Shown here: positions 1 through 64,000 of the stretch, piece after piece
Numbering within the stretch: position 1 is the stretch's first letter
Layout: each line of letters starts with the position of its first letter
Assembly: GCF_007990445.1 (NCBI RefSeq)
Contig: NZ_AP019841.1
Location: 2,232,001-2,296,000 of the forward strand
Source of the DNA: Leptotrichia wadei
GTDB taxonomy: Bacteria > Fusobacteriota > Fusobacteriia > Fusobacteriales > Leptotrichiaceae
Direction: 5' to 3'
Length of the DNA stretch: 64,000 nt
Notes under the pieces: generated by a model
The model's input: only the letters and a program-made list of their open reading frames with translations
What the model was told of the DNA's origin: nothing
Database searches by the model: none
Program-made: the position numbers and the translations under genes

Positions 1-775
1 GATTATTTCTCTTTCTAGCTATTCTCTTTTGCCTCAATGTTATATGCTCTATCTTTTGCTTATCTTTTATGCTTTGTAATTTTGCATTTATCTTATTATA
101 GTATTGATTAATAGATTTTAATTTTCTGCCGTCTATTATGAATGAAGCTCCATTATTACTAACACAAGTACAAAGATTATCTATACCTAAATCTATTCCT
201 AGTCCATTTTCTTTATTTAATTCCCTTTGAACTTCTTCTACTTCATAAGTATATTGAATTTCAAAGTACATAGAATGTTGTTTTGGTATTATTCTAATCT
301 CTTTTATCTTCTTGCCTTTTAATACTGGTGGCAGCTTAATTTTAACTTCCTGATGAGTTTTCTTAAACAAATTTGAATAAGGAATAATCAGCATACCATT
401 TTTTAATCTAACAAAACCTATAACAAGAGTTGTAAAACCATCCTTAGCAAGATATTTAGGTAATTTTATTTTTTTATTATCATATTGACCATTCTTAGCA
501 AGTTTTAAAAGTCCAAAAAATGATTTGAAACTTCCGTCTACTTCTTTTAGAATTTGTTGAGCCATATTAGAATTTAACTTCTTATAGTTCTTACTATTTT
601 TAAGCATTTTATAGTTTTCATTATAACTTAAATACTTTTTATTTTTAAAATAGTATTGTCTAACATTGTATATAGCCTGATTCTTTAAATTTTTAGCTAT
701 ATGGCACAAATATTTTAAATTTCTAAACTCTTTTTTACTAAAATGTTTTACCTGTTGTTTTAAAGTTAAATACAT
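1..775 (-). CDS. tnpB: IS200/IS605 family TnpB (OrfB), C-terminus beyond window edge
   Basis: Reading leftwards from ATG 775-773 the frame is open to position 1 (about 258 residues; complete TnpB proteins have 350-450). TnpB is an RNA-guided RuvC-type nuclease of IS200/IS605 elements. The translation begins MYLTLKQQVKHF, has the basic N-terminal half of the family and reaches the first RuvC motif (GIDLGIDNL) near residue 200, followed by a basic KLQSIKDKQK-like helix. The second RuvC Glu, the zinc finger and the last Asp lie off the edge, so intactness cannot be judged. It follows the group I intron core by about 100 nt and is clearly different from the TnpB at 51713-52810. A start with a strong ribosome binding site is not evident. 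Confidence 0.85.
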   Translation of the reverse strand, partial: MYLTLKQQVKHFSKKEFRNLKYLCHIAKNLKNQAIYNVRQYYFKNKKYLSYNENYKMLKNSKNYKKLNSNMAQQILKEVDGSFKSFFGLLKLAKNGQYDNKKIKLPKYLAKDGFTTLVIGFVRLKNGMLIIPYSNLFKKTHQEVKIKLPPVLKGKKIKEIRIIPKQHSMYFEIQYTYEVEEVQRELNKENGLGIDLGIDNLCTCVSNNGASFIIDGRKLKSINQYYNKINAKLQSIKDKQKIEHITLRQKRIARKRNN

Positions 776-880
776 ATATATCACCTTTTCATCAGAGATA
801 TTATACTATATATCCTATATCTTATCTATTAAAAAGTAATATTTTTTATTTATTTTTAAATATTTTTAAAATTTTTAAAA

Positions 881-1391
881 CCCCACAACAGCGGGAAGCG
901 TCGTTCACATAAGTGCGCTACTGCTTATGCAGTTCTCATGGCATATATACTCCTTAATAAATTAAGGAGATTAGCCTTGAACTTCTTGTTATCTCTAACA
1001 AGCACAGACTATATCTTATCCATATCCTATTTCAAGGACTTAGGCGAAACCACTTCCAATACCTATCGCTTGTATTGTACTCCCCTCACGAGGGATAGTC
1101 GTTGAACTTTCCTTTTCAGGATTAGCTGCTGATTGTCTATTATCATAATGTTTAGAATTTAACCTTGCACCATCTAGTATATTTTTTCTGCTTTCGCCAC
1201 CTTCACACTTATACCATATTTGAACGAAGGTATTATGTTGTGGTTATACTAGCTTTAAGAGTTCCCAGCAATTCAGTTTCTTTGTTGTACAGCTTCTCTC
1301 TGTATCTACATACAAGTTTCCCTATATGCTTACTAAAATTTTCGTGCAATTCATCTCACGACTAAAGTTGCGAGTGTTCTTGCACTATTTA
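881..1391 (-). ncRNA. Group I self-splicing intron core (IStron ribozyme, 5' part)
   Basis: Read on the minus strand, the hallmarks of a group I intron occur in the right order: P3 5' strand (1310-1316, pairing perfectly with 1069-1075), the P4 region AATTGCTGGGAACTC (1259-1273), its partner AATCAGCAGC (1125-1134), a P6-like TCC/GGA hairpin, the P7 5' strand within GTTCAACGACTA (1096-1107), a CCCTC-GTGA-GGGG hairpin as in the P7.1 of group IA introns, and AAGATATAGTC (1007-1017) supplying the P7 3' strand. P9-like hairpins continue to about 881. The 5' splice site lies just inside nagB near 1391/1392. The exact boundaries and activity are inferred, the core is seen directly. Confidence 0.88.
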
Positions 1392-1666
1392 ATAAAATAG
1401 TGATAACTTTGCGGATCTTCAGGCTTTAATCCCACATATTCATCCATATTAAAAGTCACGACATTTTCAAACGACAATATCCCTTCATTATACAAATTTA
1501 TCAGTTCCCGATAAGTCGCAAGCGGCGTAGAGCCCGTAGGAAGTCCCAGCACAAAGGGCTTTTCCCTTGTAGGCTTAAATTTTAATATTTTTTTAGTAAT
1601 CTGATAAGCACTCCATCTTGCCACTTCATCAGCATTTTTTAAGATAATTACACGCATTTCATTCAC
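1392..1666 (-). pseudogene. nagB: Glucosamine-6-phosphate deaminase, 5' exon interrupted by IStron
   Basis: NagB converts glucosamine-6-phosphate to fructose-6-phosphate and ammonia in amino-sugar catabolism. The fragment matches the NagB N-terminus (MRVIIL start, LGLPTGSTP phosphate-binding loop, [12 protein letters not shown] with the catalytic Asp, SYHYF). After SYHYF the family reads FM; here the frame passes into intron sequence and stops at 1385, so about 90 of some 270 residues remain contiguous. The junction TTTTAT fits an IStron-type T-rich target. If the intron splices, NagB could still be made, so this is an interrupted gene rather than a proven pseudogene. ATG 1666 has a ribosome binding site (AGGG) at good spacing; the family start is the in-frame ATG at 1657. 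Confidence 0.88.
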
Positions 1667-1764
1667 ATCCCTAATTTAAAATTTTAAATTTTCATTAAAA
1701 TGTTTCTTACTACTATTATATACCCTTTTTTTATTATGTCAAGTCCATTTTATTAAAATTTTGT

Positions 1765-1793
1765 TTGGAAAAATTAAAAAAAAATTGTATAAT
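1765..1793 (+). promoter_or_regulatory. Sigma-70 type promoter of rfbB
   Basis: TTGGAA (1765-1770), 17-nt spacer, TATAAT (1788-1793). It lies 59 nt before the rfbB start in the divergent region between nagB and rfbB. A strong AGGAGG ribosome binding site follows at 1842-1847. Confidence 0.75.
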
Positions 1794-1851
1794 TTAATTG
1801 GTGATGATAAATAAAAAGCTGTAAATTACAGTAATTAATTAGGAGGATAAT

Positions 1852-3057
1852 ATGAAAACATATTTAGTGACAGGTGCTGCCGGCTTTATTGGCTCTAATT
1901 ATTTAAAATATATTTTAAATAATTATAAAAATGATGATATTAGAGTAATTGTAGTCGATGTGCTTACCTATGCAGGAAATTTAGGCACGATTGCCAATGA
2001 ACTTAAGGATGAAAGAGTAAAATTTGAAAAGGTTGATATTCGTGATCAAAGGGAAATTGCCAGAATCTTTTCTGAAAATGAAGTTGACTTTGTTGTGAAT
2101 TTTGCGGCAGAATCACATGTTGACCGTTCTATTGAAAATCCGCAAATTTTTTTGGAAACAAATATTCTTGGTACGCAAAATCTTTTGGAAAATGCTAAAA
2201 AAGCATGGACTGTTGCAAAAGATGAAAATGGCTACCCAATTTACAAAGATGGCGTAAAATATCTGCAAGTTTCAACTGATGAAGTTTATGGAAGTTTATC
2301 AAAAGATTATGATACAGCAATTGATCTAGTAATTGACGATGAAGAAGTGAAAAAAGTTGTAAAAAATAGAACAAACTTAAAAACTTATGGTAAAAAATTC
2401 TTCACAGAAAAAACTTCCCTTGATCCAAGAAGCCCGTATTCAGCTTCCAAAGCAAGTGCCGACCACATTGTAATTGCCTACGGCGAAACTTATAAAATGC
2501 CTATAAACATTACAAGATGCTCAAATAACTACGGTCCTTACCACTTCCCTGAAAAATTAATTCCGCTTATGATAAAAAACGTGCTGGAGGGTAAAAAATT
2601 GCCAGTTTACGGAAAAGGAGACAATGTAAGGGACTGGCTTTATGTGGAAGATCACTGTAAAGGAATCGACCTAGTTTTAAGAAATGCTGACATTTATGAA
2701 ATTTACAATATTGGAGGCTTTAACGAAGAACAAAATATTAATATTGTAAAATTAGTTATTGATATTTTAAGAGAAGAAATTGAAAATAACGATGAATATA
2801 AAAAGGTTTTAAAAACTGACTTGCAAAATATAAATTATGATTTGATTACTTATGTTCAGGATCGGCTTGGGCACGATATGAGATATGCCATTGACCCTTC
2901 AAAAATTGCAAGAGATTTAGGATGGTATCCAGAAACAGACTTTGAAACAGGTATCAGAAAAACTGTAAAATGGTACTTGGAGCATCAGGACTGGGTAAAC
3001 GAGGTAGTTTCAGGAGATTATCAAAAATATTATGAAGAAATGTACGGAAATGAATAG
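1852..3057 (+). CDS. rfbB: dTDP-glucose 4,6-dehydratase
   Basis: This short-chain dehydrogenase-type enzyme makes dTDP-4-keto-6-deoxyglucose, the second step of dTDP-L-rhamnose synthesis. Visible are the NAD-binding TGAAGFIG (residues 7-14), the STDEVYG active-site segment (141-147), YSASK with Tyr196 and Lys200, and the NNYGP(Y) sugar-binding region. At 401 residues it is about 50 longer than the usual 330-360, mainly because of an extra stretch between DEVYG and PRSPYSASK (about residues 148-187). The ATG has an AGGAGG site 4 nt upstream and its own promoter. rfbC follows after one unrelated gene; rfbA and rfbD are not in the window. Confidence 0.95.
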   Translation: MKTYLVTGAAGFIGSNYLKYILNNYKNDDIRVIVVDVLTYAGNLGTIANELKDERVKFEKVDIRDQREIARIFSENEVDFVVNFAAESHVDRSIENPQIFLETNILGTQNLLENAKKAWTVAKDENGYPIYKDGVKYLQVSTDEVYGSLSKDYDTAIDLVIDDEEVKKVVKNRTNLKTYGKKFFTEKTSLDPRSPYSASKASADHIVIAYGETYKMPINITRCSNNYGPYHFPEKLIPLMIKNVLEGKKLPVYGKGDNVRDWLYVEDHCKGIDLVLRNADIYEIYNIGGFNEEQNINIVKLVIDILREEIENNDEYKKVLKTDLQNINYDLITYVQDRLGHDMRYAIDPSKIARDLGWYPETDFETGIRKTVKWYLEHQDWVNEVVSGDYQKYYEEMYGNE

Positions 3058-3134
3058 TTCAGTAAAAAAAGTTCAAGTATATACAAATTTTGTTTAATAT
3101 TAAAAAAATTGATAAAGAAAGGTGATAATTTATT

Positions 3135-4145
3135 ATGAAAAAAATTATTTTTTTGCTGGCACTTCTTTTAGGAAGTATGTTATCAAGTGCACAGCAAAAT
3201 GTAGTTAATGTGTCATTTCTAGGACTTCCGCTATATTCTAATAGAAATAGGTTAAATTCGTCTTCGATTATAGATTTTAACAATCATTCGATGATTTTTA
3301 TATCAGATCAGAAAGACTGGTTCTGTTATACAGAAAATAACACTAATCGAGAAAAATGTGAATATTTAAATTTTGTTATGCATGTAGTTCGTGTTGGAGA
3401 AAGGGAGTTTGCAGTAGCTTATACGGCTTTTGAAAGTAATAAAAAAAAATCAGATGGTTATCCAGATATAGGATTAAAAAAAGATGACGATAGATTGTAT
3501 AATATTCAGTTTAAAGATACAGAAATAATAGTTGGAGCAGGATCTTATATAAAAAATGGAAGAAAATATAAGAGAGAAAACTATCAGACGTATTCATTGA
3601 ATGATGTATATTCACTTTTGAGAAGTAAAAATACAGTAACTTTATTTCCAAAAGATCAAGAAAGATTCAAAAATAGAATAAATTCATTAATTACAGGAAT
3701 AGAAACAGATTATCCAAGTTTTACAAATAAAAATTATGGTTATATAGAAAGAAGTGGTGGATCATACGTCTCATCAGAAAGTTCAGGTGGAAATTATGGA
3801 TACGGTGGTTATGACTCTAATGTAAATTATAGCAAAAATAGAATGCGTTCTTCATATTCAGGTGGTGATAATGCCACTTTGACAGGAACTTTGAGACATT
3901 TTTCAGAAATTAAGAAATTTGGTGCATTTTCAGGACAGAGAATAGATTTTTATGTTTTGGAGCTTCCAAATTCAATAACTGTAGATAATATGAGTGCCAA
4001 GCAAATTCAGTTAAATATTATTAATAATGATGGCAGATACACACGATATGTTAATAAAAAAGTAACAATTTCTGGATCGCTTCGAGTACCTGATACTTTG
4101 AATTGGCAAAGAGATATTGTATTGGACAATCCAAGTCTACAGTGA
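3135..4145 (+). CDS. Secreted protein with DUF4431-like C-terminal region
   Basis: A 336-residue protein with a clear Sec signal peptide (MKKIIFLLALLLGSMLSSAQ, cleavage near residue 20). The middle is low-similarity and hydrophilic, followed by a Gly/Ser/Tyr-rich linker (about residues 205-240). The last 90 residues (TLTGTL ... VNKKVTISGSL ... DIVLD) resemble the DUF4431 pattern of a small beta-rich domain with a 'G.L..F' start and a 'kkVtv.GsL' strand; this match is from memory of the family and is tentative. Function is unknown. It sits between rfbB and rfbC in the same direction, with AAAGGTGAT as ribosome binding site, which may be positional only since the two rfb genes need no such partner. 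Confidence 0.75.
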   Translation: MKKIIFLLALLLGSMLSSAQQNVVNVSFLGLPLYSNRNRLNSSSIIDFNNHSMIFISDQKDWFCYTENNTNREKCEYLNFVMHVVRVGEREFAVAYTAFESNKKKSDGYPDIGLKKDDDRLYNIQFKDTEIIVGAGSYIKNGRKYKRENYQTYSLNDVYSLLRSKNTVTLFPKDQERFKNRINSLITGIETDYPSFTNKNYGYIERSGGSYVSSESSGGNYGYGGYDSNVNYSKNRMRSSYSGGDNATLTGTLRHFSEIKKFGAFSGQRIDFYVLELPNSITVDNMSAKQIQLNIINNDGRYTRYVNKKVTISGSLRVPDTLNWQRDIVLDNPSLQ

Positions 4146-4193
4146 AAACAATAAAAAAATATAAAAAATAAAATGAACAAAAATCAAATCTGC

Positions 4194-4231
4194 TCAAACT
4201 CTAAGTTTATTTAATTTTACAAGTTTGAGTA
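4194..4231. repeat. Imperfect hairpin before rfbC
   Basis: CTCAAACT near 4194 and AGTTTGAG near 4224 form an inverted repeat just before the rfbC ribosome binding site. The left arm and the following TCTAAGTTTAT are also found at 13000, in the family B repeat, so this may be a repeat remnant rather than a control element. Confidence 0.4.
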
Positions 4232-4254
4232 AATATTGTATAAGGAGAAATTCA

Positions 4255-4827
4255 ATGAACAATTTTATAGTAAAAGAAACCCCAATAAAAGGCTTAGCAG
4301 TAATTGAGCCAAAAGTTTTTGGAGATGAAAGAGGATTCTTTATGGAAACTTATAACAAAAAATCCTTTGAAGAATTGGGACTTACAATGGACTTCGTTCA
4401 AGATAACCATTCAAAATCTAAAAAAGGCGTTTTACGTGGACTTCACTTCCAGACAAAGCACACTCAAGGAAAATTAGTACGTGTGATAAAGGGAAGCGTT
4501 TACGATGTGGCAGTTGATTTGAGAAAGGACAGCGAAACTTTTGGAAAATGGCATGCGGTAAAATTATCTGCCGAAAATAAACTGATGTTTTATATTCCAG
4601 AAGGCTTTGCACATGGCTTTTTAACACTTGAAGATGAAACAGAATTTACTTATAAATGCACAGATTTATATGCTCCTGAATATGATAGCGGAATTTTATG
4701 GAATGATGAAACAATAAATATCGACTGGAAATTTGAAGAATTTAAAATAAACCCCGATGAACTGACAATTTCTGAAAAAGATAAAGTTCAACAGAAATTT
4801 GACAAAACAAAAAATTATTTTGAATGA
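4255..4827 (+). CDS. rfbC: dTDP-4-dehydrorhamnose 3,5-epimerase
   Basis: A cupin-fold epimerase that acts after RfbB in dTDP-L-rhamnose synthesis. The 190-residue product shows the family pattern: PKVFGDERGFFMETY near the N-terminus, QDNHSKSKKGVLRGLHFQ with the catalytic His, VRVIKGSVYDVAVDLR, and PEGFAHGFLTLED. The start at 4255 is chosen over an in-frame ATG 30 nt upstream because AAGGAG stands at 4241-4246 at normal distance. A hairpin terminator follows. The remaining enzymes of the pathway must be encoded elsewhere. Confidence 0.95.
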   Translation: MNNFIVKETPIKGLAVIEPKVFGDERGFFMETYNKKSFEELGLTMDFVQDNHSKSKKGVLRGLHFQTKHTQGKLVRVIKGSVYDVAVDLRKDSETFGKWHAVKLSAENKLMFYIPEGFAHGFLTLEDETEFTYKCTDLYAPEYDSGILWNDETINIDWKFEEFKINPDELTISEKDKVQQKFDKTKNYFE

Positions 4828-4916
4828 TTATTCAAAGTAAAGCATTCATATAAATAACTTATTGTTTCTTTAAAAGATTTTTTAAAAATATTTTCTTTTA
4901 AATTGAAATATGAGCC

Positions 4917-4944
4917 ACTCCTGCCTAAAAAGCGGGAGTTTTTT
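4917..4944 (+). terminator. Rho-independent terminator after rfbC
   Basis: ACTCCTGC (4917-4924), 7-nt loop, GCGGGAGT (4932-4939), followed by a run of six T. Its right arm matches the CGGGAGT arm of the tnpB element end at 52892-52913, perhaps by chance. Confidence 0.75.
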
Positions 4945-5101
4945 GAAAAATATATGCTTTTATCAATCCTGCTTAACTATTTCCACTCTGAATTTTTATC
5001 TTTTCTGTATTTGAACACCGTTTCACAATTTTTTTATTCAAATTTTCTATAACATAAGTTAAAAAATTCTTTTTATATTTTGTTAAAATTAGTAAAAAAA
5101 G

Positions 5102-5130
5102 TTTACTTTTTCAAAAAACTTTTATATAAT
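5102..5130 (+). promoter_or_regulatory. Probable promoter of the autotransporter gene
   Basis: TTTACT (5102-5107), 17-nt spacer, TATAAT (5125-5130). It would give a leader of about 250 nt that contains repeat copy A1. The 4828-5387 gap otherwise holds only the rfbC terminator and AT-rich DNA. Confidence 0.55.
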
Positions 5131-5164
5131 TAGGTAAAGGCTAATATAAGGTTATTGCACGTTA

Positions 5165-5279
5165 TGCTAAATCCTATTTAAAAAATAGAATACATATCTT
5201 ATTATTTTTTAGTAACGGATCAACTCCCTTCTTGGAAAAATTTATAAATCTATTATTGTAATGGGAAATAGTATTAATT
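5165..5279. repeat. MITE-like intergenic repeat, family A copy 1
   Basis: About 115 bp, starting CTAAATCCTATTT and ending ATGGGAAATAGTATTAAT. Both ends match those of the copy at 30369-30479 and, inverted, those at 13111 and 54773. It lies in the presumed leader of the autotransporter gene. Confidence 0.55.
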
Positions 5280-5387
5280 AAAGATAAAATCGATATTTTA
5301 TCTGTAAAAATTAAAAAAGTTAAATTATAGATAAAGAAAGAAATGTATAGTTTAAACAGATTTTTTGATTTTTAGAAAGGAAGAAAT

Positions 5388-8300
5388 ATGACAAATAATT
5401 TAAAAGAATTTAAGCAAGAATTAAAATCATTTGCTAAAAAAGTAAAAGATTTTAAATACACAGATTCAGCGCTTATCACATTTTTATTAACTGGTGCGAT
5501 AGGAAAAAGTGCATCGGCTAATCACTTTTCAGACGGAAATGAAATTGAAATACAGTCAAAGGCAATAAATACTTCGATTGAACAGCAGAAAAAAGATTTC
5601 AAAAGGGCAAGGAAGGAAAATGACAAACTTATCAAAAAAACAAATTTAGAATTGATTCAGCTTATGGAGCAAGGAGATCATGCGGTTAAATCACCTTGGG
5701 GCAATTGGCAATTTGGAATAAACGAATTTTACAACAATTGGCAAGGACGCTACAAAGGCCATGGAGATAAGGTCAAAGATGTTAAATATGCCAGAGATAC
5801 TTCGTACAAGAAGACAGGAATTATAAAAACAGTTATAGAGAGCGATAGTGATAATGATTATAATAACAGTAATGGTACGAGCGGCGAAAATAATATAACT
5901 GGACAAGATAAAACTTTAGTAAACAGGAAAAATTTTCTGTATACCAGGGCTTCTAATAATCCTAATGACTATGTTAACGGGATTATTCGTTTAGATATGC
6001 ACAGCGGGGCTAATCTTGAAAGCGAAAAAAATAAATTGGGAAACAAACTTGGAACGGCTTCATCTGAATATGCAGCTTTTGATGATGTAGCAAAAATTGC
6101 TGGCAAAACAACGAACAGTACAGAAGGGTACACTTTTATAAATTCAGGAACGTATGTAATTGAAGGTGGAAATGCAGCTTTTTCTAACAGTTATGAACAT
6201 ATCGGAGGTAAAAATGATGCGACAGTTGCTTCTGTTGTAAATACAAGCGAAGGAAATATAATAATTCATCCATATTCTGGAAATGGCGGGATATATGATT
6301 CTAATTCAGCGGCATTTATAGTTTCTCCATCGGTTATAGGAAATGGGAATCCGCAAATTTTATATAATGCCGGAACGGTGGAAATGTATAATAAAAAATC
6401 TGCGATTTTTTTCTTAAATCCAAATGGAGATTACACACGAAATCATAGCAACCACAATTATGGAGGATTTTTTGAACAGCCATACAGCAATTTAATTCCA
6501 AATCCTAGTGGCACATTTTATGATGATGACACGTTGAATCCTAGAGAAATAACAATTGTTAATAGAAATAAAATAAATACATACGGTGAAGAAAATGTAG
6601 GAGTATATGTAAAAACAGGAAAATATATAAGTTCTGCAAATCTTGATTTTAAGACAAAATCTTCAAATGGAGAATGGGCACCGTTGACTATGTATGGAGA
6701 CAGCAGCATCGGGCTATATGTTCCAGTTGACAAAGATTCAAAAGAAATCACTGAATTGATTCCAAATAGGGATTCCGGTCCAGTTGTTGGGAATTTTGCT
6801 GTTAATTTAGGAGATTCCAGCGGAAATTCCAGAGAAATTTATGAATCAAAAAACAGCACAAATATTGATGCTCAGACTACTGCTGGTATTCCAAGCAGAT
6901 TTACAGTAAACAATGACAGATACATTGACAAGTCTTACGGTATTTTTGCTTCCAGCTCTGTTGACCTTGAAACATCTACTGCAAATAAAAATATAGAAAA
7001 TGGACATCAGATAAATCTTTTTAAAAACGTAAAAGACAGCATTGGAGTATTGACTGGAGATGGAGCCGATATTAAACTTGGCGCTGGAAAAATCTCGTTA
7101 AAAGGCGGACTTGATAATATCGGCATTGTTGCTGGCGGAAGCGATACTTCAGTTTCTGGAGTTCAAAGCACGGATGGAAAAGTAAAAGGAGATGTTGTCA
7201 ATATTGAAGGCGACAGCAGAAATGACAGGGGAAATATAGCCATTTATGCTGGAAATAATGCAAATAATGAAGTTGCTGTAAATGCGGTTGTTTCAAAGGA
7301 TGCCACAAATTCAGTAGCGCTTATTGCAGATAAAGGGGCGAAAATTACTGTAAATGATTCTATTTCTTCTCCTTCAATAATTGGTACAAATGCGACAAAA
7401 ATAACAAATGCAGGAGTGCAAATATCTGGACTGGAATTTCATTATGATCCAAGCCGTGTTGATGCTAAGAATGTTTCCACAGACAATGCCGGAGCAGCTT
7501 ATGCCGACAATGGCGCAGTAATAACAATGAATAGAACTTCTCTTCCATCAGCATCAAACATTTCCATAACTGGCGGAATTGATTCTCAGACTAATAAAAA
7601 TACAGGATTTGGGCTTTTTGCCGATAATGGTGGTAAAATTAATGCACGAAAGAACTGGATAAAAGTGACAGATGGAGCCACAAATATTGCTTCAATTAAC
7701 GGTGCAAAAATTGATTTGGAAGGCGGAAAAATTGAATATAAAGGAAAGGGGTATGCACTTTATACCGACAGTACAAGCAGCTCCTCGGATGCTATTAATA
7801 TGAAAGATGCGACATTAGTGCTAGATGGAAAAGCTGTCGGATATGTTTATGACCAGGCTAGGCCGAATGTTATAGCTTTTAACAGCAATACAAACATTGA
7901 TGTGCTTTCTGATGATGTAATAATTTCAAATTTAAAAAATTCAGCAGGACCGCTTGTCATAGATGTGGAAAACAAATCTGGCAATAACAGCTTGAAAAGC
8001 CGGCTTCTTGGGGGAAACGTGAATGTTACAAGTTCAAACGGGAAAACAGACTACAAATATGCCTTGATAGATGATGCGACAGTTCAAATAAAATCGGCAA
8101 TTGATAAAGCAAATTTGATAAGCGGTTCAGACAGTGAAGTATTTACAAAAAGATTTTTATATCAAAATTCAAGATTGCATGTGGAGGCATTTGGTTCAGT
8201 AAAAGCTGAATTAAATACGGCTCAAATGAATGCGATAGACGATAGATTTTTAGCACCAGTGGGACTTGCAATTACTGGAAGTTCAAGGTCAATTAATAAC

Positions 8301-11300
8301 CGTACAACAGAAATTGGGAATAAAGGTAAAGTTTTTGTTGACAGAACAGATGCTGGGCAAGGTGGAGTAGGATTTTTGGCTGATTATGGATGGATTAATA
8401 ACTATAATGCTGGAAAATTGGAAGTGGAATATAGCAGTGTACCAGGTGTAACAGTAACACCTAATGACAAAGCAGTTGGAATGTATGGAACAAATAATTC
8501 AAATATGGTAAGTTCTGGTCCAATACGTGTTGGTGGTAAAAACTCAATTGGAATTTTAGGACTTTCTTATAAAATAGACCCTGCTACAGGTTTGGCTATC
8601 GATCCATCTAACGAACCTTATTTTAGAAGTGCTGCACATCCAGAAAATTTTGGGAAAATAGACATTATGAATTTGCCATGGGGTGTAATTACAATGTATG
8701 GGGATGGAGCGATTGGAATATTTACAAAAAATAACAGTATTGATCCTACTGTAAGATCTGTTCCATCTACATCTAAAGCCTGGCTTGTCGGTGTAAATGA
8801 AGGTACTATTACAATATATGGAAATAATCATGCGATAGGAATGGGATCTAATTTTGGAGCTGTTACAAATTATGAAGGTGAAGATCCTGTTACTCATGTT
8901 TACCAGTCTGGAAAAATTGATATACTTGGTACGCAATCGTTTGGAATGTATGGAACAAATAATACCGATTTGAAAAATTTTGGGATAATAAATGTTGCTG
9001 CAACTTCTCCTGGAAATGAATCAATAGGAATGTATGGGGATGATCCAAAGACAAAAGTTTATGTATTAGAAACTGAAAATGGAACTAGAATAAGAAACAA
9101 TAGCATAATAAATGTTGGACAGTATTCTTACGGTATTTTTGTCAGAAACATAGAAATGAATGGCGGTACAATAAATGTAGATGATAATGGAGTAGGAATT
9201 TATTCTCAAGGGCCTGATGTCAATCTTATTGCAGGAAAAATTAATGTAGCAAACAATAATGCAGTCGGAATATACATTGATGATGCTACCGTAGAGCCAA
9301 AACCTACAATTGTTAAGGGAAATGTAGATATGAAAGTTGGGCAAAATTCAGTTGGATATTTGATAACGGCAGCAAATACTAAGACGGATATAAAAACAAA
9401 GGCATCAAGTGATGTTCATATTGGAGAAAACTCAGTTTATATTTATTCTAGAGCACCACAAAATTTAGGCGGAAAAATTGAAACTGAGTCAAAGATTGTG
9501 ACTGATGGAAATAACAGCTATGGGATTTATTCATCTCAAGATTTTATAAATCGTGGAGATATTGATTTAAAATCAGGAACTGGAAATGTTGGAATTTATT
9601 CATCTCAAGGAATTGGCCAAAACTATGGAACAATTGATGTTGGTCCGAGTGATGTGACAGCTGGAAAATACGGAATTGGAATGGCAACAGGAAGTACAGC
9701 TGCATCAATGGGAACAATAGAAAACCATGGAACAGGAATAATTAATGTCACAAAAAACAGCAGTGTTGGAATGTATGCATCGGGTTCTGGTTCAAAAGCA
9801 ATAAATAGAGGTATTATTAACTTGGAAGGTAATGATACAGTTGGAATGTATATTGATGATCATGCTACTGGAGAAAATTATGGAACAATTCAGACAACAC
9901 CAGCCGCGAGTGGAACTGGAATAAAAGGTGTAGTTACAAAAAATGGAGGAATCATTAAAAATTATGGAACAATACGTATTGCTGGAGGTGTGGGAGTATA
10001 TAACGAAGCAGCTAGCGAGTACCAAGTTCAAGGAACTAATACTTCAACAACTGCATCTTCTGTAGGAACAGGAGTTAATAGAACAGTAGCAGAAAAATCA
10101 ATAACAAAAGTTCCAGCGCATCCAAGTCCAGTATCAATACCGATTCCCGCCGTACAAAACGGAGCATCAAGAGTTGACACAGATATAGCTTTGCCGCAAG
10201 CACCAAAAATGCCTATTTCTGATTTTACAGGAGTTACAACATTAAATATGCCGGTGGAACAAACAGGTCATAATTTTGATAATAATAGCAATAACAATAA
10301 CAGCAGCAGCAATAACACCAATAATACAATTTCAATAAGAGAAATGTCAACTATAGGAATGTATGTAGATACTTCAGGAATAAATCATACAAATCCTATC
10401 CAAGGTTTGAACAATTTACCAGGACTTACAGATGTAAATTTAATAATGGGAACAGAAGCTACCAATACTTTGAATGCAAAAGCAGTTCAAATAGGAGATG
10501 ACATTCTGCAGCCGTATAATGATGCTTTGGGAAGTGCAGGAGCTAAGGTGAATGTAGATTCAGCAAGTTTGACTTGGAAAGCGCACCTAGTGGAATCTGG
10601 AAATACGGCAGCACCAATAAAAACAGTATATATGGAAAAAATTCCTTATACTGATTTTGCAAATAAAAATGATATGGATACCGGGCATTTTTTAGATGGG
10701 CTTGAACAAAGATATGGAATTGAAGATATAAATTCAAGAGAAAAACAGCTCTTTAATAAGTTGAATGATTTGAGAAAAGATGAGAAAAAGATATTTGCAC
10801 AGGCTGTAAACGAAATGAAAGGTTATGAATATTCAAATACTCAAGAACGTATTAATTCAACTGGGAATAAATTAGATAAGGAAATTGGATATTTACGAAA
10901 CGAATGGAAAAATCCAGTTAAGCAAAATGACAAGATTAAGATATTTGGAACAAAAGATGAGTATAAAACAGATACAGCTGGAGTTGTAGACTATGACAGC
11001 AATGCTTATGGAGTAGCCTATGTTTATGAAGGTGAAGCGCTTAAAATGGGAGATTCTTCCGGATGGTATGCTGGAGCTGTTACAAATCAATTTAAATTTA
11101 AAGATTTAGGAAAATCGACTGAACAAGATACAATGATTAAAGCTGGAATATTTAAAACAATATCGCCAAAAAGTGATCAAAATGGTTCATTAAGATGGAC
11201 AATTTCAGGAGATGTATTTGGTGGAATAAATAGTATGCATCGTAAATTCTGGGTTGTAGATGATACATTTGAATCAAAGGCTAATTATTACACTTATGGA

Positions 11301-11771
11301 GCAGCTGTAAAAAATGAATTAGGCTATGATATAAGATTGTCTGAAAAAACTCATTTGAGACCTTATGGAGCTTTAAAAATGGAATATGGACGATTTACAG
11401 ACATAAAAGAAGATAATGGTCAAATGAATTTGGAAGTTAAAGGAAATGATTATTTTTCAGTTAAGCCTGAAATTGGAGCAGAGTTTAAATATATTCAGCC
11501 ACTAACTGCGGGAACTCAACTTTCAGTGGGACTTTCGGCTGCGTATGAAAGCGAACTTGGAAAACTTAATAGATTAAATCAGGCTAGAGTTCGTTATACT
11601 ACGGCAGATTGGTATAATTTGAGAAATGAAAAGGAAGATAGAAAAGGAAATGGAAAATTTGACTTAAATATTGGAGTGGGAAATACAGGATTTGGTGTGA
11701 CAGCAAATTTAGGGTATGATACGAAGGGCAAAAATATCAGAGGCGGACTTGGATTTAAATTGAGTTTCTGA
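5388..11771 (+). CDS. Giant type V autotransporter (adhesin-like)
   Basis: A 2127-residue surface protein expected to export its own passenger through a C-terminal outer-membrane beta barrel. The N-terminus (MTNNLKEFKQELKSFAKKVK followed by a hydrophobic ITFLLTGAIGKSASA segment) has the form of the autotransporter-associated N-terminal region seen in fusobacteria. The passenger is Asn/Gly/Ser-rich with many 'VGMYG' and 'GTIN' type repeats, as expected for a beta helix. Around residues 1690-1750 comes an Asn-rich low-complexity linker. The last 270 residues have alternating barrel strands and end in LGFKLSF with the terminal aromatic residue of outer-membrane proteins. RBS AAAGGAAG precedes the ATG. 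The ligand is unknown; an adhesin role is inferred. Confidence 0.92.
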   Translation: MTNNLKEFKQELKSFAKKVKDFKYTDSALITFLLTGAIGKSASANHFSDGNEIEIQSKAINTSIEQQKKDFKRARKENDKLIKKTNLELIQLMEQGDHAVKSPWGNWQFGINEFYNNWQGRYKGHGDKVKDVKYARDTSYKKTGIIKTVIESDSDNDYNNSNGTSGENNITGQDKTLVNRKNFLYTRASNNPNDYVNGIIRLDMHSGANLESEKNKLGNKLGTASSEYAAFDDVAKIAGKTTNSTEGYTFINSGTYVIEGGNAAFSNSYEHIGGKNDATVASVVNTSEGNIIIHPYSGNGGIYDSNSAAFIVSPSVIGNGNPQILYNAGTVEMYNKKSAIFFLNPNGDYTRNHSNHNYGGFFEQPYSNLIPNPSGTFYDDDTLNPREITIVNRNKINTYGEENVGVYVKTGKYISSANLDFKTKSSNGEWAPLTMYGDSSIGLYVPVDKDSKEITELIPNRDSGPVVGNFAVNLGDSSGNSREIYESKNSTNIDAQTTAGIPSRFTVNNDRYIDKSYGIFASSSVDLETSTANKNIENGHQINLFKNVKDSIGVLTGDGADIKLGAGKISLKGGLDNIGIVAGGSDTSVSGVQSTDGKVKGDVVNIEGDSRNDRGNIAIYAGNNANNEVAVNAVVSKDATNSVALIADKGAKITVNDSISSPSIIGTNATKITNAGVQISGLEFHYDPSRVDAKNVSTDNAGAAYADNGAVITMNRTSLPSASNISITGGIDSQTNKNTGFGLFADNGGKINARKNWIKVTDGATNIASINGAKIDLEGGKIEYKGKGYALYTDSTSSSSDAINMKDATLVLDGKAVGYVYDQARPNVIAFNSNTNIDVLSDDVIISNLKNSAGPLVIDVENKSGNNSLKSRLLGGNVNVTSSNGKTDYKYALIDDATVQIKSAIDKANLISGSDSEVFTKRFLYQNSRLHVEAFGSVKAELNTAQMNAIDDRFLAPVGLAITGSSRSINNRTTEIGNKGKVFVDRTDAGQGGVGFLADYGWINNYNAGKLEVEYSSVPGVTVTPNDKAVGMYGTNNSNMVSSGPIRVGGKNSIGILGLSYKIDPATGLAIDPSNEPYFRSAAHPENFGKIDIMNLPWGVITMYGDGAIGIFTKNNSIDPTVRSVPSTSKAWLVGVNEGTITIYGNNHAIGMGSNFGAVTNYEGEDPVTHVYQSGKIDILGTQSFGMYGTNNTDLKNFGIINVAATSPGNESIGMYGDDPKTKVYVLETENGTRIRNNSIINVGQYSYGIFVRNIEMNGGTINVDDNGVGIYSQGPDVNLIAGKINVANNNAVGIYIDDATVEPKPTIVKGNVDMKVGQNSVGYLITAANTKTDIKTKASSDVHIGENSVYIYSRAPQNLGGKIETESKIVTDGNNSYGIYSSQDFINRGDIDLKSGTGNVGIYSSQGIGQNYGTIDVGPSDVTAGKYGIGMATGSTAASMGTIENHGTGIINVTKNSSVGMYASGSGSKAINRGIINLEGNDTVGMYIDDHATGENYGTIQTTPAASGTGIKGVVTKNGGIIKNYGTIRIAGGVGVYNEAASEYQVQGTNTSTTASSVGTGVNRTVAEKSITKVPAHPSPVSIPIPAVQNGASRVDTDIALPQAPKMPISDFTGVTTLNMPVEQTGHNFDNNSNNNNSSSNNTNNTISIREMSTIGMYVDTSGINHTNPIQGLNNLPGLTDVNLIMGTEATNTLNAKAVQIGDDILQPYNDALGSAGAKVNVDSASLTWKAHLVESGNTAAPIKTVYMEKIPYTDFANKNDMDTGHFLDGLEQRYGIEDINSREKQLFNKLNDLRKDEKKIFAQAVNEMKGYEYSNTQERINSTGNKLDKEIGYLRNEWKNPVKQNDKIKIFGTKDEYKTDTAGVVDYDSNAYGVAYVYEGEALKMGDSSGWYAGAVTNQFKFKDLGKSTEQDTMIKAGIFKTISPKSDQNGSLRWTISGDVFGGINSMHRKFWVVDDTFESKANYYTYGAAVKNELGYDIRLSEKTHLRPYGALKMEYGRFTDIKEDNGQMNLEVKGNDYFSVKPEIGAEFKYIQPLTAGTQLSVGLSAAYESELGKLNRLNQARVRYTTADWYNLRNEKEDRKGNGKFDLNIGVGNTGFGVTANLGYDTKGKNIRGGLGFKLSF

Positions 11772-11805
11772 TTTTTACCATTAAAATTTGATATAATTGT
11801 TTAGC

Positions 11806-11838
11806 AAGGAGCCATCTCATAAGTGAGAGATGCTCCTT
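11806..11838 (+). terminator. Hairpin terminator between convergent genes
   Basis: AAGGAGC-ATCTCA and TGAGAGATGCTCCTT form a long stem with small bulges. The T tract that follows is weak (TTCTTT). It lies 35 nt after the autotransporter stop and before the convergent GH16 gene, so it may serve both. Confidence 0.6.
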
Positions 11839-11923
11839 CTTTAAAAAAAGACAGAAAAACTTCCTTCACTAAATCAAAAGTCTTTCTGTCTAAATTATTT
11901 ATATTAATCAAACTGGAACTAAT

Positions 11924-12940
11924 TTATTTTTTCTGATAAACTCTTACATAATCAACTTTCATCTCTGTTGGAAAGTCAACATCTCCATCTTCTCCAGTCT
12001 TTTTACTCAAAGCCACATTTATCATTATAAAATATGGTTGGTTAAATGGATTTTGCAATCCTTTTTTCTCTAATTCCTTGTAGGTAAATCTTTTATATAC
12101 TTTATTGTTAAATAACCATTTTATTTCTTTGTCATCCCATTCTACAGCATAAGTATTAAAATTTGTCAACTTTTCTTTAGACCATTTACCTATTTTATAG
12201 TCACTGCCTTCAAATGATTCATAAGTATTGTCACTTCTTAGAACATGAGCTGTACCTGTAACACGGTTCATTTCACCGCCATCAGTTTCCACTATGTCAA
12301 TTTCACCGTTCGCTAGTTTTCCAGCAGCCTGAGAATATCCTTCAGGCCATAGCCAAAATGCAGGCCAAGTTCCAATCCCCTTAGGCATAGCCGCTCTCAT
12401 TTCGATTTTACCATATTTAACATTATAAAGATTTCTTGTGTGAATTGCTCCTGAACTATAAAGAATTTTTCTTTCAACTCCATCCACATTTACTTTTTTA
12501 TCATTTTCCTTTTTCAATGTTATAACCATATTACCATTTTCAACTTTAACATTATCTCTCAAATAATACTGTTTTGCATCAAATCCATACTGGTTTACCA
12601 ATTTCCCATTTTCATCAACATAATTACCAGCATTCCAAGGATTTCCATTTTCCCAGTAAGCCCACTTTGTACTGTCTAAATGATCTCCATTAAACTCATC
12701 ATCCCAAACTAATTTCCAACTTTTACCTTTTACTTTAGAAATGAATTTATCTAACTTTCCTTTTTTAGTTTTTACACTATTTTCAACTTTATTTAAATTC
12801 CCTTCAATTTTTTCTTTTGCCTGAACTACACTTGCTTCAACTTGCTGAGAACTCATTGTATTTTGGCTATCTCCCGCAGCAAATGCCATATTTCCCATTA
12901 GCATAAGCAAAACTACTCTAAAAAAAATATTTTTTTTCAT
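11924..12940 (-). CDS. Secreted glycoside hydrolase family 16 (beta-glucanase/licheninase-like)
   Basis: A 338-residue endo-beta-glucanase-type enzyme. The start at 12940 is taken because GGAGAT lies just upstream; an upstream in-frame ATG at 12979 lacks this. A signal peptide ends near AFAAG (residue 22). A short coiled, Lys-rich segment (about 35-72) precedes the GH16 fold, which begins WKLVWDDEFNG and contains the catalytic EIDIVE motif (Glu213 nucleophile, Asp215, Glu218 acid/base) and the WPAFWLWP substrate-cleft segment. The end VDYVRVYQK is typical of the family. The substrate (mixed-linkage or beta-1,3-glucan) cannot be fixed from sequence. It is probably monocistronic. Confidence 0.92.
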   Translation of the reverse strand: MKKNIFFRVVLLMLMGNMAFAAGDSQNTMSSQQVEASVVQAKEKIEGNLNKVENSVKTKKGKLDKFISKVKGKSWKLVWDDEFNGDHLDSTKWAYWENGNPWNAGNYVDENGKLVNQYGFDAKQYYLRDNVKVENGNMVITLKKENDKKVNVDGVERKILYSSGAIHTRNLYNVKYGKIEMRAAMPKGIGTWPAFWLWPEGYSQAAGKLANGEIDIVETDGGEMNRVTGTAHVLRSDNTYESFEGSDYKIGKWSKEKLTNFNTYAVEWDDKEIKWLFNNKVYKRFTYKELEKKGLQNPFNQPYFIMINVALSKKTGEDGDVDFPTEMKVDYVRVYQKK

Positions 12941-12968
12941 ATTCTGTATCTCCTTTTTTAATTTATGA

Positions 12969-13055
12969 ATCGAACTCAAAAAGCTATGACTATTTTACTC
13001 AAACTCTAAGTTTATACACTTTTAACAGTTAAATTTAGATGAATTTGAATATATA
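12969..13055. repeat. AT-rich intergenic repeat, family B copy 1
   Basis: Clearly related over about 80 nt to 44661-44738 (same orientation) and 54225-54340 (opposite orientation). Shared blocks are CTATGACTATTTT, TCTAAGTTTATA, TTTTAACAGTT and a GAATATAT end. The 12941-13280 gap holds only this and a family A copy. Confidence 0.55.
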
Positions 13056-13110
13056 TTACACTCTGTTATAGCACTTTAATAATAAGAATTTCAACATTTC
13101 AGTCAAATTT

Positions 13111-13229
13111 ATACTATTCCCCATTTAAAAAGCAAATATTTATTTTAATTATTTGAAAATAAATATTAGGTTTAATCTACTGAAAAGATTTATAGCATAT
13201 CCGTTATTCAAATAAGGTTTTGTATTAAT
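13111..13229. repeat. MITE-like intergenic repeat, family A copy 2
   Basis: Begins ATACTATTCCCCATTTAAAA and ends AATAAGGTTTTGTATTAATT; the ends are imperfect inverted repeats. It is about 85-90% identical by eye to 54773-54892 over its full length. Confidence 0.65.
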
Positions 13230-13280
13230 TATAAATTCCTTCTAGCAAAGTAAATTGTTTTTTATTAATAATAAAAGAAA

Positions 13281-13892
13281 CTACAATTTCTGTTTTTTAT
13301 ATTTACTCATACAATTTCTATTTTTTACTTTTCTCTCCTTATCAAAAAACCATCCCCACTTATTAAAATACTTAATTGCCGATTTTACGTGAAACATCAT
13401 TAATTTTCTTGATTTATACGAAGCTTTTCCATGCTCATGAAATATTTCAGCTTCCGGAAAATAAATAACTTTGTATTTCTGTCCAATTCTTCGACACAAA
13501 CTGAATTTCCCTTCAAAATCTCTAATTCTTGGCCCTATTTGCCCAATTTCATTATGATTTTTCATATATTCAACAATTTTTTCAATTATATTCTCCTCGA
13601 AATAAATATCCGCATTAATAATCAAATGAAATTCTGATATTTTAGAATTACTGATTAATTTATTAATAACTACATTATGTCCAGCTCCAAATCCTTTATT
13701 AGAATTATTAAAAATATATTCTATTCTAGCATCATCAGTCTTTTCAAAAAAAAACTTCAAATTATCTGTTTCTGAATTATCTGATATCCACAACTTAAAA
13801 TTCAACTTAATCTTTTGAAAACACTTAATTATCCTTTCTAAATCGCTTGCTGGTGTATTATATGTTACAATACAGGCTGTAAAATCATACAT
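13281..13892 (-). pseudogene. GT2 (rhamnosyltransferase-like) glycosyltransferase with internal deletion
   Basis: The 203-residue frame has the GT-A start of family 2 enzymes (FTACIVTYNTP, WISDNSETD, NKGFGAGHN, LIINADIYF, which supplies the DxD-like metal site) and the usual C-terminal part (LCRRIGQKYKVIYFPEAEIFHEHGKASYKS, IKYFNKWGWFFDKERK). Between RDFEGKF and SLCRRIG the family has about 70-80 more residues ending in FEDVDLCRRI, which carry the acceptor site and the catalytic base. These are missing although the frame is kept, so the product is probably inactive. It starts 50 nt after the tRNA-Asn of rRNA operon 1, with GAGG as ribosome binding site and no obvious terminator between. Confidence 0.75.
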
Positions 13893-13941
13893 AAATAACC
13901 TCGTTTATCTTTATTTATAAAATTCCTCATAAAACAAAAAA

Positions 13942-14018
13942 TGGCGTCCCCGGTTGGACTCGAACCAACGACCCTCTGATTAACAGTCAGATGCTCTAAC
14001 CGGCTGAGCTACGGAGAC
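13942..14018 (-). tRNA. tRNA-Asn (GTT), operon 1
   Basis: 77 nt including an encoded CCA. Acceptor GTCTCCG pairs with CGGGGAC, the anticodon loop CTGTTAA gives GTT, and TTCGAGTCC is the T loop. It closes the 16S-23S-5S-tRNA operon. An identical copy is at 55040-55116. Confidence 0.97.
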
Positions 14019-14034
14019 ACACATATTTAAAAAA

Positions 14035-14148
14035 GTTTGGCAACTACCTATCTTCCCAGGACGAATCCAAGTATTTTAGGCACTAACAGACTTAACTGCC
14101 GGGTTCGAAATGTTTCCGGGTGTATCCCTGTCGTTATCATCACCAAAC
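14035..14148 (-). rRNA. rrf: 5S ribosomal RNA, operon 1
   Basis: About 114 nt, starting GTTTGGTGATGATAACGACAG and ending GTAGTTGCCAAAC so that the ends pair; contains the conserved CGAACCCGGCAGTTAAG segment. It lies between 23S and tRNA-Asn. Confidence 0.95.
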
Positions 14149-14207
14149 TAGATATATATACTGTCCATTAAGACAATGAGAAATAAATAGCAGCAGCAAA
14201 AGATTAT

Positions 14208-17106
<2,899 letters not shown>

Positions 17107-17217
17107 ATCCAGAATAACTTTTTACTCTAGTTTAGTTATAATCTTTTACCTACTATTCATTTCCCATTGTCCTAACAGTTATAAAGATATATAAAGAAGC
17201 AGTGCTTGTTTCTCCTT

Positions 17218-18732
<1,515 letters not shown>

Positions 18733-18882
18733 TATATATTCACATATATTTAAATTTCACCTAATTAGTCTTGACGTTATCTTTTTCAAGATACTTGACT
18801 TTATTGATTATACACTTAATTGCTTCTTTACATTATTAATATCTCTATTGTCCGTTGATACATTTTCGTATCGACAAGATAT

Positions 18883-18911
18883 ATATTATCATAAAAGAAA
18901 ATGTTTGTCAA
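18883..18911 (-). promoter_or_regulatory. rRNA operon 1 promoter
   Basis: On the minus strand TTGACA (18911-18906), 17-nt spacer, TAATAT (18888-18883), about 150 nt before 16S, with A/T tracts upstream like an UP element. The same promoter precedes operon 2. Confidence 0.85.
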
Positions 18912-19015
18912 CTACTTTTTTGAAATTTTTTTCAAATTTTCTCAACGGTGTATTCTCAAGTAAAGTGTAACCAAAAATGTATACTCATTATTTCTTCAAA
19001 CACTTTATCTCTTTT

Positions 19016-19762
19016 CTACTTTTCTTTCAAATATTTTTCTATACCATTCACTATTCCTAATACCATTTTATTCTGATATTCTGATGTTGACATTTTTTTA
19101 TCTTCTGCGGGATTTGACATAAATCCTAATTCAATTAATGTATTAGTTACTTTCGACCAATTTGTACCTGTAAGGTCATCTCTATAGGAAGCCCCGCGAT
19201 TTTTTGCTCCTGTTGATTTTATGTATTCAGATAGAACATCATGTGAAAATTTATCACTGGATTTTTGAACACTTTGTGTGTAGCGATTTTTTTGTGAAGA
19301 AGTTAATACTGAAGCTCCATTTACAGAAGAATTATCTACTCCATCTGCATGAAGTCTTACATACAACGAGCATCCTGCTTCGTTTGTTTTAATTGCACGT
19401 TCTTTATTACTGATATTTACATCATTTGTTTCACGTACCATAAACACTTTATAACCCTTACCTTGTAATTCATCTCTTAATTTCAATCCTACTTCAAGCA
19501 CAAGCTGATATTCATATTTTTTCGTTGCTACTCCCATTGCTCCAGATGAAACTTTTGGCTTTTTTTCTAATGAGCCTGGTGCAACTTCTTCTAAGCCTGG
19601 ATCTCCTTTTATTTGATGTCCAGGATCAATACAAATTAATTCTTTTTTTCCAACATTTGCAATATGGTTTGTATTTTCAGTATTTATTGGAGCAACTGCT
19701 GTTGTACTTAATGTTAATATTGATAACATCTTTTTTATTATATTTATTATTCCTTCTATCAT
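19016..19762 (-). CDS. N-acetylmuramoyl-L-alanine amidase (Amidase_3)
   Basis: A zinc-dependent cell-wall amidase that cuts the bond between MurNAc and L-Ala. The start at 19762 follows AGGAGA; an upstream in-frame start at 19801 lacks such a site. The 248-residue product has a hydrophobic N-terminal segment (about residues 5-25, signal peptide or anchor), then IDPGHQ with zinc ligand His49, Glu84, RLHADG with His138 and LIELGFMSN with catalytic Glu211, all in family order, ending in a GIEKYLK helix. It would act in the periplasm. It is the last gene of a minus-strand series that starts with the ABC-F gene at 25868. Confidence 0.92.
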   Translation of the reverse strand: MIEGIINIIKKMLSILTLSTTAVAPINTENTNHIANVGKKELICIDPGHQIKGDPGLEEVAPGSLEKKPKVSSGAMGVATKKYEYQLVLEVGLKLRDELQGKGYKVFMVRETNDVNISNKERAIKTNEAGCSLYVRLHADGVDNSSVNGASVLTSSQKNRYTQSVQKSSDKFSHDVLSEYIKSTGAKNRGASYRDDLTGTNWSKVTNTLIELGFMSNPAEDKKMSTSEYQNKMVLGIVNGIEKYLKEK

Positions 19763-19838
19763 AATTTCTCCTATTTTTTTACTTTTTTTATAATTTGCCA
19801 AGCAATATTTATAATATTTGTAATTTCAATCTTTTATT

Positions 19839-20237
19839 TTAATATTTTTTCCCAAAATCTTTTATTTTTAAAAAAATAAAAACTATCACAGCACAAAAGA
19901 TAAAAAATATTTCAAGATTATTAGCATTACTATTACTTTCAATACAATCCTGTCTTTTCTTAATATCAACAATATTTTCACAATTTTTTCGACTTGAACT
20001 GCTTGAATGAGAACCACGACTTCTCCAAAAAGATGACGAATTTTCTTGCTCATCATCACCAGATTTTTTAGATTTTCCATCTCCTTCTCCATCCGAATGT
20101 CCTCTCGAATGCTCTCCGCTACTATGTTCTCCACCATAGTGACCACCATAATGATGACTTCCGCCACTTCCATGAGAATGGCTGTGTCCTCCACCGTGAG
20201 AATGTCCGCCACCACCTCTTCTTACTAATTTTTCCAT
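19839..20237 (-). CDS. Histidine/glycine/serine-rich membrane protein
   Basis: A 132-residue protein of unknown function with an excellent ribosome binding site (AGGAGGAG). Residues 8-55 contain about 14 His among Gly and Ser, then an acidic/Lys segment with Ser runs and two Cys (about residues 86-98), then one C-terminal transmembrane helix (IFFIFCAVIVFIFLKI) and a basic tail. The composition suggests metal (Ni, Zn or Cu) binding or storage and tail anchoring, but no family was recognised. It starts 28 nt after the SIR2-partner gene, and 76 nt before the amidase. Confidence 0.7.
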   Translation of the reverse strand: MEKLVRRGGGGHSHGGGHSHSHGSGGSHHYGGHYGGEHSSGEHSRGHSDGEGDGKSKKSGDDEQENSSSFWRSRGSHSSSSSRKNCENIVDIKKRQDCIESNSNANNLEIFFIFCAVIVFIFLKIKDFGKKY

Positions 20238-20264
20238 GTTCTCCTCCTCTTATTTATCTATCCA

Positions 20265-21043
20265 TCACACTTTTTTAAAATTATATGATTTATCAAAAGC
20301 ATAACCAAACCCTGTTCTTAAAAAATTATTTGCTCTTTTTCTATTAAAATTTTTAATATTAAACTGTTTTGATCTTCCAGAATATTTCGTAACAAATAAA
20401 TCTGTATTTACAAACTTTGGTGTCTCTTCTATAAATTTTAAAAAATTTTCTTCAAACATTTCTTTATTATCTTTTATTTTCTCCAATTCAATCAAAAATA
20501 CATTTTTTAATGCAGAATATCTATTATTTGGAACTTTCAACTTAGAACAAGTTTGATCATACTTTTGTTTAAGTTCTTTAAAATATTCATTTTTTCAATA
20601 TCATCCTGTTTTGTATCTCCATCTAACAACGATTCTCCAACTGCTGTTATTTTTCTTTTTTCATCTACAAGTCCTATTTTTACAAGTGCATTCGTATAAG
20701 TTCTTCCTCTTTTTTTCTGTTCCAAAACAAAACATTCTAGCAAACTTTTATAATCTTTAACTATTTTATTCTTTTTATATCTCTTATCTTTATATTTTTC
20801 AAAAATACTTTCTTTAAATTTATCAGATATAAAAGAATAGTAATCTCCATAAAATGTATCATTTATCAATCCACTTTTAGCAACATATTGATAAAAAGTC
20901 ATTTGCGAACTATTATTTATATTCCATTCTTCCAATTGTTCCGTAATTCCTTGCAATATTACTTTATAATCATCTAATAAATTTTTTCTTCTAAAACTTG
21001 TATCTCCTAAATTCATTACAGAATCTTTATTCTGTAGCTTCAT
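20265..21043 (-). pseudogene. Partner of SIR2 gene, frame broken once (about 259 residues if restored)
   Basis: Two frames join into one protein if one A is added to the A6 run at 20590-20595: 21043-20537 (MKLQNKDSVMNLGDTSFRRK start, ending IEKMNILK) continues as IEKNEYFKELKQKYDQT into 20540-20265 (KVPNNRYSALKNVF). No start is needed for the second part, as the open frame extends upstream to the junction. The N-terminal part has a winged-helix-like stretch (TYTNALVKIGLVDEKRKITAVGE). The family was not recognised. Its ATG lies inside the last codons of the SIR2 gene, implying translational coupling. Whether the frameshift is real or a sequencing error is open. Confidence 0.65.
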
Positions 21044-23923
21044 TTTTTTCACTCTCCCATTCAAAATAAGCTTCTACAATACTATTATTTGAAATATTAT
21101 CATTATTCTTAATTTTAGAAAAAATATATTCTCTCACTAATTTTATTAATTTTTTATTATTTTTTTCTAAAAGATTTTTTATTCTTATTTTTGAAAATTT
21201 CTCTAACTCATTTTCTGTAAATTCAGAATAATCAAAATTTTCTTGATTTAATATGTATTTCCATAATATCTCTGACTCATATTGTTCCAACGATTTAAAA
21301 AATTCCTTATTTTTATATTTTTTTAATTTTTCTATAAAAGAAATCGGTAATTTATTATTTAAACCCGATACTAATAAAAAATCTAAAATCTTTTCTTTTT
21401 CAGATGTATAACTTATTAAATTATTTATATCTGTATCTTTTTTTTGAAAAATTCTATCTAATTCTTTTATTATTTTATCTTCTGTTTCTGGAATAAAATC
21501 TATAAATTTTTGATTTAATAAAAAACTATAAACTTCTATATTTAGTGTATCTTTTATTTCTTTTAGTATTTCATTTTTAACTCTTCAAAATATATTTCAT
21601 CTATTATTCTTAAAAAATAACATTTTATTTTTAAATTATTTTTATTAATAAAGTTTTTTATTTTATCATTTTTTGAAATTTTTGGCATTTCTTTTTTATT
21701 AAAATAGTATGTAATGTGATCCAATAAATTTTCATCTATTCTTTTCCTATCAATTAAAAAAATCTTTTCCAATATCTTATCAAAAAACTCTTTGTTTAAA
21801 TTTTTAAAATTTTTATAAATTATAACTATAAAGTTATCTGCTACATCCAAAGCATAATTATTTTCAAAAAAGACATTGCTATTTTTATCATTTAATATTA
21901 TGTCAACTAATTTTTCAAACTGAGTTTCTATTAAATTTAATTTCGAGATTATTAGTAAAATACTTTCTAAAGTATCTATTTTTTCCATAAATTCGTTATC
22001 ATTCTCTATTATCCAATCAAGTATATTTTTGAGTAATACAATTAATTTATCGAAAATTTCTTTCTCACATTTTAAATCTTTTATCTCATATTCATTAAAT
22101 AATTTTTTCAAATCACTGTAACTTAATTCTAACATCATAAAAAAATCAAAATATTCAAATTCTTCTATAAGGTTTCTGTTTTTAAACATCTGATTTTTGA
22201 CCTCAATATTCTTATTAGTATACGACATGAGTAAAATTTCAATGTACTTTTTCATAAATTCTGAATAATCAGAAAATGAATTTCCAAATATTCCATTTAA
22301 AGAACAAAAATAAAATAAATCTCTTGACAAAATTATAGCTTTGTATGACGGAGGTGTTCCCATTACATATGAAGTACTTTTCCCTTTTCTTACTTTATCA
22401 AATAATTTGTTCATTTCCTTATTTAAAGCTTCTAAAGTTGAATATTTAAATATTTCATTAAAAAGTTCTGTTTCATATTTAAAATATTCAAAATACTTAT
22501 CTTCCAAACTTTCTTCTATACTTTCAAAAGTTTTATTTAAATTTTCTTCTGCATGTGTTATTTCCATAAATTCAATAATACTCAATATAAAGTTATCCCA
22601 AACTAATTTTTCATTTTTACTATTAACATTTTCTTTTTCTTCTATCATACTTTTTATTGTTTCTTTTGCTTTATTTATTTTTTTAAAAAATAAATATCCA
22701 TATACAATTACATATTTGTTAATATTGTTATTTTCTTTGTATTCTTCTACTAAATTCTGAAAATTTTTATAATCATAATCACAAATTATTTTTAAACATT
22801 TTTCTTCTACTTCTATTTTTTCTTCTAAAATATTTTTTTGTTCTTTTCTCTTAGGAGTAATTCCTTTTTCAGAAAAAGGAATTAATATTTCTTTTTCATT
22901 TCTATTTATCCTCTGAAGAATTTTTTTTATCCTTGATTTAAAAAGTATCTCTTCATATTTTTCTATATCTTTAAACTCTAATCTTGTATATAAAATTCTT
23001 TTCCAGTCTTCATCTATACGAATTTCAGAATATTTATTAAGTTTATTCCAATTGTGCTTTGTTAAATAATTTAAATTTATATATATTTCAAAAATTTTTT
23101 CTTGCCTCACATTCTCTTTTTCATTATAAATATTCGATAAAAACTTAGTTAAAGTTTTCTCGTAATTATTATTAAATCTTTCTTTTTTATTTTCATATAG
23201 TACTTCATCATTAGTATCATTCAAAAGTTTTAATGAAATTTTATTTATCTGTTCACCATTTTCTTCCTCTTTATTATCCTCGTTTGTAAATTCAACAAGA
23301 AATGCCTTTCTAGTTTTCTCTTTCAAAATTTCTTTTATCCAATTCATAATTTGTTGCACATTTGTATCACTGTATGAATAACCTATAAATAGTACTGTAT
23401 TTGTTGTAAATAAACCTTTTACAAGAGTTGAAATTAATTGAAAATTTTTTTCATAATTATCATAATCACTTTTCTTCAAAACTATATTTTTATTTTCAAA
23501 ATCACCATGCATTTTTATAAGCATTCTGTTAGAATTAGTGTACGGTAAATCTTCATCTTTACTTACAATTTGTAAATTTTTTATTTCATCTTCAATTAAT
23601 GTATCATAATTTGTTGTAATTATATAAGTCAATTTCATTTTTTTTAAAATTCTATGAATAGAATTGGGAACATATTTCCCTAAAAATCTTTTTTCTGCAA
23701 TTTCATAATATTTCAAACTACCATATCTTTCAAAAACTTCTTCTGGTATAGTTAAAAATTGTTTTGATGTAAATTCTTTTATTCCTCTATAATCGGCATA
23801 ATCTTTTATTAATTCTTCCCATTCTGGCAATCCACTATTTTTAGAAACTCCTGCTCCAACAAAAACTACTAATTTTCCTTTTTCTAATTCTTCAGCTAAA
23901 AATCTAATATCTTGTTCTAACAC
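21027..23923 (-). pseudogene. SIR2-domain protein, defence-type, with one frameshift near 21574
   Basis: The N-terminal 200 residues are a SIR2 (NAD-binding) domain of the kind found in phage-defence proteins: FVGAGVS (21-27), SGLPEWEEL, TTNYD (103-107), KMHGD with catalytic His139, and GYSYSD (181-186). The rest is highly charged and helical, without a recognised family. The SIR2 frame stops at 21563 (786 residues), but another frame without a start continues for 180 residues to 21027; adding one A to the A5 run at 21574-21578 joins them (YFEELKNEILKEIKDT) into about 965 residues. The gene starts at GTG 14 nt after the ABC-F stop with AAGGAGGG before it. NADase-type abortive defence is inferred. 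Confidence 0.75.
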
Positions 23924-23936
23924 CTTTTTCCCTCCT

Positions 23937-25868
23937 TTATTCCAATCCCTTCAATTCCTCACTCTTCGAATCCCACTCTTCCATCATTTCCATCTCGTCA
24001 CTATCCAATCTGTCAAATTCCTCCTGAATTTCCATCAATTTTCCAACATCATTTTTTCGCCCGGCTTCTTCATAATCTTTATTCAATTCTTCCCGTTTTT
24101 CTGAGATTTTCTCCATTTTTTCTTCCAATTTTGCAATATCTCTTTTCAATTTCGAGATTTTTTTAGAAAGTTCTTTTTGCTCCTGATATGACAATTTTTG
24201 CTCTTCTTTTGTTTCAATGTCAGTTGCAGTCGGATTCGATTTATTGTTTTTCAAACTTTCCTTGTAATCTTCGTAATTTCCCTTAAATTTCGTAAGACCA
24301 TTTTCATCAAGATAGTAGATTGTATTACAAACTGTGTCTAAAAAGTGACGATTATGCGATACGACAAGTATTGTTCCGTCAAAATCTTCTAATGCATCTT
24401 CCAAAACTTCAATTGAGTAAATATCCAGATGGTTTGTAGGCTCATCTAAAATTAGGAAATTCGCTCTTTGCATATACAATTTTAAGAATGAAACTCTAAC
24501 TTTTTCTCCACCGCTCAATTTTTCTACTTTTTTCAAAACATCATCGCCTGAAAACAAGAAAGCTCCCGCAAGTGTTCGTAAATATTCTTCCGTCAAATTT
24601 AGAGAATTATTAATTTCCTGCAAAATATTGTTTGCTGGAGTTAAATCCATGTGATTTTGGTCGTAATAACCGACTTTTACACGAGAACCAAACTCGACAG
24701 TTCCTGAATCCTGCTTCAATTTATTTACCAAAATTTTTAGCAAAGTCGATTTCCCAATCCCATTTTTTCCAATAATTCCGACTCTTTCTCCACGAAATAA
24801 CTGAAAACTCACATTATTCAACACTTTTTTGTTGTCAAAACTTTTTGAAATTCCATTCACTTTTAAAACATTGTCACCAGTAATTGTATCTGTTTCAAAT
24901 TTCAATTTCATTCTTTGCGGATTAAAAACAGGGTCGTCCATTCGCTCGATTCTATCTAGAATTTTTTGTCGACCTTTTGCCTGTCTAGCCTTTATTCCAG
25001 CACGGAATCTGTCAATGTATTCTTCCATTTTCTTAATTTTTTCCTGCTCTTTTTCGTAACGCTTCATTTCCCCTTTTAAAATCATCTCTTTTTGAATGAT
25101 AAATGCAGAAAAATTCCCATCATATTTATGCAATTTCTTATTCTCAATTTCAAAAATTTTGTTACAAACATTATCCAAGAAAATTCTATCATGTGAAACA
25201 AGCAAAAACGCCTTCGCATACCGTTTCAAATAGTCTTCCAGCCACTCAATTGAAACCAAATCTAAATGGTTTGTCGGCTCATCTAAAATTAGCAAATCTG
25301 GCTCAGACAACAGCAATTTTGCAAGTGAAACCCTAGTTTGCTCTCCACCGCTCAAATCTTTCAGCACCAAATTGTAATATTCCTCAGTCAGCTCCAGCCC
25401 AGTCAAAATCTGCTTTATCTTATACTCAATATCATATCCGCCCTTCGCCTCATAAAGCGACGACAACTCCGCAGACTTATTAATCAATTTTTCCAGCTCA
25501 TCATTTTCAGCCGTTCCCAAAAGCAAATTAACCTTCTGAAGTTCATGCCAAATTTCCCTCTCTTCTGCAAAAACCGACATCATCTCTTCATAAATCGTAT
25601 TTTTTTCATCCGAAAACTCATGATTTTGCGACAAATATCCAATTTTCATCGAAGCAATTTTCACAATATTCCCAACTTCATTCAAATTATCTTCCGCCCC
25701 ATCAATTCGCTCTCTATCAAGTAACATCCGAATAATCGTCGATTTCCCAGCTCCATTCACCCCAACAAGCCCAATCTTATCCTTCTCCTCAATCGTAAAA
25801 TTAATATCCTTCAATATATATTCCCCAGCAAACTGCTTATACACCCTATTAAATTGCACTAAACTCAT
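23937..25868 (-). CDS. ABC-F family ATPase
   Basis: A soluble protein with two ABC domains and no membrane segments, as in ribosome-associated ABC-F factors (translation factor, or ribosome-protection antibiotic resistance). Each half has Walker A (GVNGAGKST near residue 36; GKNGIGKST), a signature (LSGGEQTRVSLAKLLL; LSGGEKVRVSFLKLYM) and LILDEPTNHLD. The two are linked by a Lys/Glu-rich coiled segment (about residues 240-320) and a C-terminal coiled coil rich in Glu/Lys (about 540-643). ATG 25868 is preferred to the TTG codon just before it; AAGGAAGGGA lies upstream. The SIR2 gene follows after 13 nt, so the two are probably co-transcribed. Confidence 0.93.
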   Translation of the reverse strand: MSLVQFNRVYKQFAGEYILKDINFTIEEKDKIGLVGVNGAGKSTIIRMLLDRERIDGAEDNLNEVGNIVKIASMKIGYLSQNHEFSDEKNTIYEEMMSVFAEEREIWHELQKVNLLLGTAENDELEKLINKSAELSSLYEAKGGYDIEYKIKQILTGLELTEEYYNLVLKDLSGGEQTRVSLAKLLLSEPDLLILDEPTNHLDLVSIEWLEDYLKRYAKAFLLVSHDRIFLDNVCNKIFEIENKKLHKYDGNFSAFIIQKEMILKGEMKRYEKEQEKIKKMEEYIDRFRAGIKARQAKGRQKILDRIERMDDPVFNPQRMKLKFETDTITGDNVLKVNGISKSFDNKKVLNNVSFQLFRGERVGIIGKNGIGKSTLLKILVNKLKQDSGTVEFGSRVKVGYYDQNHMDLTPANNILQEINNSLNLTEEYLRTLAGAFLFSGDDVLKKVEKLSGGEKVRVSFLKLYMQRANFLILDEPTNHLDIYSIEVLEDALEDFDGTILVVSHNRHFLDTVCNTIYYLDENGLTKFKGNYEDYKESLKNNKSNPTATDIETKEEQKLSYQEQKELSKKISKLKRDIAKLEEKMEKISEKREELNKDYEEAGRKNDVGKLMEIQEEFDRLDSDEMEMMEEWDSKSEELKGLE

Positions 25869-26009
25869 CAAATTCCCTTCCTTTTCTCTATTTTTATCAA
25901 ATTATTTTTTTATATCTTATATTTTAATTTTATTCGTTAAATTATATCATTTTTGATATTTGTTTACAATGTTTGGGAATTTCTCATTAAAGAAATTTTT
26001 CTTTTAAAT

Positions 26010-26038
26010 TTGACAATAATATTAAACTTTGATATAAT
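26010..26038 (+). promoter_or_regulatory. Consensus promoter of the SemiSWEET gene
   Basis: TTGACA (26010-26015), 17-nt spacer, TATAAT (26033-26038), a perfect sigma-70 match, 35 nt before the start codon. Confidence 0.85.
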
Positions 26039-26072
26039 TTATATATGTACTTTTTAAAAAGGAGGTAATTTT

Positions 26073-26336
26073 ATGAACAAAAAGAAAATTAACACGGTTG
26101 TTGGTTCAATTGGAGCATTTATTGGAGTTTTTGTGTTTATAACCTATATTCCTCAAATTATTGCTAATTTAGGAGGAGAAAAAGCTCAGCCTTGGCAACC
26201 TCTTACGGCTTCGATTTCTTGTCTAATTTGGGTTATTTACGGATGGACTAAAGAACCTAAAAAAGATTTTATTCTTATCGTTCCAAATTTAGCTGGAGTG
26301 ATATTAGGATTTTTAACTTTTATTACAGCTTTATAA
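26073..26336 (+). CDS. SemiSWEET-type sugar transporter
   Basis: An 87-residue protein with three predicted transmembrane helices (about 9-30, 42-58, 66-86), the size of a bacterial SemiSWEET, which dimerises to form a facilitative sugar channel. The PQ-loop signature TYIPQI follows the first helix start, and the second helix has the conserved ISCLIWVIYGW form. An excellent AGGAGGT ribosome binding site lies 7 nt upstream, a consensus promoter precedes it and a terminator follows, so it is a single-gene unit. The sugar cannot be named from sequence. Confidence 0.88.
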   Translation: MNKKKINTVVGSIGAFIGVFVFITYIPQIIANLGGEKAQPWQPLTASISCLIWVIYGWTKEPKKDFILIVPNLAGVILGFLTFITAL

Positions 26337-26400
26337 ATTTTTATTTATAAAAAATGAAATTTACTATTAAATATTTTTATTATACTTTTATTTAAAAACA

Positions 26401-26427
26401 AAAAGAGGTTTTATGCCTCTTTTTTTA
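26401..26427 (+). terminator. Terminator after the SemiSWEET gene
   Basis: AAAAGAGG (26401-26408), 7-nt loop, CCTCT followed by nine T (26416-26427). Confidence 0.85.
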
Positions 26428-26506
26428 TTTTATCAGAAATTTTTATTTATTTTTTCTAGTATATAAGCAAAAAATATGTTATTTCGAAAAGTTTTTCTAG
26501 TATAAG

Positions 26507-26535
26507 TTGAAAAACTTTTTAATTTAGTATATAAT
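26507..26535 (+). promoter_or_regulatory. Promoter of the AAA ATPase gene
   Basis: TTGAAA (26507-26512), 17-nt spacer, TATAAT (26530-26535), 33 nt before the start. Upstream the phrase TTTTTCTAGTATA occurs twice (near 26452 and 26492), a possible short direct repeat. Confidence 0.7.
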
Positions 26536-26567
26536 TTCTTGTATATATTAATATAGGTGGTGATAAA

Positions 26568-27782
26568 ATGATAAAAAGAGAGCAATATTTAAAAGAAATT
26601 AGAAAATTTATGGATAAGCCGATAATAAAAGTTATTACTGGTATGCGTAGAAGCGGGAAATCTATGATTTTAAAATTAATATCTAAAGAACTTGAAGAAA
26701 AGGGAATTAATAAAGAGAATATTATTTTTATTAATTTTGAATCTTTAATGTTCGCTGAATTTGCAAATTTTCAAAAATTATATAGCTATATTATTGAAAA
26801 ATCAAAAAATTTAGCTGGTAAAATTTATATTTTACTCGATGAAATTCAAGAAGTTGCTTCTTGGGAAAAAATGATAAATTCATTGCTAGTTGACTTAGAT
26901 TGTGATATTTATATCACTGGTTCGAATGCTAATTTATTGTCTTCAGAGTTGGCTACCTACATTGCAGGAAGATATGTTGAAATAAAGGTTTTTCCTTTAT
27001 CTTTTAAAGAATTTATAGATTTTTCCAAAATTCAAAATCCAGAAAAAATTTACAGCAATGAAGAATATTTTGAAAAATATTTGCAATTTGGAGGTTTACC
27101 TGCCATCCACAATTTCAATCAAGATAAAACTTCAATTTATCAGTATTTGACTGATATTTATAATTCTGTCTTGCTAAAAGATGTTGTTGCGAGAAATAAT
27201 ATAAGGGATATTGAACTTTTAGAACGAATAATTTTATATATTTTTGACAATATTGGAAACATTTTTTCTGCCAAAAAAATTTCAGATTTTTTGAAAAATC
27301 AAGGTAGAAAATTAAGTGTTGAAACCGTTTACAATTATTTAAAGGCACTTGAAAATGCGTATATTATTTCAAAAGTTCAAAGATATGACATAAAAGGAAA
27401 ATCCATTTTAGAAACACAAGAAAAATTTTATCTTCTTGACTTAGGCTTAAAACATTCTCAATTAGGCTACAAAGCAAACGACATCGCTGGTCATCTTGAA
27501 AACATCATCTATTTAGAACTGTTAAGAAGAAAATACAATGTGAATATCGGAAAATTAAAAACAAAAGAAATTGATTTCATCGCACAAAAAGAAGATAAAA
27601 AATTATATATTCAAGCAACTTATCTTTTAGCCTCAGAAAACACCATTGAACGAGAATTTTCTCCATTAAAAAACATTGAAGACAACTATCCAAAATATGT
27701 TCTTTCTATGGATAATTTAGATGAATATAATATAAATGGAATTCAACGGAAAAAGATTATAGATTTTTTGCTGGATTTATGA
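26568..27782 (+). CDS. AAA_14/DUF4143 family ATPase
   Basis: A 404-residue member of the widespread ATPase family with an N-terminal AAA domain and a C-terminal DUF4143 domain. Walker A is GMRRSGKS near residue 25, Walker B IYILLDEIQEV near residue 90, and sensor-like DIYITGSNANLLSSELATYIAGRY follows. The C-terminal part has a winged helix (about 230-280, KKISDFLKNQGRKLS) and a nuclease-like KEIDFIAQKEDKKLYIQATY segment as in DUF4143. Roles of the family are not established. RBS AGGTGGTGA. It has its own promoter and terminator. Confidence 0.9.
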   Translation: MIKREQYLKEIRKFMDKPIIKVITGMRRSGKSMILKLISKELEEKGINKENIIFINFESLMFAEFANFQKLYSYIIEKSKNLAGKIYILLDEIQEVASWEKMINSLLVDLDCDIYITGSNANLLSSELATYIAGRYVEIKVFPLSFKEFIDFSKIQNPEKIYSNEEYFEKYLQFGGLPAIHNFNQDKTSIYQYLTDIYNSVLLKDVVARNNIRDIELLERIILYIFDNIGNIFSAKKISDFLKNQGRKLSVETVYNYLKALENAYIISKVQRYDIKGKSILETQEKFYLLDLGLKHSQLGYKANDIAGHLENIIYLELLRRKYNVNIGKLKTKEIDFIAQKEDKKLYIQATYLLASENTIEREFSPLKNIEDNYPKYVLSMDNLDEYNINGIQRKKIIDFLLDL

Positions 27783-27904
27783 TTTTGGAATTATAGTAAA
27801 AATTTTTATTTTAAAATATTTTATTTTACTGATTTTTATAATACAATGACATCATGAATATAAAAAATTTTATCCAAAAATTTTCAAAATAATATACAAA
27901 AATG

Positions 27905-27937
27905 AAAGAGAACTAACCGAATCAGTTCTCTTTTTTT
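27905..27937. terminator. Bidirectional terminator between convergent genes
   Basis: AAAGAGAACT (27905-27914), loop, AGTTCTCTTTTTTT (27924-27937). It has T runs on the plus side and AAA on the left arm, and lies between the plus-strand ATPase and minus-strand 27962 gene. Confidence 0.85.
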
Positions 27938-27961
27938 ACTATATCAAACAAAGCCATAGTT

Positions 27962-28930
27962 TTACTCTACTACTCTCAAAACTCTACAATTTCTCACAAA
28001 TAAAAACGAAATATCTTTAATCAATATTTCTGATTTAGAAACAAAAATTCCCGTCATTTTATCTATTTCTTTTAAAATTATTTTCTCATTATCAAATCTT
28101 TCAATTATCCCAAATTTCTCAAAATATGATTTTTCATACTCAAAATGTACTAATATTTTATTTTCAAAACATTTTTTCAAGATTTCCTTTATTTCCATAT
28201 TTGAAATATCAGGCAAAATTTCTTCTAAAGATACATTCTCTGTTTCTATATGATAAACTTTTTCTGTAATTTCCCAAATGTCTGATGTTTTTATTATTAT
28301 AAACTTGCAATCTGCCCAGAACAAATCATTTTCATAAATTAACGTATAATTTTCATCTTGAAAAATAACACTTCCTTGAATATCATTTCTCGCTATTACA
28401 ATTTTATTTTTCTGAATTTTATCATCTTTAACGACAATATCTCTAACAACATTTTTCCCTATCTCTATACTTTTCATTTCACTTTTTCTTATAAATTCTT
28501 CTGATTCCCTATCGCCCTCATCACACCATTGAAAGTGTAAAATTTCTTTTGATTCTTTTACTAAATATCCTTCTCTCTGATAGTCATCTTCATAAAATAA
28601 TCTTAATTTAATTTTATTCTTTTTGAAATATTTAAACAATTCCTTAAAAAATTTATTTTTTTCAAGTTCAATAATTTTTCTGTCACTAGATTTTCTTTCT
28701 TCTATTTTTTCCTTCATTAATTCCAAATATTCTGTATTTTTCCCAAATTTTTTCAAATCATCTATCTTTATAAATCTAAATCCGCCATTTTTCCCATACG
28801 GACTGATTGATGTAAAAATAGCAAATTCACCATTAATTCCTACAAAATTCCCAGCATCAAATCTCCCTTTAGACAAACGCCAATATTCCAACAACTCATC
28901 TTTCCCAGTTTTTTCTAAAAATTTTTTCAT
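27962..28930 (-). CDS. Hypothetical protein with two similar small beta domains
   Basis: A 322-residue cytoplasmic-looking protein, no signal peptide or membrane segment, not recognised. The start at 28930 follows GGGAGGT; an in-frame ATG 24 nt upstream lacks a site. Two segments resemble one another, NKIKLRLFYEDDYQREGYL (about 112-130) and NKILVHFEYEKSYFEKFGII (about 254-273), each followed by a predicted beta strand and a charged turn, as in Sm-like folds; a third related stretch lies between. The stop-start distance to the upstream DUF2207-like gene is 20 nt, so the two form an operon. Confidence 0.7.
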   Translation of the reverse strand: MKKFLEKTGKDELLEYWRLSKGRFDAGNFVGINGEFAIFTSISPYGKNGGFRFIKIDDLKKFGKNTEYLELMKEKIEERKSSDRKIIELEKNKFFKELFKYFKKNKIKLRLFYEDDYQREGYLVKESKEILHFQWCDEGDRESEEFIRKSEMKSIEIGKNVVRDIVVKDDKIQKNKIVIARNDIQGSVIFQDENYTLIYENDLFWADCKFIIIKTSDIWEITEKVYHIETENVSLEEILPDISNMEIKEILKKCFENKILVHFEYEKSYFEKFGIIERFDNEKIILKEIDKMTGIFVSKSEILIKDISFLFVRNCRVLRVVE

Positions 28931-28950
28931 AAAATTACCTCCCTTAAAAA

Positions 28951-30306
28951 TCATCTTCCCATAACATTAAGTTTCAATTCTCCCAACAATTTTTTATCAC
29001 AAAAAACAGTCGAAATCAAAAGTTTTTCATAAATAACTTCTTTTCGCCCAGCAAAATTATTTTTCTCCAAAGTAACATCCAAAAAATTCAAAAATCTTTT
29101 TTCAATTCCCAAAGCAAAAGCATAAATATACATTTGCTGAAAATTTTCGATTAATTCATCTTCACTTGAAAAAGTGGGAATTTCCAATTTTTCAAAATTT
29201 AAAATGTATTTTCTGAATGATTCAATTTCATTCATGGCCAAAAGTCCATTTTCAGTATATCGCACGATTAATTTCTTGTAAATAAAAAATAAAATTACAA
29301 ATGTCAGTGGAATTAAAATATAAAATCTTAGTCCAAATATGAACGCAATATTTGGCAACATAAAACTATACAATGAAAATAAAAATGCCAATGCAATAAA
29401 AATTTTTGCTATTTTTGGGATATACTTAGAAAATATCGGTAAAAATAATATTCTTAGCCAAAGACTTTCCAAGAAAAAAACGATTATTGCAGCTAAAACT
29501 ATAAGTCCAAAATTTCCTTCCCCACTTCCAAATTTTACATCTTTACTTGTCATTATAATTGAAGCTAAAATAACTCCAAAATAAAAGATATAAAATCCTG
29601 AATTTTTCTTGTAAATTATAAATTCTTCCAATTTTTCAGGCGACCAAAATGAACCTAAAAACTTTTTCTTCGTCCTTTTATAAATTTCAAACATTTTTTC
29701 AAAAAAAGGATCTAAAGATTTTTGATTATATGAACTACTCGAAGAGCCGTTACTCGAATTATCCGAAGAACCCTTTAAAATTACATTTATCAAAAAAGCT
29801 ACTAAAAAAGTTATTAGCACTTGCAAGACTTCTCTAAAAATCTCTTTTCTCCTATCAACATTCTTTTCATCCATTTTCGGCAATTTCTCTCTATTTCCAA
29901 AACTTTGATAATCACTTAAAATCCCATTTTCAGAATCCGCCAAGCTATCTAAAACCCATCGCTCTTCTGCAAAAAGCTCATCTTGTCTGTAATAATTACT
30001 TTTAGATTTTTCCAAATTTTTCTTATACAAAATATCCGTTTGAAAATCCATATTTTCAAAAAGTTTTTCTCTTTTCGCAGTTATAAAATTTTTCTCAACC
30101 AAAGAAAATATCCCAATATGAAAATTTTTCTCCGGCCTAGAATTATTCAAAATTCCAACTCCCATTGCAGAAATGCTTTTCGGAACTTTCAAATTTGGAA
30201 TGACATCTTTTTTAAAAAAATTTTTGCCCCAAAATTTTACTGTCCAAAAGCAGTAAATCAGTAAAATTATAATCGCAATTATATAAATAATTGTTATTTC
30301 TCTCAT
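28951..30306 (-). CDS. DUF2207-like membrane protein
   Basis: A 451-residue membrane protein. It has an N-terminal transmembrane helix (ITIIYIIAIIILLIYCFW), then a soluble part whose VPKSISAMGVGILNNSRPEKNFHIGIFSLVEKNFI resembles the C-terminal half of DUF2207 proteins, a Ser/Asn-rich linker, about five further helices (residues 160-350) and a C-terminal soluble region (GLLAMNEIESFRKYIL) also as in DUF2207. The usual N-terminal extracellular domain of that family is missing. The start at 30306 has GGAGG at good spacing, unlike the in-frame ATG at 30324. Function unknown. Confidence 0.7.
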   Translation of the reverse strand: MREITIIYIIAIIILLIYCFWTVKFWGKNFFKKDVIPNLKVPKSISAMGVGILNNSRPEKNFHIGIFSLVEKNFITAKREKLFENMDFQTDILYKKNLEKSKSNYYRQDELFAEERWVLDSLADSENGILSDYQSFGNREKLPKMDEKNVDRRKEIFREVLQVLITFLVAFLINVILKGSSDNSSNGSSSSSYNQKSLDPFFEKMFEIYKRTKKKFLGSFWSPEKLEEFIIYKKNSGFYIFYFGVILASIIMTSKDVKFGSGEGNFGLIVLAAIIVFFLESLWLRILFLPIFSKYIPKIAKIFIALAFLFSLYSFMLPNIAFIFGLRFYILIPLTFVILFFIYKKLIVRYTENGLLAMNEIESFRKYILNFEKLEIPTFSSEDELIENFQQMYIYAFALGIEKRFLNFLDVTLEKNNFAGRKEVIYEKLLISTVFCDKKLLGELKLNVMGR

Positions 30307-30368
30307 AAAATCCTCCACTGACAACTATAAAAAATTAACAAATAATATTTATTATATCATATTTTATT

Positions 30369-30479
30369 CTAAATCCTATTTGAAAAATAGAAACTATATT
30401 TTATTTATTTTTTTGTAACGAGAAGTTAAGACCTCTTGTTACAATAAATATTCGCTTTTTAAACGGGGAATAGTATTAA
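30369..30479. repeat. MITE-like intergenic repeat, family A copy 3
   Basis: Starts CTAAATCCTATTTGAAAAATA and ends TTTTTAAACGGGGAATAGTATTAA. The right end is the exact reverse complement of the start of the copy at 54773. An internal hairpin TTGTAACGAG...CTTGTTACAA is visible. Confidence 0.65.
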
Positions 30480-30545
30480 ACAGGAAATGTATTAATTGCT
30501 GTATTTAAAACATTTAATTTTTTGAAAATAAATTTATTCAATAAA

Positions 30546-30584
30546 TAAAAAGAACTACTCAAGATTTCAAGTAATTCCTTTTAT
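30546..30584 (-). terminator. Terminator after the DUF937 gene
   Basis: On the minus strand AAGGAATTACTTGA pairs with TTGAGTAGTTCTT, then T residues. It is 70 nt after the DUF937 stop. Confidence 0.65.
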
Positions 30585-30654
30585 TTACTAAATTATATTT
30601 TATAGCAAGAATTTTTACAACTTGCTAAAACTAATTATTTTTAAATTTTTATTT

Positions 30655-31230
30655 TTATTTTCCACCAAATAATTTACCAATCATTCCAGTTAAATCATCC
30701 ATCACATTTCCATCTTTATTCGCATCTAATAAATTTGTAATCATACTCATAATTCCACCTTCTCCAGCAAAATTCGCTGCAAGATTTGAAGTTAAATTAC
30801 TAATTCCTTGTGCGTCTAAATTATTTTCCTTTTTCTGTTGTCCCAACGCTCCCAAAACCAATGGTGCTAAAGTTTCTAACATCTTCAAACTTCCTTGTGC
30901 ATCTAAACCGCTCGACTGAGAAACTGCATTTGCCACATTTTGCGTATTTCCACCAAATAAATGGTTCAAAATTCCTGCTCCATCTTTTAAATCTGGATTT
31001 TGCAAATAACTTCCAAGATTATTTAATACTGAGCCATCGTGCTGTTCCAACGCTTTATTCAATCCTTGTGCTTTTTCGCTATTATTTGCGTTTTTATTAA
31101 CTGCCGCCAAAATTGCTGGTAGAGCCGCTGCTACTCCATTTCTCGCTTCTGTGCTGCTTCCTCCAACTTGCTCAGCTAATTTCCCTAAATCTTGTCCTTG
31201 TAAAAGTCCTAATAATGCTTCTAAATTCAT
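30655..31230 (-). CDS. DUF937 family protein
   Basis: A 191-residue acidic protein of the DUF937 (YidB-like) family, seen from the N-terminal LLGLLQGQDLGKLAEQVGGSSTEARNGVAAALPAILAA helix pair, the repeated 'L.HLFGG' motif (NHLFGGN near residue 90) and the Gly-rich C-terminus ending GKLFGGK. There is no signal peptide. A DANKDGNVMDD segment near the end resembles a calcium-binding EF-loop. Function of the family is not established. RBS TGGAGG. A lipoprotein gene ends 22 nt upstream, so the two may be co-transcribed. Confidence 0.88.
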   Translation of the reverse strand: MNLEALLGLLQGQDLGKLAEQVGGSSTEARNGVAAALPAILAAVNKNANNSEKAQGLNKALEQHDGSVLNNLGSYLQNPDLKDGAGILNHLFGGNTQNVANAVSQSSGLDAQGSLKMLETLAPLVLGALGQQKKENNLDAQGISNLTSNLAANFAGEGGIMSMITNLLDANKDGNVMDDLTGMIGKLFGGK

Positions 31231-31252
31231 TTTACCTCCATTTTTTCTTAAA

Positions 31253-31918
31253 TTATTTACTTTCTCCCAATTTTGTTAATGCTTTTTCACTAACTTTTTT
31301 CTTATCAATAAAATTTAATTTTGGAATACTTGTTACTGCCTTTTCATCTTCCGATTCCCTAGCAAAAAATATAAGTTCTCCTGTTGCAGGATCTATTCTT
31401 ATTCCATAAATTATGCCATTTGTATAGGTTAAAAGGCTTGATAATTCCTTTTCTCCCAAATTTGACAAAATTTTTGTATAAATTGCTCTAGCTTCTGAAT
31501 CCTTAATATTTTCATCAGACACTTGTATCAAATTTACAACCATATTTTCAATAATTCCCAAATTTGCCCCATTTACATTATTAACCTTTAAAAATATGCT
31601 AGTTGCACTTAGTCCACTATAATCAAGGGCATAAACGGCATTTCCTCTTGAATGTATTTTAGCATAATAATAATTTTTATTTTCATAAGTTAATTTTTCA
31701 AAATTTTCAATACTTACTTTATTACTTTTAGATTTTTTTGAAAATATTTCTATTATTTTTTCTATTGAATTATTTGAAAAAATGTTTTCCTTTGCAGTTT
31801 TACTTTGTATATTCTCAGGATTATCTCTTTTTTCTTTCGCTTCACTCCCTTTTTTATCACATCCTGCCATAAAAATAAATAAAAAAAGTAAAATTATATT
31901 CATTTTTTTATTCAGCAT
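31253..31918 (-). CDS. Predicted lipoprotein
   Basis: A 221-residue exported protein with a lipobox: hydrophobic IILLFLFIFM then AGC, with Cys near residue 20, followed by a Lys/Glu-rich linker. The start at 31918 has AGGTGG at good spacing; a GTG-like frame start 12 nt upstream is less likely. The mature part is a single alpha/beta-looking domain (about 65-215) without a recognised family. It precedes the DUF937 gene. Confidence 0.75.
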   Translation of the reverse strand: MLNKKMNIILLFLFIFMAGCDKKGSEAKEKRDNPENIQSKTAKENIFSNNSIEKIIEIFSKKSKSNKVSIENFEKLTYENKNYYYAKIHSRGNAVYALDYSGLSATSIFLKVNNVNGANLGIIENMVVNLIQVSDENIKDSEARAIYTKILSNLGEKELSSLLTYTNGIIYGIRIDPATGELIFFARESEDEKAVTSIPKLNFIDKKKVSEKALTKLGESK

Positions 31919-32084
31919 TTTTATTACCACCTATTTTTTTTTATACAGCAAAACCACTTTAAAACTAAACTTAAATATTGTATTCCCATTACTTTTTTAA
32001 CTATTGCTATTGGAAAAAATAGTTATCTATAGCAAGTAATTTTTTTTCTTTAAAGTAATCTCAAATTCCATAAAAATAGAAGTT

Positions 32085-32165
32085 ATATTAAGTCAAACTT
32101 ATAACTAATCCGCTGTTTAAATGGAAAATAGTATAAATTCACTGCTTAAATGAGAAACAATATTA
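32085..32165. repeat. Degenerate family A repeat end
   Basis: CCGCTGTTTAAATGGAAAATAGTATAAA followed by a second similar block GCTTAAATGAGAAACAATATTAA. They resemble the right end of family A twice in tandem; the matching left end is unclear. The 31931-32366 gap otherwise holds only AT-rich DNA and the terminator at 32246. Confidence 0.4.
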
Positions 32166-32245
32166 ATTTTCAGTTCAATATTAAAGGGATTATGTATATT
32201 TGATACATTATACAATATTAATCTTAATTTTTCCACATTTTTTCA

Positions 32246-32293
32246 TAAAAAAAGACTATTTATAAACAAGCCAAACTTATTTTAAATAGTCTT
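32246..32293 (-). terminator. Terminator of the rpsF-ssb-rpsR operon
   Basis: On the minus strand AAGACTATTT (32293-32284) pairs with AAATAGTCTT (32261-32252), followed by seven T, about 75 nt after the rpsR stop. Confidence 0.85.
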
Positions 32294-32366
32294 GGATTTT
32301 TAACTAAATTACGGCTAAAATTATAAATATATAACCGTAATTTTCAATTAAAAGAAAAATTTATTA

Positions 32367-32606
32367 TTATTTTTCAATTCTTGTATAAGGCATTAAAGCG
32401 ATTTGTCTAGCTCTTTTAATTGCTTTTGCAATTTTTCTTTGAACTTTAGCTTCTAATCCTGTTACTCTCGCAGGAGAGATTTTTCCCTTATCATTCATAA
32501 AGTTTTTTAATAATTCAACATTTTTATAGTTAATATCTTCTACTTTAAATTTAACTTTTGGTCTTCTTTTTCTTCTTTTAAATTCTGTAACTGGTTTAGC
32601 TCTCAT
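32367..32606 (-). CDS. rpsR: 30S ribosomal protein S18
   Basis: A 79-residue S18 with the conserved [25 protein letters not shown] ... [29 protein letters not shown] core (cited here in part: INYKNVELL and GLEAKVQRK). It binds with S6 to the 16S platform. It lies 57 nt after ssb in the classic rpsF-ssb-rpsR order; AGGAGGTG is the ribosome binding site. The zinc-binding Cys of some S18 forms are absent. Confidence 0.97.
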
Positions 32607-32663
32607 TAATTTGCACCTCCTAAAAACTTTTATAGCAATTTTTTTATAAAACTTGCCTAGTTA

Positions 32664-33098
32664 CTAAAACGGAAAATCTTCATTATCATCCGTATCGTCA
32701 TCATTTTCATATGTATTATTATGAACTGGTTTACTTCCGCTATTTCCGCCATTTCCATTATAAGGCTGATTTTGCTGATACCCGCCATTATTATTGCTAG
32801 TTCCTGAACTTTCAACAAACTCAAAACTACTTACAACAACTTTTGTAGATTTTCTTTTTTCGCCGTTTTGTTCGTAACTGCTTACATTCAAACGTCCTTG
32901 CACAAGAATTTTTCTACCTTTTCTAAAATATTCAGCAATGGTTTCTGCTGTCTTTTCCCAGGCAATACAGTCAATAAACTCAGCATCATCTTTCATTTTT
33001 TGCACAGCCAGCGTAAAACTAGTATATGCTTTACCTCCTGAAGTATACTTTAATTCAGGATCTCTTGTCATTCTTCCCATTAATATTACTACGTTCAT
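32664..33098 (-). CDS. ssb: Single-stranded DNA-binding protein
   Basis: A 144-residue SSB with an N-terminal OB fold (MNVVILMGRMTRDPELKYT, FIDCIAWEKTAETI, KGRKILVQGRL) to about residue 105, then an Asn/Gly/Gln-rich linker and the acidic tip DDNEDFPF that recruits repair and replication proteins. It binds single-stranded DNA as a tetramer. It lies between rpsF and rpsR. Confidence 0.97.
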   Translation of the reverse strand: MNVVILMGRMTRDPELKYTSGGKAYTSFTLAVQKMKDDAEFIDCIAWEKTAETIAEYFRKGRKILVQGRLNVSSYEQNGEKRKSTKVVVSSFEFVESSGTSNNNGGYQQNQPYNGNGGNSGSKPVHNNTYENDDDTDDNEDFPF

Positions 33099-33166
33099 AA
33101 TTTCCCCCTAATTATAATATTTTTTTAACCTCAAATTTTTGTATTTATCAATTATAATACTTTAAA

Positions 33167-33451
33167 TTAGTCGTTTTTAACAATCATATATTTTAAAATT
33201 GATTCATTAATATTTAATTTTGATTCAATTTCAGTAAATTTAGTTCCATCTGCTTGGAATGTTGTTAAAACATAGTATCCATTTTCTTTTTTCTTAATTG
33301 GATAAGCTAATTTTCTATCTCCCCAAACTTCTGTCTTAACTTCAGCTGCTCCTGCAACTTTTAATGTTTCTTCTACAAATGCAACTCCAGCTTGTTTTTC
33401 TTCATCTGTTAATTGTGTAGATAAAATAAACATAATTTCATAATTTCTCAT
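33167..33451 (-). CDS. rpsF: 30S ribosomal protein S6
   Basis: A 94-residue S6 (MRNYEIMFILSTQLTDEE, WGDRKLAYPIKKKENGYYVL) that pairs with S18 in the small subunit. First gene of the operon, with AAAGGAG as ribosome binding site. The 60-nt leader can form CCTGCT/AGTAGG and GGCT/AGCC hairpins, which could be the S6:S18 autoregulatory site, although the typical CCG bulge was not identified. Confidence 0.97.
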   Translation of the reverse strand: MRNYEIMFILSTQLTDEEKQAGVAFVEETLKVAGAAEVKTEVWGDRKLAYPIKKKENGYYVLTTFQADGTKFTEIESKLNINESILKYMIVKND

Positions 33452-33510
33452 TTTCTTTCTCCTTTCCTATGGCTTTTTAGCCCTACTTCTAAAATAGAGC
33501 AGGTTCTATA

Positions 33511-33539
33511 ATTATACCAAAAAAGCCTAATAAAATCAA
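33511..33539 (-). promoter_or_regulatory. Promoter of rpsF-ssb-rpsR
   Basis: Minus strand TTGATT (33539-33534), 17-nt spacer, TATAAT (33516-33511), 60 nt upstream of rpsF. Confidence 0.75.
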
Positions 33540-33728
33540 GTTATTTTCAAAATTTATTTAAATTCTTTTGATATTATATCAAAATATATTCTTAAAAAAC
33601 AAAAATTTCAAGAAATTCTTTCTTTTAAGTTTATTATTGAGATTGACTTATGTATTAAAGTAATTCTACTTTACAAAGTCATCAAAATTTTGTATTTTAC
33701 TTTGACAATATTAGACTTTTAAATTTAA

Positions 33729-34844
33729 TTACTCTTCAAAAAATGGCGGTAATACAAAATCTCCTGGATCTTCCACTTTTTCTTCTTCTTCTTCATAATC
33801 ATTTTCTTCATTTTTATAATTAATTTTTTCGTTATTTTCTTCTTCTTTAACTTTTTCTTCCGATGGCGCAAATCTTATTGTTTGTGAAGATTTTGCATTA
33901 TTTGAAAAAGATTCTTCTTCAAAATCTGTCGCCACTAATGATACGCTTATTGTACCTTCCAATTCAGGTTCCATAATGTAACCCCATAATAAATTAGCCT
34001 TATCATGTCCTGCTTTTTCTGAGATTGTTTGAGCAACTTCCTGTATTTCCTGTAATCCAATATCTGGACCAGCTGTAACGTTTATCAAGATTTTTCTTGC
34101 ACCTTCGATAGATTTTTCCAATAGCGGGCTGTTTAATGCCTGAGCTGTTGCACTCTTAGCTTTTTCATCACCATTTGCTTCCCCAAATCCTAGCATTGCA
34201 ATTCCAGAATTTTGCATAATAGATTTTATATCTGCAAAATCTAAATTTACAATTCCTTGTTTTGTAATCAAGTCAGAAATACCTTTTATTCCCATTTTTA
34301 AAACTCCATTTGCCTCTTTAAATGCATTCATTAAAGAGATATTCATTCCAGGTATTTCAAACAGCCTGTCATTTGGAATAGCAATTAAAGTATCTACATT
34401 TTCTCTTAAATTGTCAATTCCAAGTGCAGCGTTATTTTTCTTTAACGGCCCTTCAAAACTAAAAGGCTTAGTTACAATAGCTACAGTTAAAATTCCCATT
34501 GCTTTTGCCACTTCGGCAATAATTGGAGAAGCTCCTGTTCCAGTTCCACCACCCATTCCGGCAGTTATGAATAACATATCTGTACCTTCCAGAACGTCTT
34601 TTATTTTTTCTTCTGATTCCTTTGCAGCAATTCTCCCTTTCTCAGGATCTGCACCGGCTCCCATTCCTTTTCCTAAAAGTACTTTTATAGATGCCTTTGA
34701 TCTATCTAAATCTTGCTGATCTGTATTTATCGCTATAAAATCAACAGTTGTTATGTTGCTCTCTATCATATCGTTTATTGCATTTCCACCTGCTCCACCT
34801 ACTCCCACTACCTTCAGTTTCGCTGCATTGCTAAAGTTATCCAT
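33729..34844 (-). CDS. ftsZ: Cell division protein FtsZ
   Basis: The tubulin-like GTPase that builds the division ring. It has the GGAGGNA loop near residue 17, the tubulin signature GGGTGTGASP near residue 104, and NLDFADIKSIM as T7 loop. The core ends near residue 315; an acidic linker (EEEEEKVEDPGDF) and the short C-terminal peptide FVLPPFFEE follow, the latter an unusual version of the tail that binds partners. ATG 34844 is preferred because AAGGA lies 5 nt upstream; a TTG 18 nt earlier has none. It is last in the cluster, with ftsQ upstream and no ftsA between. Confidence 0.97.
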   Translation of the reverse strand: MDNFSNAAKLKVVGVGGAGGNAINDMIESNITTVDFIAINTDQQDLDRSKASIKVLLGKGMGAGADPEKGRIAAKESEEKIKDVLEGTDMLFITAGMGGGTGTGASPIIAEVAKAMGILTVAIVTKPFSFEGPLKKNNAALGIDNLRENVDTLIAIPNDRLFEIPGMNISLMNAFKEANGVLKMGIKGISDLITKQGIVNLDFADIKSIMQNSGIAMLGFGEANGDEKAKSATAQALNSPLLEKSIEGARKILINVTAGPDIGLQEIQEVAQTISEKAGHDKANLLWGYIMEPELEGTISVSLVATDFEEESFSNNAKSSQTIRFAPSEEKVKEEENNEKINYKNEENDYEEEEEKVEDPGDFVLPPFFEE

Positions 34845-34918
34845 TTTTTCCTTGCTACTCAAATTAACTTAATAACTTTTAAAGTAGCTTCTCCTTTCTC
34901 TTAATTTCACGTAAAATA

Positions 34919-35587
34919 TCATTTCACAATAATTTTATCTATAAATCTCAAATCCATAGAAATTACTGGTCCTTTTTTTCTTATTTTTTCGTATAATCTA
35001 TATGCTTCTTCATATTTTTTTTCTGTTACTGTTGTTTCTGTTATTATTCTTACATTATTTGTAAGAAGTATTTCGTAATTTTTTTCAGATTGCCTTATTT
35101 CTGAAATCATAGCATAAAAGTCTTTGTTTTTTATTCTTGAAAGTATAGTCTTCATTGCATTTAGACTTTCATCATCTGTGTAATCTATTATAGGAATATT
35201 TTTTGCAGGTTCTTCCAGAATATCACCGTATATATTTAAATCCTTGTCTGCTAAAAGTGTTTCATTTCCCTTTTTTATATAAACATATGGCTCTCTTTCC
35301 TCCAGAACAACTTTAATTTTACTTGGAAAAAGTTTTTTTACTGATACTTTTTTTACTCGCACATCGCTTTTTATATGATTTTCAATATCATTCGTATTTA
35401 AATATACGATATTTTTCCCCTTCATTTGTTCAAGCTGAGCTACTATATCCTGTCTAAGCAGATCAGACTTACCTTCCACCAGAACTTCCTGAACTTTAAA
35501 ATAATCAGTCTCAATAAACATTTTACCCAAAAACATTATCCCTGCCAATAAAAACAGTAAAATCAATACTTTAACCGGTTTTTTCAT
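34919..35587 (-). CDS. ftsQ: Cell division protein FtsQ/DivIB
   Basis: A 222-residue bitopic membrane protein of the divisome. One N-terminal transmembrane helix (VLILLFLLAGIMFLGKMFI) follows a short basic cytoplasmic tail, then a POTRA domain (YFKVQEVLVEGKSDLLRQDI ... with VKKVSVKKLFPSKIKVVLEER, here quoted in part) and the beta domain. The order murB-ftsQ-ftsZ on the minus strand supports the call. The family is poorly conserved, so the call rests on topology, POTRA motif and position. Confidence 0.9.
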   Translation of the reverse strand: MKKPVKVLILLFLLAGIMFLGKMFIETDYFKVQEVLVEGKSDLLRQDIVAQLEQMKGKNIVYLNTNDIENHIKSDVRVKKVSVKKLFPSKIKVVLEEREPYVYIKKGNETLLADKDLNIYGDILEEPAKNIPIIDYTDDESLNAMKTILSRIKNKDFYAMISEIRQSEKNYEILLTNNVRIITETTVTEKKYEEAYRLYEKIRKKGPVISMDLRFIDKIIVK

Positions 35588-35752
35588 TTTTAACTCCGTT
35601 TTTTATATTATTATACACTTTTTTTGAATTTTATTCAATATCTTAAATAAATTTATTTAAATTTATTAATAAAACCGCTCCAAAACAGAACTAAAAGACT
35701 ATAATTCTTTATTTTAGAACCCACATTTTAAAATTTTTAATTTAAATTTTTA

Positions 35753-36643
35753 TTAACTTTTTAGAATTATAATCTCTGTTTCTAATTTTATTCCAAACTT
35801 TTCAAAGACAACTTCCTTAACATGTTCAATAACTGAAATAACATCATTAAAAGTAGCATTACCTAAATTTGTAACAAAATTTGGATGTTTTGTGGAAACT
35901 GCCGCATCTCCAACTCTATATCCCTTCAAATCAGCATCAGAAATTAATCTTGCTGCAAATTTTCCTTCTGGATTTTTAAATGTGCTTCCTAAATTTGGCA
36001 AATCCAATGGATGTTTCACTTTTCTTTGTTCCCTTTTATCCTCTGAAGCAGCCTTGTCAAACCCAAATCCAAATTTAAAAAGAGCAGAAACTACAATCCA
36101 CTTATTTTCCTTTATTTCAGTAGTTCTATATTTAAAATTCAAATCTGTTGTCTTAATTTTTACAATTTCTCCATCATTTTTACAAACTTCAACTTCCTCA
36201 ATACAGTCAAAAATCTCTGTTCCATAAGCTCCACCGTTCATATTGACAAGCCCGCCAACAGATCCTGGAATTCCAGTAATATTTTCCAGTCCTGAATAAT
36301 TATTTTTTTCCATAAATTCTATCAGATCATCTAAGTCCAGTCCAGCTTCTACCCTTACAAGATCGTAGTTATTCTCTTTATTTTCATCTCCAGCTTTTTC
36401 TTCATTTCTAACTTTTTTTTCAACTGTTATATTTTTCAGTCTTTTTAACGACAAAAAACTTATATCTAAATTTCCATCGTTAATAAGAGTATTTGTTCCA
36501 TTTCCCAAAAGGAAAATATTGCTTCTAGTTTGTAAAATTTCCTTTAATTCATTTTTATCATCTATGAAAATAAGCTCTTTTGCAGTTCCGCCAACTTTCA
36601 TATTTGAATATTCCTTCATTTTGGCATTTTTTATTATTTCCAT
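35753..36643 (-). CDS. murB: UDP-N-acetylenolpyruvoylglucosamine reductase
   Basis: An FAD-dependent enzyme that makes UDP-MurNAc. The 296-residue product has the FAD-binding LLGNGTNTLI and ENITGIPGSVGGLVNMNGGAYG (quoted in part: GIPGSVGG), the catalytic Ser within NLGSTFKNP, and the end AAVSTKHPNFVTNLGNAT. It lacks the 65-residue loop of type I enzymes, so it is the short type II form. It follows murC after 48 nt. Confidence 0.96.
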   Translation of the reverse strand: MEIIKNAKMKEYSNMKVGGTAKELIFIDDKNELKEILQTRSNIFLLGNGTNTLINDGNLDISFLSLKRLKNITVEKKVRNEEKAGDENKENNYDLVRVEAGLDLDDLIEFMEKNNYSGLENITGIPGSVGGLVNMNGGAYGTEIFDCIEEVEVCKNDGEIVKIKTTDLNFKYRTTEIKENKWIVVSALFKFGFGFDKAASEDKREQRKVKHPLDLPNLGSTFKNPEGKFAARLISDADLKGYRVGDAAVSTKHPNFVTNLGNATFNDVISVIEHVKEVVFEKFGIKLETEIIILKS

Positions 36644-36690
36644 TTTCTATTTTACTTCTCCTTTTTTGGATTTCTACTTTTTAATTATAT

Positions 36691-38046
36691 TTATTTTTCC
36701 ATCTTTTTCAAATCATCTGCAATTGCATGAGCTACTCCTGATACACTTCCAGCTCCCATAAATACGTAAGTATTTCCGCTATTTCTATCATTTTTTATAA
36801 TATTTTCAATTTCCTCCTGAGTTTGCACCCTCACATTTCCTCCGATTTTCTCAGCAAGCAATTCTGAAGATACTCCATAAGTATTGTCTTCACTTGCTGC
36901 ATATATTGGAAGCAGAATTAAATCATCGGCTTCCTTTAATGAAGTTACAAAGTCATCAAAGAAGAATTTTGTACGGCTATATCGGTGCGGCTGAAAAATT
37001 ACAGTTACTTTTCCCTTTTCAGTCTTATGTGCCGCAGTTATTGTAACTTTTACTTCCGTTGGATGATGTGCATAATCATCAATTATTCTTAAATTATTAT
37101 CATAAATAACTTGGTATCTTCTCTTTGCCCCTTTAAATTTTAAAATTCTTTCCTTTACTTTTTTCATATTACAATTAAATTCATGGGCAAAATAAATTAC
37201 TGGAAGCGAATTTGCAACATTGTGCTCTCCAGGAATGCTCAAGCTGAATGTTCCCAAATCTTCACCTTTTTTCACAACTTCAAAACTTGTTATTCCATTT
37301 TCCACTCTTATATTTTTTGCATAAATATCAGCAGTTTCATCCTTTATGCTATACCATGCTATATTTTTATTCTTCAAATTAAGCCCAACTTTTCCGACAG
37401 TATCTTTACAAAGAACTGCAATTCTTTCTGTACTGTCAATAAATTGCTCAAATGATTTCTTTATATTTTCAAATGTTCCGTGATGATCCAAGTGATCGGC
37501 TTCTACATTTGTTACAACAGAATATTTTGGTTTTATATACAAAAATGAATTGTCACTTTCATCAGCTTCAGCAATAAAATATTCTGAATTTCCAATTTTA
37601 CTGTTACTTTGAATTTCAGGAATTATTCCTCCAACTACGATAAATGGCTCTTTTTCCAAAAGTGCCACGCTCATCATTGAACTTGTAGTAGTTTTTCCGT
37701 GAGTTCCCGCTACAGCGATTCCATCAAATCTGTTCATTATTTCCGCAAGCAGCTGTCCTCTTTTTATTTTTTTTATATTATTGTCAACAATATATTTATA
37801 TTCCGGATTTGTTTCTTTAATTGCTGTTGAATATACAAATAAGTCTATTCCCTTATCTTTTACATTTTCTTCAACTTGCCCAATGTAAACTTTTATTCCC
37901 ATATCTTCCATATCTTTTGTCACAGCTTTTCTTTCTAAATCTGAACCTGCCACATTAAATCCATCTGCTGCTAAAATTTTTGCAAGTCCACTCATTCCAA
38001 TTCCATTTATTCCGCTAAAATACACGTTATTTACTTTTGTTAGCAT
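36691..38046 (-). CDS. murC: UDP-N-acetylmuramate--L-alanine ligase
   Basis: Adds the first peptide residue to UDP-MurNAc. The start at 38046 has GGAGG 5 nt upstream and gives 451 residues. Seen are FSGINGIGMSGLA near the start, AGTHGKTTTSSM (ATP loop), EADESDNSF, the VEADHLDHHGTFENIKKSF segment and DDYAHHPTEV. It is read from the same promoter as murF. Confidence 0.97.
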   Translation of the reverse strand: MLTKVNNVYFSGINGIGMSGLAKILAADGFNVAGSDLERKAVTKDMEDMGIKVYIGQVEENVKDKGIDLFVYSTAIKETNPEYKYIVDNNIKKIKRGQLLAEIMNRFDGIAVAGTHGKTTTSSMMSVALLEKEPFIVVGGIIPEIQSNSKIGNSEYFIAEADESDNSFLYIKPKYSVVTNVEADHLDHHGTFENIKKSFEQFIDSTERIAVLCKDTVGKVGLNLKNKNIAWYSIKDETADIYAKNIRVENGITSFEVVKKGEDLGTFSLSIPGEHNVANSLPVIYFAHEFNCNMKKVKERILKFKGAKRRYQVIYDNNLRIIDDYAHHPTEVKVTITAAHKTEKGKVTVIFQPHRYSRTKFFFDDFVTSLKEADDLILLPIYAASEDNTYGVSSELLAEKIGGNVRVQTQEEIENIIKNDRNSGNTYVFMGAGSVSGVAHAIADDLKKMEK

Positions 38047-38101
38047 AATTTCCTCCAAATTTTCTCTTTCCTGTTTTATAATTTATTTCTATGTTCTCTG
38101 T

Positions 38102-39151
38102 TTAAAGTCCCATTTCATTTACTATTATTTCCGCTGAATTTCCCTTTTTCAAGGTTCTTACATTTTCACTCATAAATTCCAGCATTGAAGCCTGTCCCAC
38201 TATTGACAGAGCCTCATCTATCGCCTCTTCTGCAGTTTCATTTGTAAATATTTTTGCACCATTTACATATTCCAGCACATCTGCATTTTCCTTTTGTCCG
38301 ACAAAATCGTATGGAATCAATACCGATGGCTTTTCCAGCTGGATAAGCTCAGAAATAGTTGAAGCTCCAGCACGGCAAATTACAATATCAGAAGCTGCCA
38401 TCAGTTCCGGCACATTTTCAAAATACGGCTCAACTACCGCTGTTCCAAAATCTCTTATTCTGTAAGTCGAAGCCTCGTAATTATCCTTCCCAGTTGCCCA
38501 AAATAATCTTATTTCTCCATCTGATGAAAGTGTTTTCCACTTTTTCAAGATAGCCTCATTTATATTTTTAGCTCCCAAGCTTCCACCAATTACAAGAATT
38601 ACTTTTTCATCATCCTTTATATTCAGTTTTTTTCTTTCTTCAGCTTTATTTTTCCCATAAAATTCTTCCCTCAATGGATTTCCAGTCACAACAAATTTGT
38701 CTTTATATTTTTCCTTAACACTTTCAAGCGTATTTTCAAAAGCGACAAATACTTTTTTTGCTCCTTTGTAAAACCACTTATTTGCTTGACCCATTGTGTG
38801 ATTCTGCTCCTGAAGGTAATATGGTATTCGTAGCACATTAGCCGCTACCAATGCTGGTATTGTTATATAATTTCCAAATGCTATTATTTTTGTAGGTTTT
38901 TCCTTTTTTAGCAGCTTTATCGTATCCATTGTTGCTTTCATCATTTTAAATACAGATTTTATACTTCTTAACGGCAATACATCAAGTCCTATAAATCTAA
39001 AATTTTCCTTTGGCACAATGTCCTTTTCCATTCTATGCTTCGTCCCAATAAATAAAGTATCTATTCCCTTTTCCCTTACTTTTTTTGCAATTGATAAGGC
39101 AGGATAAATGTGTCCACCTGTTCCACCTGTAGTAAATACTACTTTTTCCAT
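38102..39151 (-). CDS. murG: Undecaprenyl-PP-MurNAc-pentapeptide N-acetylglucosaminyltransferase
   Basis: The peripheral membrane glycosyltransferase that makes lipid II. The 349-residue protein has the N-terminal G loop TTGGTGGHIYPALS, GGSLGAKNINEA for the UDP site, and the donor-binding ICRAGASTISELIQLEKPSVLIPY (in part: RAGASTISEL). A GAGGAAG site precedes the ATG. It lies between ftsW and murC. Confidence 0.97.
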   Translation of the reverse strand: MEKVVFTTGGTGGHIYPALSIAKKVREKGIDTLFIGTKHRMEKDIVPKENFRFIGLDVLPLRSIKSVFKMMKATMDTIKLLKKEKPTKIIAFGNYITIPALVAANVLRIPYYLQEQNHTMGQANKWFYKGAKKVFVAFENTLESVKEKYKDKFVVTGNPLREEFYGKNKAEERKKLNIKDDEKVILVIGGSLGAKNINEAILKKWKTLSSDGEIRLFWATGKDNYEASTYRIRDFGTAVVEPYFENVPELMAASDIVICRAGASTISELIQLEKPSVLIPYDFVGQKENADVLEYVNGAKIFTNETAEEAIDEALSIVGQASMLEFMSENVRTLKKGNSAEIIVNEMGL

Positions 39152-39183
39152 CGCTTATTCTTCCTCTCGTTTTATTTGATTTA

Positions 39184-40323
39184 TTACATCATATAGTCAA
39201 TTTCATTTAACTCATCCAGCTGATTTCCCATTTCCTGCTTATAGACTGTTCTTATTATATTATAGACAATGCCCAGCATCAACATCATCGCAACCATTGT
39301 ACTTCCACCGTAGCTCATCATTGGAAGCGGGATTCCTGTAGAAGGGATTATTTTACTTGTAACTGCCACATTTCCAATTACCTGTGTTGCAATTATTATA
39401 AAAATTCCAGCTAAAAGATATTTTGCATACAAGTCTTTTACTTTTTTTAAAGTAATTCCAATTATAATTAATAAAGCCGCATATAACCCAAGCAGAAATA
39501 ATATTCCTAAAAATCCATTTTCTTCAGCATATCCCGAAAAGATATAATCTGTATGTATTTCTGGCAAAAATCCATATTTCTGGAATCCATTTCCATAAAA
39601 TTTTCCAAAAATCTTACCGTTAGATATTGCAATTAACGACTGCGTTGTCTGGAATCCAATTTCTTTAGAAGTATGCTCCGCAATTCTGCTTGCCCTATAC
39701 CCAACTTTCATTACTCCAAACCATCCTAAAATCCCGCCTAGTCCCGTATAAAGTGCAATTATTGAAAATTTTAATTCTGAAACAAGTAAATAAGTCATTC
39801 CAATTATTGCAATCTGAACTGTATTACTAAATGATTTTTCAAATAAAATAAGAAACATATAGACTCCTGTAGTTCCCATTATAACTATACTTGACAACCA
39901 TGGATGCTTACTTATCTTATTCCGTATTTTAAGATTATACACAAGTGTTGAAAGAACTACAATCAATATCAGCTTTACAAATTCCGAAGGCTGAATACGC
40001 ATTCCCATTCCAAGGTCAATCCAACGTTTAGCTCCATTTTTAGTTGTTCCTATCACTAAGACCATCACAAGTGAAAAAGCACCTATAACATATAAATATT
40101 TTGTTATTTCCCTGTATTTTTTATAATTAAGATTAGCAGTAACCAAAAAGCCTAGCCATCCAAAAATTAACCATATCATTTGCCGCATTAAATAATAATA
40201 GCTTACTTTATTTTCATTTTGTGCCCTTGGAGCACTAAGGCTTGCCATCGTTATGATGCTAAGTGCTGAAAGTATTAAAATTACTATTATAAATCCTGTC
40301 CCTAATATTTTTTTCCTATTCAA
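39184..40323 (-). CDS. ftsW: Peptidoglycan glycosyltransferase FtsW (SEDS family)
   Basis: A 379-residue polytopic membrane protein with about ten helices. SEDS motifs are visible: KNGAKRWIDLGMGMRIQPSEFVK (in part: GAKRWIDLG, QPSEFVKL), IFSGYAEENGFLG and PSTGIPLPMMSYGGSTMV (in part: GIPLPMMSYGG). It polymerises glycan at the division site. The start codon is TTG at 40323 with AGGAG upstream. Position next to murG supports FtsW rather than RodA. Confidence 0.95.
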   Translation of the reverse strand: MNRKKILGTGFIIVILILSALSIITMASLSAPRAQNENKVSYYYLMRQMIWLIFGWLGFLVTANLNYKKYREITKYLYVIGAFSLVMVLVIGTTKNGAKRWIDLGMGMRIQPSEFVKLILIVVLSTLVYNLKIRNKISKHPWLSSIVIMGTTGVYMFLILFEKSFSNTVQIAIIGMTYLLVSELKFSIIALYTGLGGILGWFGVMKVGYRASRIAEHTSKEIGFQTTQSLIAISNGKIFGKFYGNGFQKYGFLPEIHTDYIFSGYAEENGFLGILFLLGLYAALLIIIGITLKKVKDLYAKYLLAGIFIIIATQVIGNVAVTSKIIPSTGIPLPMMSYGGSTMVAMMLMLGIVYNIIRTVYKQEMGNQLDELNEIDYMM

Positions 40324-40359
40324 TTTTTTCTCCTAAATTCCATTTTTCCAAAAGAAAAA

Positions 40360-41739
40360 CTATTTCCCAATAATTTTTTCTGTCAGTTCCTTAAATACTT
40401 TTCCCCTATGTTCAAAACTCTTGAATTGGCAAAAACTAGAAGTCGCAGGTGAAAACAGCACTGTCTGATCCTTTGAAAAATCCACATTTTCCTTTAAATA
40501 ATTCAGCACATTTTCAACTGTCTCTAAATTTTTATAATTCTTATATCCAACTTTTTCCATATCATCAATCAAAATCTGAGCATTATCTCCAATCAAATAA
40601 ACAAAATCAACTTTTTCCTTAACTCTTTTAATTAAAGGCATATTATCAATTTTCTTATCATCTCCACCTAAAATCATAATAATTGCATTATTAAACGAAT
40701 CAATAGCCTTCAATGTCGATTCCACATTTGTTCCTTTAGAATCATTAATAAACGTTGTATTTCCTTTTACAAAGAAGTTTTCAAGCCTATGCTCCAATGC
40801 AGTTGTCGTTTTCAAAAATTCAACTAATTTTTCATTTTCCACATTCAATATTTTTGCCGAACTTATTAAAAACAGCATATTTTCCAAATTATGTTTCCCT
40901 TTTAACGACAATTCATCCGTTTTCATCAAAATTTCTGAAACTTCATCAATTTTTTCTTCAAAATTTTGAATTTCATCAATACGGCTATTTAAATTCTTCA
41001 TTACACGGATATTATTTTCATAAACAAAAACTGTTCCCTTTGCCTGTGTACTCAAATATACTTTTTGAGCCTTTACTCTTTCATTTATTTCACTTCTTTT
41101 ATACAATTCATCAAAAACCTTATCATCTAAATTAATCAATGCAAAGTCATCTTCAGTCTGCTTATCAAAAATTGCAAACTTTGTAATATAATAATCTTCT
41201 ACTGAATTATATCTTGTCAGATGATCTGGCGTCAAATTTATTATTCCAGCGATATTTGAATGAATTTGCGGATTATTCTCCAATTGATAACTGCTAAGTT
41301 CCAGCACAACATAATCCAGCTCTTCCTCATCAGCCACCAGCTTTGCAAATGAAAATCCGGCATTTCCAGCAAGTCTGGCACGAAATCCAGCAAAATTTAA
41401 AAGTTCTGCCATTTTTGTCGATGTCGTAGTTTTTCCATTTGTTCCAGTAAATGAAATAATTTTTATATTTTTATCCACATACTTATAAGCCAAATCTATT
41501 TCTGAAATAACTTTAACGTTCTTTTCCTTTGCAACCTTCAAAAGTTCCGCCTTCCAAGGAATTCCAGGACTTTTCACAACAAACTCAATTCCTCCTTCAT
41601 TCAAAAGTCTAATCCCTTCCTCTGACGGCAATGCAACCTTATCATCTATCAAATACACTTCATATCCATTTTTTTCCAGTAATTCCTTCGCACCAAGCCC
41701 ACTTAACCCAGCACCGAATACAATCCCTTTTTTATCCAT
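40360..41739 (-). CDS. murD: UDP-N-acetylmuramoylalanine--D-glutamate ligase
   Basis: Adds D-Glu in peptidoglycan precursor synthesis. The 459-residue ligase has GAGLSGLGAKELL at the N-terminus, FTGTNGKTTTSTKM for ATP, ELSSYQLE, NLTPDHLTRY and the late NDSKGTNVEST and GGDDK motifs, in Mur ligase order. GAGGAAG precedes the ATG. It follows mraY by 190 nt, which hold a G/C-rich hairpin. Confidence 0.97.
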   Translation of the reverse strand: MDKKGIVFGAGLSGLGAKELLEKNGYEVYLIDDKVALPSEEGIRLLNEGGIEFVVKSPGIPWKAELLKVAKEKNVKVISEIDLAYKYVDKNIKIISFTGTNGKTTTSTKMAELLNFAGFRARLAGNAGFSFAKLVADEEELDYVVLELSSYQLENNPQIHSNIAGIINLTPDHLTRYNSVEDYYITKFAIFDKQTEDDFALINLDDKVFDELYKRSEINERVKAQKVYLSTQAKGTVFVYENNIRVMKNLNSRIDEIQNFEEKIDEVSEILMKTDELSLKGKHNLENMLFLISSAKILNVENEKLVEFLKTTTALEHRLENFFVKGNTTFINDSKGTNVESTLKAIDSFNNAIIMILGGDDKKIDNMPLIKRVKEKVDFVYLIGDNAQILIDDMEKVGYKNYKNLETVENVLNYLKENVDFSKDQTVLFSPATSSFCQFKSFEHRGKVFKELTEKIIGK

Positions 41740-41905
41740 GTGATTTCTTCCTCTCTATTCATTTCTATATTTCCAAATTTAAAATCCCTAAATATTCAAC
41801 TAAAATAAATACTTAAAGAATAAATTTATTATATTCTTATTTACAATTTCACTTTTCATGAAATAATAAATAAAAACATAATTTTTCAAAATTTAAAATT
41901 AGATT

Positions 41906-41927
41906 GCAGGGGAAAATCCCCCCCTGC
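41906..41927 (-). terminator. G/C-rich hairpin after mraY
   Basis: GCAGGGG and CCCCTGC form a strong stem 6 nt after the mraY stop; only a weak, interrupted T tract follows. In a long cluster of co-directed genes it could lower read-through or stabilise an mRNA end rather than end transcription. Confidence 0.45.
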
Positions 41928-41932
41928 TTTAT

Positions 41933-43021
41933 TTATCTTAATTTCAAAATTACAAATGTCAATAAACATGTCATTATTGAAACAATCCAGAATCTTATTG
42001 TAACTTTCGTTTCAGGCAATCCCAATAATTCAAAGTGATGATGAATTGGCGCCATTTTAAATACTCTTTTTCCAAAAGTTTTAAAGTGCCAGACTTGAAT
42101 CATAACCGACAATGCTTCCATAATAAATATGAAACCTGCTATTGGAAGCAACAATTCCTGCTTTATAAAAATAACTATAATTCCTAAAATTCCTCCCAAT
42201 GTCAAAGAACCTGTATCTCCCATAAATACTTGAGCTGGGTAAAAATTATACCATAAAAATCCAATTAATGCTCCAATTACCGCCGCAAGATAAACTATTA
42301 TTTCAGCAGCTTGCGGAACATAGTAAAGATTTAGGTATTTTGCATATTTTACATTTCCAGTCAAATAAGTTATGATTAAAAGTGTGATACTTACTACAAT
42401 TGTAGGTCCGCTTACAAGTCCATCCAATCCATCTGTTAAATTTACAGCATTTGAAGATCCGATTATTACAAAAGCTATAAATACAAAGAATAAAATCGGT
42501 GTTATATAAAAATAAGAATTTTTTATTATTGGATTAACTATTGAAAAATCAATTGTTTTATTAACAAGTCCATATTTATAAACAAACCAAAATGTCAATG
42601 CTGTAATTATCATTTGTCCCAATATTTTTTTCTTTCCAGAAAGCCCATTCTTATGTCTTGTTAATTTTAAATAATCATCGTAAAATCCTATTGTCGTAAA
42701 TAAAATTGTAATTATAAACAAAAACACAATAAATTTATTTTTAAAATTTCCAGCAATGGCAGTTGCAAATAAAATTGCTCCGATTATTAAAATTCCTCCC
42801 ATTGTAGGTGTTCCAGACTTGTCAAAATGCGATTTAGGCCCTTCTTCTCTCGCTGTATCTCCATATTTTTTCTTTTTCAGCCAAGCAATAAACGGTTTTC
42901 CAAAAATCAGCATAAATAAAAATGCTATCATAAATGCTACAGAGGCTCTTAACATTATTGATTTAAAAATACGTAAAACTCCCCAGCTGTTTATAAATAA
43001 ATCTTGTAATAAATATAACAT
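41933..43021 (-). CDS. mraY: Phospho-MurNAc-pentapeptide transferase
   Basis: The integral membrane enzyme that makes lipid I from UDP-MurNAc-pentapeptide and undecaprenyl phosphate. The 362-residue protein has about ten helices and the family motifs SHFDKSGTPTMGG, DDYLKLTRHKNGLS, NLTDGLDGLVSG, FMGDTGSLTLGG and the MAPIHHHFE loop. The stated ATG has only a weak upstream site. murF ends 62 nt upstream. Confidence 0.97.
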   Translation of the reverse strand: MLYLLQDLFINSWGVLRIFKSIMLRASVAFMIAFLFMLIFGKPFIAWLKKKKYGDTAREEGPKSHFDKSGTPTMGGILIIGAILFATAIAGNFKNKFIVFLFIITILFTTIGFYDDYLKLTRHKNGLSGKKKILGQMIITALTFWFVYKYGLVNKTIDFSIVNPIIKNSYFYITPILFFVFIAFVIIGSSNAVNLTDGLDGLVSGPTIVVSITLLIITYLTGNVKYAKYLNLYYVPQAAEIIVYLAAVIGALIGFLWYNFYPAQVFMGDTGSLTLGGILGIIVIFIKQELLLPIAGFIFIMEALSVMIQVWHFKTFGKRVFKMAPIHHHFELLGLPETKVTIRFWIVSIMTCLLTFVILKLR

Positions 43022-43083
43022 TATCTTTTATAGAATCTTCTTATTTTAATAAAAAAATTCTTCTCCTTTCCAATTTTAAATAT

Positions 43084-44496
43084 TTATTTTTCTATGATTT
43101 CTTCCAGTTTCATTCCTCGTGATGCCTTTAACAGCACTACCTTTTCCGCTGAAATCTGTCTTATTTTTTCTTTTATTTTTTCCTTTTCATCAAAATGCTC
43201 AAATTCTCCATTTTTCAAGGCTTCATTGATTTCAAAATTCCCATTGTCCATATTTTTATTTTCAACATTTTCTTTTATTTTTTCAAATAAACTTTTCATT
43301 CTATTTCCAAATAAATAAAGTTTATCAAATTTTGTATTTTTTATTGTATTAAAAAGATTGCTATGAAGCTCCAGTTCATTTTCCCCTAGTTCCAGCATAT
43401 CCCCCAAAACTACAACTTTTAATCTATCATTATATATTTGGGAAAATGTTTCAAGTGATTTCTCCATAGACATTGGACTTGCATTATAGGCATCATTAAT
43501 ATATGTTGTGTTGCCGTTTTCAATTATTTGAAACCGCATTCCAGTCAAGCCAATATTTTTTACAGCTTCACCGATTATTTTATCTTCCATCCCGAATTGC
43601 TTAGCCACAGCAATCGCCATAACTAAATTTAGCACGTTATGTTCTCCCAGAACATTCGTCTTATAATTTCTTTCAACTGTACTTTGACAAATTTTCCCAA
43701 AATATTTCAGAAAAAATTCAGTTCCACTTTCGTTAAAATGAACATCTCCATAATAAAAATCAGATGTTTTCTCCTTGAACTTATTATTTTCCAAACTTAA
43801 AGCCCTTACAACTTCAATATTTTCAGCCTTCACATTTTTTAAATACTCATCATCGCCATTAATTACAAGCATGTCTTTAATGTATGGAATAATTTCCGTT
43901 TTTGCCAAAAATACATTTTCCTTCGTTTTCAAAAATTCCAGATGCGACTCCCCAATATTTGTAATTACATTAATATCAGGCAATGCAATTTGCCCCAGCA
44001 AATCGATTTCTCCAAAGCCGCTCATTCCCATTTCCAAAATGATAAACTCATCATCCTTTTCAGCACGCAACAAAGTGAAGGGCAGTCCAATATGATTATT
44101 GTAATTCCCTTCAGTCTTTTTCCCTTTATATTTTTGTGAAAGCAAATGGTAAATCATGTCCTTTACAGTCGTTTTCCCATTGCTCCCTGTAATTCCAATT
44201 ACTTTTATATCTAAATTTTTTCGCCATTCCCTAGCAAAATTTTGCAAAAATTCAACACTATCCTTTACAAAAAATGCACGATCAGCATATTTTTCATCAA
44301 TTTTCACAGCTTCGCTATCGTAAACAGCAACAGCTCCCTTTTCCAATGCTTCATTAACAAAATTATTCCCGCCTCTAATGGCAACAAAAACATCATTTTT
44401 TTCAAGCTCCCTTGAATTGATTGAAACATTTTTTATTTCAAGATCTAATGTTTTTTCTTTGTTAAAAAGCCTTTGAAATACTTCACTTTTATTCAT
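43084..44496 (-). CDS. murF: UDP-MurNAc-tripeptide--D-alanyl-D-alanine ligase
   Basis: Adds D-Ala-D-Ala to the precursor. The start at 44496 has GGAG upstream and gives 470 residues; a longer frame start 51 nt earlier reads into the -10 region. Motifs: GITGSNGKTTVKDM, EMGMSGFGEID, NIGESHLEF and NDAYNASPMSM. First gene of the cell-wall cluster; ddl and murE are not in this cluster. Confidence 0.96.
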   Translation of the reverse strand: MNKSEVFQRLFNKEKTLDLEIKNVSINSRELEKNDVFVAIRGGNNFVNEALEKGAVAVYDSEAVKIDEKYADRAFFVKDSVEFLQNFAREWRKNLDIKVIGITGSNGKTTVKDMIYHLLSQKYKGKKTEGNYNNHIGLPFTLLRAEKDDEFIILEMGMSGFGEIDLLGQIALPDINVITNIGESHLEFLKTKENVFLAKTEIIPYIKDMLVINGDDEYLKNVKAENIEVVRALSLENNKFKEKTSDFYYGDVHFNESGTEFFLKYFGKICQSTVERNYKTNVLGEHNVLNLVMAIAVAKQFGMEDKIIGEAVKNIGLTGMRFQIIENGNTTYINDAYNASPMSMEKSLETFSQIYNDRLKVVVLGDMLELGENELELHSNLFNTIKNTKFDKLYLFGNRMKSLFEKIKENVENKNMDNGNFEINEALKNGEFEHFDEKEKIKEKIRQISAEKVVLLKASRGMKLEEIIEK

Positions 44497-44555
44497 AAAA
44501 TTTCTCCAAATCCTATCTATTTTAATACTTTTTTTATAATAGTTCACATTATAAA

Positions 44556-44584
44556 ATTATATCATTTAGAAAGCATTTTTTCAA
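44556..44584 (-). promoter_or_regulatory. Promoter of the murF-ftsZ cluster
   Basis: Minus strand TTGAAA (44584-44579), 17-nt spacer, TATAAT (44561-44556), 60 nt upstream of murF. It is the only strong promoter seen before the nine-gene cluster. Confidence 0.75.
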
Positions 44585-44660
44585 TATATTTTTATTTTTT
44601 TTCCAAATTTTTCTAAAAGAATTTACCTTATGTTCTACCTGATTTAAAACTAAGCTGGCA

Positions 44661-44738
44661 AAAACTATAATTATTTTTTTCAAATCTTAAGTTTATATGA
44701 TTTTTAACAGTTCAATTTTAAATGGATTAGAATATATG
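44661..44738. repeat. AT-rich intergenic repeat, family B copy 2
   Basis: Reads GGCAAAAACTATAATTATTTT, then TCTTAAGTTTATATG, TTTTTAACAGTTCAATTTT and GGATTAGAATATATG; matches copy 1 at 12969 over its length. It lies between the esterase stop and the murF promoter, in a 307-nt gap. Confidence 0.55.
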
Positions 44739-44803
44739 AACAAAAAAAACTAAACTTAAAATTTACTATTATAAGCAAGCCTTTTTTCTGTTTTCATTTT
44801 AAA

Positions 44804-46075
44804 CTAATAATATCTAGTTTTCAAATTCTGTCTTGCCATCCATTCAAATAAATGCTCACCTTTATCATTCACAGGCATATTTCTAAGGCTGTAAATCCAG
44901 CTCCAGTGTCCATTGTACTCAGTTTCACCAATTTTTACATTTGGATAAGAGGAAAGTATTGCTCCATATTTTGAAAGAACGTCATAAACTCTTTTACTTG
45001 TATTTTCGTAGGAAATAGTCGGATCATTTTGTGCGTGAACCATCCAAAGCGGTTTATTTCTTATTTTCATCAAATCCTGTGCAGTAGTTGCAACTCCGCC
45101 AGAAATAGCCGCTTTATCAAGAGCAGCCGCACTTGTACTAAATGCCGCAAAATAATCTGGATACTCGATTATCATTCTAAATGACATATATCCACCAGCA
45201 GAAGCTCCAAAAATATAAATTCTATTTTTATCAACATTATTTTCAGAAGCAAATTCATCAATCATAGCCTTTACTGATTTTATGTATCCTTTACTATAAT
45301 TGTTATACCAAGTGTCATCAGCCTGCGGTGCCACAACATAAGCCCCGCCAAATATCTTTTGTGCTTTATCTTCTGCAAAAGCCACTGCCCCACGATTTGC
45401 CAATTTTTGTGAAACATTATTCCGATAATCCTTGTATCCGCCTTCACCATTCCCATGAAACCAGATTATAAGCGGATGTTTCTTCCCATCATCTTTATTA
45501 ACAGGTTTAAAATATTGATAATTCACTCCACTTTTAGACTTCGCCGCTACAAACTTATCAGCTTCCTCATCAACAATTTTCCCTTGTATATGAAATCCTG
45601 TTTTATAATCCTTTATTTTCTTTTTTTGATCCACTCCATACTCTAAATCCATCAATACATTTCGAGAAACATCCCCTGTAACATAACTCAAAGTATTTGC
45701 TCCAACCACATCTTTTCCATATTTCAAATTAATAACAATATTTCCCTTGTCATTCACATAAATATTCTCAATTTCCCTCTCAACTTCAAATGTCCCCAAT
45801 GATTTAGTCTTATCATCTAGCACAATTCCAGCATCTTTTGGCAAAGTTCCTTTAGCAAAAACTTTAAATGTATCTTTATCAATTTGTTTATTTTGAATAT
45901 TTTTCCCTTGCCCTTTTGTATCAATCTCAATGGAAACAATATTCTGCCCATAATCAAATACTTTCGCATTTAACGAATACGAAATAATTGGAATAGTTGG
46001 AAAGGGTAATTCACTAGAAATTCCCAACACACTCACCAAAAACAAACCTACAAACACCAATACTTTAGTTTTCAT
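44804..46075 (-). CDS. Secreted alpha/beta-hydrolase (esterase/PHB depolymerase-like)
   Basis: A 423-residue secreted hydrolase. Signal peptide to about ISS (residue 20); residues 25-160 are a beta-rich N-terminal domain as in related two-domain esterases; the hydrolase domain begins near residue 185 (YQYFKPVNKDDGKKHPLII). The oxyanion-type WFHGNGEGG, the nucleophile elbow GASAGGYM (Ser292), the acid in HAQNDPTISY (Asp351) and GHWSWIY (His390) make a complete catalytic triad. The substrate is unknown. It follows an ABC-class ATPase gene by 45 nt and may be in an operon with it. ATG 46075 is preferred to GTG 46084 by family-like start. Confidence 0.85.
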   Translation of the reverse strand: MKTKVLVFVGLFLVSVLGISSELPFPTIPIISYSLNAKVFDYGQNIVSIEIDTKGQGKNIQNKQIDKDTFKVFAKGTLPKDAGIVLDDKTKSLGTFEVEREIENIYVNDKGNIVINLKYGKDVVGANTLSYVTGDVSRNVLMDLEYGVDQKKKIKDYKTGFHIQGKIVDEEADKFVAAKSKSGVNYQYFKPVNKDDGKKHPLIIWFHGNGEGGYKDYRNNVSQKLANRGAVAFAEDKAQKIFGGAYVVAPQADDTWYNNYSKGYIKSVKAMIDEFASENNVDKNRIYIFGASAGGYMSFRMIIEYPDYFAAFSTSAAALDKAAISGGVATTAQDLMKIRNKPLWMVHAQNDPTISYENTSKRVYDVLSKYGAILSSYPNVKIGETEYNGHWSWIYSLRNMPVNDKGEHLFEWMARQNLKTRYY

Positions 46076-46120
46076 ACCAACCACTTCTTTTACAATATTT
46101 TTTTATTTCAAATTTAATTA

Positions 46121-47824
46121 CTATTTTATTTTCAATTTTCTATATCTATTCACTGCCGCACAAAATTCCTGCTTTCTAGGCAATGCCAAATTTCCTGGAT
46201 GCCCTGTGTATAAAGAAATCGAGTCAAGCCCTTCCTTTTCAATTTTTTCATAGATCCTGTCAGCCGCTTGCGAAAGCGTGAGTTTTTCATCCAGCACTTT
46301 ATTTTTAAAATAGTCAACCATTACAGCAATGCAGTTTGTCTGGCTGTCATCCACAAGCTGCTCCAGCCCAGAAATGTCGATTAATTCCTTTCCATATAGA
46401 ATGCTGTATTTCCCTTTGGCTTTTGTTTTATCTAGTTTTCCAGATTGCGAAAAACTTTTTTTGAGTGGAATTCGCTGTGTAATTCCTTGAAATTTATCAT
46501 TTGAAGAAAATTCTCGCTTATTTTCATCTGATTTTGCAATCTCCTTTGCCTTTTTCGTTACATCTTTTGGTACATACTCATCCATCATTATAACATGATT
46601 TGCTACATCAAAATAATCTCCAGAACCACCGATAATTAGTATAGTGGAAACTCCAAAATTATCATAAAGTTCTTTTACTCTGTCAATAAATGGTGTTATA
46701 GGCTCTTTTTCCTTTGCAACAAGTTTTTGCATTCTTCCATCACGAATCATGAAATTTGTGGCAGAGGTGTCTTCATCTATTAAAAGTAAAGATGTTCCAT
46801 ATTCTAGGGCTTCGGCTACATTTGCTGCTTGTGAAGTGCTTCCACTTGCATTTTCAGTTGAAAAAATTCTGGTGTCTTTATTTCCTGGCAAATTGTTGAT
46901 AAATCCACTGATATTTACTTTTTCTACATTTCTTCCATCTTCTGCACGTATTTTTACTGCATCTGTTTCAGAAATTATGAATTCACGTCCATCTTGAGCA
47001 ACGTGATTGTAAATTCCTCGTTCAAGAGATGCTAGTAAAGTTGATTTTCCGTGATAACCTCCCCCTACAATTAGTGTAATTCCTTTTGGAATCCCCATTC
47101 CAGATACTTCTTTTCCACTTGGAAGATTTAACGTAATTTCAAATTTTTCTGGACTTTTGAATTTGACCGCATTTTTCATTGGTTTATCTGAAATTCCGTT
47201 TTCACGTGGAAGTATTGAATCGTTAGCTACAAATGCGACTAATTCTTTTTCTTTCAATACTTTTCGTATATATTCTTGGTCTAATACTAAAATTATTTGC
47301 TCTTTTAAGGCTTCTTTGTTCAAATTATCATATATAATAGATTTCTCAACAATTTTAGGTAACTGTTCAAAAATAATTTTTTGTGCAGCTTTTCCCATTA
47401 TTCGTCTACCTCTTGCTGGCATTCCCATTTCAAATCTAACTTCTATTTTATTTTCCTTTATCAAAACTGATGTTCTTTCTAAAATTTCTTGTCCACATCT
47501 ATCAATAAAAATTCTTCCACTTCCTCCTGTTCCTGAACTATCATTTCCATTTTTCTGAATTTCCTTGTAAAAATTTCTTGTAAGAAAATCTGAAACTGCA
47601 ATATTTTTCTCCTTTGTATCTGTTAATTCATAAGGAATTCCTGAAATTTTTCTATCCATTATAATTCGCATTCTTGAAGGTGGAGCGTAAGGATCTGATT
47701 GGACATGGTCAATTGCAAGAACATACTTTAGAAATTTATATTCTCCCTTTAGGGACTTATACGCTGAATAACTTTTTCCATCCATTGAAAATAATATTTT
47801 TTCTAACTCTTTATAATTTTTCAT
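46121..47824 (-). CDS. ABC-class ATPase (PF09818 type)
   Basis: A 567-residue protein of the 'predicted ATPase of the ABC class' family, a soluble single-domain ABC-like ATPase of unknown role. Seen are the family start (MKNYKELEKILFSMDGKSY), DHVQSDPYAPPSRMRI, Walker A GGGYHGKSTL near residue 253, and LLIDEDTSATNFMIRD as Walker B. No membrane segments. It shares direction and closeness with the esterase gene. RBS is AGGAGG before the ATG. Confidence 0.9.
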   Translation of the reverse strand: MKNYKELEKILFSMDGKSYSAYKSLKGEYKFLKYVLAIDHVQSDPYAPPSRMRIIMDRKISGIPYELTDTKEKNIAVSDFLTRNFYKEIQKNGNDSSGTGGSGRIFIDRCGQEILERTSVLIKENKIEVRFEMGMPARGRRIMGKAAQKIIFEQLPKIVEKSIIYDNLNKEALKEQIILVLDQEYIRKVLKEKELVAFVANDSILPRENGISDKPMKNAVKFKSPEKFEITLNLPSGKEVSGMGIPKGITLIVGGGYHGKSTLLASLERGIYNHVAQDGREFIISETDAVKIRAEDGRNVEKVNISGFINNLPGNKDTRIFSTENASGSTSQAANVAEALEYGTSLLLIDEDTSATNFMIRDGRMQKLVAKEKEPITPFIDRVKELYDNFGVSTILIIGGSGDYFDVANHVIMMDEYVPKDVTKKAKEIAKSDENKREFSSNDKFQGITQRIPLKKSFSQSGKLDKTKAKGKYSILYGKELIDISGLEQLVDDSQTNCIAVMVDYFKNKVLDEKLTLSQAADRIYEKIEKEGLDSISLYTGHPGNLALPRKQEFCAAVNRYRKLKIK

Positions 47825-47958
47825 TTTTTTACAATCCTCCTAATAATTTTTTTATTATTATTTATACCAATTTATTGAAAAGTCCATTATTTACAAATAT
47901 TTATTTCTATCATAATTTTACCACATTTATCTTTATTTCCCAATTTTTTCCCTTATAT

Positions 47959-47986
47959 AAAAAAACAGCACTAACTTGTGAGGCTG
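47959..47986 (-). terminator. Terminator of the small peptide gene
   Basis: Minus strand CAGC (47986-47983) and GCTG (47969-47966) close a hairpin with a 13-nt loop, followed by seven T. The loop contains CCTCACAA, repeated in the 5' leader. Confidence 0.6.
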
Positions 47987-48013
47987 AAATATTCAAGGAG
48001 GAATTAACAGCTT

Positions 48014-48088
48014 CTATTTAGCTCTATTAAACCAGAAAGTTAAAATTACAACTAGAATAATAAATACTAGAAAGTCCCTGTTAATCAT
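48014..48088 (-). CDS. Small hydrophobic peptide (24 residues), possible type I toxin-like
   Basis: An open frame of 24 codons: basic/acidic start MINRDF, a single membrane helix LVFIILVVILTFWF, and the polar basic tail NRAK. The ATG at 48088 has AAAGGAAG 10 nt upstream; an in-frame ATG at 48109 would add seven residues. A promoter-like sequence, a 5' hairpin and a terminator frame it as one short transcript. The design (one short helix with charged ends) resembles type I toxins, but no antisense RNA was identified, and it could be another small membrane protein. Too short to prove coding from sequence alone. Confidence 0.5.
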   Translation of the reverse strand: MINRDFLVFIILVVILTFWFNRAK

Positions 48089-48118
48089 AATTTGGTGTCT
48101 TCCTTTCATATTTTAAAT

Positions 48119-48169
48119 TGTGAGGCGGTAAAATCTCACAGTATTATAACAAAAAAATACTCCTATCAA
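48119..48169 (-). promoter_or_regulatory. Promoter and 5' hairpin of the small peptide transcript
   Basis: Minus strand TTGATA (48169-48164), short 15-nt spacer, TATAAT (48148-48143), then the expected mRNA start TGTGAG (48140-48135) that pairs with CTCACA (48124-48119). It overlaps the terminator of the FUSC gene. Confidence 0.45.
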
Positions 48170-48191
48170 TTAAGATTAGAGTATTTTTTAT
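48152..48191 (-). terminator. Terminator of the FUSC gene
   Basis: Minus strand AATACTCTAATC... pairs with ...GATAGGAGTATT and is followed by T residues, 56 nt after the FUSC stop. Confidence 0.7.
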
Positions 48192-48246
48192 TATATCCAA
48201 ATTTATAGAATTAATTATTTTAAGATATTTTTTAGAAAAAATTAAA

Positions 48247-49254
48247 TTATTCTCTAAATTTTTCATGATATACGACATATCCACCTATAATCCCTATTAA
48301 AGAACCTATTATCGTGTTAAAAAGTCTCCCTTCGGCAAATAAAAAAGGACTTTTTGTAAATAATGTACCTGCTTCTGACAAAAAAATTGTAAGTGGTGTT
48401 ATAAAAATCATTGCTATTCCATAATTTCTTGGAACTAAATATTCGACAATAAATTGGAGGATTATTATTAGCATACATATTTCCCATGGATTTTTTGCAA
48501 ATAAAAGTATTCCCCAGCAAAAAACAACTCCTATTAAAGTCCCAACTATTCTTTGAACACTTCTTTTAAAAACATGTTGAGTTGAATTTCCTTGCATTAC
48601 GGCGATACAAGCTACTGCTACCCAATACGGATTTGTCAAATTTAAAAAATATCCCACTCCTAAAGCTATACTCAAAAATATTCCAAATATGATTGCTTCA
48701 ATAATACTTTTTCTTATTTCTTGCGGAGTATGAGGAATATTCAATGTTTTTTCTAGATTTAATTTTTTTTTCACTATGAAACAATACAAAAATACTACTA
48801 AACATGTTGACAATGTTCCAAAAGTCATATAACCTATATTTTCTGCAATTTTTTGAATCGGTTGATGTGGAATTGAAATAGCATTTGAGCATATCATTAC
48901 AAAAAAGAAATCTTTTGGAGGTTTTAATTTAAAATGTGAAACCATCCAGTGAATAATTCCTGCTGTTATTCCAAATACTATAACTGAAACTACCGTGTTA
49001 AAGCTAAAAACTAATCCAATCGTATAAACTGATATGAATCCAAATGAACACCCCATTAGCATTAAGATTTTTTCAGAAAACGAACCTTTTAACGGAAAAT
49101 ATACAACTAAAATTGCTGCTAATGAAGCTGTCATTCCTAATTTTAAATTATTTGACAATAATCCAATTAATATCGGTACTGCCATTGATAAACTTGCTAA
49201 TAATGGTAAATCTTTTGGAGCATTTACTTTTTTTAATTTTAAATTTTCAATCAC
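48247..49254 (-). CDS. FUSC family integral membrane protein
   Basis: A 335-residue protein with about ten transmembrane helices in two similar halves (about 15-160 and 185-330), the layout of FUSC/aromatic acid exporter proteins. The second half has NLTNPYWVAVACIAVMQGN and QRIVGTLIGVVFCW, matching the family pattern 'pYWa..t...v....... r..qRi.GTliG'. The large cytoplasmic domain of longer members is absent. GTG start with GGGAGGT upstream. Export of small organic molecules is inferred from the family. Confidence 0.82.
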   Translation of the reverse strand: MIENLKLKKVNAPKDLPLLASLSMAVPILIGLLSNNLKLGMTASLAAILVVYFPLKGSFSEKILMLMGCSFGFISVYTIGLVFSFNTVVSVIVFGITAGIIHWMVSHFKLKPPKDFFFVMICSNAISIPHQPIQKIAENIGYMTFGTLSTCLVVFLYCFIVKKKLNLEKTLNIPHTPQEIRKSIIEAIIFGIFLSIALGVGYFLNLTNPYWVAVACIAVMQGNSTQHVFKRSVQRIVGTLIGVVFCWGILLFAKNPWEICMLIIILQFIVEYLVPRNYGIAMIFITPLTIFLSEAGTLFTKSPFLFAEGRLFNTIIGSLIGIIGGYVVYHEKFRE

Positions 49255-49351
49255 AATTTTACTTACCTCCCTTTTTAAATAATTATAATTTTTAAAAATT
49301 TACAAATAATAAAATTTCTTATTTTTTTAATCTGTTATTTTTTTTACAACT

Positions 49352-49402
49352 TTACTTAGCATCATAAATCATTCCTGCTATCATTTTTTCTTTTTCTGTC
49401 AT
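49352..49402 (-). pseudogene. Remnant of a maltose/galactoside O-acetyltransferase start
   Basis: Sixteen codons MTEKEKMIAGMIYDAK then a stop. These match the first residues of the sugar O-acetyltransferase (Maa/LacA) family, 'MTEKEKMLAGKLYDA'. The rest of the gene is absent, and a normal ribosome binding site (GAAGGGAG) still precedes it. A decayed or deleted gene. The 49255-49657 gap otherwise holds only the terminator of the GH1 gene. Confidence 0.65.
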
Positions 49403-49500
49403 CTGCTCTCCCTTCCTGAACTTTCTATCTTTTTTCTATTTCTACTCTCATTTTATCACGCTTTTCTTTTATTTCCCAAATCATTTTCTTTAATTGAATA

Positions 49501-49540
49501 AAAAAATATACCCCAATCAATTAAGATCGAAGCATTTTTT
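49501..49540 (-). terminator. Terminator after the GH1 gene
   Basis: Minus strand ATGCTTCGATC pairs with GATTGGGGTAT (11 pairs including G-U), flanked by A and T runs. Confidence 0.65.
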
Positions 49541-49657
49541 TATCTTTTTACAAAACATTTTTCATACTTGTAATTTTTTATACATTTGTAAATAAATATT
49601 TTTATTATTACTTAACTTTTATATCTAAATTACTTGTAAAAATTTTAATTTTGAACA

Positions 49658-51118
<1,461 letters not shown>

Positions 51119-51189
51119 TTAAAATCAAAAGCAAAATTAGAAATATCTCCAGTATATAATTAATCTTAAAATAAAAACTATAAAATAAA

Positions 51190-51253
51190 CAAAAAAACAA
51201 AACTAAAAGGGGAAAATATTCATTAAGAGCCATTCCCCGCCATTTCAGTTTTG
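51190..51253 (-). terminator. Leader terminator of bglA
   Basis: Minus strand ACAAAACTGAAA...GGGGAA pairs with TTCCCCTTTTAGTTTTGT and is followed by seven T, 110 nt before the bglA start. As a terminator within a leader, it implies conditional transcription. Confidence 0.8.
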
Positions 51254-51276
51254 TCTAATCCAAATAGCAATAATCT
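51247..51276 (-). promoter_or_regulatory. RAT (ribonucleic antiterminator) of LicT/BglG type
   Basis: The minus-strand sequence AGATTATTG-CTA-TTTGGAT-TAG-ACAAAACT has the pattern of known RATs, GGATTGTTA-CTG-N6-CAG-GCAAAACC, with compensatory changes in both helices (CTA/TAG for CTG/CAG; AG/CT for GG/CC). It shares ACAAAACT with the terminator stem, as required for mutually exclusive structures. Confidence 0.75.
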
Positions 51277-51318
51277 AAAATTTACAAGTTTATAATTTCA
51301 CATATTCTTTACATAGTA

Positions 51319-51346
51319 ATTATACCCTAACTTTTTCATTTGTCAA
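51319..51346 (-). promoter_or_regulatory. Promoter of bglA
   Basis: Minus strand TTGACA (51346-51341), 16-nt spacer, TATAAT (51324-51319), 43 nt before the RAT. Confidence 0.85.
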
Positions 51347-51712
51347 TAGAAATTTAGTTTTTATATTTATCTATTTTTTACAAATTTATTTCCTAAAATT
51401 TATTATATTCGTAAAACAGAACAATCACAAAAAACTTGAAAAATCTAAAAAACTGATTTTTTAAAAGACTCAAATTAATATCAAAAATTTTTATCAATTT
51501 ATTTATTTTACTTCATAAATTAAGGATTTCCATAAAGAAAAAATTTTAACAAAAAGATAGCAAGAAGTCTCCAACTTCTACAAGTGGGAAATGAATTGCT
51601 TTTTTTGTAAAAAAAATTGAAAAAAGGATACATCCATGATACAATTTTTGTATAAAATATCGAAGAGAAATAATTAAAAAATATATTAAAAATCAAAAGG
51701 AGGTGTAATTTT

Positions 51713-52810
51713 ATGAAATATAATTTAGCATTCAAATACAGGATTTATCCAAATAAGGAACAAGAATTGTTGATAAATAAGACTTTTGGATGTGTTCGTT
51801 TTGTTTACAATACGATTTTGTATGCTGCGAATAAATTTTATGGAGAAACTGGAAAAAATAAAATAATCACACCTGCCAGTTTGAAAAGTGAAAATCAATT
51901 TCTAAAAGAAGTAGACAGTCTAGCACTTTCAAATGCTCAATTGAATGTAAAACGATCGTTTACGAATTTTTTTCAAAAGAGAGCGAAGTTTCCAAAGTTC
52001 AAATCTAAAAAGAATAGTATTAAAAGTTACACGACAAATTGTGTGAATAATTCAATACGAATTGAGGAAAACAAATATTTGGTTTTGCCAAAATTGAAAA
52101 AAGTTAAATTAAAATATCATAGAGAAATACCGAAGGATTACAAGATAAAGTCAGTAACATTGACAAATAGCAATGGAAATTACTATGTTTCTGTTTTGAC
52201 AGAATTTGAAAAAGAAATTCAAAAAATGTCAAGTAATGATAAAGTGATTGGACTTGATTTTTCGATGTCTGAATTATTTGTCAGTTCTGAAAACCAAAGG
52301 GCTGATTATCCAAGATATTTTAGGATGTTGGAGAAAAAATTGAAGAAATTACAGAAATCGTTATCAAGAAAAGTGAAATTTTCTAAAAATTGGTATAAAC
52401 AAAAAATGAAAATATCAAGATTGCATGAGTATATCAAAAATTGCCGAAAGGATTTTTTGCATAAATTATCGAAAAAATTGTCTGAAGAATACAATGCCGT
52501 GGTTGTTGAGGATTTGAATATGAAAGGGATGAGCCAGGCATTAAATTTTGGGAAAAGTATAGGAGATAATGGGTGGGGAATGTTTTTGAGGATGGTTGAG
52601 TATAAACTGATGTTTTTAGGGAAACAATTTTTGAAGATAGATAAGTGGTTTCCGTCATCGAAAACTTGTAGTAGATGTGGAAACGTTAAAGAGAAACTGA
52701 AATTATCAGAAAGAAGTTATAAATGTGAGTGCTGTGGAATTGAGATTGATAGGGATTATAATGCGGCACTGAATATAAAAGATATTGGAAAAGAAATGTT
52801 GAAATATTAG
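51713..52810 (+). CDS. tnpB: TnpB RNA-guided nuclease (IS200/IS605 family OrfB)
   Basis: A complete 365-residue TnpB. RuvC residues are present: Asp182 in VIGLDFSMSELF, Glu266 in VVVEDLNMKGM and Asp348 in DRDYNAALN; the zinc finger has Cys319, Cys322, Cys338 and Cys341. The N-terminal KYRIYPNKEQELLINKTFG is the family start. AAAGGAGGTG is the ribosome binding site. By analogy it cuts DNA guided by an omega RNA made from the element's right end. It appears intact. It is distinct from the TnpB at the left edge. Confidence 0.95.
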   Translation: MKYNLAFKYRIYPNKEQELLINKTFGCVRFVYNTILYAANKFYGETGKNKIITPASLKSENQFLKEVDSLALSNAQLNVKRSFTNFFQKRAKFPKFKSKKNSIKSYTTNCVNNSIRIEENKYLVLPKLKKVKLKYHREIPKDYKIKSVTLTNSNGNYYVSVLTEFEKEIQKMSSNDKVIGLDFSMSELFVSSENQRADYPRYFRMLEKKLKKLQKSLSRKVKFSKNWYKQKMKISRLHEYIKNCRKDFLHKLSKKLSEEYNAVVVEDLNMKGMSQALNFGKSIGDNGWGMFLRMVEYKLMFLGKQFLKIDKWFPSSKTCSRCGNVKEKLKLSERSYKCECCGIEIDRDYNAALNIKDIGKEMLKY

Positions 52811-52891
52811 GAAATAAAAAAACAGGGTAGGAACTGCCCGAAGAGCTTGGTAAATATATTTGGCTAGCAAAAGCAGATACTTCCCAAGAAG

Positions 52892-52913
52892 CTCCCGCTT
52901 CTAAAAGCGGGAG
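52892..52913 (+). repeat. Right-end hairpin of the tnpB element
   Basis: CTCCCGCTT and AAGCGGGAG, a 9-bp stem with a 4-nt loop, directly before TAGTTCAC. It is typical of IS200/IS605 right ends and could also end transcription. Confidence 0.7.
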
Positions 52914-52955
52914 TAGTTCACTAATACTTCTAACTTTAAAATCTGTAGTATATCT

Positions 52956-53279
52956 TTATTCTGCATAATCAAAATCTTCTATTATTTTTTCCAGATTCCC
53001 CATAGTAAAATTTTTTTTCAAATATTCCAATTTTCTCTTCAGTTCCTTTTCCTTTTTAAATATTCCAAGTTTATTTTCATATTCATCCAGTTTCTGAACT
53101 CCTTTTTTTATATTGTCAAAAACTGCTTGTCTTGTAACTCCACATTGTTCTGCAATTTCTGAAAGAGAACTGTTTTCCTCCAGATAAAGTTCTAAATATT
53201 CTCTCTTTTTCTTTGGAAAAAGTTCGCTATAATAGGAAAATAATACAGAATATTTTAAAAAATCATCTAATTTATCCAT
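52956..53279 (-). CDS. ylxM: YlxM/UPF0122 family DNA-binding-type protein
   Basis: A 107-residue protein with a sigma-factor-like helix-turn-helix (LPKKKREYLELYLEENSSLSEIAEQCGVTRQAVFDNI in outline; key EIAEQCGVTRQAVFDN at about 40-55) followed by a coiled C-terminus. This fits YlxM, which is usually next to ffh; ffh is not seen here. It follows the TPR gene after 17 nt, so the two form an operon. Confidence 0.88.
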   Translation of the reverse strand: MDKLDDFLKYSVLFSYYSELFPKKKREYLELYLEENSSLSEIAEQCGVTRQAVFDNIKKGVQKLDEYENKLGIFKKEKELKRKLEYLKKNFTMGNLEKIIEDFDYAE

Positions 53280-53296
53280 ATATTTTCAAACTCCCT

Positions 53297-54190
53297 TTAT
53301 TTTTTTACTTTTTTTACAATTTGTTTTTTCCATACATACTTTTCCATTTTATTTTTATCAATTTTATTTTTCACAATTTTTATTTTTTCTAAAATTGCTT
53401 TATAATTTTCATTTTCAATTCCAAAAACATCCTTAGAAATTTTTTCACATTTTTCTAGCAATTCCAACGTCTTTTTATAACTTTTATTTTCAAAATAAGC
53501 ATTTATAAAATTATTCAAAATATTTAAATAGAGATTACTGCCTTCTCCAACTCGTCTCTTTAATATTTTCAACACTTCATCTACTATATTTTCTGCCATT
53601 TTTTTTTCATCAAGTTTCAAATAAGGCTTTACCATATTGCTCAATATAATTGCTCCCTGAATTTCACTATCTTCCAGATCCTGCAATATTATCAAACTTT
53701 TTTTTTGCCATTTCACCGAATCCTGATACCGACCATTTTCCTCATAAAAAAGCCCCAAATTATTACAAATTCCAGCAAATATATATCCATTTTGAAAATT
53801 ATTCTTTTTATAAATTTTTATCGCCTTATGATATTTTTCCTCAACTTTTTCATAATTCTTCATAACTCTGTAAACCTCAGCAAGATTAGCATTACAAGTC
53901 ACATACGGAAGACTGTTTTCACCATAAATCTCCAAAATAATATTTTCCGCCTTCGTCAATAATCTTACCGACTCATCAAATTTCCCCACATATTTCAACG
54001 CATTCCCCAATTCCGTCAAAATTTTCGCATTTTCTTCACTCTCCTGCCCAAAAATTCTTCTAAACAATACCCTCAATTCCCTCAAAACCTCAATTTCTTT
54101 CTCAATTTCCCCGCTATTCAAATACTCTTCCCTTTTCACAAGCAATTCCTGAATCCTATTTTCTTTTACTTCCTTTTCTTTCCCAGTCAT
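53297..54190 (-). CDS. Tetratricopeptide repeat protein
   Basis: A 297-residue cytoplasmic protein of TPR helical repeats (for example ENAKILTELGNALKYVGKFDES, YVTCNANLAEVYRVMKNYEK, GICNNLGLFYEENGRYQDS, in part), 40-42 residues apart as in TPR_12 proteins. Such repeats bind partners; the target is unknown. It lies upstream of ylxM in one operon. The 54191-55039 region before it holds only repeats and a terminator. Confidence 0.85.
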   Translation of the reverse strand: MTGKEKEVKENRIQELLVKREEYLNSGEIEKEIEVLRELRVLFRRIFGQESEENAKILTELGNALKYVGKFDESVRLLTKAENIILEIYGENSLPYVTCNANLAEVYRVMKNYEKVEEKYHKAIKIYKKNNFQNGYIFAGICNNLGLFYEENGRYQDSVKWQKKSLIILQDLEDSEIQGAIILSNMVKPYLKLDEKKMAENIVDEVLKILKRRVGEGSNLYLNILNNFINAYFENKSYKKTLELLEKCEKISKDVFGIENENYKAILEKIKIVKNKIDKNKMEKYVWKKQIVKKVKK

Positions 54191-54224
54191 TTATAATTTC
54201 CCTCTTTTTAAATTTTTTTATTTT

Positions 54225-54340
54225 ATATTCAAATTTATTTTAAATTAAACTGCTAAAAATTATATGAATTTAAGAGTTAACTAAAATAGTCACAGTTTTT
54301 AAGTTCAGTTTTAAGACAATTTTACTATATATTCAAATCC
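54225..54340. repeat. AT-rich intergenic repeat, family B copy 3 (reverse orientation)
   Basis: Read on the minus strand it contains GAACTTAAAAACTGTGACTATTTT and TTTTTAGCAGTTTAATTT in part, matching copies 1 and 2. ATATTCAAAT occurs at both ends in the same direction. Confidence 0.55.
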
Positions 54341-54423
54341 CTTTAACAAATGTTCTCGACAACTCCATTTTTTTGAAATAACTTATCAACAATTCAATAT
54401 TAACCACTTTTTTTATTTAACTA

Positions 54424-54532
54424 TTATATTCATCCCCATTTAAAAGCCAAAAATTACATTCTATTTATTTTTCTTTCAATCTTTTGTAAAAAATTTATAA
54501 CAAATTAACTATCTAAATAAAAAATAGTATTA
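54424..54532. repeat. MITE-like intergenic repeat, family A copy 4 (diverged)
   Basis: Starts TTATATTCATCCCCATTTAAAA and ends AATAAAAAATAGTATTAA; ends match family A, centre differs. Confidence 0.5.
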
Positions 54533-54693
54533 ACCTCACCATATCAATATTATTTATAATATCATAATTTTTTAAATAAATCTAATTTTTTTCCTTTAGG
54601 AAAGAGTAAAAATTTTGGAGAATGATTAAAAAAATTATATTTTTAAATAATTTAACTTTCTATAAAATATAATAATTAATTTCATAAATTTAA

Positions 54694-54768
54694 ATATATA
54701 GTAAAACTATCTTAAAACCGAACTCAAAAACTATGATTATGACTATTTGCTTAAAACCTAGATCTATA
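54694..54768. repeat. Family B repeat, partial copy 4
   Basis: Contains ACCGAACTCAAAAACTATGA and GACTATTTGCTTAAAACCTAG, matching copy 1 and, inverted, copy 3. It is directly next to a family A copy, the same pairing as at 12969-13229. Confidence 0.45.
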
Positions 54769-54772
54769 GTTT

Positions 54773-54892
54773 ATACTATTCTCCGTTTAAAAAGCGAATA
54801 TTTATTTTAATTATTTGAAAATAAATATCAGGTTTAATCTGCTAAAAAGATTTATAAAATATTCGTTATTCAAATGGGGTTTAGTATTAATT
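54773..54892. repeat. MITE-like intergenic repeat, family A copy 5
   Basis: Starts ATACTATTCTCCGTTTAAAA and ends CAAATGGGGTTTAGTATTAA; about 120 bp and nearly identical to 13111-13229. Confidence 0.65.
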
Positions 54893-54973
54893 TTAAATGG
54901 ATTCGAGTATAATAAAAAAAATATTTTATTTTATCTTCAATCAAAAAAATACACAAAAAAATATAATAATAGA

Positions 54974-54998
54974 TAAAAAAAACTCCGCTAAGGAGAAT
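54974..54998 (-). terminator. Terminator of rRNA operon 2
   Basis: Minus strand CTCC-TTAGC-GGAG followed by seven or more T, 42 nt after the tRNA-Asn. Operon 1 has no such hairpin at the same place. Confidence 0.75.
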
Positions 54999-55039
54999 AC
55001 GACATGACAAAAATAAATTCAATTCTGCAAATAAAAAAA

Positions 55040-55116
55040 TGGCGTCCCCGGTTGGACTCGAACCAACGACCCTCTGATTAACAGTCAGATGCTCTAACCG
55101 GCTGAGCTACGGAGAC
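55040..55116 (-). tRNA. tRNA-Asn (GTT), operon 2
   Basis: Identical to the copy at 13942-14018, including encoded CCA and anticodon GTT. Confidence 0.97.
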
Positions 55117-55132
55117 ACACATATTTAAAAAA

Positions 55133-55246
55133 GTTTGGCAACTACCTATCTTCCCAGGACGAATCCAAGTATTTTAGGCACTAACAGACTTAACTGCCGG
55201 GTTCGAAATGTTTCCGGGTGTATCCCTGTCGTTATCATCACCAAAC
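55133..55246 (-). rRNA. rrf: 5S ribosomal RNA, operon 2
   Basis: Identical to the 5S at 14035-14148, with paired ends GTTTGG/CCAAAC. Confidence 0.95.
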
Positions 55247-55305
55247 TAGATATATATACTGTCCATTAAGACAATGAGAAATAAATAGCAGCAGCAAAAG
55301 ATTAT

Positions 55306-58204
<2,899 letters not shown>

Positions 58205-58314
58205 ATCCAGAATAACTTTTACTCTAGTTTAGTTATAATCTTTTACCTACTATTCATTTCCCATTGTCCTAACAGTTATAAAGATATATAAAGAAGCAGT
58301 GCTTGTTTCTCCTT

Positions 58315-59829
<1,515 letters not shown>

Positions 59830-59977
59830 TATATAGACATATATTTAAATTTCACCTAATTAGTCTTGACGTTATCTTTTTCAAGATACTTGACTTTATT
59901 GATTATACACTTAATTGCTTCTTTATGTTATTAATATCTCTATTGTCCGTTGATACATTTTCGTATCGACAAGATAT

Positions 59978-60006
59978 ATATTATCATAAAAGAAAATGTT
60001 TGTCAA
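59978..60006 (-). promoter_or_regulatory. rRNA operon 2 promoter
   Basis: Minus strand TTGACA (60006-60001), 17 nt, TAATAT (59983-59978). The leader is almost the same as in operon 1; similarity ends about 40 nt upstream of the -35. From there to 60508 the DNA is AT-rich with nothing recognisable. Confidence 0.85.
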
Positions 60007-60508
60007 CTACTTTTTTGAAATTTTTTTCAAATTTTCTCAATTTTATTCTTGCATTATATTAGTTATACAAGTTTTGAATCCCATTTTTTCCTTATTATAT
60101 TACTATCAATACACTATTGATACTATATTGTTTTATTTTTTTAAAACAATTAATCAAAAATTAATTTTATGTTTTTTTAATAATATAAGATCAATTATTT
60201 CCTTTGTTTAAAGACTTCAATCCACTTTTTAAGTTTTTCTTTAATTTTATTTTAATATTAATTGTTGTTAAGAATCCTTTGTCATTAGTGCTTTAAACAG
60301 GATTTAATAAAAAATAAAATATACTCTAATATTTTTTGATATATTATGATACAATACTTTAAATTAATTTATCTGTTTAATTAAGATTATTTGAGAAAAT
60401 ATTTAGGTATTTATAGAAAAGAGAGGTGATCTGAGAAATACTGAATATTGATTCAAAATTGAATATTTAAATTAATAAAAAAGAATTAAAAAATGGAGGG
60501 ATTAAATT

Positions 60509-60886
60509 ATGGAAAAAATATTGAAGGATTTTATTTATTTTACAGATAATGAAAATATTGAAAAATTGAACAATGAGATGTGTAAAAATTTTTATTTGAA
60601 AAAGGAAGAAATTAAAGACAAGAATATTAAAAAAGTTCAATTTGATAATCTGACATTTGGAATTTATTTTTCTAAAGCTGATGATAATAAAGGAAGAATA
60701 CTTGTTTTAAAAAATAAAAAGAAAATAAAATGCGGGCATTTTTCTATAAATGGAGTAAAAAAGGAATTTTATACTGATTTATATTTTCTAATTTTACATA
60801 ATAATGAAAAAGAAAAAAATATTATTTTTGAAGAACTTATTGAGAAAATTTTGGGAGTTATTAAAATAAAAGAGTTAAACTTATAA
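60509..60886 (+). CDS. Hypothetical protein, 125 residues
   Basis: A Lys/Asn/Ile-rich soluble protein with no signal peptide, membrane helix or recognised family. Predicted N-terminal helices (MEKILKDFIYFTDNENIEKL), a central beta-rich part (LTFGIYFSKADDNKGRILVLKNKKKIKCGHF in outline) and C-terminal helices. TGGAGGG lies 10 nt before the ATG and supports real expression. It stands alone between the rRNA operon and a structured repeat. Confidence 0.65.
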   Translation: MEKILKDFIYFTDNENIEKLNNEMCKNFYLKKEEIKDKNIKKVQFDNLTFGIYFSKADDNKGRILVLKNKKKIKCGHFSINGVKKEFYTDLYFLILHNNEKEKNIIFEELIEKILGVIKIKELNL

Positions 60887-60904
60887 AATATAATAAATTT
60901 ATTT

Positions 60905-61010
60905 TTTGAGAGTGTAAAAAAATATTAAAGAAATAAAATTTCTTGAAATTCTTATTTATCAAGAACTGTAGATTTACTACTACAATTTCACAAAAAATTT
61001 ACACTCTCAT
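60905..61010. repeat. Large structured inverted repeat with inner hairpins
   Basis: GAGAGTGTAAA (60908-60918) pairs with TTTACACTCTC (60998-61008). Inside are TTCTTGA/TCAAGAA (60940-60965) and TGTAG/CTACA (60967-60984), so a three-way junction is possible. A T-rich end follows, so it could work as a terminator after the 60509 gene. The 60887-61242 gap also holds the glgC promoter. Confidence 0.6.
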
Positions 61011-61181
61011 TTTTAAGTATTTAATATTTTTTGTGAGAGAATAAATAAAATATAATTTTTATTTTTTTATGAAATTTAATATTTTAAAATAACATAGTAC
61101 ATCATTTTTATTTAAATAATCTCCAGTTTTGATAGATTTTATCTTGTAAAAATCAGATATAAAAATTTTTTTAAAAATAAT

Positions 61182-61209
61182 TTGATTTTTTTAAAAATAG
61201 GGGTATACT
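61182..61209 (+). promoter_or_regulatory. Promoter of glgC-glgA
   Basis: TTGATT (61182-61187), 16-nt spacer, TATACT (61204-61209), 33 nt before the glgC start. Confidence 0.6.
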
Positions 61210-61242
61210 TTAATTGTAAAGAATAAAAATGGAGGTATTTAT

Positions 61243-62496
61243 ATGAAAGTTTTAGCTATGATTTTAGCTGGTGGAAGAGGTTCAAGACTTGACATTCTAT
61301 CAGAAAAAAGAGTTAAACCAAGTGTTCCTTTTGCTGGAAAATTTAGAATAATAGATTTTGCACTTAGTAACTGTTCAAATTCAGGTATTTACGATGTTGC
61401 ATTACTTACTCAATATTTGCCATTATCATTAAATGAACATATTGGTTCTGGAAAACCTTGGGATTTTGACAGAAGAGATTCTAGCATTACAATGTTACAG
61501 CCACATGAAAAACTTGGTGGCAATTCTTGGTATCAAGGAACTGCCGATGCGATTAGACAAAATATTGACTTTATTAAAAATAAAAATCCTAAATATGTAT
61601 TAATTTTATCTGGAGATCATATTTACAAAATGGATTACAGATGGATGTTAAAGGAACATGAAGAAAATGATGCTGAATTGACAATAGCTGTACAACCTGT
61701 ACCTATTGAAGAAGCAAGCAGATTTGGTATTTTTGAAGTTGATAAAGATAAAAAAATATTAAACTTTGAAGAAAAACCTGCAGAACCAAAAAGTAATTTA
61801 GCTTCAATGGGAATTTATATTTTCAACACTGATTCTTTATTAGAATATCTTGAAAAATTAGAAAATAGCGATTTAGATTTTGGAAAACATGTTATTCCTT
61901 CAATGATTCAAGAAGATAGAAAAGTTTATGTTCACACTTATGACAGTTATTGGAAAGATGTAGGAACTTATGATTCATACTTGGAAGCAAATTTAGACTT
62001 AATCAAAAAATCTGAAGAAGTTGGAATTAACTTGTACGACCAAGGATGGAAAATTTATACAAGAAGTGAAGACTTAGCGCCAGTAAGAATTGGAGTTACA
62101 GGAAGTGTTCAAAATTCATTAATCTGTAATGGATGTAAAATTGAAGGAAGTGTTGAAAATTCAGTATTAGGACCAGGTGTTACTGTTAGAAAAGGGGCAA
62201 CTGTTAGAAATAGTATAATTTTTTCTGGAACTTATGTAGATGAAAATTCTCACTTAGATACTATTATTGCCGATAAAAAGACATATATTGGTAAAAATTC
62301 ATTTATAGGAAATGGAAATGCAAATATTCCAAATAAGGAACGTCCAGATTTATTATCTTCAGGAATTACAGTTATTGGAAAAGGTGTAGTTATACCTGAT
62401 GGATCAATTGTTGGTAAAAATGTAAGAATTTTTGCTGGAGTAAAAGTACATGATGACAATAGATTAATAGAACCAGGAGAAACTATTAAATGGTAA
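61243..62496 (+). CDS. glgC: Glucose-1-phosphate adenylyltransferase
   Basis: Makes ADP-glucose from glucose-1-phosphate and ATP, the committed step of bacterial glycogen synthesis. The 417-residue protein has the nucleotide loop LAGGRGSRLDILSEKRVKPS (residues 8-27), GTADAIRQN, SGDHIYKMDY, FEEKPAEPKSN and YWKDVGTYDSY, and a C-terminal left-handed beta-helix region. GGAGGT precedes the ATG. glgA follows after 46 nt. Confidence 0.97.
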   Translation: MKVLAMILAGGRGSRLDILSEKRVKPSVPFAGKFRIIDFALSNCSNSGIYDVALLTQYLPLSLNEHIGSGKPWDFDRRDSSITMLQPHEKLGGNSWYQGTADAIRQNIDFIKNKNPKYVLILSGDHIYKMDYRWMLKEHEENDAELTIAVQPVPIEEASRFGIFEVDKDKKILNFEEKPAEPKSNLASMGIYIFNTDSLLEYLEKLENSDLDFGKHVIPSMIQEDRKVYVHTYDSYWKDVGTYDSYLEANLDLIKKSEEVGINLYDQGWKIYTRSEDLAPVRIGVTGSVQNSLICNGCKIEGSVENSVLGPGVTVRKGATVRNSIIFSGTYVDENSHLDTIIADKKTYIGKNSFIGNGNANIPNKERPDLLSSGITVIGKGVVIPDGSIVGKNVRIFAGVKVHDDNRLIEPGETIKW

Positions 62497-62542
62497 TCTA
62501 ATTGTTTAATATAAGAAATTTTTTTAATAAGGAGTGATTAAT

Positions 62543-63931
62543 TTGAAAATTGTATATTTGGCATCTGAAGTGGCTCCGTTTTATAAATCTGGTGGATTAG
62601 CCGATGTTCTTGGTGCATTGCCTAAAAAAATGCAGGAATTGGGACATGAAGTTTCTATAATAATGCCTAAATATGACATAATACCATTAAAGTATCTTGA
62701 AAAACTAGAATGGGTTGCAAGACTTGAGAGTCACGGAGATGTATTTAATTTGGTAAGATATCCTGATGACAAAATAAATTATTATTTTATTGAAAATAAA
62801 GCATTATATGAAAGAGGACATGTTTATGGAGATTTTGACCAAGATGTTCAATATGCGATGTTTTCAGAATTGGCACTCAGATTCTTAAAGGAAATTAATT
62901 TACAGGCTGATATTTTACACTGTAATGACTGGCAAACTGGTCCAGTTCCATATTTTTTAAATGTCAGATATAATTATGATCCGTTTTACTGGGACATGAG
63001 AACTGTTTATTCAATTCACAATCTAATGTATCAAGGTAGATTCTCTAAATATTCATTTGAAAGAATGGGATATTATATGGATGATAGAAATGATCTAAAC
63101 TTTATGGAAATTGGAATAGGATATGGTGATGTAGTAAATACAGTAAGTCCGACTTATGCTGAAGAAATAAAATATGCATATTTTGGTGAAGGGCTTGAAT
63201 GGATTACAAATAGAAAATATATTCATGGTATTTTAAATGGAATAGATACAGATGTGTTTAACCCTGAAACAACAAAAGGGATAATTCACTTTAATAAAGA
63301 ATCTTTGGATAAAAAACGAGAAAATAAATATTTATTACAAGAAAAATTAGGACTTCCAAAATCAGATGTTGCTCTAATTTCAATAATTTCAAGACTTGTT
63401 GAAGGAAAGGGATTGGATCTAGTATCTGCAGCTCTTGAAAATCTACTGCAATATGATGCAGTCCAAATTGTAATTTTAGGAAGTGGAGATAAATTTTACG
63501 AAGACTATTATAACCATCTAGCTTGGAAGTATCCTGATAAATTCAAAGTTTATCTTGGTTATAATGGACAGCTTGCAAATGAAATTTATGCTGGAAGTGA
63601 CATGTTTTTAATGCCTTCAAGATATGAACCTTGTGGACTTAGTCAAATGATTGCAATGAGATTTGGAACTATCCCAATCGTAAGGGAAACTGGTGGATTA
63701 AAAGATTCTGTCAAACCTTATAATATCTTTACAGATGAAGGAAATGGCTTCTCATTCACAAACTTTAATGCAGATGATATGTTATTTACAATAAAAGTTG
63801 CAGAAGGAATTTATTATGATAGACCTGATATTTGGGAAAAATTAGTTAAAAGAAATATGGATTTAGATTTTTCTTGGGATAGATCTGCAAAAGAATATGA
63901 AAAACTTTATGAATTAGCTAAATCTTATTAA
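62543..63931 (+). CDS. glgA: Glycogen synthase (ADP-glucose, GT5)
   Basis: Extends alpha-1,4-glucan from ADP-glucose. The 462-residue GT5 enzyme has the ADP-glucose-binding KSGGLADVLGALPK (from about residue 15), HCNDWQTG, NGIDTDVFNP, and SRYEPCGLSQMIAMRFGTIPIVRETGGLKDSV (in part: EPCGLSQM, RETGGLKD). The TTG at 62543 is taken as start because AAGGAG (62529-62534) would overlap the alternative GTG at 62534, and the family begins 'MKIVYLASE'. It is the last gene of the glgCA unit; glgB and glgP are not in view. Confidence 0.96.
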   Translation: MKIVYLASEVAPFYKSGGLADVLGALPKKMQELGHEVSIIMPKYDIIPLKYLEKLEWVARLESHGDVFNLVRYPDDKINYYFIENKALYERGHVYGDFDQDVQYAMFSELALRFLKEINLQADILHCNDWQTGPVPYFLNVRYNYDPFYWDMRTVYSIHNLMYQGRFSKYSFERMGYYMDDRNDLNFMEIGIGYGDVVNTVSPTYAEEIKYAYFGEGLEWITNRKYIHGILNGIDTDVFNPETTKGIIHFNKESLDKKRENKYLLQEKLGLPKSDVALISIISRLVEGKGLDLVSAALENLLQYDAVQIVILGSGDKFYEDYYNHLAWKYPDKFKVYLGYNGQLANEIYAGSDMFLMPSRYEPCGLSQMIAMRFGTIPIVRETGGLKDSVKPYNIFTDEGNGFSFTNFNADDMLFTIKVAEGIYYDRPDIWEKLVKRNMDLDFSWDRSAKEYEKLYELAKSY

Positions 63932-63955
63932 TTATAAAAAATCAAATTTATACAA

Positions 63956-63995
63956 AAAAATGGAGTAAAACAATATTGTTAAACTCCATTTTTAT
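63956..63995 (+). terminator. Terminator after glgA
   Basis: ATGGAGT (63960-63966) and ACTCCAT (63983-63989) with an inner ACAATATTGT palindrome, then TTTTTATT. Confidence 0.88.
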
Positions 63996-64000
63996 TATTA

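What the first reader, a model, noticed from the sequence alone, without database searches (positions are those of the whole stretch)
47959..48169. Compact transcript for a 24-residue membrane peptide with possible 5'-3' pairing
In 210 nt of the minus strand there are a -10/-35 pair, a hairpin at the expected RNA start (TGTGAG/CTCACA), a 24-codon frame with one membrane helix and a terminator. CCTCACAA occurs both in the 5' hairpin and in the terminator loop, so the RNA start could pair with its 3' end instead. Such long-range pairing is a feature of type I toxin mRNAs.
Basis: partly seen in the sequence, partly recalled or inferred. Interest (0 to 1): 0.6.

Follow-up and report, generated by a model that had tools for sequence, protein, structure and literature searches.

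The report
Orphan type I toxin in Leptotrichia
The tiny membrane-peptide gene belongs to a previously undescribed family of self-poisoning gene pairs in the mouth bacterium Leptotrichia, in which a small antidote RNA sits directly in front of the toxin gene on the same strand; the copy in this window appears to have lost its antidote and to have weakened expression signals.

Summary
The sequence features are real, and the peptide is a genuine gene. It belongs to a family of at least 51 loci with an intact frame: 12 of 13 Leptotrichia genomes, one neighbouring genus, and small plasmids. In nearly every other locus a second, same-strand RNA gene lies directly upstream. It has its own promoter, and its terminator carries the toxin promoter's -35 and spacer. 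This RNA pairs with the toxin mRNA at two sites: the 5' hairpin loop and mostly 11-16 nt beside the Shine-Dalgarno. Pairing follows the locus: cognate mean -28.6 kcal/mol against -17.1 for permuted partners (19 loci, 0 of 20000 permutations). Frames evolve with dS above dN, and the 3' UTR is predicted to cover the start. [quoted passage not shown] I found no report of one in Fusobacteriota.

The window copy differs: its upstream unit is about 46 nt shorter and lacks both pairing elements, no replacement was found elsewhere in the genome, its Shine-Dalgarno is the family's weakest, and its promoter spacer is 15 bp. I read it as an orphan, attenuated toxin. The CCTCACAA pairing is not conserved and is compatible with chance. 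No experiment exists; toxicity and repression are inferred.

The parts
48017..48088 (-). 24-codon toxin-like membrane peptide frame MINRDFLVFIILVVILTFWFNRAK (stop 48016-48014)
   Evidence: homologues; dS > dN
48143..48169 (-). toxin promoter: TTGATA - 15 bp - TATAAT, overlapping the terminator of the upstream unit; family spacer is 16-18 bp (one other at 15)
48119..48140 (-). 5' hairpin TGTGAG-N10-CTCACA with loop UUUUACCG, homologous to the antitoxin-target hairpin of the family
48101..48106 (-). weak Shine-Dalgarno AAAGGA, 12 nt from ATG (-5.9 kcal/mol with the 16S tail; others -8.0 to -18.7)
47995..48010 (-). 3' UTR anti-Shine-Dalgarno / anti-start element CTGTTAATTCCTCCTT that pairs with AAGGAA and GATTAACAG
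47959..47986 (-). imperfect intrinsic terminator holding the second CCTCACAA
48149..48189 (-). what remains between the antitoxin -10 and the toxin -10: a terminator-like hairpin AAAATACTC..GAGTATTTT; elements A and B missing (about 46 nt shorter than in L033)
48190..48195 (-). remnant -10 TATAAT of the lost antitoxin RNA gene; no good -35 (ATAATT where L033 has TTGAAC)

Best explanation
The locus is the toxin half of a type I-like toxin-antitoxin family of Leptotrichia that has lost its antitoxin. In intact copies an upstream, same-strand RNA of roughly 60-90 nt base-pairs with the toxin mRNA (element B with the 5' hairpin loop, element A with the stretch just before and into the Shine-Dalgarno) and so blocks ribosome binding to a 20-24 residue membrane peptide. 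The full-length mRNA is additionally kept inactive by an anti-Shine-Dalgarno in its 3' UTR. In this window the region between the antitoxin's -10 box and the toxin's -10 box is about 46 nt shorter and A and B are missing. The remaining toxin gene is tolerated, I infer, because promoter spacing and Shine-Dalgarno are weak and the 3' UTR still folds over the start. Shown by sequence: family, architecture, locus-specific complementarity, its absence here. Inferred: transcripts, translation, toxicity, repression, tolerance.
For: 51 loci with intact frame and, nearly all, the same layout. Upstream RNA to own leader mean -28.0 against -16.6 kcal/mol for other leaders; 19 non-redundant loci -28.6 against permuted -17.1, sd 0.95, best of 20000 permutations -22.0. 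Two contact sites change together between loci: loop UUCACC with GGUGAA, UUUGACC with GGUCAGA, UUCGCUA with UAGCGGG, UUCUGCAAA with UUUGCAGAA; site A mostly 11-16 bp. Antitoxin-type TATAAT with TTG-type -35 at 16-17 bp in nearly all loci. Mean dS about 3-7 times mean dN in all subfamilies. The window and its G014 copy have no complementarity (z -0.3, +1.1), and no family RNA in the same genome pairs with its leader beyond chance. Weakest Shine-Dalgarno, 15-bp spacer. A syntenic 3' remnant in G004 shows the locus decays.
Against: No transcript or toxicity data. The orphan state rests on sequence: an antitoxin of unusual pairing could be missed (patterns tried gave no meaningful excess over controls). 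A 15-bp spacer also occurs in L230, whose antitoxin is intact. The window frame is intact, and the near-identical G014 copy adds almost no divergence, so decay of the peptide itself is not shown. Where exactly the missing stretch was lost depends on taking the TATAAT boxes as homologous; the automatic alignment put the gap elsewhere.
Confidence: 0.77

Rival explanations
1. One reading: a self-contained toxin mRNA whose 5' end switches between a local hairpin and pairing with CCTCACAA in the terminator, with an antisense RNA on the plus strand.
For: The repeat exists; 5' arm against 3' UTR -15.0 kcal/mol, z -2.0.
Against: 9-mer sharing by chance 6.9%; absent in the 49 other loci; in G004 CCTCACAG is the left arm of a terminator; if the RNA starts at 48136-48137 half of the arm is not transcribed; only weak plus-strand promoter matches.
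Confidence: 0.06
2. The window toxin is not orphaned but controlled in trans by an antitoxin RNA elsewhere in the genome, for example a paralogue's.
For: The leader keeps a hairpin with an accessible UUUUACC loop; the paralogue RNA L043 contains GGUAAAA and AUUUUAA in the right order.
Against: Energies of all six same-genome family RNAs with this leader lie within shuffles (best z -1.4; L043 z -0.8); whole-genome patterns give no meaningful excess over reversed controls.
Confidence: 0.12
3. The upstream element in intact loci is not a separate antitoxin RNA but an attenuating leader of one long toxin transcript.
For: Same strand, adjacent, with a terminator between the two halves.
Against: A second good promoter (TTGAAT, 17 bp, TATAAT) directly at the terminator in most loci would make the leader unnecessary. 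Read-through would indeed yield a self-paired transcript, so both may act.
Confidence: 0.12
4. The peptide is a small regulatory membrane protein, not a toxin.
For: No toxicity data; no family match in Pfam or NCBIfam.
Against: Multicopy, partly plasmid-borne, strain-variable distribution, a locus-specific antisense RNA and an mRNA predicted to be sealed are typical of toxin loci; nothing specific points to another role.
Confidence: 0.12

Closest known systems
tisB/istR-1, zorO/orzO, shoB/ohsC, dinQ/agrB (E. coli loci with antitoxins not encoded opposite the toxin)
   Same: Small membrane toxin; antitoxin RNA encoded next to, not opposite, the toxin and complementary to a limited stretch of the toxin 5' UTR
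   Different: Those antitoxins are divergent and bind long 5' UTRs away from the start site (PMC4147584). Here the antitoxin is in tandem, the leader is short (about 60 nt), two sites are contacted, and one abuts or includes the Shine-Dalgarno
aapA/IsoA of Helicobacter pylori and hok/Sok
   Same: Full-length toxin mRNA predicted inactive through an anti-Shine-Dalgarno near the 3' end (PMC6733600)
   Different: Their antitoxins are antisense on the opposite strand; the peptides show no family relation here; 3' processing was not tested
Fst/Ldr, Ibs, TxpA/BsrG type I toxins
   Same: 20-60 residue single-helix hydrophobic peptides, often multicopy or on plasmids
   Different: No Pfam or NCBIfam toxin model matches these peptides
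Type III toxin-antitoxin loci (ToxIN)
   Same: Gene order: RNA antitoxin, terminator, toxin on the same strand
   Different: Type III RNAs are tandem repeats, with RNase toxins, and repress through the protein (PMC4147584); here the RNA is complementary to the toxin mRNA and the toxin is a membrane peptide

Membership tests
Type I toxin-antitoxin system (the Leptotrichia family) | Small hydrophobic peptide gene conserved as protein | tested here: met
   A1 profile hits, mean dS about 3-7 times mean dN
Type I toxin-antitoxin system (the Leptotrichia family) | RNA gene complementary to the toxin mRNA, specific to its own locus | tested here: met
   by sequence only; transcription not tested
Type I toxin-antitoxin system (the Leptotrichia family) | mRNA with sequestered ribosome-binding site | tested here: inconclusive
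   predicted: mean SD pairing 0.78, mostly with the 3' UTR, over 51 mRNAs; but the anti-SD is only mildly better than shuffled UTRs per locus
Type I toxin-antitoxin system (the Leptotrichia family) | Toxicity on expression and neutralisation by the RNA | not testable with these tools
   needs expression assays
Type I toxin-antitoxin system (window locus itself) | Antitoxin RNA at the locus | tested here: not met
   A and B elements missing; z -0.3
Trans-type divergent loci (tisB/istR kind) | Antitoxin gene divergent from the toxin gene | tested here: not met
   antitoxin on the same strand, upstream
aapA/IsoA or hok/Sok kind | Antitoxin encoded on the opposite strand of the toxin gene | tested here: not met
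   complementarity lies in the same-strand upstream unit; in the window only weak plus-strand promoter matches
Fst/Ldr, Hok, Ibs, TisB peptide families | Match to a curated family model | tested here: not met
   no toxin family at E up to 10 in Pfam or NCBIfam
Type III (ToxIN) | Repeat RNA acting on an RNase protein toxin | tested here: not met
   toxin is a 20-24 residue membrane peptide; the RNA complements its mRNA

The most novel reading that the evidence does not exclude
A type I toxin-antitoxin family of the phylum Fusobacteriota with a gene order I did not find described for type I systems: antitoxin RNA and toxin in tandem on one strand, the antitoxin's terminator carrying the -35 and spacer of the toxin promoter. 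Two-site recognition (hairpin loop plus Shine-Dalgarno flank) would keep several paralogous pairs per genome mutually insulated, and orphan copies such as this one show how such a toxin is tamed when its antitoxin is lost.
Probability: 0.68. Interest if true: 0.75.

Novelty: new variant of a known kind. Interest (0 to 1): 0.62.

Why it matters
A 2025 paper (PMC12390103) states that type I systems were known only from Proteobacteria, Firmicutes and Tenericutes, and adds Cyanobacteria. A family with about 50 loci in Leptotrichia, without a listed gene in the plasmid records checked, would add Fusobacteriota and a tandem layout that searches based on opposite-strand or divergent antitoxins would miss. 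The many naturally diverged toxin-antitoxin pairs are a ready set for studying how RNA pairing specificity evolves, and the window copy is a natural experiment in losing an antitoxin.

Tried and rejected
CCTCACAA switch: rejected as a family feature. Antisense RNA on the plus strand: only weak promoter matches. Antitoxin in trans by degenerate patterns: no meaningful excess over reversed controls, and no pairing beyond chance with same-genome antitoxins. Phage or plasmid copies of the window locus itself: none found; a family peptide gave no phage match. Promoter-plus-RBS pattern over all genome contigs was too loose: one Leptotrichia locus, the rest not examined further. Rfam: only rRNA and tRNA. 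3' UTR anti-SD specificity: cognate -20.0 against -18.5, hardly locus-specific because the Shine-Dalgarno itself is conserved. The two MVDFIAIF copies of L268 show no strong cognate pairing, and L252 has lost its upstream unit.

Full report
What is in the window. On the minus strand, 48169-47959 holds a promoter (TTGATA, 15 bp, TATAAT), a 5' hairpin, a weak Shine-Dalgarno (AAAGGA), the frame MINRDFLVFIILVVILTFWFNRAK (48088-48017), a 3' UTR with CTGTTAATTCCTCCTT and an imperfect terminator. The predicted full-length RNA folds at -37.4 kcal/mol (z -1.84), with the Shine-Dalgarno and first codons paired to the 3' UTR, not to the terminator loop. The GCCTCACAA repeat is present, but a 9-mer is shared in 6.9% of shuffles.

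A family appears. The peptide, and separately the promoter region, find homologues across the genus and in one neighbouring genus. A profile of 18 peptides searched against 98 Fusobacteriota genomes gives a clean gap: hits below E 0.001 only in 12 of 13 genomes of the genus and in G014; elsewhere nothing better than 0.01. G005's contig 7 has the length of a Leptotrichia sp. oral taxon 879 contig found by pattern, and G002's 5413-bp contig has the length and match position of L. hofstadii pJCM16775-3, so the genus is Leptotrichia. I extracted 51 loci with an intact frame. In six subfamilies mean dS exceeds mean dN about three- to seven-fold, so these are real genes. No curated toxin model matches them. 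Leptotrichia plasmids carry copies where no gene is listed; on pJCM16775-3 the copy lies between a plasmid recombination gene and an amidotransferase-like gene, with rep beyond.

The antitoxin. Reading these loci side by side shows a second unit directly upstream on the same strand: a TATAAT about 90-113 bp before the toxin -10, usually with a TTG-type -35 at 16-17 bp, then a short RNA, then a terminator that contains the toxin -35 and whose T-run lies in the toxin spacer. The upstream RNA is complementary to the toxin leader at two places: the 5' hairpin loop (5-9 bp) and a stretch of mostly 11-16 bp ending at or in the Shine-Dalgarno. Different loci use different sequences, and both sides change together. 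Cognate duplexes average -28.0 kcal/mol against -16.6 for other leaders. With 19 non-redundant loci the cognate mean is -28.6, the permuted mean -17.1 with sd 0.95, and none of 20000 permutations came near (best -22.0); 16 of 19 cognates rank first. About 10% of pairs are G-U, which is compatible with RNA pairing.

The 3' seal. In the predicted ensembles of the 51 full-length mRNAs the Shine-Dalgarno is paired on average 78%, mostly with the 3' UTR. In the subfamily of the window the start region and 3' UTR change together: AACAG/CTGTT here, AACGG/CCGTT in L033, AATAG/CTATT in L042, AATGG/CCATT in L035 and L036. Against shuffled UTRs each locus alone is only mildly better than chance, so I treat this as supported, not proven. 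Such 5'-3' sealing is described for type I mRNAs (PMC6733600).

The window copy is broken on the antitoxin side. Between the remnant antitoxin -10 (48195-48190) and the toxin -10 (48148-48143) lie 41 nt, against 87 nt in the relative L033; the terminator-like hairpin remains but A and B do not. The -35 position reads ATAATT where L033 has TTGAAC. The upstream region has no complementarity to the leader (z -0.3; G014 copy +1.1). None of the six other antitoxins of this genome pairs with it beyond chance, and degenerate whole-genome patterns find no meaningful excess. The Shine-Dalgarno is the weakest of the set (-5.9; others -8.0 to -18.7) and the promoter spacer is 15 bp. The G014 copy is the same locus: 99.5% identical in the mRNA, 98.5% and 94.0% in the two flanking genes, 90% beyond.

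Mechanism and standing. For the family I propose translational block of a membrane peptide by a tandem antitoxin RNA, backed by a sealed mRNA; for the window, an orphan toxin with reduced expression. The first is inferred from covariation without any experiment; the second from the absence of elements that all close relatives keep. Known E. coli loci with limited complementarity are divergent (PMC4147584), and type I systems had been reported from three phyla plus Cyanobacteria (PMC12390103). No paper in the library holds both 'type I toxin-antitoxin' and 'Leptotrichia'. Subscription journals are mostly not in the library, so novelty is not certain.

Noticed in passing
L252 (G011 contig 12, 60314-60382): A second apparent orphan: toxin and leader match L251 of G009, but the upstream antitoxin unit is replaced by an unrelated terminator; a pattern search found no matching antitoxin element elsewhere in that genome.
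   Followed up: partly
L060, L089, L091, L067, L093: Degenerate copies: toxin frame deleted or disrupted while the upstream RNA unit persists; in L067 the unit and leader now precede another gene.
   Followed up: no
L061, L062, L090, L094: The fused terminator/promoter motif of the family precedes a gene whose product starts MNYKSTRGG (looks like threonine synthase, by eye) without toxin or hairpin, as if a promoter remnant had been recruited.
   Followed up: no
L024, L026: A short unit with a family-like promoter, in L024 a GGGTTTCACCACCC hairpin, followed directly by a terminator, without a peptide; L024 could be a small RNA able to pair with GGUGAAA Shine-Dalgarno regions.
   Followed up: no
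window 51713-52810 (+): 365-residue frame resembling a TnpB-type IS200/IS605 protein (by eye, not searched).
   Followed up: no
window 13945-18731 and 55043-59828 (-): Two complete rRNA operons with a tRNA-Asn after the 5S gene, only about 40 kb apart in the same orientation.
   Followed up: no
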